DNA from: Xestospongia bergquistia
Lineage: Eukaryota; Porifera; Demospongiae; Haplosclerida; Petrosiidae
Direction: 5' to 3'
DNA: 64,000 nucleotides
NCBI GenBank assembly: GCA_963965975.1
Contig: OZ014424.1
Location: forward strand, 3,534,001 to 3,598,000
Shown here piece after piece: positions 1 through 64,000 of the stretch. The notes under the pieces were generated by a model. The model made no database searches. It was not told the DNA's origin and saw nothing but the letters and a program-made list of their open reading frames with translations. The position numbers and the translations under genes are program-made. The first letter of the stretch is position 1; the number at the start of each line of letters is the position of its first letter.

Positions 1-1227
1 TGTCGAAATAATCACTCTGATATTGTGAAGTTATTACTTCAATTTAATGCTGATCCACTTATTACTACAAGAAATGAAGACACAGCTCTCACTGTATCTG
101 TACACATAAATTCCATTGAGATAGTGGAAATGTTACTTGATAAACAGCCAAAGAGCCAGAAATCAAGTTTAGTCGTAACAGCTCTCATTACAGCATGTCG
201 ATACGGACACTCTCAACTTATTATCACATTACTAATGTACTTACTTGACTATTTTCCAGATGAAGAATTCCAACTTTTTGCATTAAGTGCTGAAGGAGAT
301 CACATCTCTACAACAAGTCATATTTCTGATTGTACTGTTGATGTCAACTGTACACTAGTCAATGATATCACTCCTCTTATGATAGCCTCATCTTGTGGAC
401 ATGTAGAGACAGCAGAAGTCCTCTTAAAGGGTGGAGCTAATGTTAACAGTACAGACAGTGATGGATACACTCCACTAATATATGCTATAACAGGACACAA
501 GTCACTTCAAGTTATAGAACAGCTACTTAAAGCTGGTGCTCAACCTAATGTCTTTATTAATGACCAGAATATTGTTGAAAAAGTAAGAAAAGAAGGAAGA
601 GAAGATATGAGTAGATTATTAGAACAATTTAATGTTTTCAATATAACGGAAGAGGAGGAACAGTTACAGCTCTTTAGTGAAAATTTGACCATCCCAATTA
701 TTGAAGCTGCAAAAACAGGCAATACTGAGGTTGTTAAATTACTACTTAAAGAGAATGTAGATGTTAATGTTCAGGATGAAGAAGGAGTGACTGCCTTAAT
801 GATAGCTAGTGAAAATGGCCATACACAGGTTGTTGATCTACTGCTCAAAGCGAATGTAGATGTTAATGTTCAAGATGAAGAAGGAGTGACTGCCTTAATG
901 ATAGCTAGTGAAAATGGCCATACACAAGTTGTTGAAGTACTACTCAAAGAGAATGCTGATGTTAATATTCAGAACAAAGAAGGAGTGACTGCTCTAATGC
1001 TAGCTAGTGTGAATGGACATCTTGAAGTAGTTAAATGCTTACTAAAATCAAAAGCAGATCCCCATATAGTAGCATATATTGAAGGGATTGAAATGACAGC
1101 ACTTCTAATAGCAGCTTTTACTAGTAACAAAGACATTGTTAAAATGCTAATAGACAAAAGTGAACCCACTACTGATGAGATTGAAAAAGCAGTAGTAACA
1201 TCATGTTATGACGGTCGTCCTCTTTAA
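1..1227 (+). CDS. Ankyrin-repeat protein, 3' part
   Basis: The frame is open from base 1 to the TAA at 1225-1227. The in-frame GTG at 25 is not a start, because the codons before it (reading CRNNHSDI) are already in ankyrin register, so the gene begins outside the window. The protein shows several 33-residue ankyrin repeats: at the N-terminus, around bases 361-540, and a run of four or five from about 690 to 1180. Typical motifs are GHTQVVDLLLK and EGVTALMIAS. The middle part (about 200-330 and 550-660) is not clearly repeat. Ankyrin repeats are protein-binding solenoids; no catalytic, membrane or death domain is visible here, so the partner and pathway are unknown. Two central repeats are nearly identical in DNA. 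It looks intact and is the best host-gene candidate in the window. Confidence 0.85.
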   Translation, partial: CRNNHSDIVKLLLQFNADPLITTRNEDTALTVSVHINSIEIVEMLLDKQPKSQKSSLVVTALITACRYGHSQLIITLLMYLLDYFPDEEFQLFALSAEGDHISTTSHISDCTVDVNCTLVNDITPLMIASSCGHVETAEVLLKGGANVNSTDSDGYTPLIYAITGHKSLQVIEQLLKAGAQPNVFINDQNIVEKVRKEGREDMSRLLEQFNVFNITEEEEQLQLFSENLTIPIIEAAKTGNTEVVKLLLKENVDVNVQDEEGVTALMIASENGHTQVVDLLLKANVDVNVQDEEGVTALMIASENGHTQVVEVLLKENADVNIQNKEGVTALMLASVNGHLEVVKCLLKSKADPHIVAYIEGIEMTALLIAAFTSNKDIVKMLIDKSEPTTDEIEKAVVTSCYDGRPL

Positions 1228-1241
1228 TTGGTTTTCTCTCA

Positions 1242-1247
1242 AATAAA
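1242..1247 (+). promoter_or_regulatory. Candidate polyadenylation signal AATAAA
   Basis: AATAAA lies 15 bases after the stop codon of the ankyrin gene, in the expected orientation. The distance is short, and in AT-rich DNA the hexamer is common, so this is only a candidate. Confidence 0.4.
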
Positions 1248-1627
1248 CTTCCACACCTCAATAATGATCAGAAAGACTTATGTATTAAAGGAGTAGGTGA
1301 ACGCGGACAAACCCAAGTCTCCTTCTTGTATAAGTAATTTTTGTTTTATCCATTATTATTATTATTGATTGATCTATTTATAATAGTCTTGTAATCTAAA
1401 TATATTGTCTACAGCCAAAAACTATGGGTATTTTTATCAAGTAATGAGCAAACCATAAATGTCATACAATTAAACTTTATTATCTGAAAACAGGTTGTTG
1501 TTCAGAAAATCAGTTGAATAGGTGTGGCCATGATTATTCACTAACACATATAGGTAGGTAATGTACATTATAATAAAGTAATAAAGTAAAGCCTGTTAAA
1601 GGTTCAAAGACAACTAACAACATTATG
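1248..1627. other. Non-coding spacer
   Basis: AT-rich sequence after the ankyrin gene with short ATT and TAA runs. I see no convincing coding potential, RNA gene or repeat. Confidence 0.5.
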
Positions 1628-1632
1628 CAAGG

Positions 1633-2139
1633 CAGGGTTTCATTTAGAAAAATGGACAAGGGGGGGGCAAAATAATACTTCGAGAAAATTTAGGGGGGCG
1701 AAGGGACTGTGCGAGACAGCACGTCCTCTAGGGTGGTCTGGAGGCATGTCCCCAGAAAATTTCTGAATTTTAGACCCTCTGAGATCGCTTCTGGCACATT
1801 TTCAGACCATTTGTGGTTTTCAAACGACATGATAAGATGACCATATTTCTGGTGGTGATAAGACACTTAACACCTATAAACCAAGTTACAATGGTGCTGA
1901 TAAGGCATTTAGGAGTAATTTAACACCCATAGACTATTGGTGTTTAGGTTAAAAAATATACATACTCCTTGTGTTTAGCCTAAGGTTATCTTATGCTGCA
2001 TATTCCTTGTGTTAAGTTTCAGTTCTGTATCCATTACATCCAATTATCCCTTGAAAAAAAATGGCTAACTTAATTTCCAAGGGGAGCAAGACTCTAGCAA
2101 GGAGGGGGGCAAATGCCCCCCCCCCTAAATGAAACCCTG
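1633..2139. mobile_element. MITE-1, non-autonomous DNA transposon
   Basis: The ends are inverted repeats: CAGGGTTTCATTTAG on the left and its exact complement CTAAATGAAACCCTG on the right. Just inside lie a G-run (left) and C-run (right) that extend the pairing. CAAGG stands directly outside both ends (1628-1632 and 2140-2144), a 5-bp target duplication. The 507-bp interior has no long reading frame. The CAGGG start resembles hAT ends, but a 5-bp duplication does not fit hAT (8 bp), so the superfamily is left open. Confidence 0.8.
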
Positions 2140-2424
2140 CAAGGATATATGGTAACATGTACTCAGTTTTTCAGGTGGTCAATTAAAAGTTTCATTCAAT
2201 GACATTCAAGAGTTTGGTTCATTTAGTTTAGATTATCACATGTAGAACAATACCAAGTCCCTCTCGGTTTTCTCTTAAGATTACCACATTCAAAATGCCA
2301 CCAGCCAATTGAGCAATTTGCATTGTCACAATAAATCATTCTGCCAAACTGCCCCTGCATGCAAATGCAGTACTTTTCTTCATCAAATATTATTGCAAGT
2401 AAGCAATATATGTGTTATATATAC

Positions 2425-3347
2425 CTATTGGGGACTCAACAATGGTTGTCTTTTGAAATTCAGAATGTTTCTGAAACTGAGAATGTGTCAGAGACTAGTA
2501 CTAGAGGCTAGATTATCATAATTATAAATAATATAAACAATAACAGACAAACTGATCTATTGAAGACTTGTTGCCTTTTGAGACTGAGAACGTGTCTGAG
2601 ACTGAGTACCAGAAGCTAGATTATAACAATGAATAATGTAGAAGATAACTGGACAATCTGACCTTTTGGAGACTTGACAGTGGTAGCCTTTTGAGACTGA
2701 GAATATGTCTGTGACATAGTACTGGAGGCTGAATTAATATACCAATGAATAATACAGGTGATAACAAACAAACTGACCTATTGGAGACTTGACAGTGTTT
2801 GTCTTTTGAGACTGAGAACGTGTCCCTAACATAGTACAAGAGGCTAGATTATTATAACAATGAATTATATAGAAGATAAAAGACAAACTGACCTATTGGA
2901 GACTTGACAGTGGTTGCCTTTTGAGACCAAGAGCGTGTCCGAGATTTGAGTACTAGAGGGTAGATTATTATAACAATGAATAATATAGAAGAAAACAAAC
3001 AAACTGACTTATTGGAGACTTGACTGAGGTTGCCTTTTGAGACTGAGAACATGTCTGAGACTGAGTATCATAGGCTAGATTATCATACCAATGAATAATA
3101 TAGAAGAAAACAGACAAACTGACTTATTGGAGACTTGACAATAGAGGTTGCCTTTTGAGACTGAGAATGTGTCTAAGACTGAGTATCATAGGCTAGATTA
3201 TCATACCAATGAATAATATAGAAAAAAACAGACAAAGTGACTTATTGGAGACTTGACAGAGGTTGACTGAGAATGTGTCTGACCTTGAGTACTAGAGGCT
3301 AGATTTTTGTAACAATGAATAATATAGAAGATAACAGACAAACTAAC
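2425..3347 (-). repeat. Tandem array of about 115-bp units, candidate duplicated micro-exons
   Basis: Nine units start (plus-strand coordinates) at 2425, 2557, 2663, 2778, 2893, 3009, 3124, 3242 and 3348; spacing is 106-132 bp, mostly 115-116. On the minus strand each unit is an AT-rich stretch ending in AG, then a block of about 66 nt, then GTCAGT or a close variant. The block reads S/T/Q-rich with the core SQSQKATTVKSP. Units at 2663, 2778 and 3009 are open 66-nt blocks; the unit at 3242 is open with 57 nt; the unit at 2893 stays in phase only by using a downstream AG (60 nt). The unit at 3124 (69 nt) has a TAG, and the two at 2425 and 2557 are out of phase. It may be only a minisatellite that looks like exons. 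Confidence 0.75.
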
Positions 3348-3919
3348 CTATTGAAGACTTGGAGATACCTGCAGCACCTGATATGGTATATAAACTGTTC
3401 TCTAGTTCTTCAGGCATTGTAAACAATGAGCAACCTATTTGCAGTATAATATAACAGCACCTTCATTGATACTGGTTGGAAAAGTGCTAGACTTAAGATG
3501 AAATTATGCAAATAACTACCTTCAGTGGGATTGTTTGATGTAGATTGAGAACTGCTAATAGCGCCTGAACCAGTACAGGACTTTTTACAGCAAGAACCTT
3601 CTATAACAATATTGAGGAATCAAAATTTAACAGCGTTAATTCTCACTTTTTTAACTTAGCTTGATCTAATCAAAGTAAGAATGTGTAAGTTGTGGTATCT
3701 ATATATATATATATATACTTTTTTTCTTTTCTTCCTTCTCTCTCATTTCTTCTAATTTCCTTTTCTTTTTTTCTTCAATTGCCATACGATTCTCTGCACT
3801 TGTTAAGACTTTTCCAGACTTCTTTTGTGGTATAACTGGAAGATTACAAAAGGGTAATGCTAAAATCTTTGAAAAAATGGACGACTTTAATGTATGATTT
3901 CTCCACAACTGCAAGTCTG
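2425..3919 (-). CDS. Candidate multi-exon gene with serine/glutamine-rich micro-exon tail
   Basis: Model, minus strand, 5' to 3': exon about 3919-3719 (lysine/glutamate-rich end, RKLEEMREKEEKKK), 3600-3520 (81 nt, cysteine/serine-rich), 3434-3348 (87 nt), then the micro-exons of the tandem array. Each internal exon has an AG before it and GT after it, and a length divisible by three. Each starts with the last two bases of a codon and ends with the first base of one; the 3719 exon ends at the same phase. The first exon resembles the charged tail of pogo/jerky-type DDE transposases (GKVLTSAE), so the gene may derive from one; that is from memory. No start codon is found: the leftmost open frame begins at a TTG after an AG. 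The 3' end decays. Unknown function. Confidence 0.45.
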
Positions 3920-4510
3920 ATAAAGTTTTATAGTTATTTTGTCATACTTGAGAACACTACCAATAACTTTAGCACTTGAATCATGTATATCTCAAATAAG
4001 AAAGAAGGCATCAATAATATGTAAGTTAATTAGCCTCAACTCTATCAGATGGCTATTTTAGTTTTCCTTTAAAGTAATGGGAACACTAGTCATAGTTAAT
4101 TACAGAAAATGTTTCTTTTGAATTATGGTAAGGTAAAGAGTATGAATATAGTAGCATCTTTAATATGGATGCAAGAGAGATAGGAAAATGTCCAAGGTGT
4201 CTTATGTCATGTTTTATGCTGTGAAGACAATGAACATCCAAATAGCTGTTTTGGAAAAAAATGTTAATTTTAATTGTTACTCCACCAATTTGAGACGTCA
4301 AGGTGATAATCATACATCAGTACAATTATACTTGAACCAATTACTCAAGTCACTATAATGCAGTAGTATCATACTTTGTCCAAGTTGAGAAGAACCCTTC
4401 ATCAAAAAAAGGTGTTTTATGCATGGTATTTCCTTTCCTATTAAATGCATTCATTATTTGTTCATTTACATGTCATGCGAACAGACCATGTTTCTCTCAT
4501 GTTCGTGAAG
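3920..4510. other. Spacer, nothing recognised
   Basis: AT-rich DNA between the minus-strand exon array and the DDE-like gene. Reading frames here are short and show no recognisable motif. Confidence 0.5.
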
Positions 4511-4632
4511 ATGCCTAAGAGAAAGAGACTAAGGTCATATACAAAGGAAGTTGTTGCGAATGTCTATGACTATTTGAAGAACTCAACAGGTGTAAATGGA
4601 CTCAATATCTCTGAAGCAACACCTGTTAGTTG
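4511..4632 (+). pseudogene. DDE-transposase-like gene, 5' fragment, split by Copia-A
   Basis: The ATG at 4511 starts a basic peptide (MPKRKRLRSYTKEVV) that looks like the N-terminal helix-turn-helix leader of a DDE-type transposase gene. The frame runs to the Copia-A insertion point. The coding sense continues on the far side of Copia-A at 44375 (VDDFDHEAIRWKIYYLY), a phrase I associate with the same gene family. The last five bases, AGTTG (4628-4632), are the target duplication. Family assignment is from pattern memory; the rest of the gene is not recognisable downstream. Confidence 0.55.
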
Positions 4633-4859
4633 TGTTGGAGAAGAGTGATTTATAAGTATGAATGTGTTAATCACTTATGTAAACATAGTTATGTAATACT
4701 TCCTGTCAATGATGCTATATAAAATGAATGATTTTTGTATTGTTATATATATACTTATTGATCAATCTCTTTCTTGCTGACTTGCTATTTCTGATTATAT
4801 TTATCGTTGTTATATTATACTCTCTCATAATCAATTCGTTGCTTAAACTTTGCTAACAG
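4633..4859 (+). repeat. Copia-A 5' LTR
   Basis: 227 bp, TG...CA ended, about 96% identical by eye to the sum of 40984-41106 and 44263-44374. It contains CTATATAAAA near 4716, a plausible TATA box. The sequence after it (from 4860) would be the primer-binding site; I cannot assign a tRNA. Confidence 0.9.
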
Positions 4860-4965
4860 GTTATGACCCCAGATCAACGCTGTTATCGCTAAAGCAACAA
4901 TTGGACAAACAAAATGTTCTATTGACAGACTAGATGCAAACAATTAGTTCGTTTGGAAATTCCAG

Positions 4966-6001
4966 ATGAAACATCTCCTGCTGGCTAATGGTCTTTGGGG
5001 CCTAGTAGACGAAACAGAGGTACTCAGGCATGGAGCGACACCTCAAGAAGCTGAATACAACAAAAGGGCGGGAGAAAAGCGTTCTCAACAATTGTACTCG
5101 CTATCAACCCGTCTCAACTTTACCTTATTACTTCATGATAGACTGAAGCCAGCATGGGATGCTTTGTGTAACCATTTTGNNNNNNNNNNNNNNNNNNNNN
5201 NNNNNNNNNNNNNNNNNNNNNNNNNNNNNNNNNNNNNNNNNNNNNNNNNNNNNNNNNNNNNNNNNNNNNNNNNNNNNNNNNNNNNNNNNNNNNNNNNNNN
5301 NNNNNNNNNNNNNNNNNNNNNNNNNNNNNNNNNNNNNNNNNNNNNNNNNNNNNNNNNNNNNNNNNNNNNNNNNNNNNNNACTGTTAGAAGAGTCCAACAG
5401 CCCGGTAACTGTGTGGGAAAAACTCGCCAATCAGTTTCAGAAAAAGACATGGGCGAATAAGCTCATTCTGAGATGTAAACTCTACGCGCTAAGACTTAAA
5501 GACGAGACTCTGTCCATGAAACACATCAAGGCTATGACAGATCTTTAACGAGCTATCAGTCATTGGAGTCAAGGATGGGAGGAAGATCGTGTCGTACACT
5601 TACTTGTGAGTCTTGCTGACTCATACAACACACTTGTTACAGCACTCGAAGTCAGGCCTGAAGTTCCGAAGATGGACGTCGTTACAGAGAAGCTATACTA
5701 TGAAGAGAGGAAGCTAAAGGACCATGACAAGAATGAAGAAGCACTGGCAGCTAAACATAGATTTGGCTCGAGAGGTCCAAGGTGTCATTACTGTTGTAAG
5801 TTTGGTCACATACAACGGTACTGTACTGAACGAGCTCGAAGCGAGAAGATACCAGAAGGAACTGAAGTAAAAAAAGAGAAGAAGACCATGAAACAGAGAG
5901 CTCATAAGGTGCAGACCAGAAGAGGTGACTGCAAAACAATTGGTCTGGTAACATGTCATGTGTTATCAATTAACACCTCAAACGAGCCTGCAGACGCCTG
6001 A
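4966..6001 (+). pseudogene. Copia-A gag polyprotein region
   Basis: Gag-like sequence begins before the assembly gap (NGLWGLVDETE) and continues after it in a second frame (VWEKLANQFQKK). It ends with a zinc knuckle of form CX2CX4HX4C (CHYCCKFGHIQRYC, about 5793-5833), which in this family binds the RNA genome. A stop at 5546-5548 breaks the region and a TGA near 5999 stands just before the protease. The 200-N gap removes part of the coding sequence, so its phase across the gap cannot be judged. Confidence 0.8.
5180..5379. other. Assembly gap, 200 N
   Basis: Exactly 200 N, the look of a scaffold gap of nominal size. Any reading frame crossing it is unreliable. Confidence 0.99.
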
Positions 6002-7910
6002 ATAATTGACTCAGGAGCCACTTGTCACATCTGCAACAACAGACAGCTGTTTGCTAATTATAAGAGACTAAAGAAACCGCAAAAAGTCTCCCTAGGAGAT
6101 AGCCATATACTTGAAGCTACTGGTGGTGGTGTTGTTGCCTTGACTCTGGAGTTACCTGACAAACAGATAAGGAAGCGTAGACTACACGAGGTACTTTATG
6201 TACCAAAGTTGGCATACAACCTGCTAAGCGTATCTAAGATGACTGATGTTGGGAAACACATCACATTCAGTGACAATGAAGGTCATATGTATGATGAGAA
6301 AGAGGAGCTAGTAGCTGTTGCTACGAAGAAGGGTAACATTTATTATCTGAAATGTCTTCAGTCAACTCATCAACAAGTCAATGCTATTTGGAAAAAACAA
6401 CTCAAATCCAAAGAGAGCATATGGCATAGACGATTTGGACACTTAGGAGAGAGGAGTTTACGTGAGTTAGCTAAAAATAAATTAATTGATGGTTTTGATT
6501 ATAATTTATCTAATGATATTGATTTTTGTGAGTCATGTCTTGTAGGAAAACTCCACAGAAGTCCGTTCTCCAAAAATGGACGTAAACAAGCTGACTTTGT
6601 TCTCGATCTCGTTCACAGCGACGTATGTGGAAAGCTAAGCACACAGTCGTTGGGTGGAGCTGAATATTTTCTCACCTTTATTGATGATCAATCACACTAC
6701 ACATGGGTGTACATTATGAAGCACAAGAGTGAAGTTCTCCAGAAGTTTGTTGAATGGAAAGCTCTTGTTGAGACATCATCTGGTCGCAAACTGAAAATTC
6801 TCTGAATGGATAATGGTGGAGAGTACTGCCCTAAAGCGTTTAAGCAATACTGTAAGAGAGAGGGAATTCGACATGAGTTTACAGTTCCAAAAACACCAGA
6901 ACAAAACGGTGTTGCCGAACGAATGAACCGAACGTTAGTTAAGACAGTTCGATCAATGCTTGATGTTGCCACAGAAATTTTGGGCTGAAGATCTCTCTAC
7001 AGCAGTTTACTTGAGAAACCGTAGTCCAACCAAGACAGTGACTGGAATGACTCCATTTGAAGTGTGGACAGGAAAAAAAACCAATGTAGATCACTTGCGT
7101 GCATTTGGATGCACTGCCTATGCTCATATTGCTAAAGATGAAAGAAAGAAACTTGACTCAAAAGCGACAAAATGTATTTTATTAGGTTATGGTAATGAAA
7201 CTAAAACTAAGGGATATCATTTGTATGATCTAATTCAGTCGAGATGTTCAGTTCAATGAGTCCACAAGAGGAAATGAGAAGGAGAAAATTGAAAACAAGG
7301 AGCAGCGGCTCATATTGTTAAACAACTCTCATGAAGAGGAACATGCTCTTGAGGAAGAAGAGATAGCAGCTGGTCAACCAGTAGAAGCAGAGGAAACTCA
7401 CAATGAACCTGCTGATGTAGTAGAATCAGAAACAGTCACACGTAGATTGACTAGAGAGACAACACAGCCTGATAGATATGGTATCTGGGTCAATGCTGCC
7501 ACAGCCCAGAACAAGGAACCAGTGACAGTAGCTGAGGCACTCAGTTGCTCTGAAAAGGAGCAATGGAGAAATGCAATGGAGCAAGAGATGAAATCTCTTT
7601 ATTCAAATGAAGTATGGGATCTTGTGGAGTTACCAAAGAGAAGACAAATTGTTGGTAACAAATGGGTTTTTAGAAAGAAACTCAAAGCTGATGGCTCTGT
7701 GGAGCGCTATAAATTTCGGCTCTTTGCTCAAGGTTTTTCTCAACGACAAGGTGTTGACTATGATGAAACCTTTAGTCCTGTAATAAGGTTTGAGTCACTA
7801 TGTACTCTAATTGCTTTAGCTACTCAGAAAGGTCTCAAATTGCACCAAATGGATGTCACTGCTGCATTTCTAAATGGACAATTAGAACAACAAGTCTACA
7901 TGAAACAACC
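6002..7910 (+). pseudogene. Copia-A protease, integrase and start of reverse transcriptase
   Basis: In order: aspartic protease with IIDSGATCHI right after a TGA; GAG-pre-integrase region with the HHCC finger (WHRRFGHLG ... CESCLVGK); integrase core with LVHSDVCG, MDNGGEYCP and the glutamate in NGVAERMNRT; spacer; then copia-type RT with NKWVFRKKLKADG and MDVTAAFLNGQLEQQVY. Defects: TGA in place of a sense codon at 6803-6805, a one-base frameshift near 6960 and another near 7240. The copia order (integrase before RT) is clear. At 7909-7914 the sequence switches inside RT to the integrase of a different copia element. Confidence 0.88.
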
Positions 7911-8038
7911 AGTGACGTGTGTGGACCAATGCCCACTGAGTCCTTAAGACAAAAGAGATATTTCGTGTCATTCATTGATGTCTATTCGAGATGTTGTCAA
8001 GTCTATTTTATGAGACACAAATCTGAAGTTTTACATAA
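7911..8038 (+). pseudogene. Copia-B integrase fragment, part 1
   Basis: From 7911 the reading becomes SDVCGPMPTESLRQKRY..., an integrase core clearly different from the Copia-A integrase. It is interrupted by Harbinger-A after a TAA target site (8036-8038) and resumes in frame after 10788. There is no LTR and no gag at its left edge: Copia-B starts abruptly inside integrase, joined to Copia-A RT at a short shared stretch (about AGTG). Confidence 0.8.
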
Positions 8039-8237
8039 AGGCTGGGATACACGAGGTGATTTTGTTGTATGCAACACGTTGCATGAGATATATCTTATCG
8101 TGTATCATGAAAATCGCGACAATACTTGATCGCATGCAACTTGTTGCAAGCTATAGGGATTCCGTCTATTCTATGTGACAATATCGCAGCAAGATCAAAA
8201 GTAACCATGGAAACAGTAGTGGGTGTGGTTTCCTTAA

Positions 8238-10050
8238 AAATGGAGAAGAAATGGAGAACAGAAGATGTAAATCTTTTAATCACGTTGTACGAGGAGAGGA
8301 CAGTGTTATACAACACAAAGAGTAAAGACTATTTCAACAGAGATATGAGAAGCAAGGCACTTACAGAAATATCCCAAACTCTGGACACACCAGGTAGATA
8401 ATAACACACACACATAATAGTACATATATACATTACTATAGTCTCTATAAACATGTAGTGAAAGAAGTAGAAGAAATGGCGAAACTTGAGAACACAGTAT
8501 ACAAGAGAAAGAAGAAAGACGAAAAAAAGAAAAACTGGGACAGGAGTAGATGATGTGTATGTAACAAGATGGCTACATTATAAACAGCTAGAATTCTTGG
8601 AAGACTATGTTACACCAAAGAATACGCAATCAAACTTAGAGGTCAGTAAAATTATCATTAAATTAGATCATGTTGTTTTGCCATGACACACTTCCTGCAT
8701 CAGATATGAAGTATTGTACTAAATGTTCATGTACTTCTCTTGTACCTTGAGAGCTTCTATTACTCCCCCTACATTCAAGAGAGAGCATTCCTTGAGGCTG
8801 CTCCCCTTGTCTGCATTCTCCAAGAGTGATAGAATGTGTTGCGGAATTTTCACTATCAAGCTTCCAAGTTGAGCGTAAATCACCTTTGTAGATGTATTAG
8901 TGCAGAGAAAATTATGCAAGCTACAGCAAGCGATAACAATCTTTTCAACTTTGTCAGGAGACAAATTGATTGGTGCCATAAAAATCCTGAACCTGTTGGC
9001 TAGAATTCCGAAACTGTTTTCAACAATACGTCTTGCTTGGCTCAGGCGATAGTTGAAAATCCTTCTTTCATTTGTCAACCCTGCTTGTCCAAATGGTTTT
9101 TGTATGTATTGTTTCAATGAAAATGCATCATCAGCTGCCATCATGTATGGAATGGGTAATCCGCTTCCATCATCTAGAGGCTCTGGAGGAGGTATTTGGA
9201 GAGTATTGCTTTCCATTGCATTGAATAAAGAACAATTTTTAAATACACCGCCATCAGATATTCTATTGTTGCATCCGACATATATGTAAATAAACTTATA
9301 GTTGGCATCTACAACTGCTAGGAGAACAATGCTGAAAGTGTGTTTATAGTTAAAGTAGTAAGAACCACTCCCAGTGTGTGGTCTAATTACTATATGCTTT
9401 CCGTCCATTGATCCTATACAGTGGGGGAAATTCCACTGTTTCTCGAAATCATGGCAATATACTTCCATTCTATCTCTGTCCTAGGTACCTATGCAATGAA
9501 AAATAAAAAGCAATAAACAGCAATAGTACCTAGTAGACAGTTGTAATAGTCAATGAGTTGTTTCATCGTTATCTTTTTCATGCAGGCTCTTGATCAACAC
9601 AATATTGACGAAACAGAAGCATCAACCTTAGTAATGAAGATTATAAAAGTAATGCTGATGAAAGCATAATGTCAAATGAGGAACCAGATGCTGTTAGTGT
9701 GGTGTCAATAAAAAGGCCTACTACCCAAACAAAAAAAAGGATTTACTAAACGACAGAAAAGAGAGACTAGAGAAGAAAATCTTTTAGAGAAAGCTATTAC
9801 CATTATGGAGTCTACAAGCAACACATCAAAACCTATTCAAAAAGATGCTGATGATGTGTTTGGGGAATACGTAACTTATGAACTGAAAAACATCAAAGAC
9901 GAAGGTACGAAACAAAGAATTAAATTTCAGATACAATCCATCATATACTCTACTCATGCTGGTACTCAAATACCAATGATGCTTGGACCACATAATTATG
10001 CCATATACCCTAATGATACTGATATGTATGTAATTGAAGTGGACCACTAA
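8238..10050 (+). pseudogene. Harbinger-A MADF/BESS-like DNA-binding protein
   Basis: Exon 1 (8238-about 8398) starts at an ATG and encodes MEKKWRTEDVNLLITLYEE, the opening of a MADF/Myb-like domain. Exon 2 (about 8470-8641) continues it (VTRWLHYKQLEFLEDYV) and ends at GTCAGT. Exon 3 (about 9584-10050, after TTTCATGCAG) is acidic then ends in a BESS-like segment (DDVFGEYVTYELKNI). In Harbinger elements this protein partners the transposase in binding the ends. Frame changes inside exon 3 (near 9630 and 9745) suggest it is broken. Exon 3 lies between transposase exons of the opposite strand. Confidence 0.65.
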
Positions 10051-10610
10051 GTTCAAGAAGCAGTACATCACATACAAGAGATAGTACTCCGTGAAAGAAC
10101 TTGTGACAATTGTATAATTGCCTTAATTTTTTTTAATCACTTACGTACTTTCATATGATCTTTCAATACTTCACAATAACAGAGCATGATTCAGGTACAA
10201 TTTTACCAATTGTCTGTCTGGGAATTCTGTACAGATACTGTAAGCTAGTATATGATTCTCCTAAAAGTAACAATAATATATATATACACACACATTATGC
10301 ACAGGCACTGACCACTGACTAGAAAGCATAGAGTGAGTGGAAGTCGTTCTCCAGGAGGGATTGCTGGTCTCATATTTGTGTCACTATATGTTATATGTGG
10401 TGCCACTAGACTCAAGAGCTCCTCAAAGGATGTTACATCCATTCTCAGGAAATTTCTGTATGTGACCTGGTCACTCAGTCGTAATTCGTTCACTAGTTGG
10501 TGATATGCTCTGTGTTCCTGACGTGTGCTATGGCTAACCAAGTCTCTGACCCAGAAAGTTCTATTTCTTCGCCTCCTACGTCTCCTGGACAGTATTATGG
10601 CTATTAACAT
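8719..10610 (-). pseudogene. Harbinger-A DDE transposase
   Basis: Minus-strand exons: about 10610-10316 (arginine run, then WVRDLVSHSTRQEHRAYHQL), about 10250-10137 (LYRIPRQTIGKIVPE) and about 9487-8719 (nuclease core). The core shows the DDE triad: D in CIGSMDGKHI, D in MMAADDAF, E in RIVENSFG; it also has GCNNRISDGGVF and IACCSLHNF. The length and exon order fit PIF/Harbinger transposases. Defects: a TGA in the second exon and a frameshift near 9450 just before the core. In tandem copies 2 and 3 the core is cut at the RIVENSFG motif, so the catalytic glutamate is lost there. Confidence 0.85.
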
Positions 10611-10785
10611 TCCACATGCTGCTATCTGCTGGTCATGTTAAAATTAAATGTAGTTATTTAAAATAGTTAATAAAAATTATTGTGATAATGTTGCATCAAT
10701 ATTCCACCTTATTCACGCGACTTTGTTGCGCTTACATGTTGCATACAACCAAGATAAAACAAAATTACCTCGTGTATCCCAGCCT

Positions 10786-11551
10786 TAACTTTAAAGAGTT
10801 TGAAGCTCTTGCTACGAATGAAATTGGATTGAGTATCGGTACACTTTGTACAGACAATGGAGGGGAGTATGTTTCTAAAGAATTTGAAGAATTTCTTAAG
10901 TATAAAGGTATCAGATATGAGCTCACCGTCCCATATCCCCCTGCACAGAATGGAGTAGCAGAACGACTAAATCGCACTTTGATGGAGTCAGCAAGAACCA
11001 TGATTAGATTTGCAAGGTTACCTGATAGCTATTGGGGTGAAGCTGTGGCTACAACGGCTTACATTAGAAAGAGTTCCCACCAGCGCATTTAAAGAAAGGG
11101 TATCACCTTTTGAGAAATGGTACCAAAGGAGACCAGACCTAAGTCATCTGACTTAGGTCTGGTCTGGTGTTTGGTTGTGTGGCTTATGCCCACATTCCAG
11201 ACTGTCAAAGAAACAAATTAGACAAAAAGGCTTAGAAGTTTAGACTTGTTGGTTATAGCCTCAACTCCAAAGGTTATAGGTTGATGAATGAGAAAACCAC
11301 CAAAGTTGTGATAACCAGAGATGTGGTCTTAATGAAAATGATTTTTGGGTAAACAAAACTGAAGCAGAGACAATCATCCCAACTGTGGTGAACGTTCAAG
11401 TAGACTCTGATGAGAATGACACTCAACCAAATAGGCCAGTGAGAGAGATACATCAGTCGATTAAGCAGAGACATCCTCCAGTTAGGTTTGGAATGGATGA
11501 ATATGTCGAAGCTGCAATGGTGAATGAAGTGGTAACACCTGAAAGTACACT
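10786..11551 (+). pseudogene. Copia-B integrase fragment, part 2
   Basis: After the second TAA the integrase resumes: CTDNGGEYVSKEF, PAQNGVAERLNRT, SYWGEAVATTAY, then the C-terminal spacer toward RT (QRHPPVRFGMDEYVEAA). Frame changes near 11090 and stops (one near 11234) break it. A perfect 15-bp inverted repeat with a 2-base loop sits at 11132-11163. It ends near 11551 against CACTA-A; no RT or LTR of Copia-B follows. Confidence 0.8.
11132..11163. repeat. Perfect 15-bp inverted repeat, loop TC
   Basis: Arms ACCAGACCTAAGTCA and its complement, 2-base loop. It lies in Copia-B integrase at a place where the reading frame is disturbed, so it looks like a short inverted duplication rather than a regulatory hairpin. 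It is present in all three tandem copies (also 18123-18154, 25114-25145). Confidence 0.8.
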
Positions 11552-11698
11552 GAAAAAAATAAGGTGTGTCATGCACTCCGAAGTTATATCACACCATTGG
11601 TGTGTTTTCACACTCCACTAAGAAGTGTGTGTTACACACCATATCTGGTGTGCATGTGAATGAAAATGAAAACTTGTACAGGTTGACATTTCAATGTG

Positions 11699-14600
11699 TC
11701 AAAATTCTTCTTTTATGTAATATTTCAGTGGAATTAAGTGGCTATTTTTAACAATATAAACACACAAAGGATGATGATCAGCTAATTCATGAACTTTGTA
11801 GGTGTGATAGACAGGTGGAGATGTAAGTGAAACCTCAAAAGATTGAAAGTGTGGTAAAAAACAGTGGGTAGTGTATTCTTGAGGAACAAAGTAACAGATA
11901 TCCACTTGGTACACAATAATGTCAATAATGATCCCAAAAACTGGTAGGAGATTATTCTTTAGTACAACAACAGCACCTGGTTTATAAAGAATACTTCCAG
12001 TCTTGGCCCAGCTTACTCTATAAATGTAAGTATAGTTTTTAGTTTAGGCTTAACGAACTTACATAATTTCATCTTCTTCTGTGATGCCTCTAATTAACAG
12101 TATATCACTGTGTGTGTAACTCTCAGCCATAACTGCTTGCCTAATATTATTAATCATGTTAATGCCATATAAGTGGAAATAATTAATGGTGCTGGTGAAT
12201 TAAAATTTAATGGTTTTGTGGCTGAAATAAAATGTGTTCAATTTAATCTACTACTCCAACTTCGTAATATTATGTCTCCTTTTTGTAGGGAACAACTATC
12301 ATAATTATTCTTCCATTGACGGAATATTTAATAAAATTATGCAATCAGCTACACTTACTTAGTTCTACCGAATGTCCATTCTCTGTCAATTTAATTGTCA
12401 CAAAATGAATAGTAGCACATCAAATTCTAATGATGTTCTGCTAATGTTTTTTCGATGTTTTTGAAACATTTCACTCTGTGTGCCAGTGATTTGAAATAAC
12501 TGTGCTTTGTTTCAAATCGCATGCACCAATATCTACTGGCTGGTCCAAAACTAAAAGACAAATAGAATGTAAAGAAGTGAAATATCTTACTTAAGTAACC
12601 ATTTGGGAAGGTGTATGATATAATGAATTTTAGGGATGATAGAAGCATCAGGATAAAGTCGACAGAAATTTTCATGATGTTCTCTTATTAACTCTTTTAA
12701 GTAAGGAACAACATCCTGAGATGTGATAGGTCAGAAGACATAATCCACAATTGTTAGCATTAGCAAGAAGTTTTCCCAGCGAGGTTCATCAAAAGGTATG
12801 AATTCTCCAATCAATAAAGGCAACAGTCGAGCAAAGCACCACATTTGTGTTGCTATAAGAATGAGATATAATATTGAATACATCAACTACATGTATATGT
12901 ATCATAATAAATGTACCTGTTGGCTTTAAGCTATGATCATGAGAAGTAAGAGTGATTGTTGAAGGTTTATTTGGACTATCACAATATCCATATGGAAAAC
13001 TTTCAATCTGACAATTCAAAAATGAAGGTGAGATTAGTCGCCTTTCCAGTATTATGTAAATTAGTAATTCCTTAGTCTCATACTGTAAAACACCTTCCAA
13101 AACATCGTGCATAATATCAGGTGCAAGACTTTCGGTCACATGAAGAAATGATTGATTGAGAAGAGAGTCTCTAACAATGCCATATGTTGTAGCAATATGG
13201 TCTTGTAACGGCCCACCAAGGTAGGTGACATGGTTTGCATGTGTAATGCGAGTGCGAGGCTGAAATTCCTCCGGAAAAAACTAAAGAATACACACATGCA
13301 ACTTTGTAAATAACAAAGTGAACCTACTTCAGATGACATATCCTCAGCAATGGCCATACAAAATCTGCATTTACATAAAGCTGATGTCAAAGCATGTAAC
13401 CACCAAGGAACCAACTAGCAAGGTTATCAGGACAAATAATGTAATTGTTCCACGAAAGTTGTACTGCTGTCCCTTGATGGTAAGATCAACCCCTTCATCC
13501 TGTTGAAACCATAAACCATTATATATGCTATAAACATTATAATTATACCTTTTTAAACTTTTTGACACTTTCCATAAAAGGTTCAAGTATTTTGTCTACC
13601 CCATACTCCTGAAGTAATGAATGGCACACAATTGTAACAAGCTGTATAACTTTAAGTGATGATCTCCATTTTGGTGGTATGTTGCCCAAGATGTAATAGA
13701 AAACTCCTTCAAAATGTACCCACACAAGTAATACTTACCGAGTTTGTGTTTTTTGCTCGAAATCCGATTCCGTTACAAACTTCAAGATCGTCATAGTAGA
13801 ACATTATTTGTAAAGCTGTTGGATCAACAGAAAAAAGTGGGTGATTTTTGAAGGTAGAACCATCACAGTAATCTTCAATAAGGTTGTCACTTCGGCAATG
13901 CCCTCTCATAACCTACATGTAATCACATAAACATAATACCCTTGAGTGTATACATGAATGTGATGTACATACTTCATCAAATATAGTCAAGTTTGACAAT
14001 AACTGTTGTAGTGACATTTCTAAAGGTATGTCATGAGCACATTGACTACATAGTTTGAAACGTCTGCCCCTTCTCTTTAAAGTTTGTCCTAATTCCCTTT
14101 CCACTGGTTCCTGATTGAAATATACATGTGTATATATGTAACTATCACAGTATAATTAAACAATAACTTACGACTAAACCAAGTGAAGTGTATGCTTTTT
14201 TTGCAAATAAGAGGATTCTAAACTTTTGAAGAGAGCTCTTAGGCCTTCATTCTTGAAAATTTGTGATACGTCATCAGTAAGTAATCCCTTTTGACGTAAA
14301 GTATTTGTAACTTTCGATTCCAATAAGTCAACTGTCTGCTGTACCATCATTGAAACGTCACCAAGAAGATCATTTAAAGCTAGCTGTGATATTTGTCATA
14401 CTTCTCTACATTTCAACATAAACAATATTGCACTTTTCTGTTTCATTGATTCCTGATCAAGAGCTGGCTCCTCCTCCTTATTGTCATAAAAGAGCCCTGT
14501 GTCAGTGACAGTATTATCAACTAGTAAATCTTCATGGCCATCAATTTCAACGTTTTCTGCTAGAGCATGGTAGTGCTTACTTCGTATGTGCTTTCGAAAC

Positions 14601-14764
14601 AAGTGATAATTGGAGTACGTCCTTGAACATCCACAAATCCCACATGTTACATGAAATCCTGGTTCATGAGAGTGAATGGAACCGATATGTCACAATACTG
14701 CATTTATATTTGAGGATGTATAGCTTAGACACTTAGAACAAGTAAATCCACCAGCACGCGCCAT
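11699..14764 (-). pseudogene. CACTA-A transposase
   Basis: The ATG at 14764 opens a multi-exon minus-strand gene. In order: C2H2-like fingers (FTCSKC ... CGICGCSRTYSNYHLFRKHIRSKH), then a region with CSQCAHDIPLEMS, ALQIMFYYDDLEV, a small GYxxLGNIPPKWRS-type exon, KCRFCMAIAEDM, LAPDIMHDVLEGVLQYE, and WCMRFETKHSYFK, ending with the C-terminal DICYFVPQEYTTH exon. Introns of about 40-60 bp with GTAAGT donors separate them (for example 14111-14168). Two TGA codons lie in the first exon (near 14690 and 14397). The family is the animal CACTA-type transposase, judged by similarity of layout to CACTA-D; D in PDIMHD may be catalytic, which is inference. Confidence 0.7.
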
Positions 14765-14871
14765 GTTGACTGTTGTTGCCACGCCTTTCCAGATTAACTG
14801 CTCTCTAAATAGAAACAATTGTTATAGCACGTGTTGAGTTTGTTGACTTGTTCTCATTATCACTTGTCACT
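14765..14871. promoter_or_regulatory. Candidate bidirectional promoter of CACTA-A
   Basis: Only 107 bp separate the divergent start codons of the transposase (14764, minus) and the second gene (14872, plus). Both must be driven from here or nearby. No TATA box stands out. Confidence 0.4.
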
Positions 14872-15041
14872 ATGGATGGTGGAAGTACTAGAGGTGCTAA
14901 TAAGAGTGTAACAGTCTCTTATAATGACCTTAACAAGATCGTGAAGTTATAGCCTGATGCTGACATCCAGATACTATAAGAACAGTGCCTTCAACTTTTT
15001 AAATTTGGGTCAAACATCAAACTGGATATAATTTTTCAAAA
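14872..15041 (+). pseudogene. CACTA-A second gene, first exon (copy 1)
   Basis: Starts at ATG (MDGGSTRGANKSVTVSYND) and reads to the gypsy insertion. Two in-frame TAG/TAA codons interrupt it. In the uninterrupted element it would continue at 33529 (YDPEWDALVDLSDEDF), as seen after copy 3. Function unknown; a second protein on the opposite strand is common in animal CACTA elements. Confidence 0.6.
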
Positions 15042-15255
15042 TGTAGTGTCCTGTAGTATTTACATCCCACGCATTCAGCCACACCTCACTTAACCTCAAG
15101 CCCATGTGGAATAGTGATTATGTATAAATGTGGTTTTTCTGTAATTTTAGTTCAGTTAGTTATTCAGTTGTGTTCGTGTGTTTCTCTCTCTCTTTTTCTC
15201 TCTGGTTTGTGTGTTCTAATGATAGAGTTAGTTTACATTTATTGTCAATACTCTA
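15042..15255 (+). repeat. Gypsy-A 5' LTR, copy 1
   Basis: 214 bp starting TGTAGTGTCC. It matches the LTR at 33310-33523 with 12 differences by eye (about 5.6%). Copies at 22033-22246 and 29024-29237 belong to the other tandem units. Confidence 0.9.
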
Positions 15256-15286
15256 TGTTGGTCACCCGGACACTTGATCAAGGAAC

Positions 15287-15876
15287 ATGTCAACCGGCGA
15301 TGAAAATCAACCCGAACCAACCGCCTCAGTTACTTCTGTGTCACTCAAGATACCTCCATTTTGGCCTGACGACCCCCAAATATGGTTTGCACAGGTCGAA
15401 GCACAGTTTCAGATGAGAAACATCACCTCTCAAAAGACGAAGTACGAATACATAGTCGCTTCTCTCAGTCCAGAATTTGCTACCGAGGTACGAGACTTGG
15501 TGTTAACAGTACCTGACACAACCCCCTATGACAAGTTAAAGACTGCCCTTATTGGTCGAACCACCACATCAGAACAGAGGCGCCTTCAACAGCTACTCAA
15601 TTCCGAGGAGTTAGGTGACCGTAAACCATCTCAACTTCTCATACGAATGCAACAACTTCTTGGTGACAAAGCCACTACTATCGACCAATCATTCTTTCGT
15701 GAACTCTTCATACAACGTCTTCCTCCTAACGTCAGGATGGTACTAGTCTCTACAGACAAGATGACACTGACCAAACTGGCTGAGTTAGCAGATAAGGTAG
15801 TAGAAGCCACTACACTTGAATTCACGTCAACAGCATCTCAACCCACTGTGTCTCCAATTAGTATTCTTCCAGAGGT
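15287..15876 (+). pseudogene. Gypsy-A gag, truncated at tandem junction (copy 1)
   Basis: ATG at 15287. Reads as a gypsy capsid region (FWPDDPQIWFAQVEAQF, LLGDKATTIDQSFF, LFIQRLPPNVRMVL). It is cut at AGGT (15873-15876), where the filler from CACTA-A begins, giving an unrelated short tail. The full-length equivalent is at 29269-30096. Confidence 0.9.
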
Positions 15877-16021
15877 ATGTCATGAGCACATTGACTACAT
15901 AGTTTGAAACGTCTGCCCCTTCTCTTTAAAGTTTGTCCTAATTCCCTTTCCACTGGTTCCTGATTGAAATATACATGTGTATATATGTAACTATCACAGT
16001 ATAATTAAACAATAACTTACG
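15873..16021. repeat. Tandem junction 1: 149-bp filler copied from CACTA-A
   Basis: Identical by eye to 14024-14172, in the same orientation. It is joined to gypsy gag through shared AGGT and to Harbinger-A through shared TACG. It carries a whole CACTA-A intron and part of an exon. Confidence 0.95.
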
Positions 16022-17776
16022 TCTTGCTTGGCTCAGGCGATAGTTGAAAATCCTTCTTTCATTTGTCAACCCTGCTTGTCCAAATGGTTTTTGTATGTAT
16101 TGTTTCAATGAAAATGCATCATCAGCTGCCATCATGTATGGAATGGGTAATCCGCTTCCATCATCTAGAGGCTCTGGAGGAGGTATTTGGAGAGTATTGC
16201 TTTCCATTGCATTGAATAAAGAACAATTTTTAAATACACCGCCATCAGATATTCTATTGTTGCATCCGACATATATGTAAATAAACTTATAGTTGGCATC
16301 TACAACTGCTAGGAGAACAATGCTGAAAGTGTGTTTATAGTTAAAGTAGTAAGAACCACTCCCAGTGTGTGGTCTAATTACTATATGCTTTCCGTCCATT
16401 GATCCTATACAGTGGGGGAAATTCCACTGTTTCTCGAAATCATGGCAATATACTTCCATTCTATCTCTGTCCTAGGTACCTATGCAATGAAAAATAAAAA
16501 GCAATAAACAGCAATAGTACCTAGTAGACAGTTGTAATAGTCAATGAGTTGTTTCATCGTTATCTTTTTCATGCAGGCTCTTGATCAACACAATATTGAC
16601 GAAACAGAAGCATCAACCTTAGTAATGAAGATTATAAAAGTAATGCTGATGAAAGCATAATGTCAAATGAGGAACCAGATGCTGTTAGTGTGGTGTCAAT
16701 AAAAAGGCCTACTACCCAAACAAAAAAAAGGATTTACTAAACGACAGAAAAGAGAGACTAGAGAAGAAAATCTTTTAGAGAAAGCTATTACCATTATGGA
16801 GTCTACAAGCAACACATCAAAACCTATTCAAAAAGATGCTGATGATGTGTTTGGGGAATACGTAACTTATGAACTGAAAAACATCAAAGACGAAGGTACG
16901 AAACAAAGAATTAAATTTCAGATACAATCCATCATATACTCTACTCATGCTGGTACTCAAATACCAATGATGCTTGGACCACATAATTATGCCATATACC
17001 CTAATGATACTGATATGTATGTAATTGAAGTGGACCACTAAGTTCAAGAAGCAGTACATCACATACAAGAGATAGTACTCCGTGAAAGAACTTGTGACAA
17101 TTGTATAATTGCCTTAATTTTTTTTAATCACTTACGTACTTTCATATGATCTTTCAATACTTCACAATAACAGAGCATGATTCAGGTACAATTTTACCAA
17201 TTGTCTGTCTGGGAATTCTGTACAGATACTGTAAGCTAGTATATGATTCTCCTAAAAGTAACAATAATATATATATACACACACATTATGCACAGGCACT
17301 GACCACTGACTAGAAAGCATAGAGTGAGTGGAAGTCGTTCTCCAGGAGGGATTGCTGGTCTCATATTTGTGTCACTATATGTTATATGTGGTGCCACTAG
17401 ACTCAAGAGCTCCTCAAAGGATGTTACATCCATTCTCAGGAAATTTCTGTATGTGACCTGGTCACTCAGTCGTAATTCGTTCACTAGTTGGTGATATGCT
17501 CTGTGTTCCTGACGTGTGCTATGGCTAACCAAGTCTCTGACCCAGAAAGTTCTATTTCTTCGCCTCCTACGTCTCCTGGACAGTATTATGGCTATTAACA
17601 TTCCACATGCTGCTATCTGCTGGTCATGTTAAAATTAAATGTAGTTATTTAAAATAGTTAATAAAAATTATTGTGATAATGTTGCATCAATATTCCACCT
17701 TATTCACGCGACTTTGTTGCGCTTACATGTTGCATACAACCAAGATAAAACAAAATTACCTCGTGTATCCCAGCCT
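16018..17776. mobile_element. Harbinger-A, 5'-truncated copy 2
   Basis: Right part of Harbinger-A only. The transposase core is cut at the SQARR motif, losing the catalytic glutamate and the C-terminus. MADF exon 3 (16575-17041) and transposase exons 1 and 2 are retained, as is the right inverted repeat ending at 17776. Confidence 0.9.
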
Positions 17777-18542
17777 TAACTTTAAAGAGTTTGAAGCTCT
17801 TGCTACGAATGAAATTGGATTGAGTATCGGTACACTTTGTACAGACAATGGAGGGGAGTATGTTTCTAAAGAATTTGAAGAATTTCTTAAGTATAAAGGT
17901 ATCAGATATGAGCTCACCGTCCCATATCCCCCTGCACAGAATGGAGTAGCAGAACGACTAAATCGCACTTTGATGGAGTCAGCAAGAACCATGATTAGAT
18001 TTGCAAGGTTACCTGATAGCTATTGGGGTGAAGCTGTGGCTACAACGGCTTACATTAGAAAGAGTTCCCACCAGCGCATTTAAAGAAAGGGTATCACCTT
18101 TTGAGAAATGGTACCAAAGGAGACCAGACCTAAGTCATCTGACTTAGGTCTGGTCTGGTGTTTGGTTGTGTGGCTTATGCCCACATTCCAGACTGTCAAA
18201 GAAACAAATTAGACAAAAAGGCTTAGAAGTTTAGACTTGTTGGTTATAGCCTCAACTCCAAAGGTTATAGGTTGATGAATGAGAAAACCACCAAAGTTGT
18301 GATAACCAGAGATGTGGTCTTAATGAAAATGATTTTTGGGTAAACAAAACTGAAGCAGAGACAATCATCCCAACTGTGGTGAACGTTCAAGTAGACTCTG
18401 ATGAGAATGACACTCAACCAAATAGGCCAGTGAGAGAGATACATCAGTCGATTAAGCAGAGACATCCTCCAGTTAGGTTTGGAATGGATGAATATGTCGA
18501 AGCTGCAATGGTGAATGAAGTGGTAACACCTGAAAGTACACT
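17777..18542 (+). pseudogene. Copia-B integrase fragment, copy 2
   Basis: Repeat of 10786-11551, with the same frame breaks. Confidence 0.8.
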
Positions 18543-18689
18543 GAAAAAAATAAGGTGTGTCATGCACTCCGAAGTTATATCACACCATTGGTGTGTTTTC
18601 ACACTCCACTAAGAAGTGTGTGTTACACACCATATCTGGTGTGCATGTGAATGAAAATGAAAACTTGTACAGGTTGACATTTCAATGTG

Positions 18690-21600
18690 TCAAAATTCTT
18701 CTTTTATGTAATATTTCAGTGGAATTAAGTGGCTATTTTTAACAATATAAACACACAAAGGATGATGATCAGCTAATTCATGAACTTTGTAGGTGTGATA
18801 GACAGGTGGAGATGTAAGTGAAACCTCAAAAGATTGAAAGTGTGGTAAAAAACAGTGGGTAGTGTATTCTTGAGGAACAAAGTAACAGATATCCACTTGG
18901 TACACAATAATGTCAATAATGATCCCAAAAACTGGTAGGAGATTATTCTTTAGTACAACAACAGCACCTGGTTTATAAAGAATACTTCCAGTCTTGGCCC
19001 AGCTTACTCTATAAATGTAAGTATAGTTTTTAGTTTAGGCTTAACGAACTTACATAATTTCATCTTCTTCTGTGATGCCTCTAATTAACAGTATATCACT
19101 GTGTGTGTAACTCTCAGCCATAACTGCTTGCCTAATATTATTAATCATGTTAATGCCATATAAGTGGAAATAATTAATGGTGCTGGTGAATTAAAATTTA
19201 ATGGTTTTGTGGCTGAAATAAAATGTGTTCAATTTAATCTACTACTCCAACTTCGTAATATTATGTCTCCTTTTTGTAGGGAACAACTATCATAATTATT
19301 CTTCCATTGACGGAATATTTAATAAAATTATGCAATCAGCTACACTTACTTAGTTCTACCGAATGTCCATTCTCTGTCAATTTAATTGTCACAAAATGAA
19401 TAGTAGCACATCAAATTCTAATGATGTTCTGCTAATGTTTTTTCGATGTTTTTGAAACATTTCACTCTGTGTGCCAGTGATTTGAAATAACTGTGCTTTG
19501 TTTCAAATCGCATGCACCAATATCTACTGGCTGGTCCAAAACTAAAAGACAAATAGAATGTAAAGAAGTGAAATATCTTACTTAAGTAACCATTTGGGAA
19601 GGTGTATGATATAATGAATTTTAGGGATGATAGAAGCATCAGGATAAAGTCGACAGAAATTTTCATGATGTTCTCTTATTAACTCTTTTAAGTAAGGAAC
19701 AACATCCTGAGATGTGATAGGTCAGAAGACATAATCCACAATTGTTAGCATTAGCAAGAAGTTTTCCCAGCGAGGTTCATCAAAAGGTATGAATTCTCCA
19801 ATCAATAAAGGCAACAGTCGAGCAAAGCACCACATTTGTGTTGCTATAAGAATGAGATATAATATTGAATACATCAACTACATGTATATGTATCATAATA
19901 AATGTACCTGTTGGCTTTAAGCTATGATCATGAGAAGTAAGAGTGATTGTTGAAGGTTTATTTGGACTATCACAATATCCATATGGAAAACTTTCAATCT
20001 GACAATTCAAAAATGAAGGTGAGATTAGTCGCCTTTCCAGTATTATGTAAATTAGTAATTCCTTAGTCTCATACTGTAAAACACCTTCCAAAACATCGTG
20101 CATAATATCAGGTGCAAGACTTTCGGTCACATGAAGAAATGATTGATTGAGAAGAGAGTCTCTAACAATGCCATATGTTGTAGCAATATGGTCTTGTAAC
20201 GGCCCACCAAGGTAGGTGACATGGTTTGCATGTGTAATGCGAGTGCGAGGCTGAAATTCCTCCGGAAAAAACTAAAGAATACACACATGCAACTTTGTAA
20301 ATAACAAAGTGAACCTACTTCAGATGACATATCCTCAGCAATGGCCATACAAAATCTGCATTTACATAAAGCTGATGTCAAAGCATGTAACCACCAAGGA
20401 ACCAACTAGCAAGGTTATCAGGACAAATAATGTAATTGTTCCACGAAAGTTGTACTGCTGTCCCTTGATGGTAAGATCAACCCCTTCATCCTGTTGAAAC
20501 CATAAACCATTATATATGCTATAAACATTATAATTATACCTTTTTAAACTTTTTGACACTTTCCATAAAAGGTTCAAGTATTTTGTCTACCCCATACTCC
20601 TGAAGTAATGAATGGCACACAATTGTAACAAGCTGTATAACTTTAAGTGATGATCTCCATTTTGGTGGTATGTTGCCCAAGATGTAATAGAAAACTCCTT
20701 CAAAATGTACCCACACAAGTAATACTTACCGAGTTTGTGTTTTTTGCTCGAAATCCGATTCCGTTACAAACTTCAAGATCGTCATAGTAGAACATTATTT
20801 GTAAAGCTGTTGGATCAACAGAAAAAAGTGGGTGATTTTTGAAGGTAGAACCATCACAGTAATCTTCAATAAGGTTGTCACTTCGGCAATGCCCTCTCAT
20901 AACCTACATGTAATCACATAAACATAATACCCTTGAGTGTATACATGAATGTGATGTACATACTTCATCAAATATAGTCAAGTTTGACAATAACTGTTGT
21001 AGTGACATTTCTAAAGGTATGTCATGAGCACATTGACTACATAGTTTGAAACGTCTGCCCCTTCTCTTTAAAGTTTGTCCTAATTCCCTTTCCACTGGTT
21101 CCTGATTGAAATATACATGTGTATATATGTAACTATCACAGTATAATTAAACAATAACTTACGACTAAACCAAGTGAAGTGTATGCTTTTTTTGCAAATA
21201 AGAGGATTCTAAACTTTTGAAGAGAGCTCTTAGGCCTTCATTCTTGAAAATTTGTGATACGTCATCAGTAAGTAATCCCTTTTGACGTAAAGTATTTGTA
21301 ACTTTCGATTCCAATAAGTCAACTGTCTGCTGTACCATCATTGAAACGTCACCAAGAAGATCATTTAAAGCTAGCTGTGATATTTGTCATACTTCTCTAC
21401 ATTTCAACATAAACAATATTGCACTTTTCTGTTTCATTGATTCCTGATCAAGAGCTGGCTCCTCCTCCTTATTGTCATAAAAGAGCCCTGTGTCAGTGAC
21501 AGTATTATCAACTAGTAAATCTTCATGGCCATCAATTTCAACGTTTTCTGCTAGAGCATGGTAGTGCTTACTTCGTATGTGCTTTCGAAACAAGTGATAA

Positions 21601-21755
21601 TTGGAGTACGTCCTTGAACATCCACAAATCCCACATGTTACATGAAATCCTGGTTCATGAGAGTGAATGGAACCGATATGTCACAATACTGCATTTATAT
21701 TTGAGGATGTATAGCTTAGACACTTAGAACAAGTAAATCCACCAGCACGCGCCAT
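18690..21755 (-). pseudogene. CACTA-A transposase, copy 2
   Basis: Repeat of 11699-14764. It keeps the same two nonsense codons in the first exon and an open WCMRFETKH motif. Confidence 0.7.
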
Positions 21756-21862
21756 GTTGACTGTTGTTGCCACGCCTTTCCAGATTAACTGCTCTCTAAA
21801 TAGAAACAATTGTTATAGCACGTGTTGAGTTTGTTGACTTGTTCTCATTATCACTTGTCACT

Positions 21863-22032
21863 ATGGATGGTGGAAGTACTAGAGGTGCTAATAAGAGTGT
21901 AACAGTCTCTTATAATGACCTTAACAAGATCGTGAAGTTATAGCCTGATGCTGACATCCAGATACTATAAGAACAGTGCCTTCAACTTTTTAAATTTGGG
22001 TCAAACATCAAACTGGATATAATTTTTCAAAA
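21863..22032 (+). pseudogene. CACTA-A second gene, first exon (copy 2)
   Basis: Repeat of 14872-15041. Confidence 0.55.
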
Positions 22033-22867
22033 TGTAGTGTCCTGTAGTATTTACATCCCACGCATTCAGCCACACCTCACTTAACCTCAAGCCCATGTGG
22101 AATAGTGATTATGTATAAATGTGGTTTTTCTGTAATTTTAGTTCAGTTAGTTATTCAGTTGTGTTCGTGTGTTTCTCTCTCTCTTTTTCTCTCTGGTTTG
22201 TGTGTTCTAATGATAGAGTTAGTTTACATTTATTGTCAATACTCTATGTTGGTCACCCGGACACTTGATCAAGGAACATGTCAACCGGCGATGAAAATCA
22301 ACCCGAACCAACCGCCTCAGTTACTTCTGTGTCACTCAAGATACCTCCATTTTGGCCTGACGACCCCCAAATATGGTTTGCACAGGTCGAAGCACAGTTT
22401 CAGATGAGAAACATCACCTCTCAAAAGACGAAGTACGAATACATAGTCGCTTCTCTCAGTCCAGAATTTGCTACCGAGGTACGAGACTTGGTGTTAACAG
22501 TACCTGACACAACCCCCTATGACAAGTTAAAGACTGCCCTTATTGGTCGAACCACCACATCAGAACAGAGGCGCCTTCAACAGCTACTCAATTCCGAGGA
22601 GTTAGGTGACCGTAAACCATCTCAACTTCTCATACGAATGCAACAACTTCTTGGTGACAAAGCCACTACTATCGACCAATCATTCTTTCGTGAACTCTTC
22701 ATACAACGTCTTCCTCCTAACGTCAGGATGGTACTAGTCTCTACAGACAAGATGACACTGACCAAACTGGCTGAGTTAGCAGATAAGGTAGTAGAAGCCA
22801 CTACACTTGAATTCACGTCAACAGCATCTCAACCCACTGTGTCTCCAATTAGTATTCTTCCAGAGGT
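22033..22867 (+). pseudogene. Gypsy-A 5' LTR and truncated gag, copy 2
   Basis: LTR 22033-22246, gag start 22278, cut at the second tandem junction. Confidence 0.9.
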
Positions 22868-23012
22868 ATGTCATGAGCACATTGACTACATAGTTTGAAA
22901 CGTCTGCCCCTTCTCTTTAAAGTTTGTCCTAATTCCCTTTCCACTGGTTCCTGATTGAAATATACATGTGTATATATGTAACTATCACAGTATAATTAAA
23001 CAATAACTTACG
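22864..23012. repeat. Tandem junction 2: 149-bp filler
   Basis: Same filler and same AGGT and TACG joins as junction 1. Identical junctions show that the array grew by copying one rearranged unit, not by two independent events. Confidence 0.95.
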
Positions 23013-24767
23013 TCTTGCTTGGCTCAGGCGATAGTTGAAAATCCTTCTTTCATTTGTCAACCCTGCTTGTCCAAATGGTTTTTGTATGTATTGTTTCAAT
23101 GAAAATGCATCATCAGCTGCCATCATGTATGGAATGGGTAATCCGCTTCCATCATCTAGAGGCTCTGGAGGAGGTATTTGGAGAGTATTGCTTTCCATTG
23201 CATTGAATAAAGAACAATTTTTAAATACACCGCCATCAGATATTCTATTGTTGCATCCGACATATATGTAAATAAACTTATAGTTGGCATCTACAACTGC
23301 TAGGAGAACAATGCTGAAAGTGTGTTTATAGTTAAAGTAGTAAGAACCACTCCCAGTGTGTGGTCTAATTACTATATGCTTTCCGTCCATTGATCCTATA
23401 CAGTGGGGGAAATTCCACTGTTTCTCGAAATCATGGCAATATACTTCCATTCTATCTCTGTCCTAGGTACCTATGCAATGAAAAATAAAAAGCAATAAAC
23501 AGCAATAGTACCTAGTAGACAGTTGTAATAGTCAATGAGTTGTTTCATCGTTATCTTTTTCATGCAGGCTCTTGATCAACACAATATTGACGAAACAGAA
23601 GCATCAACCTTAGTAATGAAGATTATAAAAGTAATGCTGATGAAAGCATAATGTCAAATGAGGAACCAGATGCTGTTAGTGTGGTGTCAATAAAAAGGCC
23701 TACTACCCAAACAAAAAAAAGGATTTACTAAACGACAGAAAAGAGAGACTAGAGAAGAAAATCTTTTAGAGAAAGCTATTACCATTATGGAGTCTACAAG
23801 CAACACATCAAAACCTATTCAAAAAGATGCTGATGATGTGTTTGGGGAATACGTAACTTATGAACTGAAAAACATCAAAGACGAAGGTACGAAACAAAGA
23901 ATTAAATTTCAGATACAATCCATCATATACTCTACTCATGCTGGTACTCAAATACCAATGATGCTTGGACCACATAATTATGCCATATACCCTAATGATA
24001 CTGATATGTATGTAATTGAAGTGGACCACTAAGTTCAAGAAGCAGTACATCACATACAAGAGATAGTACTCCGTGAAAGAACTTGTGACAATTGTATAAT
24101 TGCCTTAATTTTTTTTAATCACTTACGTACTTTCATATGATCTTTCAATACTTCACAATAACAGAGCATGATTCAGGTACAATTTTACCAATTGTCTGTC
24201 TGGGAATTCTGTACAGATACTGTAAGCTAGTATATGATTCTCCTAAAAGTAACAATAATATATATATACACACACATTATGCACAGGCACTGACCACTGA
24301 CTAGAAAGCATAGAGTGAGTGGAAGTCGTTCTCCAGGAGGGATTGCTGGTCTCATATTTGTGTCACTATATGTTATATGTGGTGCCACTAGACTCAAGAG
24401 CTCCTCAAAGGATGTTACATCCATTCTCAGGAAATTTCTGTATGTGACCTGGTCACTCAGTCGTAATTCGTTCACTAGTTGGTGATATGCTCTGTGTTCC
24501 TGACGTGTGCTATGGCTAACCAAGTCTCTGACCCAGAAAGTTCTATTTCTTCGCCTCCTACGTCTCCTGGACAGTATTATGGCTATTAACATTCCACATG
24601 CTGCTATCTGCTGGTCATGTTAAAATTAAATGTAGTTATTTAAAATAGTTAATAAAAATTATTGTGATAATGTTGCATCAATATTCCACCTTATTCACGC
24701 GACTTTGTTGCGCTTGCATGTTGCATACAACCAAGATAAAACAAAATTACTTCGTGTATCCCAGCCT
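23009..24767. mobile_element. Harbinger-A, 5'-truncated copy 3
   Basis: As copy 2. A change at 24751 lies in the right terminal inverted repeat. Confidence 0.9.
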
Positions 24768-25533
24768 TAACTTTAAAGAGTTTGAAGCTCTTGCTACGAA
24801 TGAAATTGGATTGAGTATCGGTACACTTTGTACAGACAATGGAGGGGAGTATGTTTCTAAAGAATTTGAAGAATTTCTTAAGTATAAAGGTATCAGATAT
24901 GAGCTCACCGTCCCATATCCCCCTGCACAGAATGGAGTAGCAGAACGACTAAATCGCACTTTGATGGAGTCAGCAAGAACCATGATTAGATTTGCAAGGT
25001 TACCTGATAGCTATTGGGGTGAAGCTGTGGCTACAACGGCTTACATTAGAAAGAGTTCCCACCAGCGCATTTAAAGAAAGGGTATCACCTTTTGAGAAAT
25101 GGTACCAAAGGAGACCAGACCTAAGTCATCTGACTTAGGTCTGGTCTGGTGTTTGGTTGTGTGGCTTATGCCCACATTCCAGACTGTCAAAGAAACAAAT
25201 TAGACAAAAAGGCTTAGAAGTTTAGACTTGTTGGTTATAGCCTCAACTCCAAAGGTTATAGGTTGATGAATGAGAAAACCACCAAAGTTGTGATAACCAG
25301 AGATGTGGTCTTAATGAAAATGATTTTTGGGTAAACAAAACTGAAGCAGAGACGATCATCCCAACTGTGGTGAACGTTCAAGTAGACTCTGATGAGAATG
25401 ACACTCAACCAAATAGGCCAGTGAGAGAGATACATCAGTCGATTAAGCAGAGACATCCTCCAGTTAGGTTTGGAATGGATGAATATGTCGAAGCTGCAAT
25501 GGTGAATGAAGTGGTAACACCTGAAAGTACACT
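24768..25533 (+). pseudogene. Copia-B integrase fragment, copy 3
   Basis: Repeat of 10786-11551 with one noticed difference (25354). Confidence 0.8.
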
Positions 25534-25680
25534 GAAAAAAATAAGGTGTGTCATGCACTCCGAAGTTATATCACACCATTGGTGTGTTTTCACACTCCAC
25601 TAAGAAGTGTGTGTTACACACCATATCTGGTGTGCATGTGAATGAAAATGAAAACTTGTACAGGTTGACATTTCAATGTG

Positions 25681-28600
25681 TCAAAATTCTTCTTTTATGT
25701 AATATTTCAGTGGAATTAAGTGGCTATTTTTAACAATATAAACACACAAAGGATGATGATCAGCTAATTCATGAACTTTGTAGGTGTGATAGACAGGTGG
25801 AGATGTAAGTGAAACCTCAAAAGATTGAAAGTGTGGTAAAAAACAGTGGGTAGTGTATTCTTGAGGAACAAAGTAACAGATATCCACTTGGTACACAATA
25901 ATGTCAATAATGATCCCAAAAACTGGTAGGAGATTATTCTTTAGTACAACAACAGCACCTGGTTTATAAAGAATACTTCCAGTCTTGGCCCAGCTTACTC
26001 TATAAATGTAAGTATAGTTTTTAGTTTAGGCTTAACGAACTTACATAATTTCATCTTCTTCTGTGATGCCTCTAATTAACAGTATATCACTGTGTGTGTA
26101 ACTCTCAGCCATAACTGCTTGCCTAATATTATTAATCATGTTAATGCCATATAAGTGGAAATAATTAATGGTGCTGGTGAATTAAAATTTAATGGTTTTG
26201 TGGCTGAAATAAAATGTGTTCAATTTAATCTACTACTCCAACTTCGTAATATTATGTCTCCTTTTTGTAGGGAACAACTATCATAATTATTCTTCCATTG
26301 ACGGAATATTTAATAAAATTATGCAATCAGCTACACTTACTTAGTTCTACCGAATGTCCATTCTCTGTCAATTTAATTGTCACAAAATGAATAGTAGCAC
26401 ATCAAATTCTAATGATGTTCTGCTAATGTTTTTTCGATGTTTTTGAAACATTTCACTCTGTGTGCCAGTGATTTGAAATAACTGTGCTTTGTTTCAAATC
26501 ACATGCACCAATATCTACTGGCTGGTCCAAAACTAAAAGACAAATAGAATGTAAAGAAGTGAAATATCTTACTTAAGTAACCATTTGGGAAGGTGTATGA
26601 TATAATGAATTTTAGGGATGATAAAAGCATCAGGATAAAGTCGACAGAAATTTTCATGATGTTCTCTTATTAACTCTTTTAAGTAAGGAACAACATCCTG
26701 AGATGTGATAGGTCAGAAGACATAATCCACAATTGTTAGCATTAGCAAGAAGTTTTCCCAGCGAGGTTCATCAAAAGGTATGAATTCTCCAATCAATAAA
26801 GGCAACAGTCGAGCAAAGCACCACATTTGTGTTGCTATAAGAATGAGATATAATATTGAATACATCAACTACATGTATATGTATCATAATAAATGTACCT
26901 GTTGGCTTTAAGCTATGATCATGAGAAGTAAGAGTGATTGTTGAAGGTTTATTTGGACTATCACAATATCCATATGGAAAACTTTCAATCTGACAATTCA
27001 AAAATGAAGGTGAGATTAGTCGCCTTTCCAGTATTATGTAAATTAGTAATTCCTTAGTCTCATACTGTAAAACACCTTCCAAAACATCGTGCATAATATC
27101 AGGTGCAAGACTTTCGGTCACATGAAGAAATGATTGATTGAGAAGAGAGTCTCTAACAATGCCATATGTTGTAGCAATATGGTCTTGTAACGGCCCACCA
27201 AGGTAGGTGACATGGTTTGCATGTGTAATGCGAGTGCGAGGCTGAAATTCCTCCGGAAAAAACTAAAGAATACACACATGCAACTTTGTAAATAACAAAG
27301 TGAACCTACTTCAGATGACATATCCTCAGCAATGGCCATACAAAATCTGCATTTACATAAAGCTGATGTCAAAGCATGTAACCACCAAGGAACCAACTAG
27401 CAAGGTTATCAGGACAAATAATGTAATTGTTCCACGAAAGTTGTACTGCTGTCCCTTGATGGTAAGATCAACCCCTTCATCCTGTTGAAACCATAAACCA
27501 TTATATATGCTATAAACATTATAATTATACCTTTTTAAACTTTTTGACACTTTCCATAAAAGGTTCAAGTATTTTGTCTACCCCATACTCCTGAAGTAAT
27601 GAATGGCACACAATTGTAACAAGCTGTATAACTTTAAGTGATGATCTCCATTTTGGTGGTATGTTGCCCAAGATGTAATAGAAAACTCCTTCAAAATGTA
27701 CCCACACAAGTAATACTTACCGAGTTTGTGTTTTTTGCTCGAAATCCGATTCCGTTACAAACTTCAAGATCGTCATAGTAGAACATTATTTGTAAAGCTG
27801 TTGGATCAACAGAAAAAAGTGGGTGATTTTTGAAGGTAGAACCATCACAGTAATCTTCAATAAGGTTGTCACTTCGGCAATGCCCTCTCATAACCTACAT
27901 GTAATCACATAAACATAATACCCTTGAGTGTATACATGAATGTGATGTACATACTTCATCAAATATAGTCAAGTTTGACAATAACTGTTGTAGTGACATT
28001 TCTAAAGGTATGTCATGAGCACATTGACTACATAGTTTGAAACGTCTGCCCCTTCTCTTTAAAGTTTGTCCTAATTCCCTTTCCACTGGTTCCTGATTGA
28101 AATATACATGTGTATATATGTAACTATCACAGTATAATTAAACAATAACTTACGACTAAACCAAGTGAAGTGTATGCTTTTTTTGCAAATAAGAGGATTC
28201 TAAACTTTTGAAGAGAGCTCTTAGGCCTTCATTCTTGAAAATTTGTGATACGTCATCAGTAAGTAATCCCTTTTGACGTAAAGTATTTGTAACTTTCGAT
28301 TCCAATAAGTCAACTGTCTGCTGTACCATCATTGAAACGTCACCAAGAAGATCATTTAAAGCTAGCTGTGATATTTGTCATACTTCTCTACATTTCAACA
28401 TAAACAATATTGCACTTTTCTGTTTCATTGATTCCTGATCAAGAGCTGGCTCCTCCTCCTTATTGTCATAAAAGAGCCCTGTGTCAGTGACAGTATTATC
28501 AACTAGTAAATCTTCATGGCCATCAATTTCAACGTTTTCTGCTAGAGCATGGTAGTGCTTACTTCGTATGTGCTTTCGAAACAAGTGATAATTGGAGTAC

Positions 28601-28746
28601 GTCCTTGAACATCCACAAATCCCACATGTTACATGAAATCCTGGTTCATGAGAGTGAATGGAACCGATATGTCACAATACTGCATTTATATTTGAGGATG
28701 TATAGCTTAGACACTTAGAACAAGTAAATCCACCAGCACGCGCCAT
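25681..28746 (-). pseudogene. CACTA-A transposase, copy 3
   Basis: Repeat of 11699-14764. The change at 26501 turns the arginine codon of the WCMRFE motif into a stop (CGA to TGA on the minus strand), so this copy carries an extra nonsense codon. Confidence 0.7.
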
Positions 28747-28853
28747 GTTGACTGTTGTTGCCACGCCTTTCCAGATTAACTGCTCTCTAAATAGAAACAA
28801 TTGTTATAGCACGTGTTGAGTTTGTTGACTTGTTCTCATTATCACTTGTCACT

Positions 28854-29023
28854 ATGGATGGTGGAAGTACTAGAGGTGCTAATAAGAGTGTAACAGTCTC
28901 TTATAATGACCTTAACAAGATCGTGAAGTTATAGCCTGATGCTGACATCCAGATACTATAAGAACAGTGCCTTCAACTTTTTAAATTTGGGTCAAACATC
29001 AAACTGGATATAATTTTTCAAAA
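28854..29023 (+). pseudogene. CACTA-A second gene, first exon (copy 3)
   Basis: Repeat of 14872-15041. This is the copy whose continuation is seen beyond Gypsy-A at 33524-34610. Confidence 0.6.
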
Positions 29024-29268
29024 TGTAGTGTCCTGTAGTATTTACATCCCACGCATTCAGCCACACCTCACTTAACCTCAAGCCCATGTGGAATAGTGAT
29101 TATGTATAAATGTGGTTTTTCTGTAATTTTAGTTCAGTTAGTTATTCAGTTGTGTTCGTGTGTTTCTCTCTCTCTTTTTCTCTCTGGTTTGTGTGTTCTA
29201 ATGATAGAGTTAGTTTACATTTATTGTCAATACTCTATGTTGGTCACCCGGACACTTGATCAAGGAAC

Positions 29269-30096
29269 ATGTCAACCGGCGATGAAAATCAACCCGAACC
29301 AACCGCCTCAGTTACTTCTGTGTCACTCAAGATACCTCCATTTTGGCCTGACGACCCCCAAATATGGTTTGCACAGGTCGAAGCACAGTTTCAGATGAGA
29401 AACATCACCTCTCAAAAGACGAAGTACGAATACATAGTCGCTTCTCTCAGTCCAGAATTTGCTACCGAGGTACGAGACTTGGTGTTAACAGTACCTGACA
29501 CAACCCCCTATGACAAGTTAAAGACTGCCCTTATTGGTCGAACCACCACATCAGAACAGAGGCGCCTTCAACAGCTACTCAATTCCGAGGAGTTAGGTGA
29601 CCGTAAACCATCTCAACTTCTCATACGAATGCAACAACTTCTTGGTGACAAAGCCACTACTATCGACCAATCATTCTTTCGTGAACTCTTCATACAACGT
29701 CTTCCTCCTAACGTCAGGATGGTACTAGTCTCTACAGACAAGATGACACTGACCAAACTGGCTGAGTTAGCAGATAAGGTAGTAGAAGCCACTACACTTG
29801 AATTCACGTCAACAGCATCTCAACCCACTGTGTCTCCAATTAGTATTCTTCCAGAGGTCAAATCAGAATTATCTCAACTTCGGGAAGAGATTGATCATCT
29901 CAAGAAACTTTTTCACTCTTCCTACCGTGGACGAAGCCAGTCTCGCTCCCGAGGACGTCCACGTTCACTCAGTCCATCACGACATCCTACAACCACCCAG
30001 CCTACTCTCTGTTGGTATCATCAGCAGTTTGGTGAGGCTGCCAAGAAGTACAGACAGCCATGCAGCTATCAGGGAAACGAACCAGCCAGTCACTAG
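29269..30096 (+). CDS. Gypsy-A gag
   Basis: 275 residues from ATG to stop. Capsid-like region, then a coiled-coil-like stretch (LSQLREEIDHLKKLF) and an arginine/serine-rich basic tail (RGRSQSRSRGRPRS) that could bind nucleic acid; no CCHC knuckle is visible. It overlaps the protease frame by about 37 bases, as usual when pol is made by frameshift. Confidence 0.85.
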   Translation: MSTGDENQPEPTASVTSVSLKIPPFWPDDPQIWFAQVEAQFQMRNITSQKTKYEYIVASLSPEFATEVRDLVLTVPDTTPYDKLKTALIGRTTTSEQRRLQQLLNSEELGDRKPSQLLIRMQQLLGDKATTIDQSFFRELFIQRLPPNVRMVLVSTDKMTLTKLAELADKVVEATTLEFTSTASQPTVSPISILPEVKSELSQLREEIDHLKKLFHSSYRGRSQSRSRGRPRSLSPSRHPTTTQPTLCWYHQQFGEAAKKYRQPCSYQGNEPASH

Positions 30097-33000
30097 TGGC
30101 GACAATTGTCACTGGCCTCATCTCTAGTCGCCTATTTTACATTACAGACACTTCAACTAAACTACGTTTTCTTATTGATACAGGTGCTGAAGTCAGCATC
30201 ATTCCTCCCTCTAAGTACAGTCAACTATGTCAACCTGATAGTCTCCAGCTACAAGCTGCGAACAACACATCCATCACTACCTATGGTAGACGCTCTCTCA
30301 CTTTAGACTTACGATTACGTCGAGTATTTCATTGGGTTTTCATCATAGCACAAGTCAAAACTCCAATTTTAGGTGCAGACGTCTTAAGACATTATGGATT
30401 ATTAGTGGACATGGGAAAGAGGTGTCTCACAGACAGTCTGACCTCCTTAAAGGTTAATGGGATCACTTCTACTCAGCCCTCTCTCCAGCCCACGCTCCTG
30501 CCTAATCAACCACAGAACACTTACCAAGCCCTCCTCCAAGAGTTTCCCTCAGTCATCCAACCCTCCAACCTTATAATTACAATACCCCAATTAAGCATAC
30601 TGTGACTCATCATATCTCCACTGAAGGACCTCCAGTACGTTGTTCTCCTTGTCGTCTATCCCCAGACCGTATGCCTATTGCTCGTCAGGAATTCGACCAC
30701 ATGTTGCAATTAGGAATAATCCGACCCTCTTCTAGCAGTTGGGCTTCTCCTCTCCATATGGTCCCTAAGAAAGAACCTGGTGGCTGGCACCCATGTGGAG
30801 ACTACCGTGCCCTGAATAACAAGACAGCCCCAGACCGCTACCCCATTCCTCACATAAAGGACTTTACAGCAAACCTGCATGGTTCTACTACCTTTTCTAA
30901 GCTGGACCTAGTACGTGCTTACCATCAGATACCAGTGGAACCTAGTGATATTCCTAAAACAGCCATCACGATCCCGTTCGGACTATTTGAATTTGTTCGA
31001 ATGCCATTCGGACTACGTAACTTAGCACAATCATTTCAGCGATTTTTTGACCAAGTTCTTCATGGTGTTACGAACACGTATGCATACATAGATGATGTCC
31101 TTATTGCCAGTGCTACTCCAGAAGAACATCAGTAACACTTACGCACAGTCTTACAATGATTCACAGAGCATGGTATTGTCATTAACCCCTCCAAGTGTGA
31201 ACTTGGAGTTCCACAGCTCACCTTTCTCGGACATCTCGTTGATTGTCATGGTATACGTCCGTTGCCTGAGAAAGTACAAATTCTTATCGACTATACACAA
31301 CCTCAACTCATCGCAAGTTGTGTGAGTTTTTAGGTTTTGTAAATTTTTATCATCGTTTTGTACCATTTTGTGCCCATGTTCTTTCCTCTCTCCATAGGTT
31401 ACTCACTAAGAATACTAAGGAAATAGAGTGGACACCAGATGCCGTTACAGCTTTTCACAAAATCAAAGAGGTGTTAGCCAAAGCTACACTACTCAACCAT
31501 CCTAAACCAGATGCTCCATTATCTCTAGCAACTGACGCTTCCGATAGTGCTATTGGTGCCGTGTTACAACAGTATGTTGATGGTATGTGGCAACCTATAT
31601 CATATTATTCTAGGACTCTCACTCCTAGAGAACGTCGATACAGTACTTTTGATCGAGAGCTCTTGGCAATTCACCAGTCCATCAAACATTTTCGATATTT
31701 CCTTGAAGGACAGGAATTCCATGTTTTAACAGACCACAAACCGTTGACACACGTTGCTACACTCTCATCCCGCCCCGATCGACACTCCCCTTGTCAAATT
31801 CGTCACCTCGACTACATCCTTCAGTTTACTTCCGAGATACAACATGTCAAAGGCAGTGACAACCCAGTTGCTGATGCGTTATCACGAGCTAATATCAACA
31901 CACTTTCCCAGAATACCTTTCCAGCCCTCGATTTCCAGGGTATGGCCATAGCTCAGACTAATGATCCTGAACTTAAGGAATATCTGGTATCTACATCTTC
32001 ATCATTAGATCTGAAACCAGTACCATAACCATTCTCAGACTCCACTATCATTTGTGATGTTTCAAATGGTACGCCACGCCAATTTGTATCGACCCCTTTT
32101 CGTCATAAAGTGTTTGACATACTTCATGGTCTCTCGCACCCAGGCATACGAGCATCTCACAAACTCATAGCCGGTCGATATGTCTGGCCTTGCATGTACA
32201 GAGATATTAAGAATTGGACTTGTACGTTTGTAGCATGTCAATCATCTAAGATACAGCGTCATACAGTTACTCCTCTTAGTTCTTTCTCTACCCCTGACAA
32301 CAGATTTAGTAAACTTCATCTTGATCTGGTCGGCCCACTCCCAGTCTCACAAGGCTACACGTATCTACTAACTATCATTGATCATTTTACTCGGTGGCTA
32401 GAGGCTGTTCCTCTCCATGAGATTACAGCTGAAGAAGTGGCAAAAGCTTTTATTGCAAACTGGATTTCTAGGTTTGGCGTACCAGCTACTGTCACTACAG
32501 ATTAAGGTCGCAATTCGAATCCATTCTCTGGGCTGACTTATTTAAAATCATAGGAGTTCATCGTATTCGTACAACAGTGTATCATCCCATTGCCAATGGT
32601 CTTGTCGAACGTTTTCACCGACAATTGAAGTCGGTGTTGAAAGTACTCCCATCTTCTGTACGCTGGGTCGACGCCCTACTATTAATACTCCTAGGTATAA
32701 GGACTACCTTGAAAGAAGACATAGGATGTACAGCAGCAGAACTTGTATATGGAACTGTACTACGTATCCCAGGACAATTTCTATCACCATCTGTTTTGAA
32801 ATCCACTGACGATTCTTCTAATTTTGTTACTAGTCTAAGAACAGTCATGAACTCATTACAAGCTGTACCTCCTCGATCACAGGAATGTAAGAGTTACATT
32901 AACTCAGCTCTTTCTACATGTACTCATGTTTTTATTCGTTATGATGGTGTATGATCTTCACTACAACGTCCTTACGATGGACCATACAGAGTTATTAAAC

Positions 33001-33263
33001 GTCAAAAGAAGCATTTTACAGTTAATGTGAATGGACAACATAAAGTTATTTCTCTTGATCTCCTTAAACCAGCTTATTTGTCCTTACCTGGTAACTTTAG
33101 TTCATCTATAGTCAATTCTTCTAATACAAACAATAATAACGACCCTAGTGGTTCTTCTAATTCAAACAGTAAGGACAACTCTAGTAGTTCTGTCAACTCC
33201 CATCCACCACTCGTTACTCATTCTGGACAACAAGTTCATTTTCCTACTTGTCTTGATTTTTGA
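30060..33263 (+). pseudogene. Gypsy-A pol (protease, RT, RNase H, integrase)
   Basis: Protease with FLIDTGAEVSII; RT with [13 protein letters not shown] and YIDDVLIAS; RNase H with LATDASDSAIGAVL and FHVLTDHKPL; integrase finger (HPGIRASH ... CQSSK), core aspartate in HLDLVGPLP, second aspartate followed directly by a TAA (32503-32505), glutamate in NGLVERFHRQ; then a serine/asparagine-rich tail. Frame breaks near 30600 and 31320 and stops near 31133, 31158, 32026 and 32503 inactivate it. Catalytic residues are otherwise intact, so decay is by frame and stop changes. Confidence 0.88.
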
Positions 33264-33309
33264 TATTACACTTACTATTTTGTTCGTTTCCTCACTGGTG
33301 GGGGAGTTA

Positions 33310-33523
33310 TGTAGTGTCCTGTAGTATTTACATCCCACACATTCAGCCACACCTCACTTAAACTCAAGCCCACGTGGAATAGTGACTATGTATGAATGTG
33401 GTTTTTCTATAATTTTAGTTCAGTTAGTTATTCAGTTGTGTTCATGTGTTTCTCTCTATATATTTCTCTCTGGTTTGTGTGTTCTAAATATAGAGTTAGT
33501 TTACATTTATTGTCAATACTCTA
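33310..33523 (+). repeat. Gypsy-A 3' LTR
   Basis: 214 bp; differs from the 5' LTRs at 12 positions by eye. Confidence 0.92.
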
Positions 33524-34610
33524 AAAAAAGTATGATCCAGAATGGGATGCACTTGTTGATCTAAGTGATGAGGACTTTCTAAATCACAAGGACAAGCTCA
33601 AGATGGTCGTACAACCATTGTTGAATGATCACAGTGTTAATTCTTCCATGTGTGAATTTAATAAGTTAGTTATTAATTGGTTTATTTTAATTGATTCATT
33701 TTTAGAAACAAGATGAGTCTGATGTTTGTGAAGTACTTCTTTTAGTTTCATGTATAGGTATCCCACTAAGGAAGAATTCATTCAAGTGGCATTGGAAATT
33801 ATTAGAAAATATCCATTTATGAAATCACTGACAGGAACACCTTCAGTAGGTTTTATGTACATTATAATTATTTAACCTTTTTATTTATACATAGGGTGCC
33901 ATTGTGCAAACACTTATTAATCGTTTCAAAGAGTTCCGCCGACTTAATGCTGTACGAAAACCTTCATCCAACAAATCAAGTGATAGTAGTTCTTCTAATG
34001 TCAAACCTACTGTACTGACATCTACTACTACACCAGCTGGTGAGGATGAAATATCGTTTGAAAGGCATATTAATCAAATAAGAGCTGAAATTTCTAAAAG
34101 GGAAAGAAAAAGCAGACCGTCTTACTGCTTTGATTAAACAAACCTTTCCAATGCGTCGTAAGGATATAACAGAATCTCCTGTCACTCATCTGAAATTTTG
34201 AGGAAGTATCCTTTTCTAAAAGAAGTAGACCAGGTTTGCATAATTAGTATTTAATTAAAACATTCTTATCAACATGTATAGCTTATGAAGGAAATGGAAA
34301 TGATATGTGGAACAGAGCAACTACAAACTCTCGTTAGGGAGTCCTGGTGTGGTCTATGGTTACAAAGAATTATTGACCAAGCTCAAGTTGAAAAGACTAA
34401 CAATGATCAGCTACGAGGTATTATTACTGAAATGTGTGGAAACTTGGATGAATGTAGTAAGTAATTAACATGTTATGTTTGTCAGTGCTATTCAAATTTG
34501 TTATTACAGATAAGATCATACTATCTCTTTGCTTGTTCGCGTACTTGTTACCAGATTCCCGTTCAAAGCCCTGTCATGACAAAATGATCTTCTGCCCGGT
34601 ATGTCATACC
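33524..34610 (+). pseudogene. CACTA-A second gene, remaining exons
   Basis: Continues the reading from 29023: YDPEWDALVDLSDEDF (33529-33660), YPTKEEFIQVALEIIRKYPF (about 33755), QTLINRFKEFRRLN with a serine/lysine-rich stretch (33897-34137), EMEMICGTEQLQTLVRESW (about 34284-34460) and ILSLCLFAYLLPDS (34512-34610). Introns of about 45-95 bp with AG acceptors separate these. A TAA near 34135 and a frame change follow. It is cut by piggyBac at TTAA (34611). The function of this accessory protein is unknown to me. Confidence 0.6.
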
Positions 34611-34614
34611 TTAA

Positions 34615-36730
34615 CCCTTTGAGCGCGGCGCGCATAATTATATGCATCACACCCACGTTAATTAAACGAGGCGCGCATATTTTATGCTTAGAGGCTGCTC
34701 GCATAGTTACTGTTTATAACGCGCATTGATACCGTTGCAACAATATTTATAATGGCAAAATACATGCCAAAGAAGTAATTGACTTGGTAATGACAGATGA
34801 AACAGTTTATGACGAAAGTGAAGATGAAGAATTTGATGGGTATATAAGTGATAGTGAAATAATTAGAATAATTGGACTGGACACGGAGATGGGTGAATGC
34901 AGTAAAGAGAATGAAAGTGAAACAGAGAATAGTAAAGTGTGTGAGGGTGGAAATGTAACGGAAATAAATGATGGAGAAATAAACATGATGGATATAGATG
35001 GAGGTAGGTGCAATGGAAGATATTACTTCAGACATTGCTTAATTTGTTGGTCAGCCTGAGTGCACTAGAACATGTCAAATAAGAGCCCAATAGAGTTTTT
35101 TGACTAACTTGTAACAGAACAGATGATTGAAGAAATTGCAGGACAAACTAACCTTTATGCAAACCAGCACTTCGAGGAACATCCAGATATTGCACGGAGA
35201 TCTCGACTACATTACTGGACAAAAAAAGCACACACAGCAACAGAATTGTTGCAATTTTTTTCCCTAATAACAGCAATGGGTATCATACACTACCCCAAAA
35301 TTGAATATTATTGGGCTCAGTACTGGCCATTCAGTAGTACTACCTTCTCTCAAGTAATGACTAGAGATCGCTTCAGTTTGATCTTGAAGTTCCTGCACTT
35401 CAACAACAAAAATAATCAAAAGAAAAAAGGCGAATCTGGATATGATCCATTATATAAAATACGACCATTCCTTACACAACTCATCAACAACTTTCAAATA
35501 AACTACAGCCCCAGTCGTATGAAGCTATGGTTAGCTTCAAAGGAAGGGTATGGTTTATCCAATATATGCCTAAGAAACCCAATAAATGGGGAATGAAGGC
35601 ATACTCTTTGGCAGACTCTAAAACTGGATATACATATAACTGGATGTTATATGCAGGTATGCTAAAAGTAATTATACTTATTCACAGCAATTACTATCTA
35701 CTAATAATAGGAAAAGATGACACACTGGATTTGAGTAAAGATAGAACAGTCACCCAAGCTGTTGTGATGAGATTATTGAAATCACTGAAAGAAACTGGCC
35801 ACCATATTTACATAGATAATTACTATACCAGTCCTAACCTCTTTCTGGAAATGAAATTGGCAGGATTTGGTGCCTGTGGTACAGCTCGTGTTGATAGGAA
35901 AGGGATGCCTGCTGCTTGGAAAAGTAGAACTGGACAGAAGAAGAATAAAGTAATTATGAATAAAGGAGAAGTTAGAACAGAAAACTTAGGCAACAGCTTA
36001 CTTGCTTTGCAATGGAAGGACAAACGAATCATCACAATGCTAAGTACAATCCATGATGACAAAATGGTAACAAAGAGCCGTAGATCAAGATCTTCAACAA
36101 CTGGAAAAGAAGATGCACAGAAACCTGTGATGGTTGATGCATATAACAACAATATGGGAGGAGTAGATAAGAGTGATCAGTTACTTGCATATTATGGATT
36201 CAATCACAGGACAATCAAGTGGTACAAACGTGCAATGTTCCATCTGTTTGATTTGGCCATCATCAATGCCTTTATCCTTTATAAGTTGTCATCTCAAGAA
36301 AATAAGCATCTAACTCATCTACAATTCAGAATTCAGTTAGCACAAGCATTGCTTACCTGAGCTGGCATCAATATTGCTTCTAGTTCATCATCTTCACGCT
36401 TATCTCAGTTTGCTGCTGCTCGTCTTTATGAATGCCACTTCCTGGAAAAAATACTACTGCTTCCATCTGGGAAATTGTCTCAACGTGAGTGTATAGTCTG
36501 TAGTAACAAAAAAGGAAATGGTAGAAAAAAACCACCTACCAATGCAAACAATGTGAACTGGCAATGTGTGTAGTACCTTGTTTTGAGTTGTACCATACAT
36601 ATGTTGATCCTATGAGATACATGTAATCATTTTATCTCAAAAAGATAACCTTGTAATATAACATACAATAGTTATATAAATAATATATATAAATATATGT
36701 ATAATTATATAAATATAAATACATGTAGAT
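34615..36730 (+). mobile_element. piggyBac-type DNA transposon, right end missing
   Basis: Begins CCCTTTGAGCGCGGCGCGC directly after TTAA (34611-34614), the piggyBac target. A repeated GGCGCGCATA motif lies just inside (34627, 34671). No matching end followed by TTAA is found to the right; the sequence fades into AT repeats before Copia-A resumes, so the right end is deleted. Confidence 0.8.
34752..36573 (+). pseudogene. piggyBac transposase
   Basis: Acidic N-terminus (VYDESEDEEFDGY), then the DDE_Tnp_1_7-type core: ELLQFFSLITAMGI, RFSLILKFLHFNN, FKGRVWFIQYMPKKPNKWG, HIYIDNYYTSP (second catalytic D), NNNMGGVDKSDQLL (third catalytic D), and a C-terminal cysteine motif (CIVCSNKK). The motif before EAMVSFKGR, which normally ends in D-E, has lost its aspartate: the translation reads SYEAM and a frameshift lies there (about 35515-35530). 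Another stop is at 36358-36360. Inactive. Confidence 0.82.
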
Positions 36731-36830
36731 ATAGTATAATTATATAATATAAATCTGAATGCACAAAGTAAAAGCAAGCAGAGCTGTAACTTTCAGTACA
36801 ATGTGGCTATCATTACAATCACGTGAACGT
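36574..36830. other. AT-rich junction region
   Basis: ATATAA-type low-complexity DNA between piggyBac remains and the point where Copia-A RT resumes. No inverted repeat, LTR or target duplication marks the boundary. Confidence 0.5.
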
Positions 36831-37530
36831 GACTGTAACCTTGGTAACAGAAAAATCTGGAGAGATTGTAATAGTTGCTGTATATGTAGATGATCTGATA
36901 ATTGCTGCCAAGACAAATGAGAAGATGAACGAAGTAAAGAGAAATCTAACATCAAGATTCAAAATGAAAGACTTAGAAAATTTGCATCACTGTCTTGGGA
37001 TAACAGTTGAGTATGATGAGAGCAGGTGGTGCTTGTGGTTACATCAGAAGTCATGTATCTCAGCAATGTTAGAAAAGTTTGGATTGTCACAAGCTAAGGC
37101 GGTATCAACACCTGCTAATCTTAATGAGAAGCTCAAAAAGGATGATGTAAGCAGCAAATTGGTGGATCCTACACTGTACCAGTCTATGGTTGGAAGTCTC
37201 TTGTATGCAGCTATAGCCACTCATCCCGACATTTCACGAGCAGTGGGAGCAGCGTCAAAGTATTGCTCAAATCCAAGTGAAGCTCACCTAACAGTGGTAA
37301 AGAGGATCTTAAGATACTTAAAGAAGACCATTAACTTAGGACTGAAATATGAGAAATTAGAAAGTAGTACTCTAGTAGGATACTCAGACGCAGATTGGGC
37401 CGGGTGACCTTGATGATCGTCACTCTACAAGTGGTTATCTATTTTTACTTGCTGGAGGACCAGTAAACTGGCTCAGTAAGAAGCAATCTACAGTGGCCTT
37501 ATCAACTGCGGAGGCAGAATACATGTCAAG
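36830..37530 (+). pseudogene. Copia-A reverse transcriptase (3' part) and start of RNase H
   Basis: Resumes with VIVAVYVDDLIIAA (the YVDD catalytic motif), then LHHCLGITVEYD, VGSLLYAAIATHPDIS, YSDADWAG. A one-base change near 37404 shifts the frame. It ends at AGAATACATGTCA (37518-37530), the target of the non-LTR insertion. Family and LTR match assign it to Copia-A. Confidence 0.88.
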
Positions 37531-40500
37531 TACTTTCAACTCCAATTAATGCCCCCTCCACTCATGGAAGCACATGGCAGGAAGAGCTGTCTGATAGCCA
37601 AGTTCAAAGAAGCGATTCAAATTACTGTGAGTGGCCAGATCCAATCCCTATAGCAGTTCCCTCCTTCTCTTGGGGAGATAGCGATAGCACCACGTTCATT
37701 GCCAACGTCAATAAAGCCTATGCAGAGGTGATTCATTGGAAATATAATCTTTTCTCTGTTCTCTTTGGTTCTATTGGAAAGAGTTTCGTTACCCAATTTA
37801 GCCAGACTTTGTCGTGCTTCACAATAGCCTCTGCCTTGGAAGGAATAGCATTGAAGGCTGCTACAGTTTTGACTGTCCTAGCCTTGCAGAGACCTTACAT
37901 CTGTTCTAAGACTAAGCTCCACGTAAATTGTCTGCAGAGAAGAAAGGAGAGTTGGTCGAAAGGATGGGTTGACGAGCTCTTAGCAGAAAGCAAAACTATC
38001 CAAGCAAGGACATTCAAACAGAGTAATCAGTGCCGCCCTTCGAAAAATACTCCTTCCATTTCCAGATCGTTTGCAAAAATAATGTTCCAAGGGAAATGCA
38101 ACTCTGCTTTCAGTATACTTGTTGAAGACGAAAACTTGGGAGATGTTTTGAACAAGAATGATAAGCTGCCCTTTGGTGAAATTGTCTCTGATGTTCTGTG
38201 TGAGAAACACCCTAAAGCTCAAGGCCTAAATCAAGAGGCTCTAATCACCCAGCCAACCCCAACCCCCCCCCCCCCCCAATCACTCCTAACCCAGTTATCT
38301 TCGACTGCTTAGATGCTGACCTTGTCCGCCACGTGGCCAAACAGACAAAAGGCTCTGCGGGTCCCTCTGGTCTCAATGCTTGCTCATGTGTGGAGGAAGC
38401 TCTGTTGTTCTTTTAGTGATGCATCTGATGACCTATGTCAAGCCCTGGCATCAGTCGCTCATCGCCTTTGCACTCAGTTTGTACATCCATCAGCATTAGC
38501 ACCCCTGCTTGTTTGCCACCTGATCACTCTTGACAAGAATCCTGGGGTCAGGCCCATAGGTATTTGTGAAGTCCCTAGAAGAATATTATCGAAAGCAATT
38601 TTGTTCATTCTCAAAAGTGACATCCAGGAGGCCGCCGGCTTAAACCAACTCTGTGGTGGCCAGGTAGCAGGGATAGAAGCAGCAGTTCATTCGGTGAGAC
38701 AATTGTTTAACAATGAAAACTCAGAAGCCATGCTGTTGGTTGACGCAAATAATGCTTTTAACAGTCTAAATCGTGCTTCAGCTTTGATGAACATGTCAAC
38801 AATTTGTCCTCCCATTTCGACAGTCCTAATGAACATCTACAGAGAAAGTTCCGATCTTATTCTAGGCACTTGCACTCTGCAATCCCAGCAAGGCACAACA
38901 CAGGGAGATCCACTGGCCATGCCATTTTATGCCCTCGCCACAAGACTGCTGATCGATGCATTAGACAAAGGTCTTCCAGATCTGAGACAGATATGGTATG
39001 CCGATGATGCCACCGCTGTTGGAAAATTGTGTGACCTAAAGCGTTGGTGGGAAAAGCTCTCCATGATTGGACCTTCATTTGGTTACTATGTAAACCTGAG
39101 CAAGACCTGGCTTGTCATAAACGAAAAGTGTGTTTCCGCTGCCTCTTATTTATTTGGTGAGTCAAACGTAAACATAACCACTGAAGGTCGTCCCATTCTT
39201 GGCTCCCCTATTGGTAAACCAGAATTTATCTCTAATTTTGTGGATAGAAAGGTGAACCAATGGATAAGAGAAATTGAGAAGCTAACTGAAGTTGCTGATA
39301 GTCAACCACATGCAGCCTAAGCTGCTATGACGCACGGATTCACTAGCAAGTGGACTTATCTCACCAGGACAATGCCCAATATAAGCAAACTCTTAGTTCA
39401 CCTAGAACAAACCATCAGGAGCCGGTTAATTCCAAAACTAACTGGAAGAGAGGCCCCCAATGACTCCGAAAGACAGCTGTTTGCACTCCCAACAAGACAT
39501 GGTGGGTTGAACCTCACAGACCAAGCTGCTATTGCCGAGGAACAGTTTATTGCCTCTAAAAATATTACCAAACCTCTTTTCGATCTTTTCGCAGCAAAAA
39601 ACAATACCTACCCGTACAGTGTTCTCGAGGACCACATCAATGCAAAAATGAGCATCAAAGCAAAACGACGAGAACATACCGTGCAACATGCTGGTTGTAT
39701 AAGGTAGTCTTTGCCTCAACCCCTACAACTCGCAATGGATCTTGGAAGTGAGAAAGGCGCATCCAGCTGGCTCTCTGCCTTACCTCTGGAAGAGCATAAA
39801 TTTGTCCTGCACAAAACTGCCTTCCGTGATGCAATAGCTCTGAGGTACGGATGGACCCCTTCAAATATTCCTTCTCACTGTGTGTGCGGTCAAGCTTTTT
39901 CAATACAGCACGCTCTCTCATGTCCAAGAGGAGGCTATCCCAGTATTCGACACAACAAGCTAAGGGATATCACTGCCTCTCTACTCAAGGAAACTTGTCA
40001 TGGAGTTGCAACCGAACCATCGCTGCAACCTGTGACCAGTGAATCCCTCGATGGTGCCTCTACAAACAAACATGATGGTGCCCGCCTTGATATTGTAGCA
40101 TACGGTTTTTGGGGAAGCTTTTTTGAAAGGACATTCTTTGACGTAAGGGTGTTCAACCCTCTAGTCCCTTCTAACAGAAAGTACCCACTGCCTGCTACAT
40201 ATAGGAATCATGAAAAAAAAAAGAAGAGGCAATACGAACAATGAATCCATGAGATTGAGCATTCCTCATTCTGTCCTCTTGTGTTTTCACTGACTGGGGG
40301 ACTTGCACCCGCCGCCACTGCATTTTACAAACAACTAGCATCTCAACTATCTGACAAATGGAAACAACCCTATGGGTCCACAAAGGCTGTATCAGGTGCC
40401 GTATCTCATTTTCCCTCTTGAGATCATGCATTATGTGCATTCGAGGAGCCAGATCATCAGCACATATTTTCAATCATCATATCGCATCAACTGTCGACCT

Positions 40501-40632
40501 AACAATTGCAGACACTAACCTAGTCCCATAATTGTACCCTTTTACTACGTTACCATAGTATCATTTTCACTTCTACCTGCTCTGCTTGTACATGTATTAG
40601 TAACTTTTGGTTGTAATATTAATAAAAAAAAA
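37531..40632 (+). mobile_element. Non-LTR retrotransposon with RLE-like C-terminus
   Basis: Flanked by AGAATACATGTCA on both sides (37518-37530 and the copy after the A-run at 40633), a 13-bp target duplication. The 3' end is an A-run (about 40622-40632). This is the signature of target-primed reverse transcription. It disrupts Copia-A RNase H. Confidence 0.88.
37600..40472 (+). pseudogene. Non-LTR ORF: reverse transcriptase plus zinc finger and nuclease-like domain
   Basis: N-terminal part (ISRSFAKIMFQGKCNSAF, VLCEKHPKAQGLN), RT with GVRPIGICEVPRRI, LVDANNAFNSLNR, QGTTQGDPLAMPFYALA and YADDATAVG, thumb, then a CCHC-like finger (HCVCGQAFSIQHALSC) and RLDIVAY ... FFDVRVFNP, which fits the restriction-like endonuclease order seen in R2/CRE-like elements. 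Frameshifts at a C-run (38266-38278) and near 38378, stops near 39318 and 39705, and a further frame change near 40410 inactivate it. The clade is not resolved. Confidence 0.75.
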
Positions 40633-40999
40633 GAATACATGTCATGGTGCCACACAAGAAGCTGTTTGGTTAAGACGACTTCTTAGTGATTTCAAATTTT
40701 GTCAAGAAGAACCAACAGTTATAAAAGAAGATAATCAAGGGACAATTGCAATAGCAAGAAACCCAGATTCCTATTCTCGTACCAAACACATCGACATCAA
40801 ATATCATTATGTATGCAAAACAGTTCTGGATGGACACGTTATATTAGAATATTGTTCAACTGAGCAAATGATTGCCCACTTGCTCACAAAGCCACTTCCT
40901 CATGATCGATTTGAAACATTACGAAATTTAATGGGATTAGAATCGTTACCAACCACTATTCAAACTGATAAATCAAGTGGGAGTGTTGGAAAACAGTGA
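40633..40999 (+). pseudogene. Copia-A RNase H, C-terminal part
   Basis: Continues with TQEAVWLRRLLSDF, VIKEDNQGTIAIA and SRTKHIDIKYHYV, the usual copia RNase H end, and stops at 40997-40999 just inside the LTR. A purine-rich tract (AAGTGGGAG) precedes the LTR. Confidence 0.9.
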
Positions 41000-41106
41000 T
41001 TTATAAGTATGAATGTGTTAACCACTTATGTAAACATAGTTATGTAATACTTCCTGTCGATGACGCTATATAAAATGAATGATTTTTGTATTGTTATATA
41101 TATATA
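40984..41106 (+). repeat. Copia-A 3' LTR, left part
   Basis: Matches 4633 onward. Cut in the TA repeat by hAT-B. Confidence 0.92.
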
Positions 41107-44100
41107 CAGTGGCTGATCCAGAAATTCCCAAGGGGGGGTGGAATTAAAGTAAAACTCTGAAACTCCATGAGAAAAAATTACATGTAGCACTACACTTTTG
41201 ATCATGCACTGCAGCAGTCAAGTTTATATTACTGTTAACTTCAAACATGATCATGTATTTACACTTGAGTTGACAATGACTTGTGAAAATTTAACTGCAT
41301 GCATGACTGCTTGATTGTTGGAGCCTAGGACTTCAGTATACTTCAGGTTACTACATGTGTTTGTGCAGCTGTGACTAAGTGTCCTCAGTTCATGTCATAG
41401 TGTCATGGGAAAGTGGAAAAAGAAAAGCACCAATGGTACTAAAGACATCAGGTCTTTATTTACCAGTCAAGCTCAACATCAGTACAAGGTGTAATAATAA
41501 TAGTTATGAATTGATTATTATAGTCAATGATCTTCACAGGCCCATGATTCAGAGTTGCACTCATCTCAGTCTACTATTAATAATGACTTATCTAGTACCA
41601 GTAACTCACTCTCACAAGAGTTTCTACATGACAGTTTACAAGATGAAGATATCAGTATTGGTACCAGTATACCTCAGAGTCCCCAGCAACATAGGAATAC
41701 AGGAGACAATACATCCCAAATTCCCCAACAAGATACCAGTGAGGATGATCTTGGTACACCTATGATCACGGGTGATAATGATGTCATTACTGCATCAGGA
41801 TCAGGAATGGCACAATGTTCCAACTCATGTGAGGAAAATTCGAGCAGTGTAATTATTAAATCTAATAGAGGTAGCAATTCAAAAAACCAGAGTGCTAACA
41901 GAGTCTGAAAAGTACAAACTTCTTACTACATCACCGAATGAAAAAATTCCACACAATCAAACCTCAAGCTTGGATTACAGATATTTTCCTTATAAAAGGG
42001 GTAGTCAACAGCAAAAGATATCCTTTCAAAGGAAATGGTTGGAACAGCACACATGGCTTTTCTATGGTGGATGTGTGAAGAAAGGAGGTTGGTGCTTACC
42101 GTGTATAATTTTCTTAACAGATAGTGAGAAGGTACAGCTCAAGAGTTTTGTTAACATCCCTTTTGTCAATTACAACAAATCCACCGAGATTCTTGCTAGA
42201 CACTGCAAAAATGTTTATCACTTGCGTGCACTTCAGAGATCGTACACCTTCAAAGCTAGCTATTCCAATCCAGAAATCAGAATTGACAGTAGACTCACAG
42301 ATACTAATCAGAAAAATTTTTTGTTCAATTCTGAAATTTTACCTGTCTTAGTAGAAGCAGTTTTAACTTGTGCCAGGAAGAAAGTGGCCCTGCAAGGACA
42401 TAAACAAGACAAGATAGACTTCTCCAAGCTTCCATGTTTCAATGAAGGTAATTTCATAGCTATTTTAAGACTGCTTGCCAAAACAAACAGCACTTTGCAG
42501 GCGCATCTAGTTTCTGGTCCAAAAAATGCAAAGTATATTAGCAAAACAATCCAAAATGAGATCCTAGAAATAGCTGCCACACAAATTCGTCAATTTTATT
42601 GAGATTGCTTGATGATTTGTCCTCATTTTTCACTGATAGCAGATGAAGTAACTTCTCATGGTAAAGAGATCTTATCAGTTTGCTTACGCTTTCTGGAAGT
42701 TAGGACTAACACTGAATTTGTTGCCAAGAAACATGAGGTCCTCTTGGATTTTCACTTCTTAGAAAGAACAGGGGATAAGATAGCTGAGGGTATCCTAAAG
42801 GTACTTGAATGTCATGAAATCGATGCAACAAAGTGTCGTGGGCAAGCATATGACACTACAGCCTCTATGAGTTCTTCAAGATCAGGTGTACAAGCCCATA
42901 TTCAGAAATTTGCTCCTGATGCAATTTACCAAGAATGCGTATTACATAGCTTAAACCTTGTAATATGCAACTCCTCGAAAATTTCATCTATTAGAAATAT
43001 GATAGACAGCTGCCATCAAGCATTTTTGTTCTTTGATAACTCCCCAAAGCGCCAACGATTTCTTGAAATGGTAATCAAATGTTTTTGTCCTAATCATGCA
43101 AAGAAAGTTAAAATAAATGGCCTATGCAAAACCAGATGGATTGAACGACTTACCACTTTTACAGCTATTTTTGAATTGTATCCATATCTTGTTCAAACTT
43201 GGAATGAAATATGCCATCCAAGTGATGAGGAACAGTTATATCGAGAAGGTAATCATTGGAACTGGGATTCTGAGTCTCGCAGTTATGCAAATGGACTTCG
43301 ACACACTTTCTGTAAATTTGAGCACATAGTCATCTTCTTGATTGCAAAAGAACTTTTGGAACCAATTCGTCCAATTGCTGAATGCCTTCAAGGAAGACTA
43401 CAGGAAGTTTACTTTGGCTTTAAAAAGGTTGATGAAGTAAAAGAGGCCTACAAGAGAATGAGGGAACATGTATCTACTCAGCACAATTCTGTTTACTCTA
43501 AAGCTCTCAAGCTGGCAGATGACATAGGGAGTAATGAGGACATGCCACGCATACTGAAGGGAAGACAAACAATGAGATCAAATCCTGATGTTACATCTCC
43601 AAATGATTACTGGAAAGTAACAGTTACAATTCCCTTCCTTGACTCAATTGTTTCTGAGTTAGAGTGTAGATTTGCACCAGAAAAACGGGCACATTATGAG
43701 CTTTGCTCCTTAATTCCGTAAATCATCACTAAAAAGGATGAAAGTGATATTAGTGACACAGCTGATCTCCTAGCTTCAAAATGGACCAATCTGATGCCAT
43801 CATCAGATAACTTTGAAAGTGAACTTAGACGATGGAAAGTACACTGTGAAAGTATCAAAGAACCAAGATCAGTAACGAGTCTACTTAAATTAGATGCTGA
43901 TTCCATTTTTTATCCAAATGTCAGGGAGCTTTTATGTATCCTGGCAGTTCTTCCAATAGGTAGTACAGAAGCAGAAAGATCATTTTCATGTTTAAGACAG
44001 ATTCACACATGGTTGCGAACAACAATGACTTCTGACAGACTTGGCAATTTAGGTGTAATAGGGATGCAAGGATTTAATTATGAAATAAGTATAGAAAAAT

Positions 44101-44262
44101 GTTGTGAACAATTTAAATTAAGAAACCCTAGAAAAATGACTTGTGATTCAGTCCTTTTCAATTGATTAATTATTGGCTTTATTAAAATTATTTATATTAA
44201 GTAATTCGTGGGAAAAGGGGGGTGGAAATCCACCCTTACCATCCCCCCTGGATCAGCCTTTG
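41107..44262 (+). mobile_element. hAT-B DNA transposon
   Basis: Ends are CAGTGGCTGATCCAG (41107) and, on the right, the complement of CAAAGGCTGATCCAG (ending 44262), with G-rich/C-rich stretches inside. Flanks are TATATATA and ATATATAT, an 8-bp duplication that cannot be phased inside a TA repeat. It splits the Copia-A 3' LTR; the pieces align to the 5' LTR when it is removed. Confidence 0.9.
41405..44165 (+). pseudogene. hAT-B transposase (TTF-finger type)
   Basis: Exon 1 41405-41488 (MGKWKKKSTNGTKDI), a 51-bp intron, exon 2 from 41540. A serine/glutamine-rich leader is followed, after a frame change near 41888, by the TTF-type finger (FQRKWLEQHTWLFYGGCVKKG), the core (SLIADEVTSHGKEIL, CRGQAYDTTASMS, ECVLHSLNLVICNSS, KTRWIERL) and the C-terminal hAT dimerisation segment (GSTEAERSFSCLRQIHTWLR). 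Only two in-frame stops, at 42600-42602 and 43719-43721, break the long frame, so it is young among the elements here. Confidence 0.88.
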
Positions 44263-44374
44263 ATATATATGTATTGATCAATCTCTCTCTTGCTGACTTG
44301 CTATTTCTGATTATATTTATCGTTGTTATATTATACTCTCTCATAATCAATTCATTGCTTAAACTCTGCTAACA
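44263..44374 (+). repeat. Copia-A 3' LTR, right part
   Basis: Ends GCTAACA at 44374, followed by the second AGTTG (44375-44379). Confidence 0.92.
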
Positions 44375-44431
44375 AGTTGATGATTTTGATCATGAAGCCA
44401 TCAGATGGAAAATCTATTACCTTTATCAGGC
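44375..44431 (+). pseudogene. DDE-transposase-like gene, 3' continuation
   Basis: After the Copia-A insertion the sequence reads VDDFDHEAIRWKIYYLY, which I associate with the region after the N-terminal helix-turn-helix of the DDE family whose start lies at 4511. Some sequence between the halves seems missing, and no later motif is recognised. Confidence 0.45.
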
Positions 44432-44644
44432 ATTCTAAGTCTTTGTTAAAACTTTTTTACAGAACCTCGGTGGCTTTATAGCTGCCTTAAATCGCAAAAG
44501 ACAAAACCTAGTTACTATTTTAATAATAATAATTGTTTTAATAAAACATCTGTTCATATAATTAGAACTGTAATTTAGAATTGTCATATGACAGATGACT
44601 GACTTCTCCAGGCGAAAATTGTTATTTATTAAATCCTTGAAGGT

Positions 44645-45000
44645 GTGCAATTACAACAGCCACAAGGGGTTAATATTTCAGGGTTGTACAAAAAAGATGA
44701 GAGACTAATATTTCAGAATTATGCAAAGATACAAGGGTTAATACTTCAGAATTATCCAAAGAATAAGGGATTTATATGCCAGGATCATGTAAATGACACA
44801 AGAAGGCTAATATATCACGATTGTCCAACAGTCACAAGGTTATTTAACACAAGAGGTTAACACATCAGGATCACACAACTAACACAAGGGGTTAATTCAA
44901 AATATTATAAAGAAAGTCATAAAAGTGTTAATATATGTACATCAGGAATAAAAGCAGATTGTGCAAATAAAGGGTAAGACAGAAGAGGTTTAACATTACA
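44645..45000. repeat. Degenerate tandem repeat, period about 35-45 bp
   Basis: About eight imperfect copies of a unit with ACAAGGGGTTAATATTTCAG followed by a variable stretch. Divergence between copies is high and no coding sense is evident. Confidence 0.6.
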
Positions 45001-45027
45001 TAATTATATGAAGTGCACTAAAGTGCC

Positions 45028-45623
45028 TAACCTCGCTGCGGCTTATCCAGAGACCTTCTCAAGTGACATAATCTCATGTGATGCGCAAGAGATGACTCAG
45101 CACTTCTCTTCAATCAAAGGGACAAAACCTTTGCCTTTTAGTGTGTCTACTGGGTACTTTGCACTCTAATTGACAAAGATCCAATACTTTCCAACTTCTT
45201 AGTAAAAGTTAGCGATTCTCCAATGACAGCTATGGTGATGGTATTTTAGTTTGCGCTCAATGTATCGACAAAGATAACTGCCAAAAGTTAGTAAAACTGT
45301 CATAACTTTCCAAAGAAGTATTTTTCCAAAACTTCTCACTTTAAAAAGTTAGTAAATGTCATAGCTGAATGCCGGAGGTTTTTATTGAATTTTCAAGTCT
45401 TCACTGAAAGCTGTGCTTTATTTCAAAGGTTTTCAGACTTTTTGTTCATTTGATGCTCCTTTTGGCAGTATTTTCAAGAAGTACAGAAGTTTTGGTACCA
45501 TCCACTATAGTTTGGTGGCTACTAGTGCCAAGTTAAAGCAGTTCAAAGCCATTTGCTCGGGTAACACACACACACTGACAGACTACAATAACCCTCGCTA
45601 TGCGCCCATGCACAGCGAGGTTA
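45028..45623. mobile_element. MITE-2
   Basis: Inverted ends TAACCTCGCTG (45028) and CAGCGAGGTTA (ending 45623). The 596-bp interior has no convincing gene. The flanks do not show a clear target duplication. The superfamily is not assigned. Confidence 0.6.
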
Positions 45624-46464
45624 ATAAAGTTTGGGTTAGTAAAACACAAGGTTAAAAATTGAAGGATAACAAATAGGTTAATTAAAATATGCATAAGAAG
45701 GATCTTATATCATGATGAACATCGAGGGTTGTGGTATAATGTTATACATACACAGCCATAATCATGTCAGTATCTAAAAGTACCTAAATTTGTATACTGT
45801 TAGTATCCTAAAGTGGTATCCACACTGTGTATACAAGTTAATATATGCTGAGCATATTTGGCTAGTCATGAATATACATATCTTTCTTTCTCTAACATGC
45901 TCTACTCTTTTGTCCTTTTAGCTGGCCGTGTACTTGAATGTTGCTGTCACTACTTTCATCCATGCACTTTGCCCTACTCAAGCTAGTATTTTGGTAGCCT
46001 ATAAATGATATGTCTAGTATTGACAAAGGACTATGTGTAATGCTGTTGATATTCTCAAATTTTTCAAATCAATAATATCTATTCCAAACTACTTGGAAAT
46101 GTTTGGGAGTTGCCAATGACTGATCATCACAGGTATCTTGTGTTGCTATAGGTTAAGTTGCTACATGGTTACTTGTCACACGACCTAGCTGTCACTATAA
46201 GATGAATTTATGCTGTGTCTTAGTTGATTTTGGTCAAACTCTTTGAAAATATTATAATTTTTTAAAAATATTTCATTTGGTATAGAGCTATTGGTTTTCA
46301 TTATACCTTTAAAAAGAAATAACTTTGTCAAAAGAACAAACAGTTAAATATTATTCAAGAAGCATAATAAAATTAATGGTAGATTGTCCTTCAACCTCAA
46401 CAGGGGAGGGGCTGGCAAGCAAGACTATAGAAATATGCAATGCATGCTCACTCAACCTTCACGG
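45624..46464. other. Spacer, nothing recognised
   Basis: AT-rich sequence. The longest reading frame (46325-46543) shows no known motif. Confidence 0.5.
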
Positions 46465-47701
46465 CACTAATTACTCAGGGTATGATACTAAATTAATTAA
46501 ATCAAAATTACATTTTTGTGCTTCATTGTCAGTGGTTATATGACTAATTGTCATATTTTCTGCTGGCGGCATTTTAGATAAAATCATTGACACAAAGAAG
46601 CTAAACTCCAGTAGACATATTTACTCCATCATTGATGGCTTAGCTGAAAAATGTAGGTGTGTGCATTATCAAAAGCGACCTAAAGCCAAAAATGCGGTAA
46701 TGTACCTTCAAGATCTTCTTTAATAGCTATTTGTCACATTAATCAATCATTTGTGTTCATAAATGCTAATTGCCAGCTTGGTGTCAAAGTATAATTAAAA
46801 CTATTACTTTCCTTTCATTGTTTCAACAAAATTACTATTTTGATTAAACTGTTTTGTTTAACTTGTTTGAAAATGTGATTGACATCTTGATAGCAACAAC
46901 ATGAGACTTAATTGACTTGATTGGTATGTACAACAAAGAAGACTTCTTAGTCAGAGACCAGACTTGTACTGGTTTTCCAAAAAAGTAACAATATTCATGT
47001 CGCATGAACACAGACACTTTTGCAATCCAAAATGTTGTAATTTCATGAGACTCTTTTACAACTTTTAATCCAAAAAATTGTTCTACTTCACATAATGACT
47101 CTGCAATGTTGAGCTCAACACTCTCAATAAGAAGCAATGATGATTTGAAATATTTCGACAATGATAATCCAATCACCAAATCATTAACCTTTATTGCCAA
47201 AGATACTTTAAATAATAGAAAAACTTGACAAGAAGGAAACATTGACAAAGCAACATTTAAAGCTAGTTGATGCTCTTCTTTCAATAAAGCATCTTCATAT
47301 ATGGGTGGAATTGGAGTTATTATAAAATCTGATGACAGCTCTGTTTCTAAAGTACATTGTTTCAAAGATCCTACATTACATTTACACTTACTTATAACAG
47401 GATAAAATGTGTCTATCATGTCTTGAGGCCATTTATATGTAGAGTACAAGTCATGATCCCAAAATCGTATCATCAATTGGACTGAAATGTTTTGGGAGTT
47501 GGTATAGTATGATCCCAATATACCATGAAGTCTTTCATAGGGAAAAAGCCAAAATGAATAAACAGGTCCATAGTCTTGAATCACCGATGCTTAAGTGTCC
47601 ATGAAGATGCATATTTGATGTGAATAATAATTTACCATAAAGGTTAACAAAAGACCAACAAAACTCCATTATCATATCATCAGTTTCCTTGACATTACTT
47701 G

Positions 47702-47862
47702 TGTCATGTATTGTTATTGATTATTGTGTGAGCTCTGTTTTGTTGTTTTGCGCATGCTCAAATGATGTATGCCTCGTGTCACTAAACTGATTTTTGTATG
47801 GTTGGTGTGTTTTTGTTGATATCTTTGATAATCTTATTTACGAAAGAACCTTAGTTATCACA
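47702..47862 (+). repeat. Gypsy-B 5' LTR
   Basis: 161 bp, TG...CA ends. The primer-binding site would begin TTGGCGATGAGG at 47863. Confidence 0.95.
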
Positions 47863-47868
47863 TTGGCG

Positions 47869-48656
47869 ATGAGGATGTCAATTAAGCCACTATTTGGTCA
47901 ATTAGAAGAGTTTGATCCCAGGGAAGAGTCCTTCTCTAGCTATCAGGAACGGGTGGCACTGTTCTTTCAAGCTAACGACATAGCAGAGGACAAGAAGGTC
48001 CCTGTGTTCCTAAGCATGGTAGGATTTAAGAATTATGCCCTTTTACGAGATTTCCTAAACCTAGTGATAAGTCGCTGGATGATTTGCTCGAGATGCTCAA
48101 GAAGCACTTTGACCCTACACCATCGGTTTTAGGCGAACGATTTAACTTTCATTGTCGCAGTCAAGGCAACTCGGAAGGTATTGCTGAATATGTGGCTGAA
48201 CTGAAATGTCTAGCCACCCACTGTAGCTTTAAGGCATATCTAGATGAAGCCCTCAGGGATAGGTTTGTATTTGGACTCAAACAAACAGCCATCCAAAAGA
48301 GGTTGTTAGCAGAAAAGAATCTAACTTTTACAACTGCTGTAGAGATTGCTCAAAGTATGGAAAGAGTGGACACACAAGCGAAGATTATGAAAGGAGAGAG
48401 ATGAGGAGTAGAGTCTGAGATTCAGAAAGTGTACTCACCAAATAGTAAGGGTGGAGGAACACAGTGTTATCGTTGTGGTAGGTCAAACCACATTCATAGT
48501 CAGTGTCGCTTCAAGGATGCCGTATGTCACTGCTGTAGGAAGCGTGGTCATCTGCAAGTCATGTGTCGGAAGAAGGCAGAGCAAATATCGACAGAGGCTA
48601 CTAGACTACAACTGGTAATGAAGGCACAAAAGCAAAATAATAGTAAAATGAAATGA
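47869..48656 (+). pseudogene. Gypsy-B gag
   Basis: Capsid-like region (FGQLEEFDPREESFSSYQER), a frameshift near 48070, then EMLKKHFDPTPSVLGERF and IAEYVAELKCLATHC. A TGA at 48402-48404 is followed by two zinc knuckles, CYRCGRSNHIHSQC and CHCCRKRGHLQVMC, which in gypsy elements bind the RNA genome. Confidence 0.85.
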
Positions 48657-48720
48657 GTGTTTCGGATGAGGACTCACTGGCATTGTTTAATCTCCGGCGT
48701 GGGGAGTCACCCCATATCAA

Positions 48721-50595
48721 GTGAAAGTACTAATCAACAATAAAAACGTGTTAATGGAGATTGACATGGGGGCAGCAGTCACCATGATGTCAATTAATGA
48801 GTTCCGAGAGTTATTTCCACAGAAACAGTTGCAAAAGTCGAAATTAACACCGAAGACATATACGTCAGAAGAGTTACAAATTGTAGGAGAAACTTATGTG
48901 ACGGTGACTTATCAGAGTCAGAGACATCATCTGAAGTTGGTTGTTATTGAAGAGGTGGGTCCAGCCTTGATGGGCAGGGACTGGTTAGCTATTGTGAAGT
49001 TGGACTGGTCCAAAGTCTGTCGTACTTCAGGGGATGGAAAAGTGAAGCCACTACTAGAGAAATATAAAGAAGTCTTCACAGGTAATTTGGGTACAATGAC
49101 GGAATATGTTGCCAAACTACACATGAAGGGAAACCCCAAACCCGGATTTTGGAGACCTAGGCCTGTACCTTTTGCCCTTAAGATAGCTGTTGAAGCTAAA
49201 TTAGACAGATTGTTGTCATTGGGCATAATTGAGCCTGTAAATTATTGTGAATGGGCTGCTCCTATTGTAACCGTTCTGAAACGAGATGGAAACCTACGGC
49301 TGTGTGGTGATTACAAAGTAACTATCAATCTGGTACTTGACGTTGACCAATATCCGTTACCTAAACCAGACGACCTGTTTACGTCATTGTCTGGGGGAAG
49401 TAAATTTTCTGTTCTTTACCTCTCCCAGGCATATCAACAGTTACGTCTTGACGAAGAGTCCCAGAAACTAGTGACTATTAATACTCATCGGGGCCTGTAT
49501 CGCTACACCCGCTTGCCGTTTGGAGTGGCATCAGCACCTGCCCTCTTTCAGAGAATAATGGATATCATTCTTCAAGGAATACCACATACAATTTGTTATA
49601 TAGGTGATATTTGTGTCACTGGTGCTAACGATGATGAACACGTCCGTAATCTCGAAGAAGTTCTGAGACGTCTAAAACACCATGGTATAACTGTTAAACC
49701 ATCAAAATGTAAGTTTTTCTGTGAAAGTGTTGAGTACTTGGGTCATGTAGTGGATGCAGAAGGGTTGCATGGTAAGAGTGACAAAATAGATGCTATTGTA
49801 AATGCTCCCAAACCCCAGAATATTCAGGAGCTGCGATCCCTTCTAGGTTTAATCAATTATTATGGGAAATGTATTCCTAATTTAGCCACAATATTACAAC
49901 CACTAAATAACTTGTTAAGAAGTGATGTGAGGTGGGTGTGGTCTACAAGGTGTTATGAAGCTGTAAATTTTGCTAGACAAGCATTAGTGTCATCTAAAGT
50001 TTTGATACATTATGACCCTGCACTACCCATTGTGCTAGCAACAGATGCCTCACAATATGGTATTGGGGTGGTGTTGTCCCATGTATATGAAGACGGTAGT
50101 GAAAAGCCAATCGCTTATGCATCAAGAACACTAACTAAGACTGAGAGAAATTATGCTCAAATAGAAAGAGAAGCATTATCCATAGTGTTTGGCATTAAGA
50201 AGTTCAATCAGTATTTGTATGGGCGCAAATTCCACCTGTTAACAGATTATAAGCCTCTCACTTCTATATTTAACCCTAAAAAAGGCATTACCCCTCATTC
50301 CGCAGCTCGATTGCAGAAATGGGCATTAATATTGTCAGCTTATACCTACACCATTGAATATAAGTCCACTCAGGCAAATAGGAATGCAGATGCATTGTCC
50401 CGCCTTCCTCTTGAAGGAGATTCAACTATTGATCAAGATAGTGTTGTTAGTAGCCTTTTTAATTTGGCCCAAATAGATCAATTACCAGTTGATAGTGTTC
50501 AGATACAGTGTGTAACTAGTAAAGACATTGTCCTGAGTAAGGTGCTACAGTATTGTAGAGAAGGTTGGCCATCTACCATATCAGATAGTCTCTAA
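48721..50595 (+). CDS. Gypsy-B protease-RT-RNase H, long ORF with altered catalytic residues
   Basis: 624 residues without a stop. Protease region at residues 14-18 reads IDMGA where active enzymes have D-T/S-G. RT motif A reads VLYLSQAYQQL (tyrosine about residue 233 in place of the metal-binding aspartate); motif C reads YIGDICVTG (glycine about residue 295 in place of the first aspartate of YxDD). RNase H has LATDASQYGIGVVL and FHLLTDYKPL. Family fold is clear (SAPALFQRIMD, VEYLGHVVDAEGL). So the frame is open but protease and polymerase should be dead. No start codon is evident; the frame opens after a TGA. Confidence 0.9.
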   Translation: MKVLINNKNVLMEIDMGAAVTMMSINEFRELFPQKQLQKSKLTPKTYTSEELQIVGETYVTVTYQSQRHHLKLVVIEEVGPALMGRDWLAIVKLDWSKVCRTSGDGKVKPLLEKYKEVFTGNLGTMTEYVAKLHMKGNPKPGFWRPRPVPFALKIAVEAKLDRLLSLGIIEPVNYCEWAAPIVTVLKRDGNLRLCGDYKVTINLVLDVDQYPLPKPDDLFTSLSGGSKFSVLYLSQAYQQLRLDEESQKLVTINTHRGLYRYTRLPFGVASAPALFQRIMDIILQGIPHTICYIGDICVTGANDDEHVRNLEEVLRRLKHHGITVKPSKCKFFCESVEYLGHVVDAEGLHGKSDKIDAIVNAPKPQNIQELRSLLGLINYYGKCIPNLATILQPLNNLLRSDVRWVWSTRCYEAVNFARQALVSSKVLIHYDPALPIVLATDASQYGIGVVLSHVYEDGSEKPIAYASRTLTKTERNYAQIEREALSIVFGIKKFNQYLYGRKFHLLTDYKPLTSIFNPKKGITPHSAARLQKWALILSAYTYTIEYKSTQANRNADALSRLPLEGDSTIDQDSVVSSLFNLAQIDQLPVDSVQIQCVTSKDIVLSKVLQYCREGWPSTISDSL

Positions 50596-50643
50596 CCTTA
50601 TGCTAATAGAGGTAATGAACTCTCTATTGAATGTGGTGTTTCA

Positions 50644-51814
50644 ATGTGGGGTGTACGTGTGATAGTACCTAGCAATCTTCAGCATAGAGTCTTGGATATG
50701 TTGCATGAAAGTCATCCAGGCATTAATAAAATGAAATTGTTAGCAAGAAGCTATTGTTGGTGCCCTGGCATAGATCAGGACATACAGAAACTTGCAAAGT
50801 CTTGTACAGCAAGTTTATTGGTTGCGCCTACCCCAGCTGTTTCATCATTACACCCATGGCTTTAGCCAAGCAAGCCTTGGCAGCGGGTTCATGTAGACTT
50901 TGCTGGCCCTCTTCAGAGACGTATGTATTTTCTCGTTGTGGATTCACATTCCAAATGGCCAGAAATTTGTGAGATGCCTAGTACAACAACTATACGAACT
51001 ATTGAAGTGTTACGTAAAGTATTTTCAGTTTTTGGACTGCCAGAGCAGTTAGTGTCTGACAATGGACCACAGTTTGTCTCAAGCGAGTTTGCACGTTTCA
51101 TGAAAGAGAATGGTATTAAACATTTTCGTTCTGCTCCCTATCACCCTGCCACTAATGGACTTGTTGAGAGACTAGTTCAAACTTTTAAGAAAGCTATGTT
51201 TAAGGGGAGGAAAGATGGCAGATCAGAACAGCACATTTTGTCCAATTTCCTCATGAAATATAGATCTACCCCTCATTGTGTTACAAGTGTAGCTCCATGT
51301 GTGTTGATGTTTAAACGACACATTCGTACTGTGTTGGATTTACTAAAACCAAGTGTATCTAATCGCGTTAGTAATAAACAAGCTACTCAGAAGAGTTATC
51401 ATGATAAAAGTCTCAGAAACGAACCATAGATGTTGGACAGTTGGTAATGCTTCGCAACTATTGTAAAACTGGACCTGAATGGATTGAAAGTACAGTTATT
51501 AAGAAGAATGGAGATGTGACATTTCTGGTCGAAATTGCTGATGGTCATGTGTGTGGAAGAGACACATTGATCAGTTGATTGTGAAAGGGAGAATTCACTT
51601 TGATTATGATCACCCTGGCATAGAATATTCTAGTGATCTCTCTACAGATCACTTGGGTGAGAGTGAGCCACTCACCAGTCCTACCGCTCAAAATAATGCT
51701 TCCGTTCAGAACCCCTCGACATTTAATGATGCTGAAGAGTCTTCTGGAAATCGGCGTTATCCTCAACGATCTCTTCAATTTCCTGAACGATTTATTGATA
51801 TACATGTACCTTAA
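50644..51814 (+). pseudogene. Gypsy-B integrase
   Basis: Finger region (HESHPGINKMKLLARSYCW), core with MYFLVVDSHSKWPEI, LVSDNGPQFVSSEF and HPATNGLVERLVQTF, then a C-terminal region with RRYPQRSLQFPERF. A stop near 50863, a frame change before 50923 and a TAG at 51427-51429 break it. Confidence 0.85.
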
Positions 51815-51878
51815 TGTTGTTGGTAATGTATTATCAGTGTATGTATTATTTTATGTAGTGTTTTTAAGTAGGGAGGAA

Positions 51879-52039
51879 TGTCATGTATTGTTATGGATTA
51901 TTGTGTGGGTTCTGTTTTGTTGTTTTGCGCATGCTCAAATGGTGTCTGCCTCATGTCACTAAACTGATTTTTGTATGGTTGGTGTGTTTTTGTTGATATC
52001 TTTGATAATCTTATTTATGAAAGAACCTTAGTTATCACA
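51879..52039 (+). repeat. Gypsy-B 3' LTR
   Basis: 161 bp, followed by the second ACTTG. Confidence 0.95.
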
Positions 52040-52770
52040 ACTTGGATTTATGCTTCTTCAACAAAGAAGCCAGCAAATCTGTACAAATTTAGCCCAACAA
52101 TTGTAATGATCGGTGGGTAATATAGATTTTAACGTTGGTAATGAATAGAAAAGAACCCAATTTTTCCATTAGTCAGCTGTGAAACCTGAAAATTTTGAAG
52201 CAATTTTAAATGGATTTCGGCCTATATCTGATGGTGTAATGAAAGTATCAACAATTTCTTGAATACTAGCAAATTTTTTTTCATCTAACAATTCCAGACT
52301 TTTCCAAATTTCCATCATATTTTTAGCTGTTCCAAGAAGGAGGTTGTGCACTGGATGAACAGTCAAAGTATGGAAGTTCTATCAAACATGAGTATCTAAT
52401 TCCATACCTTTGTTCAATTGTTTTTTGGTCCTTTCTTGTGATACATTTTAAGTAGTCATAACACAATTTTTGATGTTGTAATTTAGTTCTTTTTTGCCAT
52501 GTTTTTCTATCAAAATTGGAGTAGTCTGGTTTATCACCAAATGTTTTAGTAGGAATTCTACTAAGCATCATGAACACCCATGATATGCACTATGACCAGT
52601 AAAACCACAAACTTTACGCGAAGCAGGTATATCACATGACACACTCAGTAGAGCAGCTCGAACAATCCATTGACTTCCATAAGAAGTTTCCATAATAACT
52701 CCTTTCCAAAGAGATTGAAGTTCTGAAAGAAAAGGTGATAAGAATGTATTTAAATGAAGTTTATCCGAAG

Positions 52771-54910
52771 CAGGGTTGTTGTGATTACAGGATAAAAAGT
52801 AATGATTATAATTACTGATCACTTTCACTGGATAGTAAATGTAATGATTAAATTACTGATTACTTTCATTTTACAGCAAAAGTAACGATTAAATTACTCT
52901 TTTTTTGGAAGTAATGATTACAATTACAATTACACTTTGACATTTTGGTTAATCAATAATATTTCTAAATTTATTCCAGGCCAGTCAAAATTCTTCAAAA
53001 TTGAATGCATTGTTTACTTTCAAAAATACTAATTGTTCAAATTTTTAGGCAATATATTGCATTGATCAGCTCTAAGAATTCGTCCAGCCTGACTAAAAAC
53101 TCTTCCAACAGGACCTGATGTTGCTGTAACTCCTAAGAATGTTTTCGCAATTTTGGATAGCACTTTATAGTTGGCTTCCTTTTTTTCCAGAATAATAGTG
53201 CACTTTTGTGTTTTCAACCATCTTCATCACTTAGATACTCGGTCACTTCATCTTTACTTTCTGTCTGACTTTCAGACTCAGTTTCAATGAAATCAAAAAG
53301 CCGCTTTCTCTTGCTTGGCATTCTTCCGTCATTGTTGTTACTGGTTTCAGCACCTTCATTTGACTGAGCATTCTGAGCTGTATTTTGGGATGTATGTAAC
53401 CTTATGCACTTCTTCACAAACTAACGCTATTGTTTGTTCATGGATTTCAGGAGTTTGACACCACTTCAATTTAAATGAGGGATCCAGAGTAGCTGCAATG
53501 CGATAAAAAGGATCATCCAAAATGTGATTAAATCGTACCTTTAGTGATTCAAGTAGAGCATTTACTATTGTACGGGAGTAACAGCATGATGATTTAACAT
53601 CCGACAAGTGCTTGTCAAAAGAAATTATCGTGGGAACTGCTAAGCTGATTGACTCATTCTTGTCTGCTTGAATTAAATCTGTTGCATCTTCAAACCTTTC
53701 AAAAATTTGATGATTCTTCCACCAGGTCTATGCCTTGTATATCATCACCATACTCATGTACATCTTGATCATACAAGCTAGTTGTCTCTCTATAATTGAA
53801 TGCCTTCTTCATGTTTGAAGCATTGTCTGTGATGGCTGTGAATATTTTGTCTTCAATTTTATACTTGATCAGAACCTCTTGAAGCTCAGAAGTGATATTA
53901 GAAGCAGTGTGACGACCTACAATCCATGTACAACTTAATAGATACATCTGCAAATCCCATCCTGTGCTTATGAAGTGGGTAGTGACACCCAGATATCAAT
54001 GCATTCTTCGACTTGTCCAGATATCCAGAGTAATTGATACCCATTCCACATTTTCCTAAGTGGACACAATCGAACTATAACATTCGCTTGCTTTTTTTGG
54101 CAAAAGTGAATATTGAAGTGCTTGGCGAGAAACCATTGTGTAACTAGGATCCATCACATGCATCAGATGTCGGAACCCTTTTTTTTCAACAATACTGGCT
54201 GGTTGCAAGTCACAAAAAACCATTCCTGCAACTGAGTCTGTAATTTTTTTCTGCATTGGATGATTCATACCATACTTGGTTTTGGTACTTTTACTAAATC
54301 CAGTGAATGGTTGATCAATTGTCAGTTGTTTTTCTGTTGTAGGATGCTCAAAAGAAACTTCGTATTCCTTTTTGTGAGCTCTTTTTAAGTGAACTATGAA
54401 GTTGGATGATATTCCAGCTTTTCCTTTGATTTTCTTCTTGCAGAAAGTACACTGTGCCTCCTGTTTGCTGTCATGTACAGTCATATTAGTGTAAAACTGG
54501 TAAACACGTGATCTTTTCCCTTTGCTGCATGTAGCCATGTCATTTGTTTCACACAGTGTGACTGCAGTTGATACAGCTGGATTCAGTGACAAACCACATG
54601 TAATGTTGTCAGTCATGTGACTGCTTAGTGCACAATACATAATTACACATTGCACAATATGTAAAGAATATTAAACTCACATTTACGCACTTTCTTTGAT
54701 TTATTGTCCAGCAAAAAGGGCTGACATATTTAACACATCAAACTATAAGGTATTGAATTACTAATTGATTACAATTACTTAGTGTAATTACAATTACATT
54801 ATAATTACTTCCCCTAGAGAAAATGCTGATTACAATTAAATTACAATTACTTGAGATACTGTAATTATTAATAATCATTACAATTACAATTACTGATTAC
54901 AACAACCCTG
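52771..54910 (-). mobile_element. hAT-A DNA transposon
   Basis: Ends CAGGGTTGTTGT (52771) and complement ending 54910; the 8-bp ATCCGAAG flanks both (52763-52770, 54911-54918). Subterminal regions are full of ATTAC/GTAAT repeats. It lies in a coding exon of CACTA-C; removing it with one ATCCGAAG rejoins the exon in frame. Confidence 0.95.
53029..54655 (-). pseudogene. hAT-A transposase (BED-finger type)
   Basis: N-terminal BED finger (AQCTFCKKKIKGKAG ... HLKRAHKKEY), hAT N-domain (VFCDLQPASIVEKKGFRHL), core fragment with IFTAITDNASNMKKAF, a later fragment (RIAATLDPSFKLKW) and the C-terminal dimerisation motif (GRVFSQAGRILRADQCNIL). Frame changes near 53960-54060, 53650 and 53217 separate these blocks and part of the core is missing. 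Inactive. Confidence 0.85.
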
Positions 54911-56013
54911 ATCCGAAGTAATATCCGCTATGGAAAACTTTTGATCTCCATGATTCACAATCATTATAAAAGTTAGGACACATACGTAATGCTTGTAATG
55001 ACTCAACAATACTTTTATAACAGTAAATGAGATAGGGGCGAACTAATACCTTGCCTGTAGCTGAGCGAACTCTCTTCAGGAGGGGCGTATTACACGGTTG
55101 GCGTTTCTTTTCATGTGGATGATTAGGAAATTGAATAAATGAATATAAAATTGAGGATTGGTCTCCATCAGTATTAATTTTGTTATGATGCATTCTTCCT
55201 TAGGATATATAGAATGACACTTAAAGCAACAGTAGTACTGTTTGAAGGTATGTTGCCCACCACACGTTAAGTGGGCATACCTAATATTTTTGGTAGTTTG
55301 GAAGCTAGATGTTGTAAGGCCTGGCAATGTAACAGATTGCATAGCAAAGAGACAAATTCCAAAAAAAGCAAAAAGAATGTCCATACCATGATCAGATAAG
55401 CGGAATATAGTCTGAAATATCAAAAGAAAGGAGACGTACACCTTCATGACTTTTGTTTCTTGTAATGACCCTTCCTGGTCTTTCCTCTGTGTATCAAATT
55501 CATCATTATTAATATCCAGGACTTCCATGAGTGAGGGTTCTGGATTACTTTCTTCAGGCTCCTAAAAAAGACTCACCATTGTCAAAGAATTTTAAATTAC
55601 ATTAACTAACCTCACCTGAGATAACTACAGCAGTGTCTTTATCACTATGTAAGTCATTAGTGTTATCAAAATCATCCAGATGTAAATTGTCACACACATC
55701 ACCGTCCTGATCATTTGCTAAAAAACATTATGTCTATTCATAATTAATGTATTATTATATATGGTGTGGATGATTATGATAAGTATGTATGTTACCTGAT
55801 GGTCTAAAGAAATCTATTTAAATCTCTGGTTTTTCCAAAGAAAATGACGAGCCAATTGAAGTACTTACAAATACTCTTTCCTTACTCCATCTTCCACTAT
55901 TTCTTGAGTAGTAAAGCCTCTTATGCTGAAAGAACAAAGTTTTTGGTATTACTCAGGAACAATGAGGACAGAAGACACTGCGAGACAACTTCATTTTACA
56001 GAATCTAATTGAA

Positions 56014-57771
56014 GTTAGGGGTGGGTGATATATCGAATTGACTGATATTTTATCGATATCTGCTGTATCAATATGAAATTGATTTAGAACTTAATAAAAT
56101 GTGCAATTCGATACGATAACCATGCCCATTTATTAAAGTTAAATAACTATTATTGCTGTTAATTAACCATGGTAACTTAATTTTAATAATAATTTTAACG
56201 AGCGAGCATGAGCTGGCAAGCTGCAGCTGCAAGACTTTATGTTTTGATTTAATGATTTGGTGGACCACCAAATCAATTAATCAAATTCAAAACATAATGT
56301 CATAAAGTCTTGCAGTTTGAGAGATTACTATACTGTGAGACAGTGTGAGTTCAAATTGTTTTGATAGTGACAAACTGACAGTAATAGCTGAACAATTAGT
56401 GAGGTATGGATTCTGCATCATCAAGTAGTTCTGGTGTTTCATTTCAACATTCCGAGCCAACTCTGCCCACTGAGCCCAGTTCATCCTCATCTCAAACAGC
56501 AGTAGCACTGGCACATTGAACTTAACCTCAGAAGCATCCGCTAGAACTGGGACACTAGTTGGTAGAGATGCGACAAACTCGAGATCTACGAGTAAAAAAG
56601 GAAGTTTAGCTTGGGTGCACTTTGGATAAGTAGATGACAAAATTGCTGCATGTGATCAATATGTGGAGAAAATAAAAACATCTGGAAATACTATGAATTT
56701 GATGACGGTGAGTATTATTATACTAATGTAGTAATATTACTAATATACTTATACATATGTAATGCTCCTATAGCATTTAAAAAAACACCACGAGTGTGAA
56801 TATGCAGCCATCATACAGCACCAGCAAAGCAAGGTGCAAATTCCTTCGAAAAAACGTCCCACTGAACTATCAACAGACCAGCTAACACTACAGGGGGCAA
56901 TTTAAAGGAATAGAGGATATGCCAGTATGTGAATGATTCAATAATCATCAGGTATATAAGCATAGTTTCTTTCTTTTTCAGAGGATTCATTTAAAGGAGT
57001 TCTAATTGACAAGGCCCTTGTGAAGATGATAACCACTGATCTACAGCCTGCAAGCATCGTTGAAGACAAAGGCTTCAACCAGTTTCTCCATGTGATTGAC
57101 CACAAATACACCCCCCTAGCCGTCGTACTATAATGCGTGATCATCTGCCTCAGTTGTATAGGTCAAAGTGCAATGAGCTGAAAAAGGAGCTAGAAATGAT
57201 AACACATTGTTCAGTAACCACGGACTGTTGGATGTCACGAGCAACAGAAGGGTATATTACGGTCACATGCCATTATATCAGGGATGATTGGGAGCTCCAA
57301 TCAATGGTACTCAACACCACCCGATTAACAACAAGCCACACCTCTGAAAACCTTGCCATGGCAATGAAGGACATTACTGACCATCGGGGGATTACAGAAA
57401 AGGTGCACTGCTGCATATCGGATAGTGCTAGTAACATCAAGCATGCTGTATGACTTAACCAGTGGAACCACCTGGCCTGTCTGGCACATACAATAAATCT
57501 TATTGTGGCTGCCTCAATCAGTTGTGACCAGGAGCTTGTCACTCTAATTGAGTGCGTAAAAAAGGTCGTGAGCTTTTTTCACCGTAGCTCAAAGGCAATG
57601 GATTGCCTTAACCTTAGCCAGAACCGCCTCAACATACCAGATCACAAGTTGATCCAGCAGGTAGATTCAAGGTGGAATTCGATGTACTACATGACTGAGA
57701 GGTATCTTGAACAGCATGAAGCCATTAAGACAACCTTGTGTCTGTTGGACCACACACAGCTCCAGAACATA
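56014..57771 (+). mobile_element. hAT-C DNA transposon, 3'-truncated
   Basis: The left end TAGGGGTGGGTGATATATCG resembles ends of ZBED-type hAT elements. The gene stops abruptly at about 57771, where a 105-bp MITE begins; no right inverted repeat is found. Confidence 0.65.
56227..56315. repeat. Long imperfect foldback
   Basis: Arms of about 40 nt: CTGCAAGACTTTATG on the left pairs with CATAAAGTCTTGCAG on the right, further pairing of TTTTGA and TGATTTGGTGG with their complements around the centre TGGTGGACCACCA. It lies in the 5' leader of hAT-C. Confidence 0.8.
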
Positions 57772-57774
57772 TAG
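56415..57774 (+). pseudogene. hAT-C transposase, N-terminal half
   Basis: Serine-rich leader, broken BED-like region (KGSLAWVHFG ... HLKKHHECEY), then TDLQPASIVEDKGFNQFLHV, HCSVTTDCWMSRATEGYI (first catalytic D), CCISDSASNIKHAV, HLACLAHTINLIV and VDSRWNSMYYM. Stops in the leader and a TGA at 57451-57453 break it. The C-terminal half with the catalytic glutamate and dimerisation domain is absent. Confidence 0.82.
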
Positions 57775-57876
57775 TTTACAACAGTTTACATTAATGGGAA
57801 ATCTGTTAGCTACAATTGGTTTACAAAAGGTTTACAAAAATCAAGTTTAGAAAGTTTGTTCACCCATTGTAAACTA
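57772..57876. mobile_element. MITE-3, 105 bp
   Basis: Ends TAGTTTACAA and TTGTAAACTA, with CATA next to both ends. GTTTACA is repeated several times inside and just outside. It marks the break of hAT-C. Confidence 0.55.
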
Positions 57877-58043
57877 CATAATTGTTTACACAGCACTATA
57901 GCATTGGTCAGCATCATGTTCTAGCAAGTTTATAGCATACCAAACATCATTAATTTTAAACTACTTTTTAACAGACCCTCATCATACCATTAAAAAATTA
58001 TCATCTTTTAAAAAAATTAGCAAAAAGAGGACATAATGAAAAT

Positions 58044-58425
58044 TTAAGAAACAGAATGCATGTCATTTACCAATGGAACAACCACCAACACACAATCATC
58101 ACCAATAACTGCTCCAAAATGTACAGTTGTAGTAACATGTGCTGTATGACATTTGATGTGTGACACAGGGATAAATATAGTATCTGGTGATGTCACTCGT
58201 GACCATACCTGGGTTGGTTGTCCAAACCAAACCTTACAGTTATGCCTTTCAAAAAGTGACACTGCAGCAAACCAGAAGGTTTTAGTGCTTACACAAGAAT
58301 CGGTTGTCACCTTAATATAAAACTTAAAATAATATTCAACTTCAGCTATTCTGAATTCTGAATCTTTAAGAGAGTATATTTGAACAATTGATGCAGTCTT
58401 GTGACGACTACCAGTTGAACCAAGT
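58044..58425 (-). pseudogene. CACTA-E transposase, C-terminal fragment
   Basis: Minus strand: GDLYLGSTGSRHKTASIVQI, EVEYYFKFYIKVTTDS, VWFGQPTQVWSRVTSPDTIF, then VIGDDCVLVVVPLVND and stop at 58044. This is the same C-terminal module as in CACTA-C (FFGKPVQVW) and CACTA-D (RIGKPVQIW). The upstream part is gone; Harbinger-B adjoins at about 58473. Confidence 0.7.
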
Positions 58426-58472
58426 ATAAATCACCCAAGTTGTATGGTTTTGCATTTCTCATAAAGGCTTAA

Positions 58473-59039
58473 GCCTGATTCACATATGACGCAAAGCCTG
58501 CGTCACGTCGCGAGCGTTTCACAGGGGGAACCCAGGTGTATGTTCTTTGGTTCACAATGCAGCGTTATTATGTTTGAACTCCGCCCTAATTTCTCCAATT
58601 GTTGCGCACGTAATAAAAATGGATTTTGATAGTTGTACTGAAGACAAATTGTTGGAGCAGATCGTTCTGTTGGCGCTAAAGAGAAGAAGGAGAAATACCA
58701 GAAGAAGAAAAAGGAAGTACTGGGTTCGACCTATATTTCAGAGACGTCAGCAACAAGGAGAGTATCATAATCTTTAACAAGAGCTGAGATTGGCGGATCC
58801 AGACTTTCATTTTAATTACCTACGAATGTCAAAAGAGAGATTTGACTTTCTACTAGAAAAGGTACCTGTTATTATAGCTAGGACTAAAATACTGAAATGT
58901 GAATTTTGTGCACATATTATAGGTCAGCCCTGTACTCACTCGACGTTCCTACAATAGTGTTATAAGAGCCAGCGTAACACCTGCTGAAAAACTAGCATTG
59001 ACTATACCTACTTAGCAACAGGTATTTCTCAAGTAAGTT
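58473..59039 (+). mobile_element. Harbinger-B, truncated
   Basis: Starts GCCTGATTCACATATGACGC next to a TAA. It ends where the LTR of Gypsy-C begins, so the rest is either beyond Gypsy-C (outside the window) or deleted. Confidence 0.6.
58619..59039 (+). pseudogene. Harbinger-B transposase, N-terminal fragment
   Basis: ATG at 58619: MDFDSCTEDKLLEQIVLLAL, an arginine-rich stretch, then YWVRPIFQRRQQQGEYHNL, equivalent to WVRDLVSHSTRQEHRAYHQL of Harbinger-A. A TAA at 58775-58777 interrupts, followed in frame by ELRLADPDFHFNYLRMS up to GTACCT. Next exon (58922 onward): PVLTRRSYNSVIRASVTPAE. The catalytic core is not present in the window. Confidence 0.75.
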
Positions 59040-59232
59040 TTGTAGAGGTGTACTGTTTGTAGTATCCTCAATTGAATTAATAACTTTATTACATGTAGAC
59101 TATTCTAATAACTATGAATATTAATGATTTGTCTTTTCATATTTAAGTTGTGTAAAATTTGGTTTTGAGTTAGTTATCAAGTCGATTGAAATCCAAAAAT
59201 AGTTCCCCTTGAGTTTACTAAGATACTTTACA
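59040..59232 (+). repeat. Predicted Gypsy-C 5' LTR
   Basis: TGTAGAGG...CTTTACA, 193 bp, directly followed by TGGTGTCAGGAGTGGG, a gypsy-like primer-binding site. The start is inferred from the loss of Harbinger-B coding sense; the second LTR lies outside the window. Confidence 0.5.
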
Positions 59233-59253
59233 TGGTGTCAGGAGTGGGATACA

Positions 59254-59566
59254 ATGGCAAGCTACCAAATCTCAGCTCCAGAACCCTTTGTTTTCGCAAA
59301 CACAGAAGAGTGGCCCAGATGGGTTCGTCGATTTGAGAGATTCCGAGAGTCGTCAGAACTTTCACAGAAATCGGAAGAGAATCAAATTAGCACCTTCATT
59401 TACACTATGGGAGATGCAGCAGAGGATATCTTCGAATCGTTAGAATGGGAAGATCAAGAGCAAAAGACGTATGAAAATGTTAAGCAGAAGTTTGAGAACT
59501 ATTTTTCCAAGAAGAAAAATGTTATTTACAAGCAAGCAAAGTTCAACGAAAGAAAACAGAAAGAAG
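59254..59566 (+). CDS. Gypsy-C gag, first part
   Basis: ATG at 59254 (MASYQISAPEPFVF), capsid-like (WPRWVRRFERFRESS, FIYTMGDAAEDIFESLEW). The frame is cut at 59566 by CACTA-D and resumes at 62873 in the same phase once the element and one AAG are removed. Confidence 0.88.
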
Positions 59567-59946
59567 CACTAGACAAAAAGCCAACTATCCTGAAAATTTG
59601 GCTTATTGGAAATGAACAGGATAGTTAAGCTTGAGATATCCTGGAGATTTACTGTACCTATCCTTGATGCAGTATATGTCATATTTTGGTCATCTAATGA
59701 TATCAGAAATAATTTGTTACCTATAATGTGTCAAATATGTCACCTATTAGTAGCTGTAGGATATATAATGATAATGGATAAACAGGTCATATTTGGTTAA
59801 TATATAGATCATGAGGTATGAATATTACTGAATTTAATTTAGTACAGTAATTAATGCTAAGTTGTGTCTATAGTAATAATACATGAAAATTTTGTCTGAG
59901 CACAAGTGTGAAAAATACATTATTATTTAAGAGAACAAAGATTTCT

Positions 59947-61706
59947 TCACTCTATAAGAGGTATAAGTTGTAGCAACCATTCGTCATGGATACAGATCTT
60001 TGAATATAAACAACACTGCTTTATTAAGTGAATAGGAACAAAACAATAATAACTTGGATGTTCAAATTTGTCAGCACACCAGATCTGCACAGGCTTACCT
60101 ATCCTACCAAATTGTTGATGGGGGAGATACCACGAACAAACAGCTATTGGTAAGTTTGAAACCTCATCTCCAACACTAAAAGAAACAGAACCAAAGTGAT
60201 GTATCTTTACAGGACGAAAGCTACTGTTGCATTCTAATTGGTTATACAAAGGAGTAGGAAATGGTCCAAAGATCGTTTCATCCCAATGTGCAAGAGCAAC
60301 AAAAAGTGTTGAGGTCTTAGCTGAAGCAAGAAATTGTTTTCCATGAAGGTTAATTGATAAGTACTTTTTGTAAATTGAGTTGGGAGAGGAAATCATAGAC
60401 TGTGGGTGAAGCTTAGCGTAAATAGTTGAGAGGTAACTTACATGTTTGTCTGTTAAGACATCAAGGGTATAAGTATTTGGGAATGAATACTTGCCTTCAT
60501 CATTAAGGTCTGATTGAAATGTTTGATGACATGATCCAACTTCCCTAGCATTGAGCTTGGTAAAATAATAAGCAGTTCAGAATTAAATGATTCAGGTGGG
60601 GACAATGAGGATATGTAATTGTCACAAAAAAATCTCTTCATTAATTGACATTCAATGTTTTTGTTGTTGTGTGGCTGATTGCCAAGGATACCATTATATC
60701 GTTCATAAGAGAATAACCAAAATCCATGTATAGGGCCATAGCTTTTCACTACCTCAACTAGATGACAGTGCATGTGCATATTGGGTGTAATAGATTGTGA
60801 TCCATATAAAGTTTCCACTTTCTGGCAAAATTTTAACAAAAGAGTGTCTGATAATATGATGTCTGACTGGTCAAGAGTTGGCTTGCGAAGAATTCTACAT
60901 GCTAGAACAAAATGGCGCCAGCATTCTAAGTGTAATTCAGGAAAGATGTTAACCAGAGCAGGAATAGAATATATGTTTACCCAGTTCTTGAACTGATCAG
61001 CAGTAAAATCAGAAAAACCACTCGAAATCTTATATGGAATTCTGCCAATATCAGAAGGAATGTTTACTGAATTGACATAGCTTTGAATTCTGTCAAAGTG
61101 ATGTCTATTTAATAAACCATGGTCTTGCCATATCTCTAGCATCTTCCTTTATAGTATCACCAGTAGCTATGTGTTCAAAGGGAGCCAAAAATTGTTCTTC
61201 TATAGTATATAAGAAACATTTAATAGCCACAAGCTAGTTTGTGATTACCTGATTCCATTGTATCTTCTCTCAACAAACAAGAATCTGTGTGTTCAGACAT
61301 TTGTGGAAGCTCTGGTGCCTCTGTAGTCCAATGATGAAGAAATTAGTCATGAGTAAATACTATACTGTCACAGAGAATAATTGACTTTCATCATGCAGTA
61401 CAATCATAAACTTAGAAAGGGGAAGGATTTTAAAGATAATTTTAGTGCAGTATTAGCAATCATCCCCTTATTTATTTTATCTATGGTAAAACAAATTTTC
61501 TTGCAAAAGATAATATTAGAATTCACCTTTCATAATGGAATCAATTCCTTGTGTTTCCTTATGATTCTCTACACTCACAATCCAACTATCATCACAAAAG
61601 TAAAGTCTTCTGTGCTTTCTGTACGTTTTGATAGTAACATCCTTCTTACAATGAGGGCAGTACATAGTACATGAAGGAGAAGAAAACTTTGTCTGGACAG
61701 AACTCA
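59947..61706 (-). pseudogene. CACTA-D transposase, internally deleted
   Basis: ATG at 61706: MSSVQTKFSS, zinc-finger start YCPHCKKDVTIKTYRKHRRL; an exon reading APELPQMSEHTDSCLL (about 61321-61240); a short exon to about 61143. It then joins directly to MLEIWQDHGLLNRHHF, PSDIGRIPYKISSGFSDFTA, ECWRHFVLACRIL, NMHMHCHLVEVVKSYGPIHGFWLFSYERYNGILG and, at 60396-59947, RIGKPVQIW. Compared with CACTA-C the central part, from the CHSxY motif to the MHNL-like motif, is missing, so the break near 61142 is an internal deletion. Confidence 0.8.
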
Positions 61707-61836
61707 TTTTCACGCATTGAAAGTAACGCCTACTTCCTCCACCCACAAACGTTGAGCACATGCTTTGATGATTCGATCGTAAGTGTGAACTGTGAAGACA
61801 GCTGAAGTTTTAATGAGTCTCCGTTCTGATATTAAC
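61707..61836. promoter_or_regulatory. Candidate bidirectional promoter of CACTA-D
   Basis: About 130 bp (or 106 bp, if the ATG at 61813 is used) between the divergent start codons at 61706 and 61837. The same layout is seen in CACTA-A. Confidence 0.35.
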
Positions 61837-62525
61837 ATGTCTTCTTTTTTGAACCTGAAATGGAACGGTAAAACGTACACTTTACAAACTAGTTGTAGCT
61901 CCAGCTCTGAGGAAGACTTAGAAAATGTACGGACAAATGCCAGAAGAAAGAGACGGCGTATCCAAAGTCTGGAGAAAATACCACCTATCAATCGCAATAG
62001 AAGAAATAAGCAACCTAGCAGTAGTTATAAATCAAAAGGACTTAAAAAATCAACAGCGCCAGTTCTAAAGTCTTACCTATCATCTACTACACCAACGTTA
62101 ACACCTTTACCTTCACAAGTTTCCACTGACGGTATATTTATATATATTGTTTGCAATTGTTGTTTGTGATATATATCCTTTAAGTATTATGAATCCACTA
62201 AAACTCTTTGTGTTATTTTATACATAGAAACTGGAGGAGAGAAGAGCTATATTGCAAAAAGTCAAGTTCAGTGATGAATCACATTGTGACCGTTGGCTTG
62301 AGGCACTTAAAATTGACACTATGTCCAGTGAAGAAAGTGACAAAAAAAATGATGAGGATATCTTGGTGGTGAGACCTCTTTCTTAGAGATCTACAGAGTA
62401 TGAGAAGTTACTGAAAATAATAGATAAGAACCAAGAGGAATGTCGATCATCACAAGCAAAGAGGCAACTTCTGAAGAGAGTCAGAGGGCTTTTCTTATCT
62501 TGAAATCGACCAGATGATATTCCCA
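61813..62525 (+). pseudogene. CACTA-D second gene
   Basis: ATG at 61813 or 61837 (SSFLNLKWNGKTYTLQ), acidic/serine stretch (SSSSEEDLENV), basic stretch (ARRKRRRIQSLEK), an intron of about 100 bp ending at 62226, then ERRAILQKVKFSDESHCD and a TAG at 62384-62386 where a tryptophan would be expected before RSTEYEKLLKIID. It ends with RRLLKRVRGLF-like basic sequence. Function unknown; it is in the same place as the plus-strand gene of CACTA-A. Confidence 0.5.
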
Positions 62526-62872
62526 GATGGGCTTAAACTTGCTTATAAACACATTTATTATAGAAATGTATATTTTATCATATATAACAGTGATGGTTTC
62601 ATGCAATATTGTTTCAATGATTTAAGGAAATATGACAAAAATATGACATATAATTAACTTTACTGTCAAATTTAACATAGCTAGATTAGCCAAGGATATG
62701 TCACCTTTCATTGCCATGATAGGTGCTAGCTATTGTGCCCTACCCTGCATCAGTAAATCTACAGTTTAGTTGGAACAATCCTTGATACCCAACATGTAAG
62801 AACATTTGACCTATACTTAATCAATAATACAGGGATAATGATACAGTATTGTTGTGTTTTATTCTAGTGAAG

Positions 62873-63324
62873 GGGAAACAGTTGACACTTTCATCACTGC
62901 ACTACACAAGTTAGCTACCAAGTGTGACTATGGAGCTCTGAACGATGACTTAATTAGAGACAGAATTGTTGTGGGAATCCGAGATCGAGGACTCTCCGAG
63001 AAAATGCAACTTGATGAGAAGTTGACACTAAGCAAAGCAACAAAAATGGCTAGAGAAAGCGAAGCAGTAAGACTTCAGCAATCGGAAATCAGAGATGGCA
63101 AACATGAAGAATTAGATGCCATAAGGATGAAAGGTGGCTCAAAGCAGGATCAAAGGCAATTGTATACACCGAGGTCAGCTCATCAAAGCAGCCAAGAAGC
63201 CTCCAAAAGAGACCACAGACCCTCCTATAATAACAAGCAAGGCCACCAGAAACCTAACGTTTGTAGAAGGTGTGGAAAAGTACATCCTCCTGGGAGAGAG
63301 ACCTGCCTTAGCCAGACTAGCTAA
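62873..63324 (+). pseudogene. Gypsy-C gag, second part
   Basis: Resumes with GETVDTFITALHKLATKCDYG and DRIVVGIRDRGLSEKM, a glutamine/serine-rich linker, then the first knuckle (CRRCGKVHPPGRETC). A one-base change near 63300 shifts the frame just before the second knuckle. Confidence 0.85.
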
Positions 63325-64000
63325 ATGTCTTAGATGTGGGAAAACAGGTCACTTTAGAAAAGTGTGTAGAAGCGCTATACCTGTACATGGGCTGGAATTA
63401 GAAACCACTGAATCAGAAAAGGAGTGGCAATTTCTTGGAACTATAACAGGAGTAGAAACAAAACCATGGCTGACGGAATTACTAGTTAATCAGCGAAAAA
63501 TTAAATTGAAAATTGATACTGGAGCAGATGTAACTGGTATACCAGCTGAGCTGTATGATCAACAGAAAGACGGACCACTAGTAGACACCGATACCTCGCT
63601 AGTGGGACCAGGAAGAGCCAAGCTAAATAGTCTGGGGTATTTTAGAGCCAGCATTGAAAAGGGTACTTTACAAGTAATTGAAAAAGTGTATGTAATTAAA
63701 GGTCTACAGACACCCCTTGCTGGGCGACCCATAATTCAGAAACTAAACCTATTACAAGAAATCGCCTCTGTTGATAAATCACAAGAGTATTTAGAACAAC
63801 GATTTCCACAAGTGTTCAATGGACTGGGACGCATACGAGGAAGCTACCAGATCCAATTAGAAGATGATGCTAAACCGTTTGCAATAAGTACACCAAGAAG
63901 AGTCCCGATTCCACTACTACCAAAAGTAAAAGAAGAATTTAAAAAAATGGTTGAAGAGGGCGTAATCTCTAAAATAGACGAACCAACAGACTGGTGTTCA
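63310..64000 (+). CDS. Gypsy-C knuckle, protease and start of RT
   Basis: Open frame running off the window. CLRCGKTGHFRKVC zinc knuckle, protease with LKIDTGADVTGIP (the D-T-G motif intact), then the linker to RT (FAISTPRRVPIPLLPKVKEE and KMVEEGVISKIDEPTDWCS), typical of gypsy RT entry. No defect is visible in this stretch. Confidence 0.85.

Follow-up and report, generated by a model that had tools for sequence, protein, structure and literature searches.

A tandem array of micro-exon-like units in a predicted pogo-like transposon gene of the sponge Xestospongia bergquistia

The window, by which we mean the whole stretch of 64,000 nt analysed here, contains an array of short exon-like blocks on its minus strand. 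Tandem Repeats Finder places this array at 2472–3361 with a period of 115 (also 231), 7.9 copies and 81% matches. The initial annotation had described the blocks as flanked by AG and GT, and on rereading the window we confirmed this observation: the array is present, with blocks of the same positions and lengths. The five blocks that it singled out for keeping their frame (at 2663, 2778, 2893, 3009 and 3242) have lengths divisible by three, are in phase 1 and are open. What that annotation missed is that the array appears to be part of a transposon gene with dozens of copies. A blastn search with the element at L009 (L009, L010 and similar labels denote array loci elsewhere in the genome) matches the window at 4369–4225, 4231–3893, 3888–2138 and 1632–1329. 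The window copy comprises the following features.

1329..4369, minus strand: fragmented remains of a family A pogo-like transposon (blastn with the L009 element)
3719..3888, minus strand: what remains of the transposase exon, its C-terminal part (alignment, and tblastn with the L009 transposase; the 3719 end is approximate)
3520..3600, minus strand: linker exon e2, 81 nt, phase 1-1 (comparison with L009)
3348..3434, minus strand: e3 and e4, two linker exons joined through a deletion (comparison with other copies), 87 nt in total with an open frame, phase 1-1
3242..3298, minus strand: micro-exon-like unit 1, 57 nt
3124..3192, minus strand: micro-exon-like unit 2, 69 nt, stop in frame
3009..3074, minus strand: micro-exon-like unit 3, 66 nt
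2893..2959, minus strand: unit 4, 67 nt, acceptor AC instead of AG
2778..2843, minus strand: unit 5, 66 nt
2663..2728, minus strand: unit 6, 66 nt
2557..2615, minus strand: unit 7, 59 nt, donor and frame lost
2425..2507, minus strand: final unit, longer than the others at 83 nt (84 nt in L009) and no longer in frame
2223..2377, minus strand: ING-type PHD finger exon with stop codon (similarity to ING PHDs)

The decay suspected earlier is evident in this copy, where a stop, a lost acceptor, a lost donor and lost frames occur among the blocks; in unit 4, use of the AG just before 2952 would give a 60-nt block that is in frame. The transposase exon is mostly deleted, the GTAAGT donor of its remnant (3719–3888) is degraded, and a search with exact terminal-repeat words found neither transposon terminus in the window. 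We regard the window copy as a dead, internally deleted copy of the transposon. The exons upstream of the array do end in the same phase 1, as had been proposed, but the 87-nt exon among them turned out to be two exons fused by a deletion. The suggestion that the array encodes a C-terminal tail had to be dropped: the PHD exon at 2377–2223, whose acceptor GATGAAG/AA gives phase 1 (by eye), comes after the array.

About 505 bp of foreign sequence (window 1633–2137) splits the remnant, and the element positions on either side of this insert overlap by 7 bp, like a target duplication. Ty1/copia-like frames adjoin the remnant at 4948–7947 on the plus strand, where the 200 bases at 5180–5379 are N. 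The minus-strand frame at 8719–9480 contains DDE_Tnp_4 (E 6e-31) and is presumably a Harbinger/PIF-like nuclease. Three 99-bp repeats at 728–1020 look ankyrin-like (33 aa; by eye).

As the initial annotation had advised, the unit was sought at other loci, and it recurs. Searching the genome with window positions 2425–3919 returned at least 82 matching places, and together with a single-unit search this gave at least 45 array loci, from which 20 stretches of 9.5–9.9 kb and five of 1.8–5.3 kb were analysed. Where both ends of a copy are present, its homology to other loci begins and ends at constant points. The ends (GAGTAAATTACACAAGAACGGAC...) are inverted relative to each other; all 10 of 10 copies have TA before GAGTAAATT at the 5' end, and six of eight have it after the 3' end, L009 being different and L020 altered (both ends judged by eye). 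The terminal inverted repeats (TIR) are 72–75% identical over 319–404 bp in L009, L016 and L018, and the eight copies with both ends, including L020 with its altered 3' end, measure 6,675 to 7,769 bp.

The array is preceded upstream by a transposase frame, which is 616 aa long in L009 and 666 aa long in L010. Pfam assigns to the L009 protein a DDE_1 domain (E 2e-20), HTH_psq (1.3e-8) and HTH_Tnp_Tc5 (1.3e-4; 22.3 bits at a cut-off of 22.2), and its second and third D are 35 residues apart (DD35D), which falls within the DD29-56D range given for pogo elements in the consulted text of PMC7386202. Thus a DDE_1-type transposase with HTH/CENPB-like domains occurs together with terminal inverted repeats and a TA target site and, judged by termini, domains and spacing, the array-bearing element is a pogo-like DNA transposon. 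According to the main text of two surveys, the pogo superfamily belongs to the IS630-Tc1-mariner DNA transposons (PMC7386202, PMC7325037). The present element resembles its members in combining a DDE_1 transposase, HTH_psq and HTH_Tnp_Tc5 with inverted termini and TA beside the ends. It differs in size (6.7–7.8 kb, against 1.2–5.2 kb reported there) and in its TIR of about 320–400 bp, compared with up to 40 bp in most families, although a type with very long TIR (392–856 bp) is known from insects (PMC7386202, PMC7325037). Unlike the elements described in these texts, it adds a C-terminal ING-type PHD finger, several introns and the micro-exon array; the words "PHD" and "intron" have no occurrence in the main text of either survey.

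Stops interrupt the transposase in 19 of the 25 sequences with a match, and none of the copies checked closely is intact: L009 carries a stop in unit 7 and L010 one in e3 (by eye). The genome also contains pogo-like transposases at about 48% identity, for example at C10:3794083 and C1:1799385, with open frames of about 610–640 aa; these are absent among the array and PHD matches listed.

The predicted gene is best read in L009, where every exon boundary is in phase 1 (by eye and from the lengths).

L009, ends 5833: transposase exon, donor GTAAGT
L009, 5958–6038: e2
L009, 6126–6176: e3, 51 nt
L009, 6219–6248: e4, 30 nt
L009, from 6298: 66-nt blocks
L009, ends 7185: last block, 84 nt
L009, from 7233: PHD exon

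A search for exon e2 in 25 loci and the window detected it in 23 of these 26 sequences. The short e4 and the last unit share the 3' end and the phase of the repeat unit. Against the PDB, the PHD exon gives 20 matches, all of them ING proteins or yeast homologues by name, with E values from 8e-16 (ING4/YNG2 PHD) to 8e-11; it carries the Cys4-His-Cys3 pattern and matches ING PHD sequences, and the Pfam PHD model scores it at E 0.0039 and 17.6 bits, under the cut-off of 24. ING PHDs bind methylated H3K4. Among the matches listed, at 33 of 45 array loci a PHD follows on the same strand no more than 3.5 kb downstream, and 12 loci have no downstream PHD match; conversely, 33 of the 37 PHD matches listed (E 2.4e-14 or better) are preceded by an array. 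A probable host ING gene lies in L036 (Pfam ING, E 2e-24).

The number of complete units per locus ranges from 3 to 48, with L026, L027 and L031 holding 48, 44 and 42, respectively (the L031 array reaches the end of the analysed stretch). L009 and L010, which have 1,106 bp of left flank in common and are 98–99% identical outside the array, are taken as duplicates of one insertion. L009 contains 7 complete units and L010 contains 15, every one of the latter intact, and the additional units of L010 consist of unit types in repeated order. A tandem array that changes its unit number, as in this pair, is what defines a minisatellite. In L026, short intervals separate successive frameshifted units, as in a higher-order repeat.

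The layout and phase of the blocks, as read from genomic sequence, also fit a micro-exon gene, which is characterized by consecutive short symmetric exons in its mature mRNA. For a quantitative description we used 314 complete units, 282 of them distinct, from 24 loci and the window; these units share common ancestry, so they are not independent. GT and AG are both kept in 241 of the 282 distinct units, and 234 have blocks of exactly 66 nt. Of 243 blocks with a length that keeps the frame, 219 are open in phase 1, compared with 10 and 52 in the other two frames. The spacers are 48 or 49 nt long (49 nt in 106 of 282 distinct spacers). Since introns of a host CCT gene measure about 47, 47, 49 and 51 nt, next to longer ones (by eye), this spacer length is normal for introns of this genome; small introns also occur in the sponge Amphimedon, according to the consulted part of PMC4432959.

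From these data we consider it probable that the array consists of micro-exons of a pogo-like transposase gene, spliced between the transposase and the PHD finger. The main rival, which we judge rather unlikely yet well worth weighing, places the entire array within one intron of a transposase–PHD gene, where it would spread neutrally: the unit would have arisen by duplication of a once-real exon with its intron, so that splice sites and frame are inherited but unused. The initial annotation had argued that conserved phase and open frame speak against a plain minisatellite, but this argument does not decide the matter, because skipping of the whole array, from e3 to the PHD exon, also keeps phase 1. 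Spacers matching the size of real host introns, and the recurrence of the 3' end and phase of the unit in e4 and the last unit, count against unused splice sites.

Intact units, that is units with splice sites, frame and no stop, number 219 of 314 overall. In the 17 family A loci the proportion is 128 of 147, even though the blocks of distinct units inside one locus differ by 14–20%, a combination that speaks against the intronic reading. Intact units make up 46 of 99 in family B, 10 of 14 in L028 and 2 of 6 in the window. The many broken units of the giant arrays (intact: 33 of 48 in L026, 21 of 44 in L027, 15 of 42 in L031) are in line with an array free of constraint.

The distribution of breaks among insertions favors micro-exons. 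In the same 17 family A loci, which represent 13 insertions, 3 of 15 break variants (stop, frameshift or lost splice site) occur in more than one insertion, compared with 87 of 142 other substitution variants (Fisher P 0.004; the variants are not fully independent). The shared breaks are an AC acceptor (two insertions), an AT acceptor (two) and a stop in codon 5 (three: L016, L023, L024). For this contrast, as for the counts of indels and splice dinucleotides, L010 and L009, L011 and L016, L015 and L013, and L023 and L014 were each merged into one insertion; the contrast itself was confined to the 17 loci, apart from L026, L028, L032, the window and family B. Because breaks are shared less than other variants they tend to postdate the insertions, and thus look mostly younger than these, as is expected if the units stayed whole while the element was active. 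One-nucleotide deletions in the spacers are common to 11 and 9 insertions, and the blocks contain one shared frameshift, located in an A-run; shared indel types amount to 1 of 12 in blocks and 3 of 13 in spacers, although these are few events.

Other comparisons agree better with an array inside an intron. We detected no selection on the amino acid sequence of the block peptide when distinct variants were counted: exon variants shared by at least two loci occupy 40 of 131 nonsynonymous, 16 of 54 synonymous and 1 of 4 stop opportunities. In this test only L015 and L013, and L011 and L016, were merged, and L026 and the window were counted in family A. Outside CpG-like sites, blocks and spacers are equally variable (shared variants 43 of 159 and 37 of 132), and shared variants are no less frequent in the splice dinucleotides (4 of 12 possible changes) than in the whole spacer (40 of 147). 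Every such test is weakened by the stops in many transposase copies. A first count, in which 9 stops stood against an expectation of 46 and amino acid changes were in excess, had pointed to positive selection of the micro-exons, but this signal vanished with distinct variants since the first count had multiplied inherited ones. An apparently higher diversity of blocks than of spacers was rejected as well, being largely due to CpG-like sites.

Two further readings do without splicing of the blocks. The unit could be translated straight through with its spacer, which would account for the 529-aa open frame of L026, where units of mostly 114 nt leave a long frame open across the spacers. However, in the 17 other family A loci 99 of 147 units measure 115 nt, which would shift the frame on read-through, and the 49-nt spacers cause the same difficulty; we consider this reading extremely improbable. 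Alternatively, the array could be a DNA repeat kept for transposase binding, with its exon-like appearance being incidental. Two diverged unit-like stretches just 5' of the transposase exon, bordered by AG and GT (L010, 3557–3737), would suit such a role. Yet coding exons flank the array, whose distance to the nearer end is about 1.2 kb in L009, and binding leaves the layout of splice sites and phase unexplained, so that this reading, too, seems very unlikely. Similar matches to the diverged 5' units occur in further loci of family A where this region is present, the first of them in L010 has an in-frame stop (by eye), and they may be 5' UTR exons. In L028 the array stands near the 5' unit-like region with no transposase between them (by eye), as if the 5' and 3' units had recombined. 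We considered L028 as a third family and rejected this idea because of the similarity between its flank and the 5' part of family A (by eye); L028 was kept outside the A and B tests.

Family B consists of L025, L027, L029, L030 and, by its upstream transposase match, L031. Its transposase is far diverged from that of L009, with a synonymous difference of 0.72 (L025, 390 codons), and transposase dN/dS is about 0.26 over 102 distant pairs. Between the families, the synonymous difference is 0.05 in e2 (28 codons) and 0.00 in the PHD exon (48 codons). The linker exons and PHD differ by 7–8%, the tail introns by 7–19% and the 3' flank by 15%; the last micro-exon, with 15%, differs as much as non-coding sequence, which counts against the micro-exon reading. 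The stretch shared by both families begins in family B at TGCAG/AGAATC, which lies in the interior of an exon in family A and resembles a 3' splice site in family B, again in phase 1 (by eye). This start point suggests a direction from A to B, and we conclude that the data suggest a recent move of the tail from family A to the far-diverged family B. We rejected the alternative that family B loci are mere nested insertions of family A, because at 14 of 21 B-type transposase loci among the matches listed (at least 58% identity, pieces of one copy merged by eye) the array follows downstream with the order unchanged; the seven without array are C1:20695513, C7:3849020, C8:2946154, C1:20356411, C4:3619231, C5:3449614 and C14:2143755.

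Transposon, gene order, the pattern of splice sites and frame, and the change in unit number are observed features, and on these we base the following model for the micro-exon gene. Its transcript would lead from the DDE transposase through three short phase-1 exons into a run of phase-1 micro-exons of 66 nt, with introns of 48/49 nt between them, and on to the ING-type PHD. Since each unit is symmetric and comprises exon plus intron, gain, loss or skipping of units would change the length of the linker without breaking the frame, and a minisatellite-like repeat could thereby be tolerated within a coding gene. The resulting linker, rich in serine, threonine and arginine and variable in length, probably tethers the catalytic part to the PHD finger, which by its similarity to ING would read histone H3. 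We infer splicing, translation and the PHD target alike; that the array blocks are spliced appears likely, though well short of certain. The earlier interpretation as a gene growing by micro-exon duplication is partly supported by these results. More tentatively, we propose an "exon minisatellite": a recombining micro-exon array that would vary the length and sequence of a linker from the core to a histone-reading PHD finger, in a tail that as a whole would be an exchangeable module, moved between transposase families by way of a cryptic 3' splice site that lay within an exon of the donor. We regard this combined proposal as plausible, with somewhat more speaking for doubt than for confidence.

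Parts of this arrangement have counterparts in other systems. A PHD is also present in RAG2, which belongs to a transposon-derived recombinase; here, the PHD shares a predicted gene with a pogo-like transposase. ING proteins likewise have an ING-type PHD at the C-terminus, but the N-terminal ING domain is absent from the 616-aa transposase frame (L009, Pfam). The exons of schistosome micro-exon genes show frame-keeping symmetry and are not known to be copies of one unit. Like the present array, these genes contain a run of many short exons, but, as described in the consulted part of PMC10526429, they form a host gene family for secreted proteins with introns of up to 5 kb. The array has a single repeated unit within a transposon and introns of 48/49 nt. 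Tandem exon duplications also produce head-to-tail copies of exon plus intron; in the account of PMC9013439, as far as consulted, they are found in eukaryotic genes and tied to mutually exclusive choice, whereas here 3 to 48 complete units per locus occur within a transposon. The titles and starts of abstracts listed from the open-licence PMC literature on pogo or transposase with PHD, and on micro-exons or tandem exons with transposons, contain no description of such an element.

If splicing takes place as predicted, the array illustrates how a coding gene can accommodate a minisatellite, by packing an exon with a short intron in one phase, such that gain, loss or skipping of units is harmless to the frame. 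Splicing would also make the 3 to 48 units found in this one genome a natural test of how the distance between core and chromatin reader affects transposase activity or targeting. Finally, the exchange of the tail between diverged transposases would represent a datable module swap among transposons.
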